Positions 1-64,000 of a DNA stretch of 64,000 nt are shown in pieces. Position numbers and translations under genes: made by a program. This stretch comes from an uncultured beta proteobacterium (GTDB lineage: Bacteria > Pseudomonadota > Gammaproteobacteria > Burkholderiales > Burkholderiaceae): NCBI GenBank assembly GCA_903867305.1, contig CAIPQU010000079.1, positions 1-64,000 on the forward strand. The letters are read 5' to 3'. The first letter of the stretch is position 1, and the number at the start of each line of letters is the position of its first letter. The notes beneath the pieces were generated by a model. It worked only from the letters and a program-made list of their open reading frames with translations, had not been told where the DNA came from and did not search any database.

Positions 1-29
1 TCTTTCCCTACACGACGCTCTTCCGATCT
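1..29 (+). other. Illumina adapter remnant at contig end
   Basis: The first 29 bases match, base for base from memory, the 3' part of the Illumina TruSeq universal adapter / read-1 primer, ending in the diagnostic CTTCCGATCT at 20-29. Genomic sequence appears to begin at position 30. This is sequencing adapter retained by the assembly, not biology, and it means the window begins at a true contig end. Confidence 0.97.
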
Positions 30-38
30 ATATAAATA

Positions 39-56
39 TTTTTACATATGTAAAAA
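39..56. promoter_or_regulatory. 18-bp perfect AT-rich palindrome before the first Bug gene
   Basis: TTTTTACAT is followed immediately by its exact reverse complement ATGTAAAAA, giving 18 bp of perfect dyad symmetry ending 7 bases before the start codon at 64. It overlaps the purine-rich ribosome-binding region (AAAAAAGGG at 52-60). It could be a repressor operator or a fold-back linked to the adapter junction. The symmetry is seen directly; the role is inference. Confidence 0.4.
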
Positions 57-63
57 AGGGCAA

Positions 64-1050
64 ATGGGACAATATCGAACAGCTATATCTGCTTGGTTTT
101 TTGTTTTAAGCCTTTGGTTTTTTAACTTTTTTGGTCTTGAGGTTCATGCCCAGAACTACCCTATTCGCCCCATTCACTGGATCGTGCCATGGCCTCCTGG
201 CGGTGGAGCTGATGTAATCGCTAGAATGTTTAGCACCCCCGTATCAGAATCTTTGGGGCAACCCATCTTCATTGATAATAAACCAGGCGCAGGCGGTAAT
301 ATTGGCGCACAATATGCGGTTCACACCACCCCTGATGGATATTCCATTGTTTTTGCTTATTCGGGTACCCACTCTATCAATCGACACATCTATAAAGAAA
401 TGCCCTTTGAAGAAACGGATTTTGTACCCATTATCTTTTTAACATCTGTCCCACAATTACTCGTTGTTAATCCAAGACTACCTGTCACATCTGTCAAAGA
501 ATTGATTGCTTATGCTAGAGAAAATCCCGGAAAATTAAACTTTGGCTCTAGTGGAAACGGCGCTATTAATCACCTCGCAGGACAGCTTTTTGGTTCAATG
601 ACCGGAATTAAATTAGTACATGTCCCTTACAAAGGCGGCGCGCCCGCTGCTGCCGCTGTTTTATCTGGCGAAGTTGATATTTTGTTTGCAGAGCCGTCTA
701 CAGTTTTACAGTTTGTTAACACTGGCAAGTTAAAGGCTTTAGCGACTACTGGGGAAAGAAGATCTGTAAGCTTATCTGATTTACCAACCATCGCGGAAGC
801 CGGTGTAGCAGGCTATGCGGTGACGTCATGGAACGGCATTCTTGCCCCAAAAGGAACTCCAGAGCCCATTATCAGTCGATTAAATAAAGAGTTTAATAAA
901 GTACTCTTAGATAAAGACATGCAATCTCGTTTGTTAAAAGTAGGTTATGAGCCAATTGGCGGACCACCTGAAAATTTCTCCAAGCATATCTCAGCAGAAA
1001 CTATTAAATGGGGTCCCGTGATTAAAGAGTCTGGACTAAAGCTGAACTGA
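64..1050 (+). CDS. Bug/TctC-family periplasmic solute-binding receptor
   Basis: A complete 328-residue substrate-binding protein of the tripartite tricarboxylate transporter receptor (TctC/Bug) family, which binds carboxylates, amino acids or related small anions in the periplasm. A signal peptide occupies residues 1-29 (hydrophobic WFFVLSLWFFNFF core, cleavage after VHA). The family block YPIRPIHWIVPWPPGGGAD follows at once, with NKPGAGGNIG at about 73-82 and PDGYS at 90-94. The ATG at 64 follows AAAAAAGGG. No membrane subunits (TctA/TctB) are nearby, so it is an orphan receptor as is common in Burkholderiales. The ligand cannot be told from sequence. Despite the contig end at position 1, the gene is intact. 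Confidence 0.93.
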   Translation: MGQYRTAISAWFFVLSLWFFNFFGLEVHAQNYPIRPIHWIVPWPPGGGADVIARMFSTPVSESLGQPIFIDNKPGAGGNIGAQYAVHTTPDGYSIVFAYSGTHSINRHIYKEMPFEETDFVPIIFLTSVPQLLVVNPRLPVTSVKELIAYARENPGKLNFGSSGNGAINHLAGQLFGSMTGIKLVHVPYKGGAPAAAAVLSGEVDILFAEPSTVLQFVNTGKLKALATTGERRSVSLSDLPTIAEAGVAGYAVTSWNGILAPKGTPEPIISRLNKEFNKVLLDKDMQSRLLKVGYEPIGGPPENFSKHISAETIKWGPVIKESGLKLN

Positions 1051-1118
1051 TATGAAATGCTCTTTATGAGATCGACATTTATCTGCAAACTGATTAAACG
1101 AATCCAGTGAAAGAAATT

Positions 1119-1136
1119 TAGAAATGGTTATTTCTA
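1119..1136. repeat. 7-bp inverted repeat with 4-base loop
   Basis: TAGAAAT and ATTTCTA flank GGTT between the Bug gene and the unrecognised gene downstream. No U-run follows, so it is a weak terminator candidate at best. It is the only visible structure in this gap. Confidence 0.3.
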
Positions 1137-1184
1137 GAAAAATTGCTTTACTGCATCAATTACACCCTATCATTTGAGCCTGAT

Positions 1185-1661
1185 ATGTCCTACAGAATTC
1201 TCAAAGTACCTGTAGATTGTCAAGAAATAATTGAGTTTATTGATATCTTTAAGCTGCAAACGGCGAAAGACGCATACAGTAGAAACTCCCTTATTCACAC
1301 GAAAGAGCATTGGGGAGACGTATTAACCTACGGTAGTGGCTTCATTGACTCGACCATGGCGATTTCTAAAAATGGAGAGCTTGTTCCCCCATTTCAGCAC
1401 TTCGCCAGCAATAAATTAAAGATCTATATGAACGAAAAAGTCGGTGATTTTGATTTGTATAGTAGGCATTTTTACTCCGAACAAGGATCATATGAAATTG
1501 ATATACGCTACAACATTGGTTCTTTGGCCAATGCTTTTTGGGGAGATTTGAGATTATCTTTAGATGGACACTTTAAGGTTATCAATGCCACTTTTTCTTA
1601 TGACACACGTGAACCTCATCATGAGAAGCTAGACTACTGGATTAAGATGTGTACAAAATAA
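1185..1661 (+). CDS. Hypothetical protein, no recognised family
   Basis: An open frame of 158 residues starting with MSYRILKVPVD. I chose the ATG at 1185 over an upstream in-frame TTG at 1143, because the extra 14 residues (MLYCINYTLSFEPD) look like neither a signal peptide nor a conserved start. I do not recognise the product. It has no signal peptide, membrane segment or known motif; it is aromatic-rich (Tyr, Phe, Trp) and of mixed charge, as in a small soluble globular protein. Possible structural marks are HFASNKLKIYMNE near the middle and a HHEKLDYW segment near the C terminus. It lies alone between the Bug gene and the dehydrogenase, with AT-rich spacers on both sides. Coding status rests on length and normal-looking composition. 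Confidence 0.6.
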   Translation: MSYRILKVPVDCQEIIEFIDIFKLQTAKDAYSRNSLIHTKEHWGDVLTYGSGFIDSTMAISKNGELVPPFQHFASNKLKIYMNEKVGDFDLYSRHFYSEQGSYEIDIRYNIGSLANAFWGDLRLSLDGHFKVINATFSYDTREPHHEKLDYWIKMCTK

Positions 1662-1795
1662 TGTCATGTTGAGTAACTTGATGATGAATGATTTCAAACC
1701 TCAGATAAAGATATTAAAGTCATTCCCATCTGTTTTTTATTGCAAACTTTACATATCCATAATTTACTAAATTTAAATAAAACTCAATATAGTTC

Positions 1796-1824
1796 ATAAT
1801 ATTCAATTAGTAGTTAATAATATT
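1796..1824. repeat. Direct repeat ATAATATT, 21 bp apart
   Basis: ATAATATT occurs at 1796-1803 and 1817-1824, start to start 21 bp (two helical turns), upstream of the quinoprotein gene. The whole 1740-1855 spacer is extremely AT-rich and probably holds that gene's promoter, but no convincing -35/-10 pair stands out. The repeats could be coincidental in such composition. Confidence 0.25.
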
Positions 1825-1861
1825 TCTATCACATAATAAATAATATATAAGGAGCAATGGG

Positions 1862-3526
1862 ATGAAGAAATTTATATTTGCTGGACTTCTCGTTTGTATG
1901 TCTTTGGTTCAGGCACAAACTGCGAATGACCTTTTGAATAGCGGCAAAAATACCGATAATGTCACAAATTTTGGTATGGGTTACGATCTCAAAATGTTTA
2001 GTTCCCTTAAACAAATTAATAAATCAAATATAAAACGCCTTGTTCCCGTGTGGAGCACTAGTGTCAGCAATGATATGGGAGAGCATTCTCAGCCCACTGT
2101 ATATAACGGCGTAATGTATATTGTCAATGGTAATTGGACCTATGCTCTTGATGTTGTAACTGGCAAACAACTTTGGAAAACCCCTGCTCAATATGAACGT
2201 GGTGCATTAAGAGTTGCTGGAGGGGGCGCTTTGATGCGTGGTCCTGCAACGATCTACAACGGAAAACTTTATCGTCAAACCCTAGATGATTATCTTGTTG
2301 CTTTAGATATGAAAACGGGTAAAGAGGTTTGGAAAGAAAAATTTGCTGATTGGCATGAAGGTATCAAAGGTATCATTGCGCCATTAATTGCGAATGGTGT
2401 GTTGGTATCTGGCATGGGGGGTGGTGATAGCACAACCCGAGGTTTTATAGATGGTTACGATCCTGAGACAGGCAAAAGATTATGGCGAACATTTACAATT
2501 CCAGCACCTGGAGAGCCCGGGTCGGAGACGTGGCCAAATGCCAATAAACCAGATGCCTGGAAATATGGTGGTGGCGCAACTTGGCAATATGCCGCATTTG
2601 ATCCAGAACTAGATCTTCTCTATATGGGAACTGGTAACGCCGAGCCCTACAACCCAACTTTTAGAGATGGTGCAGATAGTTTATATACAGCCAGCGTTTT
2701 AGCTATTCGTCCAAAAACAGGTCAAGTTGTTTGGCATTACCAATACGTACCAAATGATAGCTTTGACTATGATGCAACTGCAGAGAGTTTATTGGCAGAT
2801 TTAACGATTAACGGTGAGAAACGTAAAGTTCTGATTAATGGCAATAAAAATGGATTTTTATATGTCATCGATCGTACCAATGGCAAACTAATAGCTGCTA
2901 ATCCATTTGTTAAGGTCAATTGGGCATCACACATCGATCTAAAAACAGGCCGACCTGTACTAACGAATGTTTTGGATAAACTTTTAGCTGGAGAAACTGT
3001 AGATGTTTGGCCTATCAGGGGTACAAATGCCAGTTTATTAGCCTTCAATCCAAAGAAAAATTTAGTTTATGTCAATGCATGGAACCAAGCACGTCGAATG
3101 AAGTACATCAATCAACCGATGGTTTTGGGAGGTGACTATACTCAAATCGAGTCGAAGGGAGTGAATGAGCCTGGAGAGCCTTTGGGGTTTTACAAAGCCA
3201 TTGAACCGGTTTCAGGAAAAACTGTCTGGAGTGAGCCAGTTTATGACTCGTTCGTTTCAGCTGGTATGTTAGCCACTGATGGCGGACTATTATTTACAGG
3301 TAAGCTAACTGGAGAGTTCTTAGCCCTAGATCAAGATAGTGGAAAACAACTTTGGCAATTTAAAACTAGTTCAGGGATTAATGCACCTCCAATTACTTAT
3401 ACCTATAAAGGTATTCAGTATGTGACTGTCATGTCTGGTATTGGTGGGTTTGTACCCCTCAGAATGACTGCAGGTTCTGTCCCTACAGGTGGTTCAGTTT
3501 GGACATTTGCTCTAATGCCTAAATAA
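1862..3526 (+). CDS. PQQ-dependent (quinoprotein) alcohol dehydrogenase family protein
   Basis: A 554-residue periplasmic eight-bladed quinoprotein of the methanol/ethanol dehydrogenase family, without a fused cytochrome domain. A signal peptide spans about 1-18 (cleavage near VQA). Tryptophan-docking blade repeats such as ALDVVTGKQLW, ALDMKTGKEVW and ALDQDSGKQLW recur. By alignment in memory with ExaA, Asn259 (GTGNAEPYN) and the catalytic Asp302 are kept, and Lys329 takes the Arg/Lys site. Asp304 gives the D-Y-D pattern of lanthanide-dependent enzymes, where the calcium enzyme ExaA has Ser. The metal-ligand Glu appears replaced by Asp189. The vicinal Cys-Cys that sits against PQQ is Gly120-Gly121, and no cysteine is visible in the mature protein. 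AAGGAG lies 8 bases before the ATG. The cytochrome gene follows after 2 bases. The substrate is unknown. Confidence 0.9.
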   Translation: MKKFIFAGLLVCMSLVQAQTANDLLNSGKNTDNVTNFGMGYDLKMFSSLKQINKSNIKRLVPVWSTSVSNDMGEHSQPTVYNGVMYIVNGNWTYALDVVTGKQLWKTPAQYERGALRVAGGGALMRGPATIYNGKLYRQTLDDYLVALDMKTGKEVWKEKFADWHEGIKGIIAPLIANGVLVSGMGGGDSTTRGFIDGYDPETGKRLWRTFTIPAPGEPGSETWPNANKPDAWKYGGGATWQYAAFDPELDLLYMGTGNAEPYNPTFRDGADSLYTASVLAIRPKTGQVVWHYQYVPNDSFDYDATAESLLADLTINGEKRKVLINGNKNGFLYVIDRTNGKLIAANPFVKVNWASHIDLKTGRPVLTNVLDKLLAGETVDVWPIRGTNASLLAFNPKKNLVYVNAWNQARRMKYINQPMVLGGDYTQIESKGVNEPGEPLGFYKAIEPVSGKTVWSEPVYDSFVSAGMLATDGGLLFTGKLTGEFLALDQDSGKQLWQFKTSSGINAPPITYTYKGIQYVTVMSGIGGFVPLRMTAGSVPTGGSVWTFALMPK

Positions 3527-3528
3527 AA

Positions 3529-3843
3529 ATGATGTTTAGATTTTGTTTGATAAGTTTGCTGTATTTGTGCTGTGCAAAGCTTTGCTTTGCACAGCCTTTC
3601 CCAGAGGATCAGGTCAATAAAGGCGCAGCTATTTATGCAACTAATTGTTCAAAGTGTCATGGGAACCGTATGGAAAATCCTCAGTGGGCAATTGACTTAA
3701 CCGCTTTTCCTAAAAATCAAAAAATCCGTTTTATGGACTCAGTTACCTACGGAATAAGGGGGATGCCAGCTTGGGAAGATATTTTAAAAACTGAGGAAAT
3801 ACAAGCTCTGTGGACGTATGTCTATACAGGTGGGATAAAGTAG
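3529..3843 (+). CDS. Small class I cytochrome c, probable electron acceptor of the quinoprotein
   Basis: A 104-residue exported monoheme cytochrome c. A signal peptide covers residues 1-21 (cleavage at CFA/Q). The heme motif is C40-S-K-C43-H44 and the likely axial methionine is Met79 in RGMPAW, the standard layout of cytochrome cL/c550-type partners of PQQ dehydrogenases. The gene starts 2 bases after the dehydrogenase stop, with tandem ATG codons at 3529 and 3532 and no clear Shine-Dalgarno, so translation is probably coupled. The signal-peptide codons contain a perfect 11-bp inverted repeat (3570-3594). Pairing with the dehydrogenase rests on gene order and family knowledge. Confidence 0.9.
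   Translation: MMFRFCLISLLYLCCAKLCFAQPFPEDQVNKGAAIYATNCSKCHGNRMENPQWAIDLTAFPKNQKIRFMDSVTYGIRGMPAWEDILKTEEIQALWTYVYTGGIK
3570..3594 (+). repeat. 11-bp perfect hairpin inside the cytochrome c signal-peptide codons
   Basis: CTGTGCAAAGC (3570-3580) and GCTTTGCACAG (3584-3594) are exact reverse complements separated by TTT. The hairpin encodes part of CAKLCFAQ around the signal cleavage site. Its position, about 40 bases into the reading frame, could slow early translation or stabilise the transcript end of the upstream gene. No U-run follows. Confidence 0.6.
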
Positions 3844-3863
3844 CTTAAAAAAACTACTCCCAC
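3830..3863. other. Interrupted inverted repeat spanning the convergent stops of cytochrome c and guaA
   Basis: GTGGG (3830-3834) plus AGTAG (3839-3843) can pair with CTACT (3854-3858) plus CCCAC (3859-3863), with a 4-base bulge and a loop containing seven A residues. The arms are made of the last codons of both convergent genes. It lacks a classic U-tail; it could serve as a structured 3' end for both transcripts. Confidence 0.35.
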
Positions 3864-5461
3864 TCAATCGTAGCAGGTGGTTTACCAGATATATCGTAAA
3901 CAACGCGATTAATACCACGTACTTCATTGATGATGCGGTTCGATACTTTACCTAATAACTCATGCGGTAAATGTGCCCAGTGAGCGGTCATAAAGTCTTG
4001 TGTTTGAACTGCCCTTAAGGCTACAACATATTCATAAGTTCTTCCATCACCCATAACTCCTACCGATTTCACCGGCAAAAATACGGCAAATGCTTGGCTA
4101 GTTAAGTCATACCAAGATTGTTGGGTTGTGGGATCTATAGTGTTTCGTAATTCCTGAATAAAAATATCGTCAGCTCGTTGAAGAAGTTTAGCGAATTCAT
4201 TTTTCACTTCACCTAAAATCCGAACAGCCAATCCGGGCCCTGGGAATGGGTGACGATAAACCATCTCTTTAGGGAGTCCTAATTCAATCCCTAACTGCCT
4301 AACTTCATCTTTGAATAATTCACGAAGTGGCTCTAGTAATTGAAGATGCATATCATCAGGCAGACCACCGACGTTGTGATGACTCTTAATGGTATGTGCG
4401 CCCTTCTTTCCCTTACCAGCAGACTCAATCACATCGGGGTAAATTGTTCCTTGAGCTAACCACTTTGCATTTTTAATTTTTGCGGATTCAGTTTGAAAGA
4501 CTTCGATAAATTCTCGACCAATAATTTTTCGTTTCTGTTCCGGATCTGATACTCCAGCCAAACAACCTAAAAACTTTTCGCTTGCATCCACATGTATTAC
4601 TTTAACGCCAAGATTTTTTGCAAACATTTGCATGACCATTTCGGCTTCATTCAGTCTTAAAAGCCCGTGATCAACGAATACGCACGTCAGTTGCTGACCA
4701 ATCGCTTGGTGTATTAAAGCCGCAGCTACCGATGAATCTACCCCTCCCGATAAGCCTAAAATGACTTCATCTTGCCCTACAGTGTCTCGAATCTTTTGTA
4801 TCGCTTCCTCAATGTAATTACCCATTTCCCAATCAGGAACACATGAGCAAATTTCAATGACAAAGCGCTCTAGCATGGCAATACCTTGAAGCGTATGTGT
4901 CACTTCAGGATGAAACTGCACAGCATAAAATTTTCTCAATTCATCAGCCATCCCTGCAATCGGACATGACTCAGTAGAGGCCATAAGCTTAAAACCATCC
5001 GGCATTACTGTGACTGAGTCACCATGACTCATCCATACCTTTAGCATGCCATGGCCTTCACTCGTTGTGAAGTCGCTAATACTTTCAAAAAGTTTCGTAT
5101 GACCTCGAGCCCTTACTTCGGCATACCCAAATTCTCGAGCTTTTCCTAGGGACTCAGCAGATTGAACTTCCCCACCAAGTTGTTGAGCCATGGTTTGCAT
5201 GCCATAACAAATACCCAGCACGGGAACACCTAACGTAAAAATATTATCTGGTGCTCTAGGAGTATCACCCTCAGTAACAGAGTTAGGGCCACCCGAAAGA
5301 ATGATTCCCTTGAAACCTTCGTGAGTGATCTTTTGCTCAAGCTTTGCAGGTTCAATATCGTAAGGAAAAATCTCAGCTAAAACTTTTAAATCTCGTACAC
5401 GTCGTGCAATGAGTTGAGTGACCTGAGATCCAAAATCGAGTATTAATATTTTATCGTGCAC
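3854..5461 (-). CDS. guaA: GMP synthase (glutamine-hydrolysing)
   Basis: This 535-residue enzyme converts XMP to GMP using ATP and glutamine, the last step of GMP synthesis. The N-terminal class I amidotransferase domain (about 1-200) has nucleophile Cys85 (GICYGMQ) and His184/Glu186 (FHPEV). The ATP-pyrophosphatase P-loop SGGVDSS is at 238-244, and the dimerisation domain ends in the family-typical PPATIEWE. The start codon is GTG at 5461; the usual family start [13 protein letters not shown] fits it exactly. The gene lies 18 bases downstream of guaB in a gua operon and converges on the cytochrome c gene with only 10 bases between stops. Confidence 0.98.
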
Positions 5462-5479
5462 AAATAAATTCTTATTGAA

Positions 5480-6979
<1,500 letters not shown>

Positions 6980-6992
6980 TCATCATGATTAC

Positions 6993-7364
6993 TCATAATT
7001 CTCTAGAGACCTTACGATCTTTACGAATTTTTGCCTTTGTTTTTAATTCAGTATCTTTATTTTGATTGGCTTTTTTTCTTCTGATTTTTTTGGGATCAAT
7101 CAAAATGGGGCAATATAGTTCGATTCGGTCACCATCATAAACTGTATCTTGAGGTCCAAGTGTTACCCCAAAAACGCCAACTTGACCTTTTTTTTGAAAA
7201 ATTGGGTCATCTATGGTTTTGACGAGATTTAGTTGATAAAGTACTTCAAAAAGATGGCAGGTTTTGGTTTCGTTGGAATGAATCCGGTGCTGAGTTAAAA
7301 CGAGTGGCATTTGACGAGCATCACACAACTCTACTGACATCCATGTATTTTGATTACTCTCCAT
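6993..7364 (-). CDS. RnfH-family ubiquitin-like (beta-grasp) protein
   Basis: A small RnfH/UPF0125-family protein, usually found beside ratA as here. Its biochemical role is not settled. The family block reads VGVFGVTLGPQDTVYDGDRIELY followed by CPILIDPKKIRRKKA in separate parts of the C-terminal half, and a highly basic tail follows. The start is uncertain: in-frame ATGs lie at 7388, 7373, 7364 and 7340. I chose 7364, which overlaps the end of ratA and leaves a short leader before the first beta strand (MSVELCDARQ). None has a clear Shine-Dalgarno, suggesting coupling to ratA. Confidence 0.85.
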   Translation of the reverse strand: MESNQNTWMSVELCDARQMPLVLTQHRIHSNETKTCHLFEVLYQLNLVKTIDDPIFQKKGQVGVFGVTLGPQDTVYDGDRIELYCPILIDPKKIRRKKANQNKDTELKTKAKIRKDRKVSREL

Positions 7365-7788
7365 AATGATCATTCGCACGTTTAACAAAACTGTTCACAA
7401 AGGTATTGGCAATCACACTGAAAACGGGTCCGATTAATTTATCTAGGACAAAATTGGAAAATTCATAATGCAATGAAAACTCAATCTTGCAAGCATCCTC
7501 AGCGAGAGGACTAAAAACCCAATGACCTTCAAATGACTTAAATGGACCGGAAACAAAAGTCATATCAATATTTGTGGGAGATTTTTGAATATTTTTGGTA
7601 TGAAAATACTGATTTATCCCTTTAAAGTTGATGTTAATTTTGGCTTCCATGAGTTCTGGAGTAGACTGAAATATCTCTACTCCACCACACCAGGGTAGGA
7701 ATTCAGGGTATTTTTCGACATCTGTGACCAAGTCGAACATTTGCTTCGCCGAGTGCTGAATAAGTAGTGATTTGTGAACGTCTGCCAT
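7354..7788 (-). CDS. ratA: RatA / START-like (polyketide cyclase, COQ10-type) protein
   Basis: A 144-residue single-domain START/Bet v1-like protein of the RatA/Coq10 family. Diagnostic features are the N-terminal VEKYPEFLPWCGG block, the central beta-sheet segment MEAKININFKG, and the C-terminal helix with NTFVNSFVKRANDHYG. Homologues are linked to ubiquinone (Coq10) or to ribosome association in E. coli; which applies here is not decidable from sequence. It is divergent from smpB (82 bases between starts) and overlaps the RnfH gene, the usual arrangement in Proteobacteria. Confidence 0.92.
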   Translation of the reverse strand: MADVHKSLLIQHSAKQMFDLVTDVEKYPEFLPWCGGVEIFQSTPELMEAKININFKGINQYFHTKNIQKSPTNIDMTFVSGPFKSFEGHWVFSPLAEDACKIEFSLHYEFSNFVLDKLIGPVFSVIANTFVNSFVKRANDHYGE

Positions 7789-7870
7789 AATTCTTCCAAT
7801 ATCACTATATTATCAATGATTTAGAAATACTTCTCTTACTTTTAGATGAAGATAAAAATATAATGGATCT

Positions 7871-8320
7871 ATGAGCATTATTGAAAACAAAAAAGCTTTT
7901 TTTGACTATTTTATTGAAGACCGCTTTGAGGCTGGTCTAGTGCTTGAGGGCTGGGAAGTTAAATCCATTCGAGCCGGTAGAAGCAATATTAAAGAAGCTT
8001 ATGTCGTTATTCGCAATGCTGAGCTTTTTTTAATTGGTAGCCATATTAGTCCGTTACCAGAGGCTTCTACCCATATTCATCCAGACCCCATTCGAACGAG
8101 GAAATTATTACTCCATTCCGAACAAATCAATAAACTGATTGGTAAAGCCGAACAAAAAGGATATACCCTGGTCCCTTTGAACCTCCATTACTCGAAAGGT
8201 CGCATTAAATGTGAAATTGGACTAGCGAAGGGTAAAAAACAGTTCGATAAACGAGAAACAGAAAAACAACGCGATTGGGTTCGTGAAAAAGCGCAAATTA
8301 GTCGTGGCAAATATACCTAG
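7871..8320 (+). CDS. smpB: SsrA (tmRNA)-binding protein
   Basis: A 149-residue SmpB, which binds tmRNA and brings it to stalled ribosomes for trans-translation. The oligonucleotide-binding beta-barrel has the family blocks [16 protein letters not shown] and NIKEAYV near the N terminus, then [19 protein letters not shown]. The basic tail [14 protein letters not shown] runs into the decoding centre. Length is normal for beta-proteobacteria. The tmRNA gene itself is not in the window. It is monocistronic, with a hairpin just past its stop codon. Confidence 0.98.
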
Positions 8321-8321
8321 T

Positions 8322-8344
8322 AAATGCACCCATGTTGTGCATTT
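8322..8344 (+). terminator. Probable rho-independent terminator of smpB
   Basis: Eight perfect base pairs (AAATGCAC / GTGCATTT) around a 7-base loop begin 2 bases after the smpB stop. The downstream tail is TCATTCT rather than a full U-run, so strength is probably moderate. It separates smpB from the ATP-grasp operon. Confidence 0.6.
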
Positions 8345-8403
8345 TCATTCTAAAAGGTAAATAAAAATATACAAAATCACTAAAAAAGTATTATCTTGTA
8401 GTA

Positions 8404-9816
8404 ATGACAAAGCCTTTTGATGAAATGTTCGATGATTTTGGTAAGCCTCGCCCCCACTACAAGGAATTTAGTGAATGGTTAGCCATACAGAGTGATGGTC
8501 AAATGTCCCTAAAAAGGGATGAGGCAGAATTAATTTTCCGAAGGATCGGTATTACTTTTGCAGTTTATGGCGATGAAAAAGGTACTGAAAGAACCATTCC
8601 GTTTGATCAAGTCCCCCGAATTATTCCTGCAAAAGAATGGGCCATATTAGAGGAAGGCTTAAAACAACGTGTTAAAGCTCTCAATATGTTTTTACATGAT
8701 GTTTATCATGATGAAAAAATCCTAAAAGCTGGCATTATTCCAAAAGAGCAAATCTATAACAATTCGCAGTACCGTCCAGAAATGCGCTTTATAGATTTAC
8801 CTCGTAATATCTACGCACATATAGCAGGTATCGATATTATTCGGGCAGACGCAGGCGAGTATTTTGTGCTTGAAGATAATCTGCGTGTTCCATCCGGCGT
8901 TTCTTATATGGTTGAAAACAGGAAAATGATGATGCGATTATTTCCTGATCTTTTTCAGCGCCACCGCGTTGCTCCTGTTGAGCACTATCCAGATTTATTA
9001 TTAGAGTGCCTAAAGACGGCTGTTCATAGTACTGTCAAAAAGTTAAATGTTGTTGTCCTAACACCTGGGATGTTTAACTCGGCGTATTTTGAACATTCTT
9101 ATCTAGCCCAACAAATGGGTGTTGAGCTTGTTGAGGGTAAAGATTTATTTGTCAAAAATGAACAAGTATTTATGAGAACAACTCAAGGTCCTCAACTCGT
9201 GGATGTGATCTACCGCCGAATCGATGATGATTTTTTAGATCCTTTGGCAATGCGAGCTGATTCTACACTTGGTATCCCAGGGATATTGAATGCTTATCGC
9301 GCAGGTAATGTTGGAATTAGTAATGCTGTTGGAACAGGAATCGCTGATGATAAATCGATTTATCCCTATGTTCCAGAGATGATTAAGTTTTATCTCAATG
9401 AAAATCCCATTCTAAAAAATGTTCCTACCTTTCAGTGCCGTAAAGCCGATGACCTAAAATATACTCTTGCGAATTTAGAAAACTTAGTCGTTAAAGAAAC
9501 CCACGGTGCCGGTGGTTACGGAATGCTCATTGGCCCGCTCGCCACAAAAACTGAAATCGAAAATTTCAGGAAATATTTAACGGCTCATCCAGATAAATAC
9601 ATCGCACAACCAACGCTAGCCTTATCAACCTGCCCGACTTTCGTAAATGCTGGTATTGCTCCTAGACATATCGATCTTCGACCTCTCGTATTATCGGGTA
9701 AACAAATCAAAATGGTCCAAGGTGGTTTAACGCGTGTTGCTTTAAAAGAAGGCTCCTTGGTCGTTAATTCATCTCAAGGTGGTGGCACGAAAGATACTTG
9801 GGTATTGGAGTCATAA
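8404..9816 (+). CDS. Circularly permuted ATP-grasp protein (COG2308 type)
   Basis: A 470-residue predicted ATP-dependent carboxylate-amine (peptide/amide) ligase of the circularly permuted ATP-grasp superfamily. Conserved blocks are LEDNLRVPSGVSYMVENR (156-173), YRRIDDD (270-276), ETHGAGGYGM (365-374), RHIDLRP (421-427) and SSQGGGTKDTWVL (456-468), so the active site looks intact. It is first in a four-gene operon with alpha-E, transglutaminase-like and Anbu genes. No Shine-Dalgarno precedes the ATG; a TATTAT hexamer ends only 9 bases upstream, so a nearly leaderless mRNA is possible. The family is clear, but the substrate is unknown. Confidence 0.93.
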   Translation: MTKPFDEMFDDFGKPRPHYKEFSEWLAIQSDGQMSLKRDEAELIFRRIGITFAVYGDEKGTERTIPFDQVPRIIPAKEWAILEEGLKQRVKALNMFLHDVYHDEKILKAGIIPKEQIYNNSQYRPEMRFIDLPRNIYAHIAGIDIIRADAGEYFVLEDNLRVPSGVSYMVENRKMMMRLFPDLFQRHRVAPVEHYPDLLLECLKTAVHSTVKKLNVVVLTPGMFNSAYFEHSYLAQQMGVELVEGKDLFVKNEQVFMRTTQGPQLVDVIYRRIDDDFLDPLAMRADSTLGIPGILNAYRAGNVGISNAVGTGIADDKSIYPYVPEMIKFYLNENPILKNVPTFQCRKADDLKYTLANLENLVVKETHGAGGYGMLIGPLATKTEIENFRKYLTAHPDKYIAQPTLALSTCPTFVNAGIAPRHIDLRPLVLSGKQIKMVQGGLTRVALKEGSLVVNSSQGGGTKDTWVLES

Positions 9817-10802
9817 TGCTAAGTCGGACCGCAGATTGTCTCTATTGGATGGCTCGTTATACAGAGCGTGCTGAAAATACCGCACGGATGCTCGACGTTG
9901 CTTATCAAACCTCCTTAATGCCACAACCCATCGAATTTGCCGATCAAAGCTGGAGAAAATTACTCAATGTTTCTCTTTTAGAAGATCTTTTTGAAAAGAA
10001 ATATTCTAGTTATAGCCGTGAAAATATCCTTGAATTTATGATTTTTGATGCTGAAAATCCCTCAAGTATTGTTTCCTGCCTGAATGCTGCGCGGGTGAAT
10101 GCACGAATTATTCGTGGAAAAATACCCTCGGAAGTTTGGGAGACACAAAATTTAACTTGGTTGAATCTGAACGAGTTTTTACCAGAAAGTTCATCCCATG
10201 ACCCCTCCGCTTTTTTTGAGTGGGTGAAATATCGTTGTCATTTATTCCGGGGAGTTGTCTTTGGCACAATGTTAACCAATGAAGCCTTGCATTTTATGGA
10301 ATTTGGAACCTATCTCGAACGCTCAGATAATACAGCTCGGATCCTTAAAGCAAAGTACATCGCCCAGCAAGATCTTAACCATACTCAAAGTCAATCAATG
10401 CAATCGGGTTTATTTAAAATTGATAATACGAGCGAGACATTTAATTTTTATCATTGGGTTTCATTATTGCGCTCAGTTTCAGCTTTTGAAATCTTTAGGC
10501 AGACCTACTCGGATCAAATTACCCCTGAACGCATCGTCGACTTGTTAGTCTTTAACAAACAATTACCAAGGTCATTAATCAAATGTATCGATCAAATACT
10601 TCTTTTAACAAATCACCTTAAAAATAATAAGTCCAAAGAAATTGAACGTTTGATTGGTAAATTAAAGTCTGAGTTAGATTATTCAAATATTGAGGATATT
10701 TACTCAGAAGGTCTAGATGAATTTATACAACGTTTTTTAGAAAAAATTAATCACATCGCGGATGAATTTAGTAGTGCCTATCTAATTCCGCTATCCTCCT
10801 AA
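9816..10802 (+). CDS. Alpha-E domain protein (COG2307)
   Basis: A 328-residue mostly alpha-helical protein of the alpha-E family, always linked to the circularly permuted ATP-grasp partner. The family start MLSRTADCLYWMARYTERAENTARML is present as contiguous blocks; the ATG at 9816 overlaps the upstream stop by one base (TAATG), which decides the start over one at 9798. Other marks are FEWVKYRCHLFRG and GTYLERSDNTARIL in the middle. No catalytic motif is known; comparative genomics suggests it works with the ligase. The stop is 4 bases before the next start, indicating one operon. Confidence 0.92.
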   Translation: MLSRTADCLYWMARYTERAENTARMLDVAYQTSLMPQPIEFADQSWRKLLNVSLLEDLFEKKYSSYSRENILEFMIFDAENPSSIVSCLNAARVNARIIRGKIPSEVWETQNLTWLNLNEFLPESSSHDPSAFFEWVKYRCHLFRGVVFGTMLTNEALHFMEFGTYLERSDNTARILKAKYIAQQDLNHTQSQSMQSGLFKIDNTSETFNFYHWVSLLRSVSAFEIFRQTYSDQITPERIVDLLVFNKQLPRSLIKCIDQILLLTNHLKNNKSKEIERLIGKLKSELDYSNIEDIYSEGLDEFIQRFLEKINHIADEFSSAYLIPLSS

Positions 10803-10806
10803 AAAT

Positions 10807-11601
10807 ATGCAACTTAAAATTACTCATCGTACCGAATATCTTTACGAAAGATATGTCCATCACTCGATTCATGAACTTCGGCTAACGCCCATCAATAGTT
10901 CCAATCAAGCAATAGATAGTTGGAAAATATCCACTCCGAATAAGCTCACTGAGTCTTTTGATGCCTTTTGTAATACCTGTCACGTTTTTGTGATGGATAG
11001 TAATTACATGAATCTGATGATAGAAGCAAAAGGAGAGATACATACGAAGGATCAATCTATTTTTGAAGATCCTAAAGATGCTGTATCTCCTTATTATCTT
11101 TTACAACAGACGCATCTTACTGAACCTAGCTCTGCAATGCTAGAACACTTTGAATCATTAAAAAAAGAGCGTTGGACTCCAGATCTATTATTAAAACTAG
11201 CAAAAGAAATCCAAGAAATGATTTCCTATGAGTCAGGGATAACGGTGATTGAAACATCAGCAGCCCAAGCCTTTGAATTAAAAAAAGGAGTCTGTCAAGA
11301 CCATGCTCATATGATGCTGAGTATTTGTCGCTCTTTTGACATACCCGCAAGGTATGTTAGCGGATATTTTTATGATGAAGATAACAGTGATTTAGCCAGC
11401 CACGCTTGGGTTGATGTTTGTTTGGATATTGAAAATGCGATCTGGCATAGCATCGATGTCACCAATGCTTGCTTTAGTAATGATCGACATATCCGTTTAG
11501 CTGTTGGGAGAGATTATGCTCATGTCGCACCTGTCAAAGGAATTAGATCTGGTGGTGGTCGTGAGGAACTGAATACAAAACTTTCCATTGAAAAATGTTA
11601 A
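10807..11601 (+). CDS. Transglutaminase-like cysteine protease (COG1305)
   Basis: A 264-residue transglutaminase-fold protein. The N-terminal beta domain (about 1-90) begins MQLKITHRTEYLYE, and the core has the triad Cys163 (GVCQDHAHMM), His199 (ASHAWVDV) and Asp217 (HSIDVTN). The C-terminal signature GRDYAHVAPVKGI is typical of the family members that accompany ATP-grasp/alpha-E pairs. There is no signal peptide, so it is cytoplasmic. With an amide ligase beside it, a role as peptidase or amidase on the ligase product, or as a transamidase, is plausible but unproven. It is third in the operon. Confidence 0.93.
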   Translation: MQLKITHRTEYLYERYVHHSIHELRLTPINSSNQAIDSWKISTPNKLTESFDAFCNTCHVFVMDSNYMNLMIEAKGEIHTKDQSIFEDPKDAVSPYYLLQQTHLTEPSSAMLEHFESLKKERWTPDLLLKLAKEIQEMISYESGITVIETSAAQAFELKKGVCQDHAHMMLSICRSFDIPARYVSGYFYDEDNSDLASHAWVDVCLDIENAIWHSIDVTNACFSNDRHIRLAVGRDYAHVAPVKGIRSGGGREELNTKLSIEKC

Positions 11602-11632
11602 ATTATCAGATATTCCATTTCAATCAATCAAC

Positions 11633-12442
11633 ATGACCTATTGCGTAGCTATTTGCCTTGAAGAAGGCCTTGTATTTTTATCCGACACTAGAACCAATGC
11701 CGGCGTAGACGATATTGGTACTTTTAGAAAAATGACCATCTATAAAAATGATGATCAACGAATATTTACTCTTTTATCTGCTGGTAACTTGGCGATTTCT
11801 CAGGCTGTTAAAGAAATCCTCAATCAAGGTTACTTGTTTGATGGCGTCAATATTTGGAATGCTAAAAATGCTTATGAAGCAGCCCTTGTCGTAGGCCTAG
11901 CCATTCGCAAAGTAAAGGAACGTGACGAAAAAGCACTTGCGGACGCAGGTATCGACTTTAATTGTAACTTCATCTTTGGCGGTCAAATTCTCGGAGAAAA
12001 ACCTCGCTTATTTAATATTTACTCTGCAGGTAATTTCGTTGAGTCAACCCTAGAAACCTGCTATTTTCAAATCGGTGAAGCCAAATATGGCAAACCTATT
12101 TTAGATCGTGTTATTAAACACCATACCCCACTTGATTTAGCAACTAAATCTGCCTTGATCTCCATGGACTCAACCCTCAAGAGCAATATTTCTGTAGGAT
12201 TGCCACTCGATTTATTTGTTTATGAGAAGAATTCGTTCAGCCTGAAGAAAGCAATCACGATTGATGAATCTAACCCTTATTTTGGAATGATTCGAAAATT
12301 ATGGGGGCAGAAATTAACAGAAATTGTCATGAGTGTTCAAGAGCCAAACTGGGAAGATAATCCTGAATTCTTGGCCATCATGGCGACACCTGAAAAAATA
12401 GGCCCAATCCCCTTAATTCAGAGTACTGAGCCTAAAGTTTAA
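11633..12442 (+). CDS. Anbu: proteasome-type Ntn protease (BPH family, COG3484)
   Basis: A 269-residue Anbu protein, a bacterial ancestral-beta-subunit relative of proteasome and HslV peptidases that assembles into rings. The start is the ATG at 11633, because the family begins MTYCVAI and Met removal exposes Thr2 as N-terminal nucleophile. Asp18 ([10 protein letters not shown]) and Lys33 (FRKM) are in the positions expected for the Ntn active site, and [11 protein letters not shown] is family-typical. An upstream in-frame start at 11588 would bury the nucleophile. The start has no clear Shine-Dalgarno. No unfoldase ATPase lies nearby. The stop overlaps that of ppsA on the other strand (TTAA). 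Confidence 0.93.
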
Positions 12443-14823
12443 ATAGGCTTTGCTAGATCTTCCCAAGTCTTAATGACCGTATCAGGGTTTAAAGAAATTG
12501 ACGTTATTCCTTTGGCCATTAACCATCTTGCAAAATCAGGATGATCTGATGGGCCCTGTCCACAGATACCAATATATTTGCCCTTTGATAAACAGGCTTG
12601 AATGGCTCTCTCAATTAAGAAGAGAATTGCTGGGTCACGCTCATCAAAGTCTACTGCCAATAGCTCCATTCCAGAGTCACGATCGAGCCCTAGGGTGAGT
12701 TGTGTCAAGTCATTAGAACCAATCGAAAAACCATCAAAATGCTCTAGGAATTCATCAGCCAAGATGGCATTAGAAGGAACTTCACACATCATGACAATTT
12801 TGAGGCCATCTTTGCCACGAGTTAAGCCGTTATTTGATAACAGTTGGATAACTTGTTTCGCTTGATTGACTGTTCTTACAAAAGGAATCATGAGTTCAAC
12901 ATTATCGAGCCCCATATCGTTTCTGACCCGACGAATAGCAGTACACTCCATCTCAAAAGCTTTTGCAAAATCCGCTGAAATATATCTTGAAGCACCTCGA
13001 AATCCTAACATCGGATTTTCTTCATGGGGCTCATATCTTGATCCACCAATTAATTTGATGTATTCGTTAGATTTAAAATCAGACAGTCGCACGATAACCG
13101 GTTTTGGATAAAAAGCTGCAGCAATGGTTGCAATTCCTTCCGATAGCTTATCTACATAAAAGGCTACAGGACTAGCATGTCCGCGTGCAACGCTTTCCAC
13201 AGCTAATTTTAAATCAGCATCAATATTAGGATATTGCAAAATAGCACTTGGATGAACACCAATATTATTGTTAATAATAAACTCCAAGCGAGCCAATCCT
13301 ACCCCGTGATTAGGGATCTGCGAAAAGTTAAAGGCCAACTGTGGATTACCAATATTCATCATCACTTTTACTGATATCTCTGGTAGTTTTCCACGATGTA
13401 CTTCACTGACTTCTGTATCAATGAGCCCATCATAGATTTTTCCTTCATCACCCTCCGCACAAGATACGGTAACCATTGCACCATCTTTTAAAATTTCAGT
13501 AGCGTCACCACATCCAACAACAGCAGGCACTCCTAATTCACGAGCAATGATTGCAGCATGGCAAGTTCGGCCTCCACGATTGGTCACAATCGCAGCCGCC
13601 CTTTTCATGACGGGCTCCCAATTCGGATCAGTCATATCAGCAACTAAAACATCACCTGGCTGAACACGATCCATTTCCGCAGCGTCACGAATGACTCTTA
13701 CAGGACCAGCACCAATTTTTTGACCAATCGCACGACCATGGGTTAATACAGCTGCCTCACCTTTTAATTGATATTTGAGCTCAACTTTTCCTTCAGCTTG
13801 GCTACGAACTGTTTCTGGACGAGCCTGCAAAATATAAATCTTTTGATCAAGCCCATCTTTACCCCACTCAATATCCATGGGGCGACCATAGTGCTCTTCA
13901 ATCATCAAGGCATATTTGGCCAACTCAATCACGTCCTCATCATTCAATGAATAGCGATTTCTAGCTTCTAAGGGAACATCCGTCGTTATTACTCGTCCCT
14001 CTTCATCAGCCTGCGTAAAGCGCATCTGTATTAGTTTGGAGCCTAAAGTACGTCGAATAATTGGATACTTCCCTTGTCGAAGCGATGGCTTAAAAACATA
14101 AAACTCATCAGGGTTAACAGCCCCCTGGACAACTGTCTCTCCCAATCCATAACTAGAAGTAATAAAAATTGCATCTCTAAAACCTGATTCAGTATCTAAG
14201 GTAAACATGACTCCTGAGGATGCTTTATCGGAACGAACCATACGTTGAATGCCTGCTGATAAGGCAACTTCAGCATGTAAAAAACCTTTGTGAACCCTAT
14301 AAGAGATAGCTCGATCGTTATAAAGAGAAGCAAATACCTCTTTAATACGGATCAAAACGTCTTCAATACCTACAACATTGAGATAGCTTTCTTGTTGACC
14401 AGCAAAAGATGCATCGGGTAAATCCTCTGCTGTGGCTGAAGAACGCACTGCAAAGGAGCCTTTACCATCAGCATCTAATTTGGCGAAGGCTTCACGAATC
14501 TCCTTTTCCAAACGATCCTGCAAAGGTACTTGAACGATCCACTGACGAATTTCTTGGCCAGCAACTGCTAAAGCCTTCACATCGTCAATATTAAGGCCTG
14601 CTAATCGATCAATAATTTTTTGCGTTAATTGATGATGATCTAAAAAATCTCGAAATGCCAAAGCAGTTGTCGCAAAACCAGTAGGAACACGAACTCCTTT
14701 AGAATGAAGTTGTGAAATCATTTCTCCTAAAGAAGAGTTCTTGCCTCCGACGATTTCAACATCGTCCATTCGCAACTCTTCAAAGGGAATGACATAAGCG
14801 TTTTGGTGGGACTCGAAGGACAT
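12439..14823 (-). CDS. ppsA: Phosphoenolpyruvate synthase
   Basis: This 794-residue enzyme makes PEP from pyruvate and ATP, releasing AMP and phosphate, for gluconeogenesis. The N-terminal ATP-grasp-like domain begins with [10 protein letters not shown] and has [12 protein letters not shown] near 124-135. The swivelling domain carries catalytic His422 in [10 protein letters not shown], with Thr420 as the expected phosphorylation site of PpsR. The C-terminal PEP-binding barrel ends with [17 protein letters not shown]-like purines lie just before the ATG. It is transcribed divergently from ppsR, its regulator, from a 63-base intergenic region. Confidence 0.98.
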
Positions 14824-14886
14824 ACAGCCTCTCTAAAAATGAAATTTTTTACTTTAATATGATCAATTTTATCAGTCTATCCTAAT

Positions 14887-15711
14887 ATGCAGAATAATCC
14901 TCGCACAGTATTTATCATCTCTGATGGAACAGGTATTACAGCAGAAACCTTTAGCCACTCCATTCTGTCCCAATTTGAAACAAACTTTAAACAAATACGC
15001 TTACCTTTCGTCAATACGATGGACCGAGCAAGACAAGCCCTTCAAGAAGTGAACCAAAATGCCCAAAAAAATGGAGTAAAACCGATTGTTTTCACTACAC
15101 TAGTCAGTTCCGAAATTAATGAGTTAGTCCACTCCTCCAATGCGATGGTTTTAGATATGTTTCACACCTTCGTGGCACCTCTAGAAAATGAACTCAATCT
15201 GAAGTCAACACATGCTATAGGCCGTTTTCATCAAAATATTGACACACAAAGCTATAAAGACCGGATTGAAGCGATTAATTTTTCACTTGCTCACGATGAC
15301 GGACAGTCACATAAAAATTTGGAGGAAGCAAATGTGATTTTAGTGGGCGTTTCTAGAAGCGGTAAGACTCCGACTTGCCTATATTTAGCAATGCAGTATG
15401 GTATTAAATCAGCAAATTACCCCTTGATACCGGATGATTTCGAACGTGGAACCCTACCCTCTGAGCTCCATAAGTACCGCACAAAATTATTTGGACTGAC
15501 GATTGACCATCAACGGCTTTCACAAATCAGAAATGAACGACGACCGGGTAGCAAGTATGCTTCTTTAGATAATTGTCGTTATGAAGTTAATGAAGCTCAG
15601 GAAATGATGGCGCGAGAGGGAATACCTTGGTTATCTTCCACGCACAAATCCATTGAAGAAATTTCAACAACCATTTTGCAGATCACAAAATCCGATAAAA
15701 ATATATTTTAA
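14887..15711 (+). CDS. ppsR: PEP synthase regulatory protein (bifunctional kinase/pyrophosphorylase)
   Basis: A 274-residue DUF299 protein that inactivates PEP synthase by ADP-dependent phosphorylation of the Thr next to its catalytic His, and reactivates it with phosphate. The N terminus TVFIISDGTGITAET is the family signature; the P-loop GVSRSGKT is at 154-161, followed by PTCLYLAMQYGIK. Length matches family members (about 270-280). The divergent ppsA neighbour makes the PpsR assignment, rather than a PPDK regulator, very likely. Confidence 0.96.
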   Translation: MQNNPRTVFIISDGTGITAETFSHSILSQFETNFKQIRLPFVNTMDRARQALQEVNQNAQKNGVKPIVFTTLVSSEINELVHSSNAMVLDMFHTFVAPLENELNLKSTHAIGRFHQNIDTQSYKDRIEAINFSLAHDDGQSHKNLEEANVILVGVSRSGKTPTCLYLAMQYGIKSANYPLIPDDFERGTLPSELHKYRTKLFGLTIDHQRLSQIRNERRPGSKYASLDNCRYEVNEAQEMMAREGIPWLSSTHKSIEEISTTILQITKSDKNIF

Positions 15712-15729
15712 TCAATAACTTGAATTGAT
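15711..15729. terminator. Weak inverted repeat between convergent ppsR and methyltransferase genes
   Basis: ATCAAT and ATTGAT (6 bp) flank a 7-base loop directly at the ppsR stop codon. The stem is AT-rich with no long U-tail. It is the only structure in the 34-base convergent gap. Confidence 0.3.
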
Positions 15730-15745
15730 ATTTCTAACTATATTC

Positions 15746-16600
15746 TTAAGCATATTTGCGTGCTCTGACTGTCTCAAATAAACAGATGGCACATGCTGAA
15801 CTGACATTGAGGGACTCAATACCTTTTGCTTGTGGAATGCGAACACTGATTGACTGATCTAAAAATTGTGCTTGAACACCCTGCCCCTCGTTTCCCATTA
15901 CCCAGTTAACTGGTTTGTGTAAGCGCTCTCCCAGAAGATACAAATCAATCGACTGATTCTGTAAATGAGTGGCAAGTAGTTGATTTTGAGTTTGATCAAG
16001 TATGTCTTGCACACTCACGGATTCTAAGATCTCTAAAAATAAATGCGCCCCCATTCCCGCTCTGAGTACTTTTAAAGACCAAATACTGGCAGTTCCCGTT
16101 GTACAAATAACTCGCATAAAACCAGCCGCAGCAGCTGTTCGCAACATAGTACCGACATTGCCACTATCCTGAACGCCATCCAATATAAGCGTATCTACCG
16201 TATCCCTCAAAGAGTATTCATTTCGAGGAATCTGGATCGTACAAACCAATAACGGCCCATTGATTAAACTTGTTAATGATGAAGCAAGTGACTCATCAAC
16301 CAAAATCATCTCAGGAAAAGCCCGATCCCTTGACTCACAATCAAAGATACACGATTCAATTAAATGTTGTATTTCTGGATTCTTAAGATTCTTGGCGGTC
16401 GTCAGAATCGATGTAATTTGCTCAATTTGATCAGCTTTTACCCAGGAGTCTATTAAATGAATCCCCTCAATCAGGGCTTGCCCAGTCTCTTTTCTGAGTT
16501 TAGACGCTTTCGATCCCCCTTCGATATGTACCCTAACCTTCTTGATAGATTCATTTTGGGGAGACTCAACATAACGAAAGTAACTGGCCAAATCAAGCAT
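15746..16600 (-). CDS. TrmH/SpoU-family RNA 2'-O-methyltransferase
   Basis: A 284-residue SPOUT-class methyltransferase acting on rRNA or tRNA ribose 2'-OH with S-adenosylmethionine. An N-terminal substrate-binding domain (about 15-110, with KETGQALIEGIHLIDSW) precedes the knot domain with its three motifs: LDGVQDSGNVGTMLRTAAA, VMGNEGQGV and SLNVSSACAICLFE. The target nucleotide cannot be assigned confidently. It overlaps the 3' end of rnhB by 8 bases, the usual Burkholderiales neighbour, and is the last gene of the lpx-rnhB run. Confidence 0.93.
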   Translation of the reverse strand: MLDLASYFRYVESPQNESIKKVRVHIEGGSKASKLRKETGQALIEGIHLIDSWVKADQIEQITSILTTAKNLKNPEIQHLIESCIFDCESRDRAFPEMILVDESLASSLTSLINGPLLVCTIQIPRNEYSLRDTVDTLILDGVQDSGNVGTMLRTAAAAGFMRVICTTGTASIWSLKVLRAGMGAHLFLEILESVSVQDILDQTQNQLLATHLQNQSIDLYLLGERLHKPVNWVMGNEGQGVQAQFLDQSISVRIPQAKGIESLNVSSACAICLFETVRARKYA

Positions 16601-17180
16601 GATGATGACCTAATATTTTTTTCACAGGACCAAATGACTTTCGATAACCAGGAACCAATCCATGTTTGGCAATCATTTGAAGATGCATTTGAGTTGGATA
16701 TCCCATGTGTTGATCATATCCATATTGAGGATATTGTTCATGCATGAAGAGCATTTCACGATCACGAGTAACCTTGGCTAAGATAGACGCTGCAGAAATT
16801 GAGGGCTCTTTTGAATCCCCTTTAACAATAGCCTTTGCTTCAATATTGATTTGGGGAAGTCGATTGCCATCCACCAGCACCAAACTCGGTATGATCTTTG
16901 AATTTTGGATTAAGTGCTCTAATGCACGCTGCATAGCCAACATTGAAGCTTGGAGGATGTTGAGTTGATCGATTTCTCTTGGTGACGCACTTCCGATACC
17001 CCATGCTATTGACGAATGGATAATTTCTTCATATAAAGCATTTCGCTGTAGTGCAGATAATTTTTTAGAATCTTTTAATCCCTGTATTGGTTTATGTATA
17101 TCCAGAATCACAGCTCCAGCTAGCACGTTCCCTACTAAAGGCCCTCGTCCTGCTTCATCTATGCCGCATATTAATTCCAT
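16593..17180 (-). CDS. rnhB: Ribonuclease HII
   Basis: A 195-residue type 2 RNase H that cuts RNA in RNA-DNA hybrids and single ribonucleotides misinserted in DNA. The metal-binding residues Asp8 and Glu9 sit in ICGIDEAGRGPLVG and a further Asp in LVDGNRLP (about 104). LKDSKKLS and the SAASILAKVTRDR segment are further RNase HII hallmarks. It lies 12 bases downstream of lpxB. Confidence 0.97.
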   Translation of the reverse strand: MELICGIDEAGRGPLVGNVLAGAVILDIHKPIQGLKDSKKLSALQRNALYEEIIHSSIAWGIGSASPREIDQLNILQASMLAMQRALEHLIQNSKIIPSLVLVDGNRLPQINIEAKAIVKGDSKEPSISAASILAKVTRDREMLFMHEQYPQYGYDQHMGYPTQMHLQMIAKHGLVPGYRKSFGPVKKILGHHHA

Positions 17181-17192
17181 CTTTCAGCCCTT

Positions 17193-18386
17193 TTATTGAG
17201 GGTATGTGGCGATCGTATCAGCAATTGCTTGAGCAGCTAACTCACCCGTTGGCTTTCTCAATACTTCATGCAATTCTTCGAATATCTCGACTAACTCAGC
17301 AACCTGAGAAGGATGATCTAACCACTCTAAAGTTCCACGAGCAAGAACTTCAGGCTTTGCTTCTTCTTGAAGTAATTCTGGAACTACAAAATTTTGGCAC
17401 AAAATATTGGGAAGACCTACATAAGGAAGATAACCTTGACGTTTCATGATTTGGGCAGTTAACCAAGGCACAGTGTAAGAAATCACCATCGGTTTTTTCC
17501 ATAAAGCAGCTTCAAGAGTTGCTGTACCACTTGCGATTAATACCGTATCAGCAGACTCTAAAATCAAACTAGAATTCTCCGTAATCAACTCAATTTGTAT
17601 ATCAGCAGATTTATCTAAGGCCTCTTTCTTGAGAGCTTCTAAAGGCGCTCTTAATGATGGGGTTGCTACGGGAGTTAAAAAACGAATTTTTTTTCCGTGG
17701 GTTTTATGCATGATTAACATGGCATCAAAGAAACCTTTAGCAATATATTCAATTTCAGAGGCTCTACTACCCGGTAAAACGGCAACCAAAGTTTCTCCTT
17801 CGGCAACTTCACCATATTGCAAAAGACCACGCACAAATAATTGTTTCTTTGCTTCAACAGGATTTGGTTTTAATGGAATTTTATTGGCCAGAGGATGACC
17901 TACATAGGTAGCCTTCATACCAACTTCATGGTAAATGCGTGGTTCGAAAGGAAAAATACAAAGCATATGATCTACTGCTTTTTTTATTCCAAAGATCCTA
18001 TAACCTCGCCATGCCCAGATCGAGGGACTTATATAGTGCACGGTGGGGATACGTATTTTGCGACATTTTTTCTCGATCGCATGATTGAAGTCTGGTGCGT
18101 CAATTCCTATAAATACGCTTGGACGTTCTTGTTCAATTCTTGTCATGAGTTCACGACGAATATTCAGAATTTTACGAACATTACTCAGTACTTCTACATA
18201 ACCGCGAACACTTAATGCTTCCATCGGCCAAGAAGACTCGAATCCAAGTTCTTTCATTCTTGGACCACCAATTCCAAAAAAATCGCTTTGTAAAAAGCTG
18301 GGGTGTTTCTTTAGGCCACTGATGAGTTCAGCCGCTAGTAAATCGCCAGATGGTTCTCCAGCAACACAGGCAATAAGAGATGGCAT
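17193..18386 (-). CDS. lpxB: Lipid-A-disaccharide synthase
   Basis: A 397-residue GT-B glycosyltransferase family 19 enzyme joining UDP-2,3-diacylglucosamine and lipid X to form the lipid A disaccharide at the inner membrane. Family blocks are ACVAGEPSGDLLAAELI at the N terminus, FFGIGGPRM, FIGIDAPDFN, YVGHPLA, VLPGSRASEIEYI and ASGTATLEAAL. It begins 2 bases downstream of lpxA in the lpxD-fabZ-lpxA-lpxB cluster. Confidence 0.98.
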   Translation of the reverse strand: MPSLIACVAGEPSGDLLAAELISGLKKHPSFLQSDFFGIGGPRMKELGFESSWPMEALSVRGYVEVLSNVRKILNIRRELMTRIEQERPSVFIGIDAPDFNHAIEKKCRKIRIPTVHYISPSIWAWRGYRIFGIKKAVDHMLCIFPFEPRIYHEVGMKATYVGHPLANKIPLKPNPVEAKKQLFVRGLLQYGEVAEGETLVAVLPGSRASEIEYIAKGFFDAMLIMHKTHGKKIRFLTPVATPSLRAPLEALKKEALDKSADIQIELITENSSLILESADTVLIASGTATLEAALWKKPMVISYTVPWLTAQIMKRQGYLPYVGLPNILCQNFVVPELLQEEAKPEVLARGTLEWLDHPSQVAELVEIFEELHEVLRKPTGELAAQAIADTIATYPQ

Positions 18387-18388
18387 GG

Positions 18389-19198
18389 TTATCGAATAAT
18401 TCCGCGATTTGATGCACTGATGAAGCTTAAAAAAAGATCCACTTTTTCTTGTGCTTCACTATTCAACACCGTACCATCATACCCATCTTTTTTCATTGAT
18501 TGAATGGCTACTTTGGCATCTTCGAAAGTCAATCCATCTTTATATAAAATACGATACGCATGGCGTAGAGCAGCGATGGACTCTGGAGTAAACCCCCTAC
18601 GTTTTAAACCCTCGACATTTAAACCATGAGGTTGGGCTTTATCTCCAGCAGCAAGAACAAAAGGTGGAATATCCTGTACTAAGGCAGATGCACCACCCAA
18701 CATGGAGTGTTGTCCAATACGTACAAACTGATGAACACCAGACATAGCACCCACAATGGCCCAGTCCTCAACAATGACATGTCCTGCGATTTGTGCATTA
18801 CTCGAAAAAATGGTGTGGTTACCGACAATACAATCATGAGCAATATGTACATAGGCCATAATCCAATTATCATCACCAATCGTAGTGACACCTTTATCTT
18901 GAATAGTTCCAGTATGAATGGTGGTGAATTCACGGATGGTGTTACGATCCCCAATCACAAGCTTAGTTGGCTCACCACGATATTTCATATCTTGTGGTAC
19001 GCCCCCAAGAGAGGCGAAATGACTAATAACGTTATCTTTCCCGATTGAAGTATGACCTTCTATGACCGTATGCGAACCTACTTGAGTACCAGTACCAATC
19101 GTTACATGTGGGCCAATGATTGCATAAGGACCAATCTTTACACTAGGATCAATATTCGCTTGGGGATCAATAATCGCCGTAGGATGAATCAAAGACAT
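18389..19198 (-). CDS. lpxA: UDP-N-acetylglucosamine acyltransferase
   Basis: A 269-residue left-handed beta-helix enzyme catalysing the first step of lipid A synthesis, transfer of a hydroxyacyl chain from ACP to UDP-GlcNAc. Hexapeptide repeats ([20 protein letters not shown] and following) make up the first two-thirds. The catalytic His lies in the [20 protein letters not shown] region, and the C-terminal helical domain contains [12 protein letters not shown]. It starts 1 base after fabZ and ends 2 bases before lpxB. Confidence 0.98.
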
Positions 19199-19199
19199 C

Positions 19200-19649
19200 T
19201 TATTCCTCTCGCTTCCTTATCGCACAGAGTAAATCCGCTTGACAAACAATATCATTCCCAACGGTAGCAAAAGCTTTGAATTTCCATATACCACTCTTAT
19301 AACGATCTACTTCTGCATTTAAAATCAACTGATCTCCAGGCGTGACAACCTTTTTAAAACGCGCGTTGTCAATTCCCGCGAAAAAATATAGGGAGTCATC
19401 TTCAGTTTGTTCAGAAAAAGCTAATAAGGCAGATGCTTGAGCCAATGACTCTAAAATCAAAACACCTGGCATAACCGGATAGTCTGGAAAATGCCCTTGA
19501 AAATAAGGCTCATTTGCTGACACATTTTTAAGTGCTTTGATCCGAACTCTAGGATCTAATTCAAGGACTCGGTCTACCAATAAAATGGGGTAACGATGAG
19601 GTAATAACTTTAAGATTTTGTTAATGTCTATTTGAAACTCATTAGCCAT
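19200..19649 (-). CDS. fabZ: 3-hydroxyacyl-ACP dehydratase
   Basis: A 149-residue hot-dog-fold dehydratase that removes water from 3-hydroxyacyl-ACP in fatty-acid elongation, competing with LpxA/LpxD for hydroxyacyl-ACP. The catalytic His is in [13 protein letters not shown] and the partner Glu in [20 protein letters not shown]. It is embedded between lpxD and lpxA, as in most Proteobacteria, which supports balanced phospholipid/lipid A flux. Confidence 0.98.
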
Positions 19650-19666
19650 GATGGTATTTTCCCACT

Positions 19667-20722
19667 TTATCTATTTTTTATAAAATCTCGAAGCTGTTGC
19701 CGTAGTTTATCCAATCCACGGAGAATTGCCGCATTTTTTTCCCATTGAGCATGTTGTGTAAATGGAAACACACCAGTGAAATGCTTACCTGGCTCTTTAA
19801 TGGACTTCGTAATTGAAGTACCACCCGAAACAGTTGTTCGATCTGCAATTTTTAAGTGCCCAGAAAAATTACTATAGCCCCCAATTACACACAAACTTCC
19901 GACCTCAGTACTACCTGCAATACCTGAACATCCAGCCATGACTGTATGTGCTCCAACTTTAACATTATGACCGATTTGCACTTGATTATCGAATTTACAA
20001 CCATCACCAATAATGGTGTCAGACATAGCTCCTCGATCAATGGTCATTGAAGCACCGCATTCAACATCGTTTCCAACAATCACGCGGCCAGTTTGAGGAA
20101 TTTTGACCCATTGTCCGCCATTTGCTGAAAAGTCAGGAGCAAACCCAAAGCCATCAGAGCCAATGACAACACCGCCATGAATAATACATCTTTTACCAAT
20201 TTGACACTCTTCGTATATCACCGTCATGGGATGAATGGTAGTATCGGCACCTACTTGTACATTTTTCCCCAGCCGTACATGTGATACAAGATGAACCCCA
20301 CTCTCTAAAACCACCCCTTCCGCTAAAGAGCAAAACGGGCCAATCGTACAATCTGCAGGCACACAAGCTGATGGGTCAACATCTGCAAGAGGATGAATAC
20401 CAATAGCATTTTTAAGGTCTCTGAGGGACTCAAAGTATTGGGCAACTCTTGCAAACAAGGCGTAGGGATTAGAGGAAATAAGATAGGATCGATCAATCGC
20501 AGAGGATTGATGAACAACATCAAAATCATTTTGATTCAGAATCAACACACCTGATTGACTTGTGAGAGCCTGATCACGATAAATAGGATTAACTAGAAAG
20601 GAAATTTGCTGTGATGTAGCAATATCAAGGGGAGCAACACCTGATAGCTCAAGAGTATCATCACCTCGTAATTGGGCACCAAAATGACTAGCTAAAACAC
20701 CTAGCAGGACTTTTTTAGACAT
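19667..20722 (-). CDS. lpxD: UDP-3-O-acylglucosamine N-acyltransferase
   Basis: A 351-residue LpxD adding the second hydroxyacyl chain to the lipid A precursor. The N-terminal uridine-binding domain (about 1-100) ends near [11 protein letters not shown] hexapeptide beta-helix with [14 protein letters not shown] and [16 protein letters not shown] (catalytic His region) follows, and a C-terminal helix ends the protein. It lies between skp and fabZ. Confidence 0.98.
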
Positions 20723-20756
20723 GAGCCAAAAGGTTCACTTTTTAAAAGTAACTAAT

Positions 20757-21278
20757 TTACTTTGAGTTAAGTACAGCAATTACTTCGCTCGTTATATCAA
20801 CTCTTGGACTAACAAAAGCCGCCTCTTGGACAACAAGATCTAATTTCTTTTGCTCAACAATGGTTTTCAATACTTGATTAGCTTTTTCAAAAATTTTTGC
20901 TCTTTCTTCCGCACCACGACGTTGGGTATCTTCGATGAGTTCCCGCTGCTTACGCTGAATTTCACGATCATGCTCAGCAAGCTCTCTTTGCTTACGAATT
21001 CTCTCCGTTTCAGGCATGACGGCAGCATCCTTATCTAACTGAGCAGCCTCGGCTTTAATCTTTGCAATGCCATCACGGACATCTTTTTCACGAGAACCAA
21101 ACTCACTTTGCATTTTGGATTGAGCATCTTTAGCAATCTTTGACTCACTCAAAATCCGTTCCAAGCTTACATAACCTATTTTTGTAGAAGAGTCTTGAGA
21201 AAGGGCTAGATTACTATGAGCAATCAAAGCAAACACAGTAAAAGCAGTCAAATAATGAAAAATCTTAAACAGCTTCAT
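20757..21278 (-). CDS. skp: Periplasmic chaperone Skp/OmpH
   Basis: A 173-residue periplasmic holdase that carries unfolded outer-membrane proteins to the BAM complex. A signal peptide spans about 1-27 (TAFTVFALIAHSNLALS). IGYVSLERILSES is the usual N-terminal strand, followed by a long charged coiled-coil (about 55-140, rich in Glu, Lys, Arg, Gln) forming the tentacles. AAGGAA lies before the ATG. It is 18 bases downstream of bamA. Confidence 0.95.
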   Translation of the reverse strand: MKLFKIFHYLTAFTVFALIAHSNLALSQDSSTKIGYVSLERILSESKIAKDAQSKMQSEFGSREKDVRDGIAKIKAEAAQLDKDAAVMPETERIRKQRELAEHDREIQRKQRELIEDTQRRGAEERAKIFEKANQVLKTIVEQKKLDLVVQEAAFVSPRVDITSEVIAVLNSK

Positions 21279-21296
21279 GCATTGTTCCTTAAAGAG

Positions 21297-23678
21297 TTAA
21301 AAAGTTGATCCAATTTGGAATTGGAAGCTTTGCGTATGATCCAAACTGGTTGTATTAAGTGGGATAGCATAACTAAATTTTAAAGGCCCTAGCGGTGAAA
21401 TCCAAGTTAATCCAACACCATAAGAATACCTTAAATCACTAATATCCGGTGTGCCATTGTATACATTACCGGCATCAAAGAATCCAAAAAAGCGTAAAGT
21501 CTTATCAGAACCAGCTCCAGGAGCAGGGACAGAATATTCAGCATTAAAGACTGCCTTAGAGGAGCCACCAGTTGGCTGATAAACATTTAAAGCCGGATTT
21601 AACAATTGTGGGCCCAAAGATCCCGGAGTATATCCACGAACCGAACCTATACCACCAGCATAATAATTTTTTGTAATTGGAAATGGTTGATTCCCATAAC
21701 TAACCCCCCAACCTACTTGACCACTTAATGCAAGAATATTAGTCCTAGTAATGGGATAAAACAGTTGATGTTGATAAAAAGATCGGTAATACTGCATTTG
21801 ATCAACGGGCATCGATACTTCAAAGTTAGCCACTTGATAATTTCCGCTACTTGGCAATAGTGCACTATCTCTGCCATCTTTGGACCAACCAATGGTGAGA
21901 GGTATATTCCAGCTCGATGCTGAGTAATTACCATTTTGAGGATCGGTGACGCCAGCATAGCCTACTAAACTAGGATCATAACCAGACAGAGAGGCAGCAT
22001 ATTGTTGATAACTAACTGGAGAATTTATTGACGTACTTAAACCTAATTGCTCTACTGCTGCACCAACAAAATAGCGTCCTTTTTCAGAGTATGGGATACC
22101 AAAACGCATACCAGTACCAGTATTGGTAATCGTGTATTGGGAATCTCCAAGATAATATAAAGGGCGTGATGTTCGGTAATAAATATCGTTATAACGACTA
22201 ATGCCATCTTCCGTAAAATAGGGGTCAAATTGTGATAAAACCAAAACCCGATTTAGTTGACCAGTATTGATGTTAAATCCAATACTGGTTCCCGTACCAA
22301 AGGCATTCTCTTGGTTAATACCAGCGGAAATCATAAATCCATCAGAGGATGAAAAACCAGCACCCAAAGTAAGGGATCCGGAAGGTTTCTCAGCAACTTT
22401 AACCGTCAGGTCAACTAAATCAGAAGATCCAGGGACTTCCTGAGTAGCAATATCAACTTCTGTAAAGTAACCTAAACGGTTAATACGATCTTTGGATAAT
22501 TTGATTCTTTCTCCGTCATACCAAGCGCTTTCTAGCTGCCTCATCTCACGACGAATAACTGTGTCTCTTGTTTTTGAATTACCAACAATATTTATATTTT
22601 TAACATACGCTCTTTTTCCAGGATCAACTACTAAGAGCATATCAACTAACTTATCTTCTTTGCGTAAGTCCGGTTGAGGCGTAATGGTAGCAAATGCAAA
22701 ACCATAAGCACTTAAGTTATCTGCAATCGCTTTTGTTCCAGCATTAAGTTTCGCCGATGAATATATTTCTCCGGCCTTTAAAGGAACTAAAGCTCTCAAC
22801 TCTTCCTCTTTACCAAATAACTCGCCACCGAGTTTAATATCTTTGACTTTATATTGATCACCCTCAAAAATGTTAATGGTGATGTACATCCCTTTTTTAT
22901 CAGGTGAAATGGATACCTGAGTGGAGTCAATTCGAAACTCTAAATATCCTTGGTTCAGATAATGGGAACGCAAAGTCTCTAAATCAGCAGATAATTTTTG
23001 TTTGGAATAACGATCGTTTTTGGAATACCATGAAAACCAACCACTTGTCGATAACTGAAAAAGTTTTTTTAAGTCTTTTTCTGGAAACACATTACTGCCG
23101 ATAATATTAATCTCTGCGATTTTGGCAGCTTCTCCTTCAACAATATTGAAATAGACAGAGACTTGATTTCGTTCAGTAGGAGTAACCGTAGTAACAATTT
23201 CAGTGTCGTAAAAACCTTTACCAACATACTGTTTTTTAATTTCTTGCTCAGCTCTATCAACTAAAGCTTTATCAAAATACCTTGCATCAGCAAGCCCTAG
23301 ACTTTTTAAAGCTTTCAGAATGTTATCTTTTTCAAACTCTTTCATACCCGTAATGTCTAGTCTTGAAATCGTTGGGCGTTCCTCAACAACAACAACTAAA
23401 ACATCGTTATCAACTTTAATCTGAACATCTTTAAAAAAGCCAGTATTGTAAATACTTCGAATCGCGTCAGCACCTTTGGAGTCATCAAAATTTTCTCCGA
23501 CTTTGACGTTCAAATAGCTAAAAATCGTACCAGGCTCTACACGTTGCAAACCTTCAACACGTATGTCTTTGACAATGAATGGCGAAGCAGCATAAATAGA
23601 TGGTGAGTAAACAAAAGATGCAATGCTGAAGACTAAGGCAGCGGCAGTATGTATTTGATTTTTTTTGATATTCAACAA
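21297..23678 (-). CDS. bamA: Outer-membrane protein assembly factor BamA
   Basis: A 793-residue Omp85 protein, the core of the beta-barrel assembly machine. A signal peptide (about 1-30, ending SIYA) precedes five POTRA domains (about 30-430; first one starts FIVKDIRVEGLQRVEPG). A 16-strand barrel follows, with GGIGSVRGY near 680 (the VRGF/Y motif of strand-6 loop) and a C-terminal Phe. The start codon must be TTG: no in-frame ATG or GTG exists before the signal peptide core, an in-frame stop lies 12 bases upstream, and AAAGAG precedes the TTG at 23678. Confidence 0.98.
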   Translation of the reverse strand: MLNIKKNQIHTAAALVFSIASFVYSPSIYAASPFIVKDIRVEGLQRVEPGTIFSYLNVKVGENFDDSKGADAIRSIYNTGFFKDVQIKVDNDVLVVVVEERPTISRLDITGMKEFEKDNILKALKSLGLADARYFDKALVDRAEQEIKKQYVGKGFYDTEIVTTVTPTERNQVSVYFNIVEGEAAKIAEINIIGSNVFPEKDLKKLFQLSTSGWFSWYSKNDRYSKQKLSADLETLRSHYLNQGYLEFRIDSTQVSISPDKKGMYITINIFEGDQYKVKDIKLGGELFGKEEELRALVPLKAGEIYSSAKLNAGTKAIADNLSAYGFAFATITPQPDLRKEDKLVDMLLVVDPGKRAYVKNINIVGNSKTRDTVIRREMRQLESAWYDGERIKLSKDRINRLGYFTEVDIATQEVPGSSDLVDLTVKVAEKPSGSLTLGAGFSSSDGFMISAGINQENAFGTGTSIGFNINTGQLNRVLVLSQFDPYFTEDGISRYNDIYYRTSRPLYYLGDSQYTITNTGTGMRFGIPYSEKGRYFVGAAVEQLGLSTSINSPVSYQQYAASLSGYDPSLVGYAGVTDPQNGNYSASSWNIPLTIGWSKDGRDSALLPSSGNYQVANFEVSMPVDQMQYYRSFYQHQLFYPITRTNILALSGQVGWGVSYGNQPFPITKNYYAGGIGSVRGYTPGSLGPQLLNPALNVYQPTGGSSKAVFNAEYSVPAPGAGSDKTLRFFGFFDAGNVYNGTPDISDLRYSYGVGLTWISPLGPLKFSYAIPLNTTSLDHTQSFQFQIGSTF

Positions 23679-23752
23679 AATAGCTCTTTACTTCAATCTA
23701 ATTATTATTAAAAATTTCATATGGTTCTTATTACAACAGAACTCAACCTACA

Positions 23753-24877
23753 TTATCCATGAAAAAGCCTAGATAAATCATTAAATACTGCGATTCCGGT
23801 AAGGATAAGTATGCCCAATACTCCAATTTTGGATGCGAATTCCCTCACCTCCATTGAAACTGCCTTGCCACGAATGAGTTCAATCAGATCAAACACAAGT
23901 TGACCACCATCCAACATGGGTAAAGGTAATAAATTCATAATACCTAAACTAATGCTGATGAGGACTAAAAAGCCGATATAGGCAACAATTCCCGATTGAG
24001 CCGATTGACCGGCCATCGAAGCAATACCAATCGGACCACTGATTTGACTAAATGAAGCCTGTCCAGTAAGTAAAGCCTTAATACTTAATACACTGACATA
24101 GGAGATGTCGAAAACTCTTTCATAAGCTCGCTCTATGGACTCAAAAATTCCTATGTCTAACTGAAAAGCTACATTAGAAAGATTTTTACTTAAATTTAAT
24201 CCCAATTGCCCAAAAATATCATTTTTCATGTTCAAGGACTGTATCTCTGGGTGATCAAAGACAACTCGTGAATCCCCACTATCAGCATGAGCTACTTGAA
24301 GGACAAAGCCCTCCTGACTTAAGATCGATTTTAGTAATTTCCAACGCAGACGATTCCAACTGTCAATCGACGTAAACTCAAGATCCAAATCCACACCATC
24401 CGAGTCATGGGGTAAGGATGCAAAGCCTCTAACTTCATCCCCCTTCACTAAACCGGAAATTGCCGCAATAGAATTTGCCTGAGGCTCTTCTAAAACGGCT
24501 TTAACTTGCAATGGGCCAGATAAATATAAACCAAATAAAAATACCCACGCAAGTAGAAAATTTGCCAATGGGCCTGCGATAACAACTAAAGACCTTTTAT
24601 ATAATGATTGTTGATCAAAGGCTTTAGATGTTTGCTCAGCACTTAAATTCTCGTGAGTTCGTGTATCAATCATCTTTACATACCCCCCAAGCGGAATTGC
24701 ACTAATGACAAATTCAGTTGCGAGAGGCTTATTCGACTTTTTACGCCATAACACAGGGCCAAAACCTATCGAAAAACGTTCGACCGCAATACCACACCAT
24801 TTAGCAACAATATAATGGCCAAACTCATGAAAACCAACCAAAATTAATATCGCGATCAAGAAAGAAATTAAGGTCAT
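23753..24877 (-). CDS. rseP: Site-2 protease RseP
   Basis: A 374-residue inner-membrane zinc metalloprotease that cleaves anti-sigma factors and remnant signal peptides. The metal site is His17-Glu18-His21 in GFHEFGHY within the first membrane helix; the third ligand is in LPMLDGGQLVFDLIE. A PDZ-like periplasmic region lies between about 120 and 220, with about four membrane helices overall. The usual two PDZ domains appear compressed, as the protein is shorter than E. coli RseP (450). The start overlaps the dxr stop by 4 bases (ATGA). Confidence 0.96.
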   Translation of the reverse strand: MTLISFLIAILILVGFHEFGHYIVAKWCGIAVERFSIGFGPVLWRKKSNKPLATEFVISAIPLGGYVKMIDTRTHENLSAEQTSKAFDQQSLYKRSLVVIAGPLANFLLAWVFLFGLYLSGPLQVKAVLEEPQANSIAAISGLVKGDEVRGFASLPHDSDGVDLDLEFTSIDSWNRLRWKLLKSILSQEGFVLQVAHADSGDSRVVFDHPEIQSLNMKNDIFGQLGLNLSKNLSNVAFQLDIGIFESIERAYERVFDISYVSVLSIKALLTGQASFSQISGPIGIASMAGQSAQSGIVAYIGFLVLISISLGIMNLLPLPMLDGGQLVFDLIELIRGKAVSMEVREFASKIGVLGILILTGIAVFNDLSRLFHG

Positions 24878-26058
24878 GATCTTAAACCTTGAAGTATGTT
24901 GACTGCCTTTGTGCGAGCTAGTTGATCAGCGTCTAATATAGACTCCAAACTCGTTGCCGTTTGAGAGGCGACGGTTTGTAAGACTTGATCTACGACTTGG
25001 ATAATTTGCGTGTATTTAATACTTTTTTGTAAAAAATACTCTAGGGCTACTTCATTCGCGGCATTGAGAATCGCTGGTGAAGTTCCTTTTAGACGCGCCG
25101 CCTCGCGTGCAAGAAGAATTGCTGGATAGCGATTAACATCTGCGGCCATAAAATTTAAATCTTTCAAGGTCATCATATCGAGCTTCTTAACACCCGAATC
25201 AATTCGGTGCGGCCAACCAAGGCCATAAGCAATCGGAGTTCGCATATCAGGCTCGCCGAGTTGAGCTAATAATGAGCCGTCAATATAGCGAACTAATGAA
25301 TGAATGACACTTTGCGGATGAATCACAATTTGAATCTTGTTCTCAGGCACTCTAAATAGCCACATAGCTTCAATCAGTTCAAGTCCTTTATTCATCATTG
25401 TGGCTGAATCAACCGATATCTTTCTACCCATTAACCAATTTGGATGAGCGCAAGCTTCATCAGGGGTAACCGAATCTAATGTTTCAATGGCTCGACGTAA
25501 AAAAGGTCCTCCCGAGGCAGTCAATAACAATTCTTCTACACCATAAGCGGGATAATTTAACTTATTAGAAGATTGAGATTGAGGTAAACATTGATATATT
25601 GCATTGTGTTCACTATCAATCGGCAATAACTCAGCACCACTTTTTTCAACAGCATCCATAAAAATAGGACCGGCCATCACTAAGGCCTCTTTATTAGCGA
25701 GAAGGATACGTTTGCCTGCTTTGGCTGCTTGCAAGGTAGGTAGCAAACCAGCAGCTCCAACAATGGCTGCCATAACTGTATTGACAGATTCGTGCATCAC
25801 TGCTGCAATTAATCCAGAGCTTCCATAAAGTACTTCAGTTTTTAAATCACCTAATAGATTTTTTAATTGCTTTGCAAGTTCAGCATCCTTTACTACGGCA
25901 ATATCTGGATGGAATTTGAAGCATTGCTTGGCTAGTTTTTCAATTTGTGTATTTGCAGTTAAGGCGCAAACTCGATATAAATCTGGATGACGCGCAACTA
26001 CGTCAAGGGTGTTTTCACCAATCGAGCCAGTAGATCCTAGGATACAAATAGATCTCAT
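24874..26058 (-). CDS. dxr: 1-deoxy-D-xylulose 5-phosphate reductoisomerase
   Basis: This 394-residue enzyme converts DXP to 2-C-methyl-D-erythritol 4-phosphate in the MEP isoprenoid pathway, supplying the undecaprenyl precursor used by UppS nearby. The NADPH-binding start is ICILGSTGSIGENTLDV. LLANKEALVMAG and the metal-binding PIDSEHNAIYQCL follow, and SVDSATMMNKGLELIEA is in the middle. It overlaps cdsA and rseP by 4 bases each, so the three genes are tightly coupled. Confidence 0.98.
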   Translation of the reverse strand: MRSICILGSTGSIGENTLDVVARHPDLYRVCALTANTQIEKLAKQCFKFHPDIAVVKDAELAKQLKNLLGDLKTEVLYGSSGLIAAVMHESVNTVMAAIVGAAGLLPTLQAAKAGKRILLANKEALVMAGPIFMDAVEKSGAELLPIDSEHNAIYQCLPQSQSSNKLNYPAYGVEELLLTASGGPFLRRAIETLDSVTPDEACAHPNWLMGRKISVDSATMMNKGLELIEAMWLFRVPENKIQIVIHPQSVIHSLVRYIDGSLLAQLGEPDMRTPIAYGLGWPHRIDSGVKKLDMMTLKDLNFMAADVNRYPAILLAREAARLKGTSPAILNAANEVALEYFLQKSIKYTQIIQVVDQVLQTVASQTATSLESILDADQLARTKAVNILQGLRS

Positions 26059-26915
26059 GCCACACTCGTTAATATCAGCGCTGCAAGTGGCAATACAGGT
26101 AATAATGCATCCAAACGATCAAGCACGCCCCCATGCCCAGGTAAAAGGCCACTACTATCTTTAACACCGGATAATCGTTTTAGTTGCGATTCAAATAAAT
26201 CACCAGTAATACTCATCAACGTTAAAAATACTGTGGCCAATATGAGGATGGTAACTGATTGATTTCTTGCCAAGATACTAAAAAAATTATTACTATCTGG
26301 ACCAACTTGATAAAAAGTCAAAGCTAATAAGCAAACACAAAACATACCTCCAATGGCACCTTCAATCGATTTCCCAGGACTTAATTGAAGCGCTAATTTA
26401 TGTTTACCAAACTTCTTGCCAAAAAAATAAGCTCCTATATCCGCAGCCCAAACTAGCATCACAACAGATAAGAATACCCATAAACCTTGATTTCTGAGAA
26501 TCACAATGGCGTACCAATCGGCTATAAAAATAATCAAGCCAATGATCGCAAACCCAACTTGATATTGGTGTAAGGGAAATGTAAGTTGTCTACGCATAAT
26601 TATCGGAACAATAAAAACCCAAAAAAACGAACAAATCCATAACGAAGAAATGCAATATTTTATAAGCTCGGGAGCGACATCCATCGAAAAGTAAAATAAA
26701 TTGATACATAAGATTAGGAGTATGCACTGAACTAAGATGGCATAGATATAGGAATTTTTACTATGTTTCCCCCAAATCAATTGCCCCCATTCCCAAGCCG
26801 CAAGTGAAATAAAAAAGGATAACAGTAGATAAAGAAAAATTGGGGAGGTCAAAAACAAAATCGGTAGAAAGATTACTAGAAGTACTAAAGCCGTGATAAC
26901 TCGGGTTTTAAGCAT
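26055..26915 (-). CDS. cdsA: Phosphatidate cytidylyltransferase
   Basis: A 286-residue integral-membrane CDP-diacylglycerol synthase, the branch point to all phospholipids. About eight hydrophobic helices cover the length. The family signature [23 protein letters not shown] (read in two blocks near 245-267) binds metal and CTP. I chose the ATG at 26915 ([13 protein letters not shown]), which overlaps uppS by 8 bases; an ATG 9 bases upstream is also possible. Confidence 0.97.
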
Positions 26916-27672
26916 TTCTAACAATAGTTTTTTCTAAAATCTGTAATCCAGTTTGACCAAAACGACGCTCTCGTCTCTGAAACCACTCCAAGCTCTTTTC
27001 AAAAGCAATGGCATCGAAATCGGGCCAGAATGTGTCTGTAAAATACATTTCTGTATAAGCTAGTTGCCATAGTAAAAAGTTACTGACCCGTTGCTCACCA
27101 CCCGTGCGAATAAATAAATCCGGCTCTGGAGCATAAGACATTGATAAATAAGGAGATAACCACTCTTCATTCATGTCTTCAATTGCCACGTCAGGATTTG
27201 CTGCAAAGGCTTTTTGCGTCGCTTGCAGTATGTCCCACCGACCACCATAATTTGCTGCTATCGTTAGGACTAAGTCGGTGTTATTTGCTGTTAATTTTTC
27301 AGCAATTGCGATACGTTCTTGCATCTCCGGTGTAAATCCTGAGAGATTCCCAATGACACGCAGACGGATATTGTTTGCATGTAAGCGAGCCACCTCTTTA
27401 TTTAAAGCCTTGAAAAATAAATTCATCAGAAAATTAACCTCATCAGGAGGTCTGCGCCAATTTTCAGAACTAAAAGCAAACAGTGTTAAATACTCCACCC
27501 CATGATTGACACATTCTTCTACCATGGTCCGAACAGTCTCTAATCCTTTAGAATGACCAGCCACTCGGGGTAAAAAACGTTGATTAGCCCAGCGACCATT
27601 ACCGTCCATAATCATGGCAACATGACGTGGAGTTTTCGTAATTTCAGGGATGGCTAGGGTAGAGCTTTGCAT
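26908..27672 (-). CDS. uppS: Undecaprenyl diphosphate synthase (cis-prenyltransferase)
   Basis: A 254-residue enzyme condensing isopentenyl diphosphate units into C55 undecaprenyl diphosphate, the lipid carrier for cell-wall synthesis. The catalytic Asp lies in [13 protein letters not shown], followed by [30 protein letters not shown] in separate blocks. The C-terminal [22 protein letters not shown] and AYTEMYFTD confirm it. It is downstream of frr by 31 bases and overlaps cdsA. Confidence 0.98.
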
Positions 27673-27703
27673 GGTTGTTTTATTTGATGAATTATATAGG
27701 TGA

Positions 27704-28264
27704 CTATACCGTCATAATTTCTTTTTCTTTTTCTTGCACTAACTTATCTACATCAGCAACAAAACGATCCGTTTTTTTCTGAATATCTTCCTGAGAGCGA
27801 CGCTCATCATCTTCAGAAATTAATTTATCTTTCGTCATTTTCTTCAATTGCTCATTACCATCTCTTCTCAAATTACGTATTGCAATTTTTGAATCTTCAC
27901 CTTCGGATTTCACTACTTTGACAAGGTCTTTACGGCGTTCTTCAGTCAATGCAGGCATCGGGACACGAATCACATTACCTTGTGTCGCAGGATTTAATCC
28001 TAAATCGGAATCACGAATGGCTTTTTCAACCACCGAAATCATATTTTTTTCCCAAGGGGTTACTGTAACCGTTCTTGCATCTGCTAACCCCAGGGCTGCT
28101 ATTTGAGAAATAGGGGTTGGATTGCCGTAGTAATCAACTTGAATATGCTCTAACAATCCCGTGGAAGCACGCCCAGTTCGGATTTTTGCTAGGGAGCTTT
28201 TTAAAGACTCTATGGATTTACCCATTTTTTGATCAACCGACAAAATGACATCAACAGACGACAT
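27704..28264 (-). CDS. frr: Ribosome recycling factor
   Basis: A 186-residue RRF that, with EF-G, splits post-termination ribosomes. The full-length two-domain architecture is present: helical bundle plus the small domain with [38 protein letters not shown] and [10 protein letters not shown] are family blocks. It lies 12 bases downstream of pyrH, the near-universal bacterial neighbour. Confidence 0.98.
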
Positions 28265-28276
28265 ACTTTTCCCTTA

Positions 28277-28987
28277 TTACACGTGTACTAAAGTACCCTC
28301 AGCCTCACCATTGACTACTCGAAGCAAGGATCCTTGTTTAAAAATCGAAAAAACTTTAATTGGTAATTGACGATCACGACATAGAGCAAAAGCCGTTGCG
28401 TCCATTACTTGTAAATTTTTGACAATCGCCTCATCAAAACTGATGGATTCGTAAAGAATTGCCGAAGGATCCTTATTCGGATCACTGGAATAAATTCCAT
28501 CCACTTTGGTTGCCTTAAGGACGATATCTACACCCATTTCTGCACCACGTAAGGCGGCAGCAGTATCTGTTGTAAAAAATGGATTTCCAGTACCAGCAGC
28601 AAAAATAACTACTTTACCTTCGTTCATATGACGAATAGCTCGAGGACGTATATAAGGTTCAACAACTTGGTCCATTCGCAAAGCAGACTGCACACGCGCT
28701 TCAACACCCTTTTGACGAAGAGCATCTTGGAGAGCCAAGGAATTCATCATGGTGGCTAACATACCCATATAGTCTGCTGTTGCGCGGTCCATACCTGCGG
28801 CACCGCCGGCAACACCACGGAAAATATTACCGCCACCTATCACAATTGCTAACTTAACACCAAGGTCCACAACCTTGGCAATTTCAGTGACCATTTGGTC
28901 AATCGTGGTGGGGTTAATTCCATAAGAATCATTGCCCATTAAGGCTTCACCAGATAACTTAAGAAGGACACTCTTATAAGCTGGCAT
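28277..28987 (-). CDS. pyrH: UMP kinase
   Basis: A 236-residue hexameric amino-acid-kinase-fold enzyme phosphorylating UMP to UDP. The N-terminal [21 protein letters not shown] and [17 protein letters not shown] are diagnostic, as are [15 protein letters not shown] and [13 protein letters not shown]. It is separated from tsf by a strong terminator and has a -10-like element of its own, so it probably heads a pyrH-frr-uppS-cdsA transcript. Confidence 0.98.
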
Positions 28988-29022
28988 TGGGGAACTTTCT
29001 CATCATTGTTGTCAATAACTCT

Positions 29023-29028
29023 ATTATA
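29023..29028 (-). promoter_or_regulatory. Possible -10 element for pyrH
   Basis: TATAAT on the minus strand, 35 bases upstream of the pyrH start and immediately downstream of the tsf terminator. The sequence at -35 falls in the terminator and does not match consensus. Position after a terminator favours a real promoter, but support is weak. Confidence 0.35.
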
Positions 29029-29034
29029 AAGGCC

Positions 29035-29067
29035 TAAAAAAGAGGCGCTCAATAAGCGCCCCATTTT
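29035..29067 (-). terminator. Strong rho-independent terminator after tsf
   Basis: On the minus strand, GGCGCT and AGCGCC pair around a 5-base loop and are followed by TCTTTTTT. On the plus strand the same hairpin is followed by CCATTTTTT, so it could act in both directions. It begins about 18 bases after the tsf stop and splits rpsB-tsf from pyrH-frr. Confidence 0.88.
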
Positions 29068-29084
29068 TTAGCAAATATTTACTT

Positions 29085-29972
29085 CTAAGCAGTTCCCTGC
29101 GCAGCAGCAACTTGTGCTGCCACTTCTGCAGCAAAATCATCCTGACGCTTTTCAATACCTTCTCCAACAATATACATCGTGAAAGACTTAATCGTTGTAG
29201 CATTTTGTTTTAACATTTGTTCAACAGTTTGCTTGTCATTTTTTACAAATGTTTGATTTAAAAGAGAAACTTCCTTTAAATACTTTTGTACTGAGCCCTC
29301 AACCATCTTAGCGACAATTTCAGCCGGCTTTCCAGATTCAGCAGCCTTTTGCTCAGCAACGCTCTTTTCAGCGGCAATTTTGTCAGCAGGAACATCAGCC
29401 GTTGATAAAGCCACAGGTTTCATAGCAGCAATGTGCATCGCAACATCTTTGGCGGCTGTTTCACTACCAGTGTATTCGACCATAACGCCAATACGTGTTC
29501 CATGCAAATAAGAAATCAAGGATGAGCCCTGATTAAATAATTTGAAACGACGAATTGTCATATTCTCACCAATACGACCAATGAGCTCAGACCGAACCTG
29601 TTCAACCGATTTACCATCAATCGTCAATGCAGATAAACTTGCGACATCATTATCAGCAACATGGTGGTCTGCCACTAACTTAGCAACATCACTTGTGAAC
29701 TTTAAAAAATCGTCATTTTTGGAAACAAAATCTGTCTCACAATTAATTTCGATAAGCACACCCTTTTGACCATCAATATAAGAAGAAATAACTCCTTCAG
29801 CGGTAATACGAGAAGCTGCTTTACTAGCCTTACTTCCTAATTTGACACGCAAAATCTCTTCAGCACGAGTCATATCACCCTGAGCTTCAGTTAATGCTTT
29901 TTTACACTCCATCATGGGAGCATCAGTTTTTGCCCGAAGCTCCCCAACCATTGCTGCTGTAATTGCAACCAT
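29085..29972 (-). CDS. tsf: Elongation factor Ts
   Basis: A 295-residue guanine-nucleotide exchange factor for EF-Tu. The N-terminal UBA-like domain has [19 protein letters not shown], and the core has [12 protein letters not shown], the segment contacting EF-Tu. A coiled-coil and C-terminal module follow. Its ATG overlaps the rpsB stop by one base (TAATG) with a strong GGGGGAG Shine-Dalgarno inside the end of rpsB. The direct overlap differs from the long rpsB-tsf spacer of E. coli. Confidence 0.98.
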
Positions 29973-30721
29973 TACTCCCCCCGCCCTTCTTCTGTGACTT
30001 CTGCTGTTGCTTCTTTGATCGACTCTAAGACCTGGTTTACCGCATTTGCCTTGCCTTCTAAAATAGCGTCAGCCATACCACGAGCATAAAGAGTTACCGC
30101 CTTACTTGAATCATCATTTCCTGGAATGATGTAATCAACACCTTCTGGCGAGTGATTTGTATCCACTACAGCAATGACAGGTATACCTAATTTTTTAGCT
30201 TCTGTTAAGGCAATTTTGTGATAACCAATGTCAATTACAAAAATTGCATCTGGAATACCTGGCATATCTTGTATACCGCCCAATGATTTTTGTAATTTAT
30301 CGATTTCACGCTCGTTCATCAAAGCTTCTTTTTTAGAAAGACGCTCCCACTCATTATTTTCTTTAGCAGCGGTCATCTCTTTTAAGCGCTTGATAGAGCC
30401 TTTAACGGTTTTAAAGTTAGTCAAAGTGCCGCCTAACCAACGGGCATCAACATAAGGCATACCAGCTCTAGAGGCTTCTTCAGCAATAATTTCTTTTGAT
30501 TGTCGCTTGGTACCTACAAAAAGAATCGTGCCACGGTTGGAAGCGATTGATTTAGCAAACTTGATGGCGTCTTCATACATCGGAAGCGTTTTTTCAAGAT
30601 TGATAATATGAATTTTATTACGGTGGCCATAAATAAATGGAGCCATTTTAGGTGACCAGAAGCGGGTTTGATGTCCAAAGTGACATCCAGCCTCCAGCAT
30701 TTGACGCATGGTTACTGACAT
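29972..30721 (-). CDS. rpsB: 30S ribosomal protein S2
   Basis: A 249-residue S2 protein of the small subunit. Blocks include [50 protein letters not shown] and [19 protein letters not shown] strong AAGGAGAG lies 6 bases before the ATG. The gene has a long predicted leader (about 120 bases) with a stable hairpin, consistent with S2 autoregulation as known in other Proteobacteria. Confidence 0.98.
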
Positions 30722-30747
30722 AATTCTCTCCTTAGGGTTTAAACTAA

Positions 30748-30795
30748 AGTCAAATCCTGATTACGCTAAATAGCGGCACCCCGGATGGTTTGACT
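30748..30795 (-). promoter_or_regulatory. Candidate rpsB leader hairpin (S2 autoregulation)
   Basis: On the minus strand AGTCAAACCATCC (30795-30783) can pair with GGATTTGACT (30757-30748): six pairs, a 3-base bulge, then four more. The enclosed loop holds a small CGCT/AGCG stem. The hairpin ends about 27 bases before the rpsB ATG, near the ribosome-binding site. Structure is seen in sequence; regulation by S2 is inferred from the known behaviour of rpsB leaders. Confidence 0.5.
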
Positions 30796-30847
30796 AGCGA
30801 TTCTTTATCAATGACAAAAAATTTCTTCATCACAACAAAGTTTAAGC

Positions 30848-30877
30848 ATTATAGACTACTTTGAGACATAATTCCAA
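30848..30877 (-). promoter_or_regulatory. Predicted sigma-70 promoter of rpsB-tsf
   Basis: On the minus strand, TTGGAA (30872-30877) and a perfect TATAAT (30848-30853) are spaced by 18 bases. The predicted transcript start near 30841 gives a leader of about 120 bases. The -35 overlaps the region just before the divergent map start codon at 30879. Confidence 0.6.
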
Positions 30878-30878
30878 T

Positions 30879-31720
30879 ATGAAATCAATATTTACGCAAG
30901 CATCTGACCTAAATGGAATGCGCAAGGCTGGCCAATTGGCAAGTGAAGTGCTGGACTTTATTGCCCCTTTTATCAAAGAAGGTATCAGTACCGCCGAAAT
31001 TGATCGCATTTGCCATGAGTACATGAGTGATGTGCAACATACAATCCCAGCGCCTCTGAACTATCAACCGCCTGGTTACCCTCCTTTCCCAAAGGCTATT
31101 TGTACGTCTGTCAATGATGTGATCTGTCACGGCATACCAGGCGAACGGATTTTAAAATCTGGCGATATTGTTAATCTTGACATTACCGTTATTACTCCTG
31201 AGGGTTATTACGGCGACACTAGCCGTATGTTTTTGGTCGGGGAATCATCGATTTTGGCCTCCCGCCTCTGCCAAATCACCTATGAATGTATGTGGCTTGG
31301 TATCGCTCAAGTAAAACCAGGTGCAAAACTCGGGGACATTGGATATGCGATTCAAAACCATGCAGAAAAAGCTGGCTACTCGGTTGTCCGAGAATATTGC
31401 GGTCACGGTATTGGAAAAGTTTTTCACCAAGATCCACAAATCCTTCACTATGGTCGCCCTGGAACTGGGGAAGCTCTAGTAGAGGGAATGACCTTTACTG
31501 TTGAACCCATGATTAATGCTGGTCGTCGCGAAATACGTACCATGCCAGATCTCTGGACTGTAAAAACAAAAGATCGCAGTCTTTCAGCACAATGGGAACA
31601 TACGGTACTAGTCACCTCGACGGGTGTAGAAGTACTTACCGTTTCAGATAAATCTCCTGCCCCACCTGAAATTGTTAAACCACTTTTTGGGAACTCAACC
31701 CCGCCAATGACTACCCATTC

Positions 31721-31724
<4 letters not shown>
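30879..31724 (+). CDS. map: Methionine aminopeptidase type I
   Basis: A 281-residue metalloenzyme removing the initiator Met from nascent proteins. The five metal ligands are in place: Asp in NLDITVI and GDTSRMF, His in CGHGIGKVFH, Glu in FTVEPMI, and Glu in QWEHTVLV. I chose ATG 30879 over an upstream TTG at 30861, which lacks a ribosome-binding site. It is divergent from rpsB, a common arrangement, and overlaps glnD by ATGA. It could process Anbu and other N-terminal-nucleophile precursors. Confidence 0.97.
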
Positions 31725-37484
<5,760 letters not shown>

Positions 37485-37485
37485 T

Positions 37486-40400
37486 TTATATACTCTGGGT
37501 CAATGCGGTGGCGGCCTGCAAATCAACTGCAACAACTCTTGAAACTCCCTGTTCTTGCATCGTAACACCAATCAACTGATTCGCTATTTCCATTGTGATT
37601 TTATTATGTGAAATAAATAAAAATTGTGTTTTTTGCGACATTTTGGCAACAATATCTGCATATCTCCCGGTATTTGCATCATCAAGTGGGGCATCAACCT
37701 CATCGAGTAAGCAAAATGGTGCTGGATTGAGTTGGAACATCGAAAATACTAAAGCAATTGCAGTTAGAGCCTTCTCTCCACCAGACAATAAATGGATGGT
37801 AGTGTTCTTTTTACCCGGGGGTTGGGCCATGACTTGCACCCCAGAATCAAGGATCTCTTCGCCGGTCATTATCAACTTAGCGTTACCACCACCAAATAAA
37901 GCTGGGAAAATTTGGCCTAAGTGATAATTAACTTGATCAAAAGTTTCCTGCAAAAGTCCTCTAGTCTCACCATCAATACGATTGATAGCATCTGTCAATG
38001 TCATAATCGCTTCATTCAGATCAGCAGATTGAGCATCTAAAAAGCCTTTACGCTCTTGTGATGTCTTTAGCTCATCAAGTGCAGCCATATTGACCGGTCC
38101 GAGTGCTTGTATTTGAGCTTGCAACTCATTAACTCGACTTTGTAAACTACCTACTTTAATCTCAGGAGTGATCATTGACTTGATCTGTTCAATATTTGCG
38201 TTAGCCTCCACCAACAACGTATTGAATTGCTCTACCGTTAAACGCGCCGCCTGTTCTTTTAACTGAACCGCCGTAATCTTTTCTCGTATCGGCTCAACAC
38301 CTTTTTCAATACTCATGCGTTGCTCATCGGTTGTTTTGATGTCATACATCAAAGCATCAAATGTCGTTCGTGCTTGCGCCAATGCATTTTCTTTATCTGA
38401 TCGAATGGCTAGTTGATCTTGTAACTGGACATGAGTATCTGTATCTGAAAGCTTGGTTAGCTCTTCTTGGAGAGACTTTTCTGAAGTCTTAATTTCCTCA
38501 ATTTGCTCAGATGACATCTTCATTTCTTGATGTAAGTCACTCTGTCTTTGAAGCAGCGTTCTCAGCGAATATGATGCTTCTTGAGCTTGAGAGGATAAAT
38601 CTTGCTTTTTACGCAAAGCAGCTTCACGCAAGTTCTGATTATCTTGATGGTTCAAAACCAATTGGTCAAAACTACTCTTCATCGTTAACAACTGTTGCTC
38701 TAGAGACTCCAAAGTAGTTTGGTGATCAATCAGTGAATTTTTCAAAGATGCGATGAGTTGAGAAATCTCAGAAATATCTTTTTGAACTTGTTCAGCACGG
38801 GTCGTATAGTCTTGTTCAGCTTGTCTTAATTGAAGCGCTTCCATCTCAAACCGATGCGCATCTTTTACCGCCTGTTCGGATTGCAAACGATCAGATAAAG
38901 CTTGTTGATGAGCTGCCTGATAATTTGACTGCATTCTGGTATGCTCACTCACTGACTCTTCATGGATCAGCTGCTCAGATTTAACCTGACGATCTAGGCC
39001 CTCAATATCTTTTGCACGAGCAATTAATCCTGACTGCTCAGTATCTTCAGCATAGAGTTGAATTCCTACCCGCGAAATAATATGGCCTGATTTGGCAATA
39101 AATACCCCACCAGTAGGTAAATCCATACGACGTGCCAAACCATCAATAACAGAATCAATTACATATACATGAGCAAGCCACTCTTGAAGAGCATGACTGA
39201 GCGAAAGATCTTTGACCACAATTCTGCTCATCAAAGGTGTTAATTGACTTGGCGTTATTGATTTTGCAGCTGATATTTGAGAATTTGCTTCAAACCAAGC
39301 AACCCGCCCAGGTGGAATTTGTTCAACAAATTGCATCGCTTCATTTAAATCAGTTGCCTCAATAGCGCCAATGCGCTCTCGAAGAATCGATTCAACCGCA
39401 GATTCCCAACCGTTTTCAACTTGAATCTTTTGCCATAATCTGGGCAAAGTATGCAATTTATTTTTTTCTAACCAAGGACGTAACTTACCCTGTGCTTGAA
39501 CTTGTTCTTGAATGTTTTTAAGGGCTGCCAACTTCGCTTGCGAATGGCTTAAGGTTTGGCTTGCCCTCTGTAAGGCTTCTTGAGATTCATTTCTAGCTTT
39601 ATCAGAGATGGGAACTGCCTGTTCAGAAGTTTGTAACTTCAACCATGCTTCATCGCGTTTTTTAATGGCATTTTGACTACGATCTATCGCCGTCATTAAT
39701 GCTTGTTCATTTGGCTTTACCAATTGATCAAAATCAATATTTAATCGAACTAAGCGCTGTTCAGATTGCTCAATTTGAGACTTCAAACTAAACGTTAAGG
39801 CGTTTTTAGTCGCTACATTTTTTTCAATTTCAGATAAATCATTTCTCGTCTGGTTGACGATATTTTGAGAGTTTATCCATTTCTCATCAAGCTCCGGTAA
39901 TAAAATCTCATGCGCTAATAAATCTTGCTGACACTGATCGTCACGATGCTTTGCATCTTCTAAATCAAGACTAATTTGGGCGATCTGTGTTTGTGCTTGA
40001 TCAAATTGAGTCTGCCAACGCGTGGCTTGGATCAGGAGATTTTGTAATTGACTCGTTAAACGATCTTTCGATTCATTGGCAAAACGAATCTCTGACTCTA
40101 AACGTGAAATCTCAGCATTTACTTCGTATAAATCACCCTGGGCAGATGACACATTATTCTGCAAATCAAATTGCTGCGTTCTTTTGATCTCAAGCTCAGA
40201 TTCCGTGGAGCGCAAACTGGCCATTCTTTCTTCTAATTCAACTTGCAAATTACGCATCGTATCAATTTGATACTTCTGCGACTGTTCACCTTCACTCATT
40301 CGCATAACCCAAAGCAATTGCTGCTGATCTTGCATGCTTTGCTGAAACTCTGTGAACTGATTAGCAACTTCAGCTTGAGATTCTAACTTCACTAATTGAC

Positions 40401-41007
40401 TATCCAACTCGCGCAAAATATCTCGAACTCTTGTTAGATTTTCTTGAGTATCCTCAAGTCTTGATTCGGTTTCTTTACGGCGTTCTTTATATTTAGAGAC
40501 CCCAGCAGCCTCTTCCAGAAAAACTCTTAATTCTTCAGGCTTGGATTCAATGATTCGAGAAATCATTCCTTGACCAATGATGGCATATGCCCGAGGCCCA
40601 AGTCCTGTTCCCAAAAACATATCTTGGATATCTTTTCGACGAACAACTTGTTGATTAATTAAATAATTTGAAGACCCATCTCGCGTTAAAACTCGTTTAA
40701 CGGAAATTTCACCAAAACTTGACCATTGACCCTGAGCACGACCATCGGTGTTATCAAAGACCAATTCAACACTTGCTCTACCCGCTGGCTTACGTAACCC
40801 CGATCCGTTAAATATGACATCTTGCATAGACTCACCACGCAGTTCACTCGCACGTGACTCGCCCAAAACCCAACGAACCGCATCAATAATGTTGGATTTT
40901 CCACATCCATTGGGACCAACTACACCAATAAGTTGCCCAGGCAACTCGAAATTTGTCGGGTCAACGAAGGACTTAAAGCCAGCAAGTTTGATTGATTTGA
41001 GTCTCAC
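37486..41007 (-). CDS. smc: Chromosome segregation protein SMC
   Basis: A 1173-residue condensin ATPase that organises and segregates the chromosome. Walker A GPNGCGKS is at 31-38, a Q-loop and long coiled coils flank a hinge domain (about 505-660), and the C-terminal head has LSGGEKALTAIALVFSM and Walker B FCLLDEVDAPLDD. Length is normal. ScpA/ScpB partners are not in the window. It is divergent from dapD across 137 bases, which hold no convincing promoter pair that I can see. Confidence 0.98.
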   Translation of the reverse strand: MRLKSIKLAGFKSFVDPTNFELPGQLIGVVGPNGCGKSNIIDAVRWVLGESRASELRGESMQDVIFNGSGLRKPAGRASVELVFDNTDGRAQGQWSSFGEISVKRVLTRDGSSNYLINQQVVRRKDIQDMFLGTGLGPRAYAIIGQGMISRIIESKPEELRVFLEEAAGVSKYKERRKETESRLEDTQENLTRVRDILRELDSQLVKLESQAEVANQFTEFQQSMQDQQQLLWVMRMSEGEQSQKYQIDTMRNLQVELEERMASLRSTESELEIKRTQQFDLQNNVSSAQGDLYEVNAEISRLESEIRFANESKDRLTSQLQNLLIQATRWQTQFDQAQTQIAQISLDLEDAKHRDDQCQQDLLAHEILLPELDEKWINSQNIVNQTRNDLSEIEKNVATKNALTFSLKSQIEQSEQRLVRLNIDFDQLVKPNEQALMTAIDRSQNAIKKRDEAWLKLQTSEQAVPISDKARNESQEALQRASQTLSHSQAKLAALKNIQEQVQAQGKLRPWLEKNKLHTLPRLWQKIQVENGWESAVESILRERIGAIEATDLNEAMQFVEQIPPGRVAWFEANSQISAAKSITPSQLTPLMSRIVVKDLSLSHALQEWLAHVYVIDSVIDGLARRMDLPTGGVFIAKSGHIISRVGIQLYAEDTEQSGLIARAKDIEGLDRQVKSEQLIHEESVSEHTRMQSNYQAAHQQALSDRLQSEQAVKDAHRFEMEALQLRQAEQDYTTRAEQVQKDISEISQLIASLKNSLIDHQTTLESLEQQLLTMKSSFDQLVLNHQDNQNLREAALRKKQDLSSQAQEASYSLRTLLQRQSDLHQEMKMSSEQIEEIKTSEKSLQEELTKLSDTDTHVQLQDQLAIRSDKENALAQARTTFDALMYDIKTTDEQRMSIEKGVEPIREKITAVQLKEQAARLTVEQFNTLLVEANANIEQIKSMITPEIKVGSLQSRVNELQAQIQALGPVNMAALDELKTSQERKGFLDAQSADLNEAIMTLTDAINRIDGETRGLLQETFDQVNYHLGQIFPALFGGGNAKLIMTGEEILDSGVQVMAQPPGKKNTTIHLLSGGEKALTAIALVFSMFQLNPAPFCLLDEVDAPLDDANTGRYADIVAKMSQKTQFLFISHNKITMEIANQLIGVTMQEQGVSRVVAVDLQAATALTQSI

Positions 41008-41144
41008 AACGATCTAAATTTTTGAACGATAATTCATGATGATATCAAGTCTTTAGAAATGTATCTGAGTTTTTAACCCATTCGCCAACAAAGAGATAAA
41101 ATAACATTCTTAAATAACTGAAATTTATCATTAAATACCCCAAT

Positions 41145-41984
41145 ATGACTACTTTATCCAAAGACCAACTCCAATCCATCATTAACCCAGCATGGGACAA
41201 CCGAGCCCAAATTACTGGTCAAAATGCAACATCTGAACTTCGCGAAAGTGTCAACCAAGTAATCGAAGGCCTTAATCGTGGGGAACTCAGAGTTGCAACA
41301 AAGGAGTCAGTAGGCGTTTGGACAGTTCATCAATGGGTTAAAAAAGCAGTTCTTTTATCCTTTAAGTTACAAGATAATGAAGTCATGAGCGCAGGTGGTT
41401 ACACGCAATTTTTCGATAAAGTACCATCAAAATTTGAGAACTATACCCAAGCAGACTTTGTCGCGGGTGGCTTTCGCGTTGTCCCACCAGCAATGGCGAG
41501 AAGAGGCTCTTTTATTGGTAAAAATGTTGTCCTGATGCCCTCTTACGTGAACATTGGAGCTTATGTTGATGAAGGCACGATGGTCGATACTTGGGCGACC
41601 GTTGGCTCTTGTGCCCAAATTGGTAAAAATGTACATTTATCTGGCGGGGTTGGTATTGGTGGAGTTCTAGAACCTGTGCAGGCTGGACCAGTCATTATTG
41701 AAGATAATTGTTTTATCGGGGCACGCTCAGAAGTCGTTGAAGGCGTCGTCATTGAAGAGAATAGCGTTTTGTCAATGGGAGTCTATATCGGTCAAAGTAC
41801 GAAAATATATGACCGCGAAACCGGTGAAGTGCATTATGGAAGAGTTCCTGCTGGTTCAGTTGTGGTGCCTGGCTCCCTCCCCTCAAGTAATGGTAAATAT
41901 AGTTTATATGCTGCCATCATCGTGAAAAAAGTGGATGCTCAAACACGCGCCAAAACGGCAATTAACGAACTCTTAAGAGATTAA
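41145..41984 (+). CDS. dapD: Tetrahydrodipicolinate N-succinyltransferase
   Basis: A 279-residue left-handed beta-helix acyltransferase of the succinylase branch of lysine/diaminopimelate synthesis. The N-terminal helical domain includes [19 protein letters not shown]; hexapeptide repeats span about 110-235, with [23 protein letters not shown] as blocks at the start. It heads dapD-spx-dapE-prmB; the next gene begins 6 bases after its stop. Confidence 0.98.
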
Positions 41985-41990
41985 TGAGAT

Positions 41991-42350
41991 ATGACTATTA
42001 CCGTCTACGGTATACCGAACTGCCAAACTGTCAAAAAAGCCCGTGATTGGCTCGAAACTCACCAAGTAAAGTTCACTTTCCATGATTTTAAAAAGCAAGG
42101 CTTAACCGAGGCTATGCTTTTAAAATGGTTACAGCAAGTCGACTTTAATCAACTTATCAATCGTTCTGGTATGACTTATCGGAACTTGTCCGATCAACAA
42201 AAATCACAATCTCAACAACAAGATGGGGCAATCGCTTTGATGTTACAAAATCCTTCGATGATTAAACGCCCAGTACTTGAATTACCACAAACCATCAATC
42301 TGGGATTTAAAGAAGCTGATTATGTAACTTTATTTGGAAAATCTGCATGA
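41991..42350 (+). CDS. Spx/MgsR/YffB-type arsenate-reductase-family protein
   Basis: A 119-residue ArsC-family thioredoxin-fold protein. The N terminus [20 protein letters not shown] has the single conserved Cys of Spx/YffB members, not the full arsenate reductase set. The C-terminal block PSMIKRPVL is family-typical. Its position between dapD and dapE is a conserved proteobacterial pattern, although no role in diaminopimelate synthesis is established. dapE overlaps its stop (ATGA). Confidence 0.93.
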
Positions 42351-43516
42351 CAATTGCATTAACCGAAACCCAAACTTTAGCCCAAGGGCTTATTGCCCAC
42401 CCCTCGGTTACACCACTTGATGGGGGTATACAAGACCTGATAGCTAATCGTTTAAAAAAATTAAACTTCAGTTGTGAAACTATCATGAGTGGTCCTGAAG
42501 ATTTTCGAGTGACAAACCTATGGGCTATTCGCCAAGGGTCAGCCCCTCACGATGCAAAATGCTTGGTCTTTGCAGGACATACTGATGTGGTCCCCCCAGG
42601 CCCATTACATCAATGGGAATCTGATCCTTTTATCCCGCAAATCCGTGAAGGACAATTGTATGGTCGAGGTGCTGCAGATATGAAAAGCTCTCTGGCTGCT
42701 TTTGTAGTAGCTACGGAAGAGTTTATTGCAAGCAATCCCCATCATTCAGGAAATATTGCTTTTTTACTGACTAGTGATGAAGAAGGTCCAAAAAATACTG
42801 ATGGTACCGTGGTGGTGGTAAATAAATTACAAGAGCGTCAAGTTAAATTGGATTACTGTATTGTCGGTGAGCCAACAAGCTCAGAAAAATTTGGCGACAT
42901 GATTAAAAATGGTCGTCGTGGATCATTGTCTGCCAAGCTCACTGTCAAGGGTATACAAGGGCATGTAGCCTACCCACATTTAGCAGAGAACCCAATTCAT
43001 CTAGTTGCGCCGGTATTAGCTGAGTTAACCAATATTCAATGGGATCAAGGAAATGAATATTTCCCACCAACGACTTGGCAAACTTCAAATTTTCATTCTG
43101 GGACTGGTGCGCTCAACGTGATTCCCGGTGAAGCAATTGTTGATTTTAATTTTCGTTTTGCGACATCTAGCACTGCTCAGAGCCTGATCCATCAAGTAGA
43201 AAATATCTTGTTAAAACACCAACTCAAATACGAGATTACCTGGAACCAAGCTGGCGAACCATTTTTAACCCCTGAAGGCACCCTATGTGATGCAGTTCGT
43301 AAGGCGATTTTTGACGAAGTTGGTGTTCAAACGACTCTTTCAACAACTGGCGGAACCAGTGATGGACGTTTCATTGCAAAAATTTGTCCTCAAGTGATTG
43401 AGTTTGGACCAATTAATGCTTCAATTCATAAAGTCAATGAACATGTCAATTTAATGGATATCGAATCCCTTAAAAATATTTATCTTCGAACCTTAAAAGA
43501 ACTTGTCTTGAAATAG
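42347..43516 (+). CDS. dapE: Succinyl-diaminopimelate desuccinylase
   Basis: A 389-residue M20-family zinc peptidase that hydrolyses N-succinyl-L,L-DAP. Metal and catalytic motifs are [31 protein letters not shown] and IVGEPTS, with the C-terminal [15 protein letters not shown] giving the last ligand His. The dimerisation insert spans about 180-300. It completes the succinylase pair with dapD. Its stop overlaps prmB by one base. Confidence 0.98.
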
Positions 43517-44403
43517 TGTCAAATTCTATCTTTTCATTGAATGATGCCTGCGATGCTGTTAGCGAAATGCTTACGAAGGCTGATCTTGCTTTTGGGCATG
43601 GTGCTCCAGATGCCGATTCTGAAGCCCTTTGGATATTGTCCTATTGTCTGAATATTGCCCCTATCGATGCCTTAGAACGGCTTGATGAACCCTATCCTCC
43701 GACTCCATTTGACCGCGCAATTCTCATTGCCAACCAACGAATTTCCTCTAGAAAGCCTCTTGCATACCTTCTTGGAGAAGCATGGTTGATGGGCTATGAC
43801 TTCATTTGTGATGAACGAAGTATTGTTCCTCGATCATATATCGCAGAACTGATCTCAGAAGATGTTTTAGAACCTTGGCTTCCGCCCGGAGGAAGAGCCT
43901 TAGACCTTTGCACTGGCAATGGCTCACTCGCTATCCTACTCGCCTCTTATTGCCCAGATATGATTATTCATGCAACCGATATTAGTTCACCAGCCCTTGA
44001 ACTTGCTAGGTTGAATCTAGAAAAATATAACTTAGAGAACGCTATTGATCTTTTTTGTGGCGACCTATTTTCGATGCTTCCCGATCCAACCGAAGATGAA
44101 CGGTATGATCTGATTCTTTGTAACCCCCCTTATGTCAATTCAGACTCTATGGCAAAACTGTCCCAAGAGTATTTAACCGAACCGGCTTTAGCACTTGAAG
44201 GTGGTTGGGATGGTATGACTTTAATTAGAAAAATTATTCATCAAGCCAAAGACTTCCTCTACGATCATGGTGCATTAATTCTGGAAATTGGCAATGAATA
44301 CGACAACTTCATCCATGCATTTCCACAATTACCCGTCAAGTGGTTAGAAATTTCTGCCGGGCAACAACAAGTTTGCTTAATTTTGTGTGAAGACTTACCC
44401 TAA
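43516..44403 (+). CDS. prmB: Ribosomal protein L3 glutamine methyltransferase
   Basis: A 295-residue class I methyltransferase acting on the Gln side chain of a GGQ-like target, here ribosomal protein L3. The catalytic NPPY is in LILCNPPYVNSD, the S-adenosylmethionine motif is LDLCTGNGSLAILLA, and the N-terminal helical domain is typical of the HemK/PrmB family. I prefer PrmB over PrmC because of SMAKLSQEYLTEPALALEGGWDGM. It starts with GTG overlapping the dapE stop. Confidence 0.9.
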   Translation: MSNSIFSLNDACDAVSEMLTKADLAFGHGAPDADSEALWILSYCLNIAPIDALERLDEPYPPTPFDRAILIANQRISSRKPLAYLLGEAWLMGYDFICDERSIVPRSYIAELISEDVLEPWLPPGGRALDLCTGNGSLAILLASYCPDMIIHATDISSPALELARLNLEKYNLENAIDLFCGDLFSMLPDPTEDERYDLILCNPPYVNSDSMAKLSQEYLTEPALALEGGWDGMTLIRKIIHQAKDFLYDHGALILEIGNEYDNFIHAFPQLPVKWLEISAGQQQVCLILCEDLP

Positions 44404-44424
44404 TACTCAAGGATGTAATACAAG

Positions 44425-44430
44425 TATAAT
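44425..44430 (+). promoter_or_regulatory. Possible -10 element for the second Bug gene
   Basis: A perfect TATAAT lies 37 bases upstream of the ATG at 44467, in the 63-base gap after prmB. No good -35 is seen, so it may be activator-dependent or fortuitous. Confidence 0.35.
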
Positions 44431-44466
44431 ATGGGGCTTAACCATTGATTTCATACTCAGGCGATC

Positions 44467-45450
44467 ATGAAAAAATTATATAAATTACTCCCTCTGCTTA
44501 TTACCCCTTTACTACTTGGAATAGCTCCTATAAGCCACTCTCAAGAATATCCTAGTCGACCTATTTCGATTGTGGTTCCTTTTGCTGCGGGAGGACCAAC
44601 GGACGCGGTAGCGCGCCTGCTAGCAGTGCCAATGACAAAGTATTTAGGACAAACCATGGTTGTCGAAAATACTTTGGGTGCTGGTGGCACAATTGCTGCC
44701 AACCGAGTGGCAAAATCTCCCAAAGATGGGTATATGGTGCTCTTTCATCATATTGGGATTTCAACTGCGCCATCTCTGTACTCAAAACTTCCCTACGATA
44801 CGCTGAATGATTTTGAGTACATTGGACAAGTGATTAGCGCACCAATGACTTTGATTGGACGTAAAAATCTTCCCGCCAACAATTTCAAAGAATTACTGGC
44901 TTACATACAACAAAATAAAGATAAGGTGACGCTCGCTAATGCTGGACCTGGAGCAGTTTCTCAATTATGTGGAATGCTCTTTACGAGCCAATTAGGGATC
45001 CCATTAACTCAAATTCCGTATAAAGGTACAGGCCCTGCGATTACCGATATATTAGGTGGTCAAGTAGATTTGTTATGCGATCAAACAACGAATACGCTGA
45101 CCTACATTAAAGCAGATAAAGTTAAACTCTTTGGCACAACGACCTTACAACGTTTATCAAGTCTACCTGATGTGCCAACACTCAATGAGCAAGGGCTAAA
45201 GGGATTCCAAGTTGTTGCTTGGCACGGTATGTATGCTTCTAAAGGGACACCACAACCTGTTCTCGATAAGTTAAATGCAGCCCTAAAGTACGCTCTTGCT
45301 GATCCTGATGTCAGAACACGTTTGAGAGAGCTCAATGTAGAAATTGCTAAACCAGAAGACATTACCCCAGCGTCTCTCAAACACCTCGTCGAGACTGAAG
45401 TAAAAAAATGGGCCCCAATTATTAAAGCTTCAGGATCTTACATCGAATAA
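44467..45450 (+). CDS. Bug/TctC-family periplasmic solute-binding receptor (second copy)
   Basis: A 327-residue TctC/Bug receptor. A signal peptide covers about residues 1-25 (LLPLLITPLLLGIAPISHS). Family blocks are EYPSRPISIVVPFAAGGPTD, VVENTLGAGGTIAANRVA and PDGYMV-like KDGYMVLFH. It differs clearly in sequence from the copy at 64-1050, so it is not a recent duplication. No TctA/TctB genes adjoin it. The ligand is unknown. It ends at a strong terminator. Confidence 0.94.
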   Translation: MKKLYKLLPLLITPLLLGIAPISHSQEYPSRPISIVVPFAAGGPTDAVARLLAVPMTKYLGQTMVVENTLGAGGTIAANRVAKSPKDGYMVLFHHIGISTAPSLYSKLPYDTLNDFEYIGQVISAPMTLIGRKNLPANNFKELLAYIQQNKDKVTLANAGPGAVSQLCGMLFTSQLGIPLTQIPYKGTGPAITDILGGQVDLLCDQTTNTLTYIKADKVKLFGTTTLQRLSSLPDVPTLNEQGLKGFQVVAWHGMYASKGTPQPVLDKLNAALKYALADPDVRTRLRELNVEIAKPEDITPASLKHLVETEVKKWAPIIKASGSYIE

Positions 45451-45464
45451 AGAAAGTCATCACC

Positions 45465-45492
45465 AAAAAAGGAGGCTTAGGCTTCTTTTTTT
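45465..45492. terminator. Bidirectional rho-independent terminator
   Basis: A 12-bp stem (AAAAAAGGAGGC with GCTTCTTTTTTT, two G-U pairs) closes a TTAG loop. It has a U-run on the plus strand and, reading the other way, on the minus strand. It lies between the convergent Bug and thioesterase genes. Confidence 0.8.
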
Positions 45493-45928
45493 ATGCCACC
45501 AACATCGATTCAAATAATGTGCGAGTTTTATCAGGTATAGGTATTGGTCGATGAGTTGCTCGGTCAACATAAACGTGTGTATATAAACCAAGTGCACATA
45601 AAGTATCTTCTTGATTTTTAAAGATGCCTAAGCGATAGGTGACACTCGAATTTCCAATTTTTTCAACACTAACACCAACGGTGACGGTATCTGGAAACGA
45701 GATTGATGCAAAAAATTGACATTGATTGTTGACAACCAATCCTACTTCATTACTTTGCTCAAATTGTAAACAACCGTTTTCCACTAAGATTTGGTTAACT
45801 GCCGTATCAAAGAATGAAAAATAGACCACATTATTGACGTGTAAATAAATGTCGTTATCAGACCAGCGTGTTGAAATCGGTACTAGTTTTGGGAAATTCT
45901 GGCGATGCAAATCAGGAATAGTCGGCAT
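45491..45928 (-). CDS. Hot-dog-fold acyl-CoA thioesterase (4HBT/YbgC type)
   Basis: A 145-residue single hot-dog thioesterase. The N-terminal STRWSDNDIYLHVNNVVYFSFFD places the catalytic Asp and the HxNN-type pattern seen in FadM/YbgC and hydroxybenzoyl-CoA thioesterase relatives. The substrate is unknown; a housekeeping long-chain or aromatic acyl-CoA is likely. It starts 2 bases downstream of radA, at the 3' end of the long minus-strand block. Confidence 0.85.
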   Translation of the reverse strand: MPTIPDLHRQNFPKLVPISTRWSDNDIYLHVNNVVYFSFFDTAVNQILVENGCLQFEQSNEVGLVVNNQCQFFASISFPDTVTVGVSVEKIGNSSVTYRLGIFKNQEDTLCALGLYTHVYVDRATHRPIPIPDKTRTLFESMLVA

Positions 45929-45930
45929 TT

Positions 45931-47292
45931 TTATAAATCTTTCACTAAATGAAGGGCTGTTTCTATCCGATCAACAGCAATCAACTCCATATCATCAAAC
46001 TGCGATTTCTTCGGCATGTTTGCTTTAGGAATAATCGCTCTTTTAAAACCTAATTTAAATGCCTCTTTTAAACGCTCTTGACCCCTAGGGCAAGCTCTGA
46101 TCTCTCCTGCTAAACCCACCTCACCAAATACGACCAAATCCCTTGGTAAAGCCTTGCTCTTCATCGATGATTGTATGGCTAGTAAAACGGCTAAATCAGC
46201 CGCTGGCTCTGTAATCTTAACGCCACCAACAGCGTTTAAAAAAACATCCTGATCAAAGCAAGCGATCCCAGCATGACGATGCATCACGGCGAGTAACATG
46301 GCAAGTCGATTCTGTTCTAGCCCAACGGCAAGTCTTCTTGGATTTGGAACATGAGATTGATCTACTAAAGCCTGAATTTCGACTAGTAAAGGCCTAGTTC
46401 CCTCTTGCGTAACCAAAATACAGGTTCCTGGAACCGGTGTATCACTTTGTGATAAAAATAGTGCCGAAGGATTATTAACACCTTTTAGCCCTTTATCCGT
46501 CATTGCAAATACACCTAATTCATTGACAGCACCAAATCGATTCTTGATGGCTCTTACAAGCCTAAATGAAGATTGGGTATCCCCTTCAAAATACAAGACA
46601 GTATCAACAATATGCTCTAGCACCCGGGGACCTGCAATATTACCTTCTTTTGTAACGTGCCCAACCAAGACAATCGAAATACCGGATGATTTAGCAAGTC
46701 GTGTCAACTGGGCAGCACATTCACGAACTTGTGCAACCGATCCAGGTGCAGAGGATAAGGCCTCAGAATAAACCGTTTGAATTGAATCAATAACGGCTAC
46801 TCGAGGCTTAACCGCCTCTAGGGCGGGAATGATTTTTTCTAAAAGAATTTCAGGATAAACATCTAAGCCTGGAGCAAAAGATCCAATGCGTTGAGCTCGA
46901 AGTGCAATTTGCGCTGAGGATTCCTCACCACTGACATACATCACTGACTCACCTTGTTGACTCAGTGCCGCTAAGGTTTGTAATAACAAGGTTGATTTAC
47001 CAATCCCAGGATCTCCACCGATCAATACCACCCCTGCATCAACTAAGCCACCTCCTAGTACTCGATCAAACTCAGGTATTAAAGTTGAAATCCTGCCGTA
47101 ATCCTCGAGGGTGATTTCTGATAACTTTTGTGATGGCGTGGTTTTGCTAAGGCCAATAAAGCGTTGATTAGATGATTTTTCAAGAAACTCCTCTAAAGAA
47201 TTCCACTCCTGACAAGCTGGACACTGTCCATTCCATTTAGGAAAGCTTGCGCCACAGTTGCTACAGACGTATTGAGTTTTAACTTTAGACAC
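45931..47292 (-). CDS. radA: DNA repair protein RadA
   Basis: A 453-residue RecA-like ATPase promoting branch migration in recombination. The N-terminal zinc finger is CSNCGASFPKWNGQCPAC, Walker A GDPGIGKSTLLLQ, the RadA-specific KNRFGAVNELGVF lies near 250, and a C-terminal Lon-like domain includes KRAIIPKANMP. The start codon is GTG at 47292, matching the family start MSKVKTQYVC. It begins 2 bases after the upstream gene. Confidence 0.98.
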   Translation of the reverse strand: MSKVKTQYVCSNCGASFPKWNGQCPACQEWNSLEEFLEKSSNQRFIGLSKTTPSQKLSEITLEDYGRISTLIPEFDRVLGGGLVDAGVVLIGGDPGIGKSTLLLQTLAALSQQGESVMYVSGEESSAQIALRAQRIGSFAPGLDVYPEILLEKIIPALEAVKPRVAVIDSIQTVYSEALSSAPGSVAQVRECAAQLTRLAKSSGISIVLVGHVTKEGNIAGPRVLEHIVDTVLYFEGDTQSSFRLVRAIKNRFGAVNELGVFAMTDKGLKGVNNPSALFLSQSDTPVPGTCILVTQEGTRPLLVEIQALVDQSHVPNPRRLAVGLEQNRLAMLLAVMHRHAGIACFDQDVFLNAVGGVKITEPAADLAVLLAIQSSMKSKALPRDLVVFGEVGLAGEIRACPRGQERLKEAFKLGFKRAIIPKANMPKKSQFDDMELIAVDRIETALHLVKDL

Positions 47293-47294
47293 AA

Positions 47295-47792
47295 TTAATC
47301 AAGGGGAGAAGTTTGGCGATTTTCTTTTGCACGCTTTGCTGCATCTTTTCTTCGTTCCTCAAGCTCCTCTGCTCGCTCGGCTCTTAAACGTTGCTTCTCT
47401 TCATAGGTAGCTCGATTATTGGCTCTTTCTTGAACCTTTTTCGGATCTTGATACTCAGCAATACGTAATTGATCTTTTTCATCTTTGATGGCTTCATTCA
47501 CTAACCGTTGCCGATCATGTAAGGCTATTTCTTGATCTCGAATAACTTTCAACTCTTTTAATAATTGGACTCGGGCTTTATCCATACATCGTTGAACCCA
47601 AAACAACAAATAGCATTCTTTTACATTGGAGTCATAACGATATTGAGTCCACTCTTTTTGTAAATTGAGTTGACTTTGTACCTCTTCGAGGACCACTAGT
47701 TCCTTTTCTTGAACTTGACCCGCGAATCCATTAAAAACAGAAAAAATACCTATTAGTAATAGATATTTTTGAAATCTAAACAGCAATGACAT
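47295..47792 (-). CDS. Secreted charged coiled-coil protein of unknown function
   Basis: A 165-residue exported protein I cannot assign to a named family. I chose ATG 47792, which gives a clean signal peptide (about 1-24, YLLLIGIFSVFNGFAG); a longer frame would run into the preceding gene. The mature part has two cysteines (Cys60 and Cys69, in VKECYLLFWVQRCMD), likely a disulfide, followed by a long Glu/Arg/Lys/Gln-rich helix (about 70-160) typical of a periplasmic coiled coil. It sits between the DUF442 gene and radA, a position I believe is conserved in related Burkholderiales. Confidence 0.75.
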   Translation of the reverse strand: MSLLFRFQKYLLLIGIFSVFNGFAGQVQEKELVVLEEVQSQLNLQKEWTQYRYDSNVKECYLLFWVQRCMDKARVQLLKELKVIRDQEIALHDRQRLVNEAIKDEKDQLRIAEYQDPKKVQERANNRATYEEKQRLRAERAEELEERRKDAAKRAKENRQTSPLD

Positions 47793-47794
47793 AT

Positions 47795-48136
47795 TTATGT
47801 GCGAAGCGCCAAATGATATAGGTTGGTTGACCTTGCACCACTGCGGCAAAATGCAAGAATAGGCTTAGGCATCGAATCGATTAAACTCGCCATTTGCTGG
47901 ACTTGCTCGGGAGTAATTGCTCCACTAATCACCGGTAAGTAGGCAAATTGCATACCACTAGCCTCTACCTGTTTTTCAATATCAACATGTAATGGCTGAT
48001 CATGCCCACCTTCCATATCGGGGCGATTATCAATGACACTTTTATACCCCAGTGCGGCAATCTGCGATACTTCCTCCGGGGAAATTTGACCCACTGTGGA
48101 AAATTCTGAATTATGTTTGGTAATTTCTAAAGCCAT
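47795..48136 (-). CDS. DUF442/TIGR01244-family phosphatase-like sulfurtransferase
   Basis: A 113-residue small protein of the TIGR01244/DUF442 family, with a dual-specificity-phosphatase-like fold. The active loop is CRSGARS with Cys97 and Arg102. SVIDNRPDMEGG near 33-44 is also conserved. Members are called sulfur transferase or phosphatase without firm substrate evidence; some are fused to sulfide dioxygenase-like domains. It lies 2 bases downstream of metZ, so a sulfur-related role is suggested but unproven. Confidence 0.85.
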   Translation of the reverse strand: MALEITKHNSEFSTVGQISPEEVSQIAALGYKSVIDNRPDMEGGHDQPLHVDIEKQVEASGMQFAYLPVISGAITPEQVQQMASLIDSMPKPILAFCRSGARSTNLYHLALRT

Positions 48137-48138
48137 TT

Positions 48139-49341
48139 TTATCTCCCTGATTGAATAAGATCAAAGCCACGCTTTAAATCATTTTTTAAATCGTTCACAT
48201 TCTCAAGTCCAACCGAAATCCTAATTAGACCTTCGACAATACCAGCTTGTTCACGATCAGCAACGGGCATACGGCCATGCGTGGTCGTCGCTGGATGAGT
48301 AATCGTGGTGCGGGTGTCGCCCAAGTTTGCGGTAATGGAACATATCTGAGTATTATCAATTACCTTCCATGCATTTTCACGCCCACCTTTAACCACAAAA
48401 GAAACAATTGCCCCCCCCTTACTTTGCTGACGCATGGCTAATGCATGTTGTGGGTGAGAAGGAAGTTGAGGATGGTAAACACGCTCTACCATATCCAACG
48501 ATTCAAGCCAACTGGCAAGCTCAAATGCTTGGTCACTTTGCTTTTCAACGCGAATCGATAAAGTCTCTAACCCTTTTAATAAAACCCATGCATTAAATGC
48601 TGATAAAGTCGGCCCAGTAATACGGTTAAATCCAAAAATCTTAGATATCAACTCTTCAGAACCTAAAATAGCCCCACCTAATACGCGACCCTGACCATCT
48701 AAAAATTTTGTGGCTGAATGAATAATAACGTCAGCACCTAACTCAAATGGCTTTTGTAAAACAGGTGTGCAAAAACAGTTATCGACGACCAGCAAAGCAC
48801 CACTTGTCCGGCAAACTTGACTGATCGCCCGAATATCTGCAATTTCAGTCAGTGGATTCGATGGACTTTCAATGTAGACCATCTTCGTATTGGGCTGCAT
48901 CGCTGCTTGAAACGCTTGAACATTTGATAAATCAACGTAGGTGGTAGAAATATCAAACTTCGAAAGAATATTACTGAACATCTGAATCGTTGAGCCAAAA
49001 ACGGAACGTGAACAAATAATATGATCACCTGCTTTGAGCACAGTCAGAGACAAAGCAAAAATTGCTGCCATTCCTGAAGCTGTGGCAATACATGCTGGAG
49101 CTCCCTCTAATGCAGCCAAACGATCTTGAAACATTGTGACTGAGGGATTCGTAAATCTTGAATAAATATAGCCATTTTGTGCATTGGCAAACTTATCAGC
49201 CGCTACTTGAGAATTCTCATAAACAAAACTTGAGGTCAAAAACATGGCCTCAGAATGTTCATTAAATTCTGTACGCATAGTGCCCGACCGAACTGCTAAG
49301 GTATCGATATGCAAATCGGTCATTTTTTTCTGATCAGACAT
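48139..49341 (-). CDS. metZ: O-succinylhomoserine sulfhydrylase
   Basis: A 400-residue Cys/Met-metabolism PLP enzyme (trans-sulfuration family) that forms homocysteine from O-succinylhomoserine and sulfide. The PLP Lys is in HSATKFLDGQGRVLGG; NGYIYSRFTNPSV and the C-terminal GLIRISVGLENVNDL are typical. MetZ rather than MetB/MetC follows from the Burkholderiales context beside purF and the TLAVRSG N terminus. I chose ATG 49341, with AAGGGG 6 bases before it. Confidence 0.93.
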   Translation of the reverse strand: MSDQKKMTDLHIDTLAVRSGTMRTEFNEHSEAMFLTSSFVYENSQVAADKFANAQNGYIYSRFTNPSVTMFQDRLAALEGAPACIATASGMAAIFALSLTVLKAGDHIICSRSVFGSTIQMFSNILSKFDISTTYVDLSNVQAFQAAMQPNTKMVYIESPSNPLTEIADIRAISQVCRTSGALLVVDNCFCTPVLQKPFELGADVIIHSATKFLDGQGRVLGGAILGSEELISKIFGFNRITGPTLSAFNAWVLLKGLETLSIRVEKQSDQAFELASWLESLDMVERVYHPQLPSHPQHALAMRQQSKGGAIVSFVVKGGRENAWKVIDNTQICSITANLGDTRTTITHPATTTHGRMPVADREQAGIVEGLIRISVGLENVNDLKNDLKRGFDLIQSGR

Positions 49342-49351
49342 GACAAGCCCC

Positions 49352-50893
49352 TTAATCTTCACCCGTCAATTGTAAATTAAGCTGAGATCTTGAAAAGTCA
49401 CTTTGATCACCAGCACGATCTTCCATTGCTTTAGGAGCCATCCTTGCTGCCTCTAGAGCATCTAAATAGGAGCTCGTAATATCACCTGTTACATAATCAC
49501 CATCAAAACAGGATGCTTCGAAACGGTTAATTAAAGGATTAATATCGCGAATCGCTTGTTTTAAATCATCAACATCTTGATAGATGAGTTGATCTGAACC
49601 AATCATCTCATTAATCTCTTCTAGGTTTCGTCCATAGGCAACTAGCTCACCACGGGTAGGCATGTCTATACCGTAGACATTAGGAAAACATACGGGTGGA
49701 GCTGCGGAAGCAAAAATAACTTTTCTAGCTCCAGCACTTCTTGCCATTTGAACAATCTCATAAGAAGTCGTTCCACGCACAATCGAATCATCAACAATCA
49801 AGACCGATTTATTTTCAAACTCAACACGCATCGCATTTAGTTTTTGACGAACTGACTTCTTCCGCACGGCTTGTCCAGGCATGATAAAAGTTCGACCAAT
49901 ATATCTGTTCTTAAAAAAACCTTCTCGATATTCAAGACCTAATAATTTAGCTACTTGCATTGCAGCCGGCCGACTAGAATCTGGTATCGGCATCACAACG
50001 TCGATATCAGATATATCCGTTTCTCTTTTAATCTTTTGTGCTAAATAGTCGCCCATGCGCATTCTGACATCGAAGATAGAAATTCCATCCATGAAGGAAT
50101 CTGGACGCGCTAAATAAACATACTCAAAGACACATGGGTTTAAATCTGCATCTGCAACGATTTGACGACTTGCAAAATTACCATCTAAGTCGACAAAAAT
50201 TGCTTCTCCTGGAGCAACATCACGGACAAATTCATAACCTATACCCTCAATCGCCACGGACTCAGAAGTCACCATCCATTGTGATTTACCATGACCAATA
50301 TCCATTCTGCCGATACATAATGGACGAATACCATGGGGATCACGAAAGGCAAGTAACCCATATCCAGCAATAATCGATACCACAGCAAAAGAACCTTCTA
50401 AACGCTGAAATACATTTTCTAAGGCAACGAATGCCGAAGAGGCGTCAAGGGCAATACTATCCGTGGAGCGCTGAATTTCATCAGCCAAAACATTGAGTAG
50501 CACTTCCGTATCTGAGCTCGTGTTGATATGGCGACGATCGCGATGAAACATCTCATCACGCAAGCGCGTTGCATTCGTAATATTACCGTTGTGTGCCAAT
50601 ACGATACCAAATGGCGCACTTACATAAAAGGGCTGAGCCTCTTCTTCACTGCTTGCTGAACCTGCAGTAGGATATCGAACTTGACCTATGCCAGAATTTC
50701 CGACAAGTGCGCGCATATTCCGCGTTCTAAAAACATCTCGAACTAATCCATTTGCTTTATGCATATGAAAAGATCTGCCATTGTGAGTGGCAATCCCCGC
50801 AGCATCTTGACCACGATGTTGTAATAATAATAAGGCGTCGTAAATCAATTGATTTACAGGATCATTAGCCACAACCCCAATAATTCCACACAT
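49352..50893 (-). CDS. purF: Amidophosphoribosyltransferase
   Basis: A 513-residue enzyme making 5-phosphoribosylamine from PRPP and glutamine, the first step of purine synthesis. The N-terminal Ntn glutaminase exposes Cys2 (MCGIIGV), and the phosphoribosyltransferase domain has the PRPP motif VLIVDDSIVRGTTS near 360. It lies 18 bases downstream of cvpA and 10 upstream of metZ, the common cvpA-purF order. Regulation by a purine repressor is possible but no operator was recognised. Confidence 0.98.
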   Translation of the reverse strand: MCGIIGVVANDPVNQLIYDALLLLQHRGQDAAGIATHNGRSFHMHKANGLVRDVFRTRNMRALVGNSGIGQVRYPTAGSASSEEEAQPFYVSAPFGIVLAHNGNITNATRLRDEMFHRDRRHINTSSDTEVLLNVLADEIQRSTDSIALDASSAFVALENVFQRLEGSFAVVSIIAGYGLLAFRDPHGIRPLCIGRMDIGHGKSQWMVTSESVAIEGIGYEFVRDVAPGEAIFVDLDGNFASRQIVADADLNPCVFEYVYLARPDSFMDGISIFDVRMRMGDYLAQKIKRETDISDIDVVMPIPDSSRPAAMQVAKLLGLEYREGFFKNRYIGRTFIMPGQAVRKKSVRQKLNAMRVEFENKSVLIVDDSIVRGTTSYEIVQMARSAGARKVIFASAAPPVCFPNVYGIDMPTRGELVAYGRNLEEINEMIGSDQLIYQDVDDLKQAIRDINPLINRFEASCFDGDYVTGDITSSYLDALEAARMAPKAMEDRAGDQSDFSRSQLNLQLTGED

Positions 50894-50911
50894 AAGCTAT
50901 CTTTCAGTTTA

Positions 50912-51442
50912 TTAAGGAACTTTACGAATATCTGTAGCATCCTTGAGTTGACTAGCCCAATCGACAGGCAACCAAGCGCGAATTAATCCAACAGCAAACT
51001 CTACACCAGGTCGAGTTAGCGCATCTTTATATTCTGAACTTTTCGGAATATCAGTTAAAGCAAATATGGTCGATAGTATGACGATAATCAAAGCCCCTCG
51101 CAAAACACCAAAAAAAGAACCCAAGAGTCTATCAATAAAAGAAAGCCCTACTGTGCTAATCACCCGATTAAACATGCCGGTAATAATTTTTGACACGATC
51201 ATTACCACGATAAAGATCGCAATAAATCCAAGAACAATTTGTCCTGATTTTCCGCCTGGTAATGAACTGAACCATAGATGTGCAACTTCACCACCAAAAC
51301 GATACCCCAGGTACATCGCTAGCCCAAAACCAATCAAGGATAGCACTTCTCGTACAAAGCCCCGAACCAAGCCAACAATGGCAGAAATCACGATGACACC
51401 AATCACAATAAAATCTACTGAAGTAAATGCAAAAGTGTTCAT
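50912..51442 (-). CDS. cvpA: CvpA family inner-membrane protein
   Basis: A 176-residue membrane protein with four predicted hydrophobic helices (about 8-28, 33-50, 70-90, 105-128). Family blocks are FTSVDFIVIGVIVISAIVGLVRGFVREVLS in parts and LSFIDRLLGSFFGVLRG. In E. coli it is needed for colicin V production and envelope stress resistance; its biochemical role is unclear. It overlaps the SPOR gene by one base and precedes purF. Confidence 0.95.
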   Translation of the reverse strand: MNTFAFTSVDFIVIGVIVISAIVGLVRGFVREVLSLIGFGLAMYLGYRFGGEVAHLWFSSLPGGKSGQIVLGFIAIFIVVMIVSKIITGMFNRVISTVGLSFIDRLLGSFFGVLRGALIIVILSTIFALTDIPKSSEYKDALTRPGVEFAVGLIRAWLPVDWASQLKDATDIRKVP

Positions 51443-52155
51443 TACGGGTTAGCCTTCATCTCAACAATTTTGGGAGTGACGTCGAGCTCAGCCATCTTCT
51501 TCATTGCCGCTTGCGCATCTTCTTTACTTGTAAAGGGGCCCGCTCTGAGGATATAGAAGGTGCCACCATCAGACTCTTTTTTACGCTCAATGACATAAGT
51601 AGAGATTTTTAAATCTTTTAATTTGCCAGACATTTTTTTTACACGATCATTCGAACTAAATGTCGCTACCTGAATATAAAACTTTTTGGGTTTTTCTACC
51701 TCTTTTGTTTTTGATTCAGATATCACCTCCTCCACAGGATCAGTCGCAACTTTATTTGATTTCGAATCATTAAGATCATTTTTAGAGTTGGCAATTACCG
51801 TTTCTTTGGAAGATTCATCCACCGTCGGTGTCGCACTTTTATTCACCATCGAGTCTTTCAGTTCTGCATTCGGACTAGCGGCATCCGTCACAGAAGTAAC
51901 CACTTGCAAAACTACATCGTTTTTTACTTTTTTAGGCTCAGAATCAAAAATTCGAGGTAATCCAATAATTGCAACTAAAAGTAAAAAACCCGCACCAATT
52001 AATCGATGACGGGCTCTTTGTACTTCTGGATTTTCAATTAAAGAAACGGTATCGTCTTCCGTGCTTACTTGCCTTCTGGACTTTAAACTAGGTTCGACAC
52101 GCTCATTTTTAGAATCTGTAGTGTTCTTATTTTTAAATTTTAGAAATGAAATCAT
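51442..52155 (-). CDS. SPOR-domain (DedD-like) division protein
   Basis: A 237-residue bitopic protein: a cytoplasmic Lys/Glu-rich N terminus, one membrane helix (about 52-69, RLIGAGFLLLVAIIGLPRIF), a low-complexity Ser/Asp/Lys linker (about 75-155) and a C-terminal SPOR domain (about 157-235, FYIQVATFSSNDRVKKM). SPOR domains bind septal glycans denuded of stem peptides, so a septum localisation is expected. The folC-SPOR-cvpA-purF order is typical of beta-proteobacteria. Confidence 0.92.
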   Translation of the reverse strand: MISFLKFKNKNTTDSKNERVEPSLKSRRQVSTEDDTVSLIENPEVQRARHRLIGAGFLLLVAIIGLPRIFDSEPKKVKNDVVLQVVTSVTDAASPNAELKDSMVNKSATPTVDESSKETVIANSKNDLNDSKSNKVATDPVEEVISESKTKEVEKPKKFYIQVATFSSNDRVKKMSGKLKDLKISTYVIERKKESDGGTFYILRAGPFTSKEDAQAAMKKMAELDVTPKIVEMKANP

Positions 52156-52180
52156 CGATTTTCAGTAAATTGGAGGATCT

Positions 52181-53494
52181 TTAATGCTTCTTTAAGTTAC
52201 GCAAACCCATTACAGCACTCACCGTTAAGAAAGAGCCGAATACCAGTATTCTATCATTTTGACCAACGCTTTCGAGGGTTTTTTCGTAAGCTAAGGCTGG
52301 GTCTGAAAAAGTATCAACGCCCGCCTCCTTGGTATTTTTGACGCCTAAATGCTCTAAAGTTTGTTGGAGTTGACTTGCCGTTGCCGCTCTAGGAAGTGGT
52401 AAATCAACACAATGCCAATAATCGACGATTCCTAACATAGGGCGTATCACTCCTTCGATGTCTTTATCGGACATAACACCAAAAATCGCATGGGTGAATG
52501 GAAAATACCCCATCTTATCAAGACTAGCAGCCAATGCACTACTGGCATGGGGATTATGGGCCACATCTAATACAATCGTAGGCTGTCCGGCAAGTACCTG
52601 AAATCTTCCTGGTAAATCAACCATTGCAAATCCATTACGAATAGACTGAACGCCAACTGGCAATATCTCTCGTAAACTCATCAAAGCAGCGATCACCCCT
52701 GCCGCATTGAGCAATTGATTAGCCCCTCTCAAGGCAGGATAGGCTAAACCATTGACTCTTCTTGATCTTCCGGACCATGACCATTGTTGCTGATCCCCAG
52801 AAAAATTAAAGTCTCGGCCATGTAACCATAGGTCAGCCCCTATTTTCTCGGCATATTGTATGAGAGTTGATGGCGCTACCGGATCGGAACACACCGCAAC
52901 TTTTCCCGATCGCATAATTCCAGCCTTCTCTAAAGCAATTTTTTCTCTCGTATTACCTAATAAGGCCATATGATCTAAATCAATGCTGGTGATCACCGCA
53001 CAATCAGCATCAATAATATTGACGGCGTCCAAACGCCCTCCTAACCCAACTTCCAAAATCACAACATCCAAATTTGCTTTAGAAAACAAGTGCATGATAG
53101 CGAGGGTTGTGAACTCAAAATACGTCAAACTCACCACTTCTGGTAATGAGGACCGAGCCTTCTCAACCATCTGAAAATGCTCCAATAAAAGCTCTTCGGA
53201 AACACTTTCTCGACCAATTCTTGCCCTTTCTTTAAAATCAATAAAATGGGGGGAAGTATGGCAACCAACACGATACCCTGCCTCAGCAAGTATCGCCTCT
53301 AGCAAAGCACAAGTGGAACCTTTGCCATTGGTTCCGGCAACGGTGATGACGGTACAAGTGAAATTTAAGTTGAGAGCCTCTTTAACCTGATTGATCCGAG
53401 TAAGGCCCATATCAATCCCAACCGGATGGGCAGATTCAAGAAAGGCTAACCAAGTTGGTAAATCAGAAAAATACCGAGAGTCTTTAGAAAACAC
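52181..53494 (-). CDS. folC: Dihydrofolate synthase / folylpolyglutamate synthase
   Basis: A 437-residue Mur-ligase-family enzyme adding glutamate to dihydropteroate and folates. The ATP-binding loop is TVAGTNGKGSTCALLEAIL near 50-68; HTSPHFIDFKERARI and VGLGGRLDAVNII are FolC-specific. The start is GTG at 53494, with no in-frame ATG upstream that would leave accD intact. It begins 10 bases downstream of accD. Confidence 0.97.
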   Translation of the reverse strand: MFSKDSRYFSDLPTWLAFLESAHPVGIDMGLTRINQVKEALNLNFTCTVITVAGTNGKGSTCALLEAILAEAGYRVGCHTSPHFIDFKERARIGRESVSEELLLEHFQMVEKARSSLPEVVSLTYFEFTTLAIMHLFSKANLDVVILEVGLGGRLDAVNIIDADCAVITSIDLDHMALLGNTREKIALEKAGIMRSGKVAVCSDPVAPSTLIQYAEKIGADLWLHGRDFNFSGDQQQWSWSGRSRRVNGLAYPALRGANQLLNAAGVIAALMSLREILPVGVQSIRNGFAMVDLPGRFQVLAGQPTIVLDVAHNPHASSALAASLDKMGYFPFTHAIFGVMSDKDIEGVIRPMLGIVDYWHCVDLPLPRAATASQLQQTLEHLGVKNTKEAGVDTFSDPALAYEKTLESVGQNDRILVFGSFLTVSAVMGLRNLKKH

Positions 53495-53504
53495 AGCGCA
53501 TCAT

Positions 53505-54380
53505 TCAAGAAGCAATCGAATCTGCCGACTGTTTTTGTAAAAGAGCTAATAGTTTGGCTATTTCAGAGCGCATCTGGCGCCGATCAACAATCATATCAAT
53601 GCCACCTTTTTGCATGAGAAATTCAGAGCGCTGAAAACCTTCCGGCAATTTTTCACGAACCGTTTGTTCAATGACGCGAGGTCCTGCAAATCCTATCAAG
53701 GCCTTAGGTTCAGCCATAACAATATCACCCATAAAGGCAAAACTCGCTGAGATACCCCCCATCGTTGGATCAGTTAATACGCTGATATACGGTAACTTGG
53801 CATGTGCCAATTTAGTTAACATCGAGTTAGTCTTTGCCATTTGCAAAAGCGATAAAAGGCTCTCTTGCATCCTAGCACCACCAGTTGCAGTAATACAAAT
53901 AAAAGGCACCTTTTGTTCAAGTGCCATTTGTGCGCCTCTGACAAAGCGCTCTCCAACAACTGACCCCATCGAACCGCCCATAAATTCAAATTCAAAACAA
54001 GCGATAATCACTGGCAAAGTCTGTATTGAACCACCCATTACGACCATAGCATCGGTCTCACCTGAATTTTCCATCGCATCTTTCAGGCGATCAGGATATT
54101 TTTTAGTATCTTTAAATTTGAGGGCATCAATGGGTAATATCTCTTGACCAATTTCAAAACGACCCTCTTTATCGAGTAAATACTCTAAACGTACACGTGC
54201 CCGAATCCGCATATGATGATTACACTTAGGGCAAACATTTAAATTAGCTTCAACATCGGTTCTATAAAGAACCGCTTCACACGAAACACACTTGACCCAC
54301 AAACCTTCAGGGACTGATTTACGAACACTAGGATCAGTTTGTTGAATTTGTGGTGGTAATAACTTATCAATCCAACTCAT
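53505..54380 (-). CDS. accD: Acetyl-CoA carboxylase carboxyltransferase subunit beta
   Basis: A 291-residue subunit transferring CO2 from biotin to acetyl-CoA, committing carbon to fatty acids. The N-terminal zinc ribbon is [20 protein letters not shown] (30-49), with CNHH following. The crotonase-like core contains [17 protein letters not shown] and [20 protein letters not shown]. It lies between trpA and folC, a standard proteobacterial order. The alpha subunit gene is not in the window. Confidence 0.98.
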
Positions 54381-54400
54381 GTTAATTCTCTTTCCTATTT

Positions 54401-55216
54401 TCAGACATTGGAAACATCAGAACTATCCAAAGCTAAACGAATTTCACGAATAAAATCTTTCAGTGATTGTAACCCTGTATCACCAGGTGACTCCTCTAGA
54501 ATTTGTACTAACTTACTGCCAATCACGACTGCATCACCACTTTTACTGAGTTTGCGTGCGGACTCTGCATCACGGATACCAAAACCAATGGCTAACGGGG
54601 TTGAAGTTTTTTCACGAATCATCTGCGTCATTGATGCAACATCGGCCGTATTCAAATGATTTGCGCCAGTTACCCCTTTTAAAGAAACATAGTAAATATA
54701 ACCACTTGAAGCCTTTGCAACGTTAGCAATTCTTTGTGGAGACGAGGTTGGAGAAAGCAAAAAAATCGGTGACAAACCTAATGCCTTTAATTGCTCAGAG
54801 AATTCAAAACACTCTTCAGGAGGGTAATCAACGACTAAAACACCATCAACACCGGAACTTAAGGCTTTTTGGGTAAATTTATCAATTCCCATTCTTTCGA
54901 TGGGGTTCGCGTATCCCATAAGAACTATAGGTGTATGCTGATTTGTTGTCCGAAATGCTTGTACCATCTGTAAACAGCGCTCTAAATTCATCCCCTTGTG
55001 TAAAGCTCTTTCCGATGCTCTCTGAATAACAGGGCCATCAGCCATGGGGTCTGAAAATGGAATACCTAATTCAATAATATCCGCGCCAGCCTCGACTAAA
55101 GTATGCATGATTGATACAGTTTGTTCTGGATCTGGATCACCAGCGGTTACAAAAGGAATCAAACCTTTTTTACCATTGGCCGAAAGGTTTTTAAACACAT
55201 CATCAATGCGACTCAT
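54401..55216 (-). CDS. trpA: Tryptophan synthase alpha chain
   Basis: A 271-residue TIM barrel cleaving indole-3-glycerol phosphate to indole. Catalytic Glu and Asp lie in [21 protein letters not shown] chose ATG 55216 ([11 protein letters not shown]), which lies just after the trpB stop at 55230; the longer frame would add 15 residues from inside trpB. It is coupled to trpB for tunnelling of indole. Confidence 0.97.
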
Positions 55217-55229
55217 GAATTCAATATCC

Positions 55230-56432
55230 TTAGGCTGGTGAAAGTTTAATTTGATCGGCAAGTGCCACTGTATGCATATCCTTATCTCCTCGCCCAGAAA
55301 GATTTACTAAAATCGTTTTATCTTTGCTGAGTGTTTTTGCAAGTTCAAATGCATAAGCGATCGCATGGCTACTTTCTAGAGCAGGAATAATACCTTCGAT
55401 TTCACAACATGTATGAAACGCTGCTAAAGCTTCATCATCCGTAACTGCTGTATAAGTTGCTCGCTGGATATCCTTTAGCCAAGCATGCTCAGGCCCGACA
55501 CCAGGATAGTCCAATCCAGCGGAGATAGAATGCGTTTCCATAATTTGACCATCTTCATTTTGGATCAAATACGTGCGATTACCATGGAGTACCCCTGGTG
55601 TTCCAGCGCAAAGTGCAGCTGCGTGCTTACCCGTTTCAATCCCTGATCCTGCAGCCTCAACGCCAATCAATTGAACGTCATTATTATTGATATAGGGATA
55701 AAAAATACCCATCGCATTCGAACCACCACCAACACAAGCCAACACATAATCGGGTTGTTTCCCAATCATTTCGGGCATTTGCTCGATACACTCTAGACCA
55801 ATAACACTCTGAAAATCACGCACCATCGCTGGGTAAGGATGTGGTCCAGCAACTGTGCCAATAATATAAAAAGTGCTTTCAACATTGGTGACCCAGTCTC
55901 GCATAGCCTCATTTAAGGCATCTTTTAATGTTTTTGACCCCGATTCCACCGGCACTACCGTTGCTCCTAGTAATTTCATGCGGTATATATTTTGTGCTTG
56001 ACGTTCAATATCAACACTACCCATGTAAATAACACATTCAAGACCAAACCTGGCACAAATCGTTGCCGTAGCAACTCCATGTTGACCAGCACCAGTCTCT
56101 GCAATAATACGTTTTTTACCCATTCTTTTGGCCAGTAAAGCCTGACCAATCACATTATTGATCTTGTGTGCACCAGTATGATTTAAATCTTCACGTTTAA
56201 AATACACTTGCGCGCCACCAACTTGTTCACTCCAACGTTTGGCATGATATATGGGGCTTGGACGACCAACAAAATGCTTTAACTCATAATGAAATTCAGC
56301 TAGAAACTCTGGATCATAACGATATTTAGCATAAATCTCTTTGAGTTCTTCTAATGCATACATTAAAGTCTCTGAAACAAAGACTCCACCATAAGGCCCA
56401 AAATGACCACGTTGGTCTGGAAAATTATACAT
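55230..56432 (-). CDS. trpB: Tryptophan synthase beta chain
   Basis: A 400-residue PLP enzyme joining indole and serine. The PLP Lys is in [11 protein letters not shown] and the glycine-rich phosphate loop is [24 protein letters not shown] at the N terminus and [11 protein letters not shown] at the C terminus are typical. It lies 24 bases downstream of trpF, giving truA-trpF-trpB-trpA order. No trp leader or attenuator was seen in the gaps. Confidence 0.98.
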
Positions 56433-56456
56433 ATCTACCCTTTTTACTCAATGCAA

Positions 56457-57119
56457 TCAACGTTTGCTATGTCTGACTTGCATTACAAAATTTTTCATTA
56501 AATCAGGATCTTTTTTACCCTTCGATATTTCGACCCCACTCGATACATCTACCGCTAACGGACGAAAATACTCTATAGCCTCAGCAACGTTGTGCGAGTT
56601 CAATCCACCACTCAAAACGACCCGATGCGCGTTTTCTCTTATCCATGTTTCTGGTATTAAATCCCAATTAAATGTTTTTCCACCGCCACCGTAACCTTCT
56701 ACGACTGCATCTAATAACCAAGCCGATGCATCCCTATATTGTAGGCAAAAATCCTCAATTCGGAATTTTTCATCAATCCTGGCTGCTTTCATCCAAGGTT
56801 TTCCATGGGAAATCGCTTGACACCTTTGTGGGGTCTCATTTCCATGAAACTGCCAAATATCAATGGAACACTCCTTGTTGATGCGTTCAATCAGTTCATT
56901 ACTGGCATCAACCACAAGTGCCACGTTCTGTAACTGCCCCTGATGTTGCTTTGATAAAGGAGCAGCTTGAACAGGGTCCAAATAACGTGAACTCGGAGGA
57001 TAAAAAACCAAACCAATGGCGTCGATCTGAAGTTCTAATGCAGTCTGCACATGGATAGGGGTCGTCAATCCACAAATTTTGATTCGCGTTTGCTGTGGGT
57101 CGTATTGAAATAAACTCAT
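56457..57119 (-). CDS. trpF: Phosphoribosylanthranilate isomerase
   Basis: A 220-residue TIM barrel performing an Amadori rearrangement in tryptophan synthesis. The catalytic Cys is in TRIKICGLTTP and the Asp in AVVEGYGGGGKTFNWDL-type context; LSGGLNSHNVAEAI and VDVSSGVEISKGKKD are family blocks. It is a stand-alone enzyme rather than fused to TrpC. Its start overlaps the truA stop by 4 bases (ATGA). Confidence 0.97.
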   Translation of the reverse strand: MSLFQYDPQQTRIKICGLTTPIHVQTALELQIDAIGLVFYPPSSRYLDPVQAAPLSKQHQGQLQNVALVVDASNELIERINKECSIDIWQFHGNETPQRCQAISHGKPWMKAARIDEKFRIEDFCLQYRDASAWLLDAVVEGYGGGGKTFNWDLIPETWIRENAHRVVLSGGLNSHNVAEAIEYFRPLAVDVSSGVEISKGKKDPDLMKNFVMQVRHSKR

Positions 57120-57991
57120 ACTAAAGTCCGAACTTCACCTGCAATATTAAATGCTTGAGTTAAGAGTTTCTCAGGAATGACACATTGACCAAAATGCGGC
57201 GCAGGAATATCAAAATGTTGAGGATAGGCAACTTTTGCTAGATAAAGCCCATCAGCGGAAAAGGTGGGCGCTGCCAACGATCGATCTCGATACTGTAGAA
57301 CATCTTTTACCCATTCGACAGGTTGCTTACCTATACCGACCTGCAGAAGAGTTCCAACAATATTTCTAATCATATGATGTAAAAAAGCATTTGCACGAAT
57401 AAAGAAAAAAACTTTTGGACCTTCTTCCACAATGTCTAATTGATAAATAATTTTAATAGGACTTTTGCTTTGACACTCAGAAGAACGAAAGCACGTAAAG
57501 TCATGTTCGCCTAATAAATAAAGCGCTGCCAAACGCATCTCATCAATCATAAATGGCTTAGCTAAAGGTAACATGTTATATCCAGCTTTAGTGCTCAGCA
57601 AAGGCGTTCTTATCGGTGCATTCATCAAAAAATAGGCATAAGAACGTTCATAAGCACTCCGCCTTGCATCAAAATCAAAAGAAACTTCCTTTGCCCATTG
57701 TATAGAAATAGACAATGGTAAAAATCGATTTAAACCCCTAACCCATGACCAATCAGGACGGTCAATTTCGGTATCAAAATGAGCTACTTGCCCTAAAGCA
57801 TGAACTCCAGTATCGGTCCGCCCAGCTGCGGTGATGCGACACAATTGTTTTGCATCATCACCGATGAATTTGGTAATGGCAGACTCAATCTGGTCTTGAA
57901 CTGTAGCTTGATTAACTTGACTCTGCCAGCCACAAAAAGGTGTACCATCATATTGAATACCTATCGCTATCCGTCGAAGATGTTTTTCCAT
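57116..57991 (-). CDS. truA: tRNA pseudouridine synthase A (positions 38-40)
   Basis: A 291-residue enzyme modifying U38-40 in the tRNA anticodon stem. The catalytic Asp60 is in ITAAGRTDTGVHALGQ; MLPLAKPF, HDFTCFRSSECQSKSP and FLHHMIRNIVGTLL are typical. I chose the ATG at 57991 (MEKHLRRIAIGIQYDG) over an upstream TTG at 58024 that overlaps fimV. It sits between fimV and trpF, a very common order. Confidence 0.97.
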   Translation of the reverse strand: MEKHLRRIAIGIQYDGTPFCGWQSQVNQATVQDQIESAITKFIGDDAKQLCRITAAGRTDTGVHALGQVAHFDTEIDRPDWSWVRGLNRFLPLSISIQWAKEVSFDFDARRSAYERSYAYFLMNAPIRTPLLSTKAGYNMLPLAKPFMIDEMRLAALYLLGEHDFTCFRSSECQSKSPIKIIYQLDIVEEGPKVFFFIRANAFLHHMIRNIVGTLLQVGIGKQPVEWVKDVLQYRDRSLAAPTFSADGLYLAKVAYPQHFDIPAPHFGQCVIPEKLLTQAFNIAGEVRTLV

Positions 57992-58010
57992 ATCCGCTGG
58001 GGATGATTGA

Positions 58011-59585
58011 TTATCCAAGATCAAGCATCAGCTTCTTTGCATCATCCAATACGCTTACATCTGCCTCAGCACCTAAATTAATCAAATCAGTTAGCAAAAT
58101 ACGAGCAGTATCAGCATCTTTAATCTTGATATATGACTTTGCTAGATTTAATCGAACACGCTGCTCATCAATATTTAATTTGGACGGCGTCACAGAAACT
58201 GAAGTCGATTCAGGATTCCCAACAACCCCTAGATCGAGAGCAAAAGCACCTGGCGTAGGGTTCATAACTGGCGTTGCGGAAGTTGTTGAGGATAAATTTA
58301 AATCAATGCTCTCAAATATTTTTTTCGCTTGTGGAGGTACTTCTGCTTGGGCTGCGGCTATCGCAGCGTTACTAATAGTGACTGGTGGTTCAGCTTCATC
58401 ATCAGCAATAGGTTTTGGCTCAACCATCGGTGTTACAGACTTGCTCACCGTAGGGTTTATTTGGGGACTCTTGAATATGGGCTCTTCCGTTACGAATGTT
58501 GGTGAAGGCAAAGGCTTTGAATTGACCTCTAGTGGGGGTGTTTTTCTATAAATACCTAATAAGAATATACCTGCCAAACCAAGAACTCCTAATAACCAAC
58601 CATAGTTGGTGAAAGCCTGAGAAGCATTTGCCGTTAATGAAAGTGATTCAGATACTAGCGCATTTTTTTTCTCATTTAATTCTTTGAGATCCTGAATATT
58701 TCGTTCTAACTCAGCGATCCTTTGTTGCGCCTCTTCCAACATTTTTTGTTGCGCGATCATATCTTCATTTAACTTGGCTTGATTGACCGACTGTTCAGTA
58801 TCTTGTTCTGAAGATCCAATTTTTAAGCGATCCTTAAAGTCATCTCTTAATTTGGCTTGTGAATAGGTTTTATTGCTCTGTGTTAAAAACTTTTCAGAGG
58901 ATTGATTAAATTGCTTCTCTTTAAAGTCTTGATAACCTTTTGTTGTGAAATTAATAGCTTCTTGCGCAGGGATGGATGCCGCCATACTAGCAGTTGGAAC
59001 TTGCATGGACTCACCGGCCTTGAGTCGGTGGATATTCCCAGAATAAAACGCCTGAGGATTCAGACGATATAGGGCAACTAAAACTTGCTCAAAGTCTGCT
59101 CCGCTTAGTGAAGGAGCAATCTGTGAAGTGATTTTCACCAAAGAATCACCTGGTTGAATAGCAATCTCTTTAGCCTGAGTGTTTAAAAGGGTATAAACCC
59201 GGGTAATTTTTCCAGATGACCAAGATAGTTCAATCACCAAATCGTTAAAAGCTTTTTCTAGTGCGTCGCTTTTTTGAGAAAACTTCATACGAATAACTTG
59301 AGGCTTACCACTAACGTCTTTCTCTATGGTGACCATAGGGTTAAACTCATCGGCAGGCTTTTTAATACCAAATTTATCAAAAATCGACTTATCACCCAAG
59401 TTAGCGCTCAGTTGTCCTAGGGCTTTTGCTTCTTGATCAGACATCAGAACACCAATTGTTGCCTCCAGATTTTCATTTTTAGGTGATGAAATGACCAAAT
59501 TCCCTAAGGAAACTGCCATAGAAAACTGAGCGAAGATCAGACTTCCTAAAAGGAAAAAACTCTTGATAAGAAGTCTAAGTTGCAT
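58011..59585 (-). CDS. fimV: FimV-family pilus/polarity assembly protein, short form
   Basis: A 524-residue FimV-type envelope protein. A signal peptide (about 1-24) is followed by the FimV N-terminal domain (about 25-200, SLGNLVISSPKNENLEA) with a LysM-like segment near 150-195. A coiled coil lies about 270-310, one membrane helix about 330-347, and a C-terminal domain with LNLAKSYIKIKDADTARILL (tetratricopeptide-like FimV motif). Orthologues in Pseudomonas reach about 900 residues, so it lacks most of the acidic linker. It may position polar machinery; no pilus genes are in the window. Confidence 0.88.
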   Translation of the reverse strand: MQLRLLIKSFFLLGSLIFAQFSMAVSLGNLVISSPKNENLEATIGVLMSDQEAKALGQLSANLGDKSIFDKFGIKKPADEFNPMVTIEKDVSGKPQVIRMKFSQKSDALEKAFNDLVIELSWSSGKITRVYTLLNTQAKEIAIQPGDSLVKITSQIAPSLSGADFEQVLVALYRLNPQAFYSGNIHRLKAGESMQVPTASMAASIPAQEAINFTTKGYQDFKEKQFNQSSEKFLTQSNKTYSQAKLRDDFKDRLKIGSSEQDTEQSVNQAKLNEDMIAQQKMLEEAQQRIAELERNIQDLKELNEKKNALVSESLSLTANASQAFTNYGWLLGVLGLAGIFLLGIYRKTPPLEVNSKPLPSPTFVTEEPIFKSPQINPTVSKSVTPMVEPKPIADDEAEPPVTISNAAIAAAQAEVPPQAKKIFESIDLNLSSTTSATPVMNPTPGAFALDLGVVGNPESTSVSVTPSKLNIDEQRVRLNLAKSYIKIKDADTARILLTDLINLGAEADVSVLDDAKKLMLDLG

Positions 59586-59588
59586 TTC

Positions 59589-60737
59589 TTATGCTTCCAA
59601 AAGTATGCGTAATATTCTTCTTAAGGGCTCTGCAGCTCCCCAAAGAAGTTGATCTCCAACAGTGAAAGCTCCAATATATTCAGGCCCCATCGCTAAATGA
59701 TGAATTCGACCAATCGGAATTTGCAAAGTGCCAGTCACTGCAGCTGGTGTTAAATGCTTTTCAGTGAGTTCACGATCATTCGGAACGACGTTGACCCAAT
59801 CATTGGCATTGGTCAACAATTGCTCAATCTCTTCAATCGCAACATGTTTTTTGAGCTTAATCGTTAGTCCCTGTGAATGACATCTCATCGACCCAACACG
59901 AACACAAATACCATCAATGGGTATGCTGCCCGCTTCTCTAAAAGGAGGTAGGCCCAGAATCTTATTGCATTCTGCTCCACCTTTCCACTCTTCCTTGGTT
60001 TGACCATGGGCAACTGGTACATCAATCCATGGTATCAAACTACCTGCAAGAGGAGTGTTTCTAAAATTACTTTTCGGATAATTGTCGCTATTTAATGCTT
60101 CAGTCACTCGGCGGTCAATATCTAAAATAGCAGCACCAGAATCAGCCAAGTCACCCTGAACATGTTGATACAAATAGCCCATCTGGCTTAGTAGCTCCCG
60201 CATATTTTGCGCACCAGCACCAGAGGCGGCTTGGTAGGTCATGGCACTAACCCATTCGACCAAACCTGCATTAAATAAGCCATTAAGGCCCATTAACATC
60301 AAACTTACTGTACAGTTGCCGCCAATCCAATTGAGGTTATTGTGCGCTATCGCTTGATCAATCACAGGACGATTCACGGGATCTAATACAATTTTCGCTT
60401 GGGAGTCCATCCTCAAACTGCTAGCAGCATCAATCCAATGCCCACTCCAACCGGAGGCACGCAGGGGGCCAAAGATGGCATTTGTATAATCACCACCCTG
60501 AGTTGAAATAATGTAATCACACTTTTTAAGCGCATCTATCTGATGGGCATCCTGCAAAACCTCTTCATTTTTACTGATCCTATGACCAGCAAAGCTAGGC
60601 ACCTTAGCACCAGAATTACTGGTGCTAAAGAAAATGGGCTCGATTAAATCAAAATCTTTTTCAGCCAACATGCGCTCAAGCAAGACACTGCCCACCATAC
60701 CCCGCCAACCAACAAATCCAACCACAGGAAGTGACAT
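59589..60737 (-). CDS. asd: Aspartate-semialdehyde dehydrogenase
   Basis: A 382-residue NADP enzyme reducing aspartyl phosphate to the semialdehyde, feeding lysine/DAP, threonine and methionine. It has [15 protein letters not shown] as the nucleotide-binding start, catalytic Cys142 in [14 protein letters not shown], and [15 protein letters not shown]. It belongs to the proteobacterial (E. coli-like) class of about 370 residues. I chose ATG 60737; a TTG one codon upstream is not needed. It lies 76 bases downstream of leuB. Confidence 0.97.
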
Positions 60738-60763
60738 CAAAATCCCTTATATATCAAATATTC

Positions 60764-60776
60764 AATAGAATCTATT
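60764..60776. repeat. 13-base palindrome in the leuB-asd gap
   Basis: AATAGA-A-TCTATT is a perfect dyad with a 1-base centre, 27 bases upstream of the asd ATG. It could be an operator half-site pair or chance in AT-rich spacer. Nothing else stands out in this 76-base gap. Confidence 0.25.
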
Positions 60777-60813
60777 TTATTACTTCTGAGAACTATCCGG
60801 ACTTTTATTGAAA

Positions 60814-61884
60814 TTAGCCGAGTGCTTTTAAAACAGCCAACCCCATTTCAACTGTTCCAACCTTGGTGGTTCCTGCGGTATAAATATCAGCCGTTCGAAG
60901 CCCAGTAGCTAAAACACTCTGAACAGCTCGTTCTATGCGTTGAGCCTGCTCTTCCATGCCTAATGAATACCGAAGCATCATCGCCGCAGAAAGAATCGTC
61001 GCCAGTGGATTAGCAATCCCTTTGCCGGCAATATCTGGAGCTGAACCATGACTAGGCTCATAAAGTCCTTTATTGTTGACATCTAGAGAAGCTGAAGGCA
61101 ACATACCAATTGATCCGGTAAGCATTGCTGCTTCGTCCGATAAAATATCCCCAAACAAATTGCCAGTAACCACAACATCAAACGCCTTTGGCGCTTTAAC
61201 AAGTTGCATCGCAGCATTGTCTACGTACATATGGGATAACTCGACATCTGGATACGATTTTCCAAGATCAATCATCACTTCACGCCATAGTTGTGATGTT
61301 TCAAGAACGTTCGATTTATCAACACTGCAAACTTTTTTACCTCTTTTTCGGGCGGCTGTAAAAGCAACTTGACCGATCCGACGGACTTCAGGCTCACTAT
61401 AGCGCATAGTATCAAAGCCTTCCCTAGAGCCAGGGAACAAACCATCACTGGCAGTTCTAATACCTTTGGGTGAACCAAAATACACATCACCATTGAGCTC
61501 ACGTACGATCAAAATATCTAAACCAGAGACAATTTCAGCTTTTAAAGAAGAAGCAGCAGTTAATTCTGGGTAACAAATCGCTGGACGAAGATTTGCAAAT
61601 AACGCCAAGTGTTTGCGCAAGCCTAAAATAGCCTGCTCAGGCCTCAATTCTCTAGGTAAGGTATCGTATTTGAAATCGCCTACTGAACCAAATAAAATGG
61701 CATCTGCCGATTTTGCTAGTGCTAAAGTCTCCGGAGGCAATGGATGTCCATGAGCTTCATATCCGGCTCCACCAACCGGCGCTTCTTCAATCTCAAAACT
61801 CTCCCCAAGTCTATCCAAGACTAGTCGAGCTTGAGCAATAATTTCAGGACCTATGCCGTCCCCAGGCAATACAGCGATTTTCAT
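60814..61884 (-). CDS. leuB: 3-isopropylmalate dehydrogenase
   Basis: A 356-residue NAD-dependent oxidative decarboxylase giving 2-ketoisocaproate precursor in leucine synthesis. Hallmarks are [50 protein letters not shown], metal-binding [14 protein letters not shown] and [14 protein letters not shown]. Length is normal. It lies 12 bases downstream of leuD in leuC-(lipoprotein)-leuD-leuB-asd. Confidence 0.98.
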
Positions 61885-61896
61885 GAGTGTGACATC

Positions 61897-62544
61897 CTAT
61901 GGAAGTTTGGCGGCTAACCAAGGCATTTTTAATAGTCTTGCAGCCTCAAAATGTTTGATTTTATCGGAGTGCCTTAGGGTTAGTCCAATATCATCTAATC
62001 CATTGGTTAAGCAATACTTACGAAATGGTGTGATGTCAAAATCATAGGTTCGCCCATCAGGAGCCAGCACCAATTGTTGCTCTAAATCAATCGTGACTTG
62101 ATAACCATTAAAAGAAAAAGTCTCATTAAAAAGGTGATCAACCTGCAAACTACCCAAAACAATGGGTAGTAGACCATTTTTATAACAGTTATTCATAAAA
62201 ATATCTGCAAAACTTGGTGCAATAACAGCCCTAAAACCATATTGCACCAAAGCCCATGGTGCGTGTTCACGAGAACTTCCACAACCGAAATTTTTTCGGG
62301 CAAGCAAGATACTACCCCCACGGTAACGGGGTTGATTTAAGACAAAATCAGGATTTACAGGCCGATCTGAACAATCCACCCCTGGCTCACCGGCATCTAA
62401 GTAACGCCATGCATCAAATAAGTTTTGGCCAAAACCGGTTCTAGCAATAGATTTTAAAAACTGTTTCGGAATAATGGCATCCGTATCAACGTTTTCACGA
62501 TCCAATGGCACCACTAAACCTTGATGAACCTTAAATGCTTCCAT
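61897..62544 (-). CDS. leuD: 3-isopropylmalate dehydratase small subunit
   Basis: A 215-residue swivel-domain subunit of isopropylmalate isomerase. [21 protein letters not shown] at the N terminus (in blocks) and [15 protein letters not shown] confirm it. It pairs with LeuC (62803-64000). The lipoprotein gene lies between the two subunits, only 26 bases upstream. Confidence 0.98.
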
Positions 62545-62570
62545 ATATATCTCTTTTATTCAGATGTCTA

Positions 62571-62786
62571 TTATTGAATGGGTGTTACAACAGCACCGGT
62601 TGATTTATCAACTGGCTTAGGCGTTTCGTTTTTGGTGGATGTTGATCCTGATTTTTCAATAGAGGATGCTGTTTTTTCGATAGATTTACCTAAGTTTTGG
62701 ATATCTTTACCCATGCCTTCCATCGTAGAACATGCGCTAAACATCATCACTGAAAATCCTAAACAGATGACATGAACAATTTTCAT
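62571..62786 (-). CDS. Small entericidin-like lipoprotein
   Basis: A 71-residue predicted lipoprotein. I chose ATG 62786 with AGGA just upstream; the longer frame overlaps leuC. A signal peptide ends in the lipobox FSAC, lipidated Cys19. The mature segment STMEGMGKDIQNLGKSIEKTA resembles entericidin EcnA/EcnB-type peptides, then a Ser/Lys/Pro-rich tail. Location between leuC and leuD is a known feature of many Burkholderiales genomes. Its function is unknown. Confidence 0.82.
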   Translation of the reverse strand: MKIVHVICLGFSVMMFSACSTMEGMGKDIQNLGKSIEKTASSIEKSGSTSTKNETPKPVDKSTGAVVTPIQ

Positions 62787-62802
62787 TATTTTCCTAAAAA
62801 AA

Positions 62803-64000
62803 TTAAGCAATTTTACGCACATCAACGAAATGACCTTCAATCGCTGCCGCAGCTGCCATTGCAGGACTTACCAAATGTGTTCTCCCACCTGCACCTTGAC
62901 GGCCTTCAAAGTTACGATTAGATGTCGAAGCACAACGCTCACCAGGCTCTAATCGGTCAGCATTCATCGCCAGACACATAGAGCAACCAGGCTCACGCCA
63001 CTCGAACCCAGCAGCTTTGAACAATAAATCTAAACCTTCTTTTTCAGCCTGAGCTTTTACTAAACCTGATCCAGGAACGACAAGGGCTAATTTAACCGAA
63101 GATGCCACTTTTTTACCTAAGCGTTCCACCACTCTAGCTGCAGCCCGAATATCTTCGATCCGACTATTGGTGCAGGATCCAATAAAAACCTTATCAATCT
63201 TGATGGAGTCTATCGTCATATTGGGCGTTAAATCCATGTAAATTAAGGCGCGCTCAATTGCTGATCGTTTATTAGGGTCTTTTTCTTTGTCAGGATCAGG
63301 GACACGGTCATCAATGGATAAAACCATTTCCGGCGAAGTCCCCCAAGTGACTTGCGGCTTAATTTCTTCGGCTCTTAAATTTACCACTTGATCAAATTTT
63401 GCATCCGCGTCTGAATGAAGTCCACGCCAATATTGAATCGCAAGGCCCCACTCTTGACCCGTTGGTGAATAAGGGCGATGTTGAACGTATTCGATGGTTT
63501 TTTCATCTACTGCAACCAAACCAGCTCTAGCACCAGCTTCAATAGCCATATTACAAACAGTCATTCGACCTTCGATCGAAAGTTGTTGAATGGTTTCTCC
63601 TGCAAACTCAATGGTATGACCTGTCCCGCCAGCTGTCCCAATCTTTCCAATAATCGCTAGAACAATATCTTTTGCTGTACAACCGAGGGGTAACTTACCA
63701 TCAACGCGGATCAACATGTTCTTACTTTTTTTCATCAGTAAGGTTTGTGTCGCCAAAACATGCTCAACCTCAGAAGTGCCTATACCAAAAGCTAATGCAC
63801 CAAAGGCGCCATGAGTACTGGTATGAGAATCACCACAAACAATCGTCATGCCGGGTAAAGTTGCACCCTGCTCAGGCCCAATCACATGCACAATCCCTTG
63901 ACGTAAATCATGCATCTTATATTGAGTAATACCCAATCGATCACAATTAGCATCAAGAGTGTCGACTTGTAATTTAGAAATAGGATCACTGATCCCTTCA
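62803..64000 (-). CDS. leuC: 3-isopropylmalate dehydratase large subunit, 5' end off the window
   Basis: The aconitase-family large subunit of isopropylmalate isomerase; the window holds about 399 of the usual 465-470 residues. The reading frame stays open through the right edge, with upstream codons giving [20 protein letters not shown] before [10 protein letters not shown], so the TTG near 63936 is internal. Iron-sulfur cysteines are in [13 protein letters not shown] and the CSMCLAMN pair. [31 protein letters not shown] appears in blocks. It is gene one of the leu run. Confidence 0.97.

Follow-up and report, generated by a model that had tools for sequence, protein, structure and literature searches.

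Operons that encode an ATP-grasp protein together with Anbu, a proteasome relative of elusive function, are already in print, as is the idea of a ligase working alongside peptidases, and the locus analysed here is a further example. In the Y. bercovieri operon, as reported in PMC6376114, the genes for the ATP-grasp, alpha-E, transglutaminase-like (TG) and Anbu proteins stand in a conserved order; the ATP-grasp protein released phosphate, and Anbu was inactive on three proteasome substrates. The P. putida operon PP_2685-2688 contains the Anbu and transglutaminase genes with two more, and its nitrogen control, with induction on nitrogen limitation, has been published (PMC7801951). According to the data given there, an rpoN mutant still induces PP_2686-2688 14- to 20-fold, which disfavours a strict need for sigma-54, and Anbu itself (PP_2685) is up only 1.1-fold in the wild type. 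The B. cenocepacia cluster I35_5080-5083 (DUF404/DUF407, DUF403, TG and a large TG) likewise combines a ligase pair with TG proteins and is reported to depend on sigma-54/NtrC; unlike the present locus, no Anbu is named in its description in PMC5491218. The RimK/RimB and RloC/RloB/RloA systems also join an ATP-grasp protein to a peptidase, and the inactive transglutaminase of Rlo recalls the TG protein considered below. In these systems, however, the peptidases are aspartic (retropepsin-like), RloC is called RimK-like, and alpha-E is not named in the account in PMC12239564.

In the window, as we call the whole 64,000-nt stretch that was analysed, four intact genes, the first of which encodes a circularly permuted ATP-grasp protein, follow one another in the published order on a single strand (Table 1). 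The intergenic gaps are as short as -1, +4 and +31 nt, and co-transcription of the four genes is likely, judging from gaps and strand. Profile or PDB sequence matches identify each of these genes and thereby confirm what the first-pass annotation had read at this place, including the alpha-E partner next to the ATP-grasp gene (match to PF04168). The ATG that is the likely start of the alpha-E gene overlaps the ATP-grasp stop by one base. The operon is flanked by smpB upstream and by a convergent phosphoenolpyruvate synthase gene at the other end.

Table 1. Features of the Anbu operon and its upstream region (window positions).
Feature	Position	Strand	Evidence or context
Putative NtrC box TGCACCCATGTTGTGCA (TGCAC-N7-GTGCA)	8325..8341		directly after smpB stop
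20 nt block before ATG, presumed promoter or leader	8384..8403	+	genus alignment
ATP-grasp, predicted ligase, 470 aa	8404..9816	+	PF14403 E 4.1e-161; PDB 3n6x E 9.7e-213
alpha-E protein, 328 aa, predicted all-helical	9816..10802	+	PF04168 E 4.7e-93
Transglutaminase-like cysteine hydrolase, 264 aa	10807..11601	+	PF08379 (Bact_transglu_N), PF01841 (Transglut_core); 3isr
Anbu Ntn-hydrolase, 269 aa	11633..12442	+	5loy, 5nyw, 5nyj, 5nyf, 5lox

The ATP-grasp protein of the window retains E157, N159 and D424 as well as the GGYGM loop, and the three residues are kept in all 121 unfused ATP-grasp rows (6 of 151 frames were left out before counting as too short, leaving 145 rows), so that the ligase site proposed earlier is indeed intact. 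By analogy with glutathionylspermidine synthetase, we take E157, N159 and D424 to serve in Mg binding at the ATP/Mg site; the protein is a predicted carboxylate-amine ligase. Its alpha-E partner shows an internal duplication: the halves align with an hhalign probability of 98.3, and each ER motif of one (E17-R18) has its counterpart in the other (E168-R169). An AlphaFold2 model of alpha-E reached a pLDDT of 82 and a pTM of 0.82.

Both hydrolases likewise carry their catalytic residues. The TG triad C163, H199 and D217, already pointed out in the first-pass annotation, is present in the window; among 104 operon TG rows, 101 keep the Cys, all keep the His and 103 keep the Asp, the exceptions being three rows with Ser in place of Cys and one with a gap at Asp. 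Anbu has no Pfam match at E 0.01 and no NCBIfam match, and it matches five PDB chain sequences, all of them Anbu and one designed (E 1e-78 to 7e-64). A start at TTG 11588 would add 15 residues to it; since 18 aligned relatives open with M-T-Y-C, the start is placed at ATG 11633, from which alone Thr becomes N-terminal. The earlier assignment of an N-terminal-Thr peptidase thus stands with this start and not with the TTG, and the TG and Anbu genes therefore do not overlap. Thr1, which would be exposed by removal of Met, is accompanied in the window by Asp17 and Lys32 (numbering after Met loss), in line with the Thr1, Asp17 and Lys32/33 of the published Anbu type; T1 is found in 164 of 165 Anbu rows, and D17, R19 and K32 in every one.

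The box directly behind smpB suggests when, if not on what, the operon acts; the first-pass annotation mentions neither this box nor control by nitrogen. It lies 62 bases before the ATP-grasp ATG, matches 12 of the 14 positions of the E. coli NtrC consensus, and is shared in this genome by the operon, glnA and a DUF2126 gene. Eight exact matches occur in the genome, against none in a backwards control. Within the genus the box was found at all 31 loci scored, with its first base 78 to 82 bases ahead of the ATG and a score of 8 to 10 of 10, and upstream of glnA in all four genomes where that site was read. The head of the operon therefore looks to be nitrogen-controlled by an NtrC-type box, although in this genome a clear nitrogen gene is missing behind five of the eight and the box is not clearly enriched in genome G043 (4 versus 2 in the control), both of which count against our preferred reading. 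Neither a sigma-54 -24/-12 promoter nor, by consensus scan, a sigma-70-like one was found upstream of the operon; the block preceding the ATG is conserved (AAAGGCATTAGTTTGTAACT type) in most of the aligned genus loci and has diverged in the window.

Unlike the P. putida and Y. bercovieri operons, then, that of the window has an NtrC box without a sigma-54 site, and the NtrC of this genus mostly lacks GAFTGA: the motif is lost in 17 of 20 proteins read, usually as GAFPGA and in this genome as GAFINA. In addition, rpoN is missing in 23 of 37 genus genomes. The NtrC proteins of Caulobacter and R. capsulatus, which also lack GAFTGA, reportedly work at sigma-70 promoters (PMC10274813), but they have had the loop deleted, whereas substitution prevails in the genus studied here. 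The genus may be regarded as an example of NtrC parting from sigma-54.

Of the 145 ATP-grasp rows, 125 heads went into the upstream scan, 103 of them unfused and 22 fused; the others had a short upstream region or no start codon. After reduction to unique proteins, and with the genus taken as loci L050-L057 and L001-L033 (named loci being assigned to it by titles and matches only), 89 unfused heads lay outside the genus. A strong sigma-54 site precedes 33 of these (0.75 expected) and an NtrC box 29 (2.1 expected); 45 have neither, which again speaks against the preferred reading. Neither feature was detected before any of the 22 fused heads. Among 61 stand-alone Anbu genes, a sigma-54 score of at least 9 was reached by eight (2.8 expected), a weak excess at most, and an NtrC box was found once (1.9 expected).

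As for which genes travel together, alpha-E, fused or unfused, is present in 234 of 396 Pseudomonadota genomes, Anbu in 166 and both in 163, the loci having been picked for alpha-E or Anbu and the counted genomes not being independent. Anbu is missing from 71 of the alpha-E genomes; the three genomes with Anbu and no alpha-E all belong to one genus and are at odds with the preferred reading. In 100 loci with an unfused pair, a short TG and Anbu occur together in 61, a short TG without Anbu in 18, Anbu without a short TG in 14, only a large TG in four and neither hydrolase in three. The ATP-grasp/alpha-E pair is the core, beside which the hydrolases assort and TG, Anbu or both may be absent. 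This division between ligase core and accessory hydrolases tells which gene to remove first.

We give an even chance to the reading that the operon is a nitrogen-starvation amide or peptide ligase with interchangeable hydrolases. When nitrogen is scarce, NtrC would bind at 8325-8341 and switch on the operon together with glnA. Aided by alpha-E, which is taken to bind or shape the substrates, the ATP-grasp protein would use ATP to couple a carboxylate to an amine, giving a small amide or isopeptide, and the TG-like enzyme and Anbu would cut or trim such amides. By such a cycle of making and releasing, nitrogen may be stored, salvaged or signalled. In this scheme the class of substrate, the role of alpha-E, the direction of flow and the action of NtrC in this organism are what we infer. 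The co-occurrence of alpha-E with Anbu, the assortment of the hydrolases, the box common to the operon and glnA, the sites enriched before unfused heads and the expression published for P. putida and B. cenocepacia favour the scheme. Besides the points already named, it is opposed by the failure to find a sigma-54 or consensus sigma-70 promoter in the window, by the at most weak excess of sites before stand-alone Anbu genes, by the rpoN-mutant and Anbu data from P. putida, and by the inactivity and lack of detected partner binding of Y. bercovieri Anbu. Should the operon be on together with glutamine synthetase, the condition under which to hunt for its product would be given.

Protein tagging, along the lines proposed by Iyer 2009 and by Valas and Bourne (as summarised in PMC6376114), appears rather unlikely. 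Proteins would here be marked by ATP-grasp/alpha-E with a peptide or a single amino acid, and Anbu (or TG) would either take this tag off again or degrade its bearer, much as in the cycles of Pup or ubiquitin; the degraded protein would supply nitrogen, and a ligase and a proteasome-like hydrolase do share one operon and co-occur across genomes. However, the gaps between the four genes are too small for a tag-protein gene of the Pup/ubiquitin type beside the ligase, and, as had been noticed at the outset, no AAA+ unfoldase of the proteasome/HslUV type is encoded among the four. Moreover, the ligase pair occurs in places without one or the other hydrolase, 71 alpha-E genomes have no Anbu, and binding of Anbu to its operon partners was not detected in a test described in PMC6376114. 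Of the earlier suggestion of a peptide-tagging ligase with peptidases, the ligase-plus-hydrolase part is upheld by the co-occurrence of alpha-E with Anbu and by the invariance of the ATP-site residues considered in the unfused rows, and the peptide-tagging part is neither borne out nor contradicted.

It is improbable that the hydrolases are central, freeing nitrogen from imported or turnover-derived isopeptides or amides, with the ATP-grasp protein only recapturing or protecting intermediates. The box common to the operon and glnA, the assortment of the hydrolases and a correlation with urea-metabolism domains reported for marine metagenomes (PMC3597751) would suit this view; in genome G015, however, the ligase pair is kept while linked TG and Anbu have been lost from the same site, the opposite of what it predicts. 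About as improbable is that Anbu serves to degrade proteins, turning them over on nitrogen limitation with only a loose connection to the ligase (near the view of Fuchs 2017), for although Anbu binds proteasome inhibitors (PMC5666114) and its upregulation on nitrogen limitation has been reported, the link cannot be called loose when alpha-E is found in nearly all Anbu genomes, including all four of the draw with an unlinked Anbu (G116, G283, G372 and G443).

The preferred reading, a nitrogen-starvation ligase with interchangeable hydrolases, can be extended tentatively, at slightly less than even confidence. The Anbu system would belong to the nitrogen-starvation response of many Proteobacteria and consist of the ligase pair and swappable hydrolases, with a fused paralogue in which a dead ATP-grasp stands beside a glutamine synthetase-like amidoligase. 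In Polynucleobacter-like bacteria, NtrC control would have persisted although NtrC lost its contact with sigma-54 and many species lost sigma-54 as well; as a result, two genomes keep just two perfect NtrC boxes, one before glnA and the other before this operon.

The fused ATP-grasp-alpha-E family occurs in this genome too, where C156 encodes the fused protein and a TG, and C164 a TG-DUF2126 protein (PF09899). Most fused copies adjoin a large TG protein, and that of this genome a DUF2126 amidoligase. The domain families are those of the window operon, and its NtrC box recurs before the DUF2126 gene. In contrast to the unfused rows, E157 and N159 are kept in none of 24 fused rows, and the glycine loop has almost entirely gone; with its ATP site lost, this family offers a naturally occurring negative control of the ligase step.

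The assembly holding the window comprises 3.14 Mb in 174 contigs, and its source is probably Polynucleobacter-like, since the closest labelled relatives of its Anbu (a proteasome relative) come from Burkholderiaceae MAGs (80%) and Polynucleobacter kasalickyi (71%). The four-gene set proposed in the first-pass annotation, which comprises ATP-grasp, alpha-E, transglutaminase-like (TG) and Anbu genes, was recovered on one strand, flanked by smpB and by a phosphoenolpyruvate synthase gene that runs convergently. The window Anbu has no match in Pfam or NCBIfam, and its start was placed at ATG 11633 because all 18 aligned Anbu proteins begin with MTYC.

Features of the operon and its upstream region in the window
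Feature	Positions	Strand	Basis or sequence
NtrC box (predicted)	8325-8341		TGCACCCATGTTGTGCA
ATP-grasp	8404-9816	same as other three	Pfam
alpha-E	9816-10802	same as other three	Pfam
TG	10807-11601	same as other three	Pfam
Anbu	11633-12442	same as other three	five Anbu chain sequences of PDB

The active sites listed in the same annotation are likewise retained. E157, N159 and D424 of the ligase site occur in the window and in all 121 rows (114 unique) of unfused ATP-grasp, i.e. that encoded separately from alpha-E; the first two are presumably counterparts of the Mg ligands of glutathionylspermidine synthetase. Of 104 operon TG rows, 101, 104 and 103 retain Cys163, His199 and Asp217 of the triad, respectively. 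The N-terminal Thr of Anbu is present in 164 of 165 rows (161 unique; Ser in the other one), with D17, R19 and K32 invariant throughout. The alpha-E protein shows an internal duplication, predicted helical structure and two ER motifs, and W11, R14, E17, R18, R24, R100, E168 and R169 each reach a conservation of at least 0.99 across 124 unfused rows; the protein's role might, at a guess, be substrate binding. The operon is a further example of a type already described, reportedly by Iyer 2009 together with its possible tagging role, and the regulatory and pseudo-ligase results given below add moderate interest. Both operon and tagging role are also covered in PMC6376114 and PMC5666114.

Regions upstream of ATP-grasp genes (heads) were scored for sigma-54 sites (score of at least 10 out of 11, in the 400 bases before the gene) and NtrC boxes (at least 11 out of 14, against the E. 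coli consensus TGCACCAnnnTGGTGCA as quoted in PMC8743547), expected counts being derived from Markov shuffles. Among 89 unique unfused heads outside the Polynucleobacter-like group (the genus), sigma-54 sites were found in 33 versus 0.75 expected and NtrC boxes in 29 versus 2.1; 44 heads carry either strong site, 45 carry neither, and 28 carry both at looser cut-offs. Some of them are located over 200 bases upstream of the gene. Neither site was detected upstream of fused genes, which encode ATP-grasp and alpha-E in one protein (0/22 for each). Sigma-54 sites are alike in frequency in heads with linked Anbu (28/77) and without it (9/26), and in the control regions a score of 9 or more was reached upstream of 3/74 linked (4.1 expected) and 8/61 stand-alone Anbu genes (2.8 expected). 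Our search of the accessible literature, by listings and passages, retrieved no report of such a conserved NtrC/sigma-54 head across Proteobacteria.

In the genus, the palindrome TGCAC-N7-GTGCA begins 78 to 82 bases upstream of the ATG at 31 loci, some of which may be near-identical strains (L030-L033 were left out); 26 copies are perfect, three score 9/10 and two 8/10. The window's genome contains eight copies (none of the backwards control). Three stand one each before the operon, glnA and a TG-DUF2126 gene, the last separated from its gene by 42 bases; another falls within ntrC, contig C27 has two, and the final two have no clear target. Four copies occur in G002 and two each in G016, G026 and G033, with controls of 0, and four versus two control copies in the more distant G043. 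Both copies of G026 and of G033 are at glnA and the operon; those of G016 are at glnA and the end of trpC, its operon box having one mismatch. One of the four G002 boxes precedes the operon and another an ammonium-transporter-like gene (below the model cut-off), and the remaining ones stand before no clear nitrogen gene. The copy inside the ntrC coding sequence (L244, position 3008; G000:C53:62507) is a perfect palindrome, as are the two on C27 (L243, 2946-2962 and 3036-3052), which are mirror copies 90 bases apart; the adjoining frame looks terminase-like by eye and has no NCBIfam match.

NtrC itself scored above cut-off in 59/61 relatives, and rpoN was not found in 23/37 genomes of the genus, including a few incomplete ones; the window's genome has it. 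Among 20 NtrC proteins of the genus (L283-L302), GAFTGA is kept in three (G005, G006, G032) and reads GAFPGA in 13, the others having GAFLGA, GAFQGA, AQFGNT and, in the window's genome (L295, G000:C53:61400-63800), GAFINA. GAFTGA is present in 0/12 proteins from rpoN-less genomes versus 3/8 from rpoN-bearing ones; G032 also has a perfect sigma-54 site upstream of its operon, and the ntrC of G023 contains an internal stop. Precedents for NtrC acting at sigma-70 promoters are offered by Caulobacter and R. capsulatus, according to PMC10274813. For NtrC in Polynucleobacter, the literature search brought up a single paper, on Zwartia.

Published work describes induction of the operon by nitrogen limitation in P. 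putida (PMC7801951, PMC3325844) and an NtrC-dependent sister cluster in B. cenocepacia (PMC5491218). In a P. putida rpoN mutant, however, PP_2686-2688 were still up 14- to 20-fold (PMC7801951), which speaks against a strict need for sigma-54. We therefore regard the sigma-54 part as weakened, the balance between the two readings of the operon being unaffected. The favoured one, which we give roughly an even chance, is that of a nitrogen-starvation ligase: the ATP-grasp/alpha-E pair would form an amide or peptide under nitrogen starvation, with interchangeable hydrolases. Protein tagging by the operon ranks behind it and seems rather unlikely.

A single draw of 396 Pseudomonadota genomes was surveyed: 234 contain alpha-E, fused or unfused (a fused-protein query likewise matched 234), 166 contain Anbu, 163 contain both and 159 neither (Fisher p 3e-49, without correction for kinship). 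The three genomes with Anbu and no alpha-E (G178, G311, G399) belong to one genus of the window's class. Anbu with neither ATP-grasp nor alpha-E within 9 kb of stretch read was seen at 61 loci, mostly Comamonadaceae by record label (only 36 with 4.5 kb on both sides), and alpha-E lies elsewhere in all four such genomes of the draw (G116, G283, G372, G443). Among 100 unfused-pair loci with enough flank, selected for alpha-E or Anbu and partly overlapping, 61 combine short TG with Anbu (two also with a large TG), 18 have short TG and no Anbu (one with large TG), 14 Anbu and no short TG (five with large TG), four only large TG and three none of these. Bact_transglu_N matched in 8/10 genomes tested; the other two, G051 and G037, have the pair and Anbu. 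For 35/37 genomes of the genus, Anbu and unfused alpha-E are in agreement. The exceptions are G021, which is 79% complete (contig edge), and G015, which is 93% complete; in G015 the ATP-grasp and alpha-E frames are open at the same site with neither TG nor Anbu. Since TG and Anbu may be absent beside a kept pair and Anbu co-occurs with alpha-E, we take the ligase pair to be the core of the system and the hydrolases to be accessory.

In the small genome G017 (L028, G017:C1:974000-990000) the matches to ATP-grasp, alpha-E and Anbu are fragmented and that to TG is short of 30 residues at its start, as if the operon were decaying as a unit; its NtrC box is still perfect. Many stand-alone Anbu genes (L058-L129, Comamonadaceae-type) lie near a mutS-like gene (a cluster in 37 loci) and an alpha/beta-hydrolase-like gene (31 loci), both named by eye. 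A putative zinc metallo-peptidase, possibly a further hydrolase, occurs near the ligase genes in L035, L159, L196, L204, L205 and L206 (PF15887 with zinc ribbon in L205, the one checked).

The window's genome carries alpha-E at a second place, contig C156, as a fused ATP-grasp-alpha-E protein of 864 aa accompanied by a TG gene, and contig C164 encodes a TG-DUF2126 protein of 1164 aa (the large TG copy in which DUF2126 was checked). DUF2126, a 'putative amidoligase' in Pfam, is reportedly GS-like according to the abstract of Iyer 2009. Fused genes were seen at 23 places, represented by 24 rows (L018 and L027 share one place), and at 18 of these places a large TG lies in the stretch read. The same literature search retrieved no report of a lost ATP site in the fused family, a loss that Iyer 2009 may discuss. 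E157, N159 and D424 are found in 0/24 fused rows, which have also lost most of the glycine loop; D279-P280, R426, G440-G441 and W466 are among the residues kept at 90% or more, and the fused ATP-grasp is probably a pseudo-ligase acting beside the GS-like DUF2126 enzyme.
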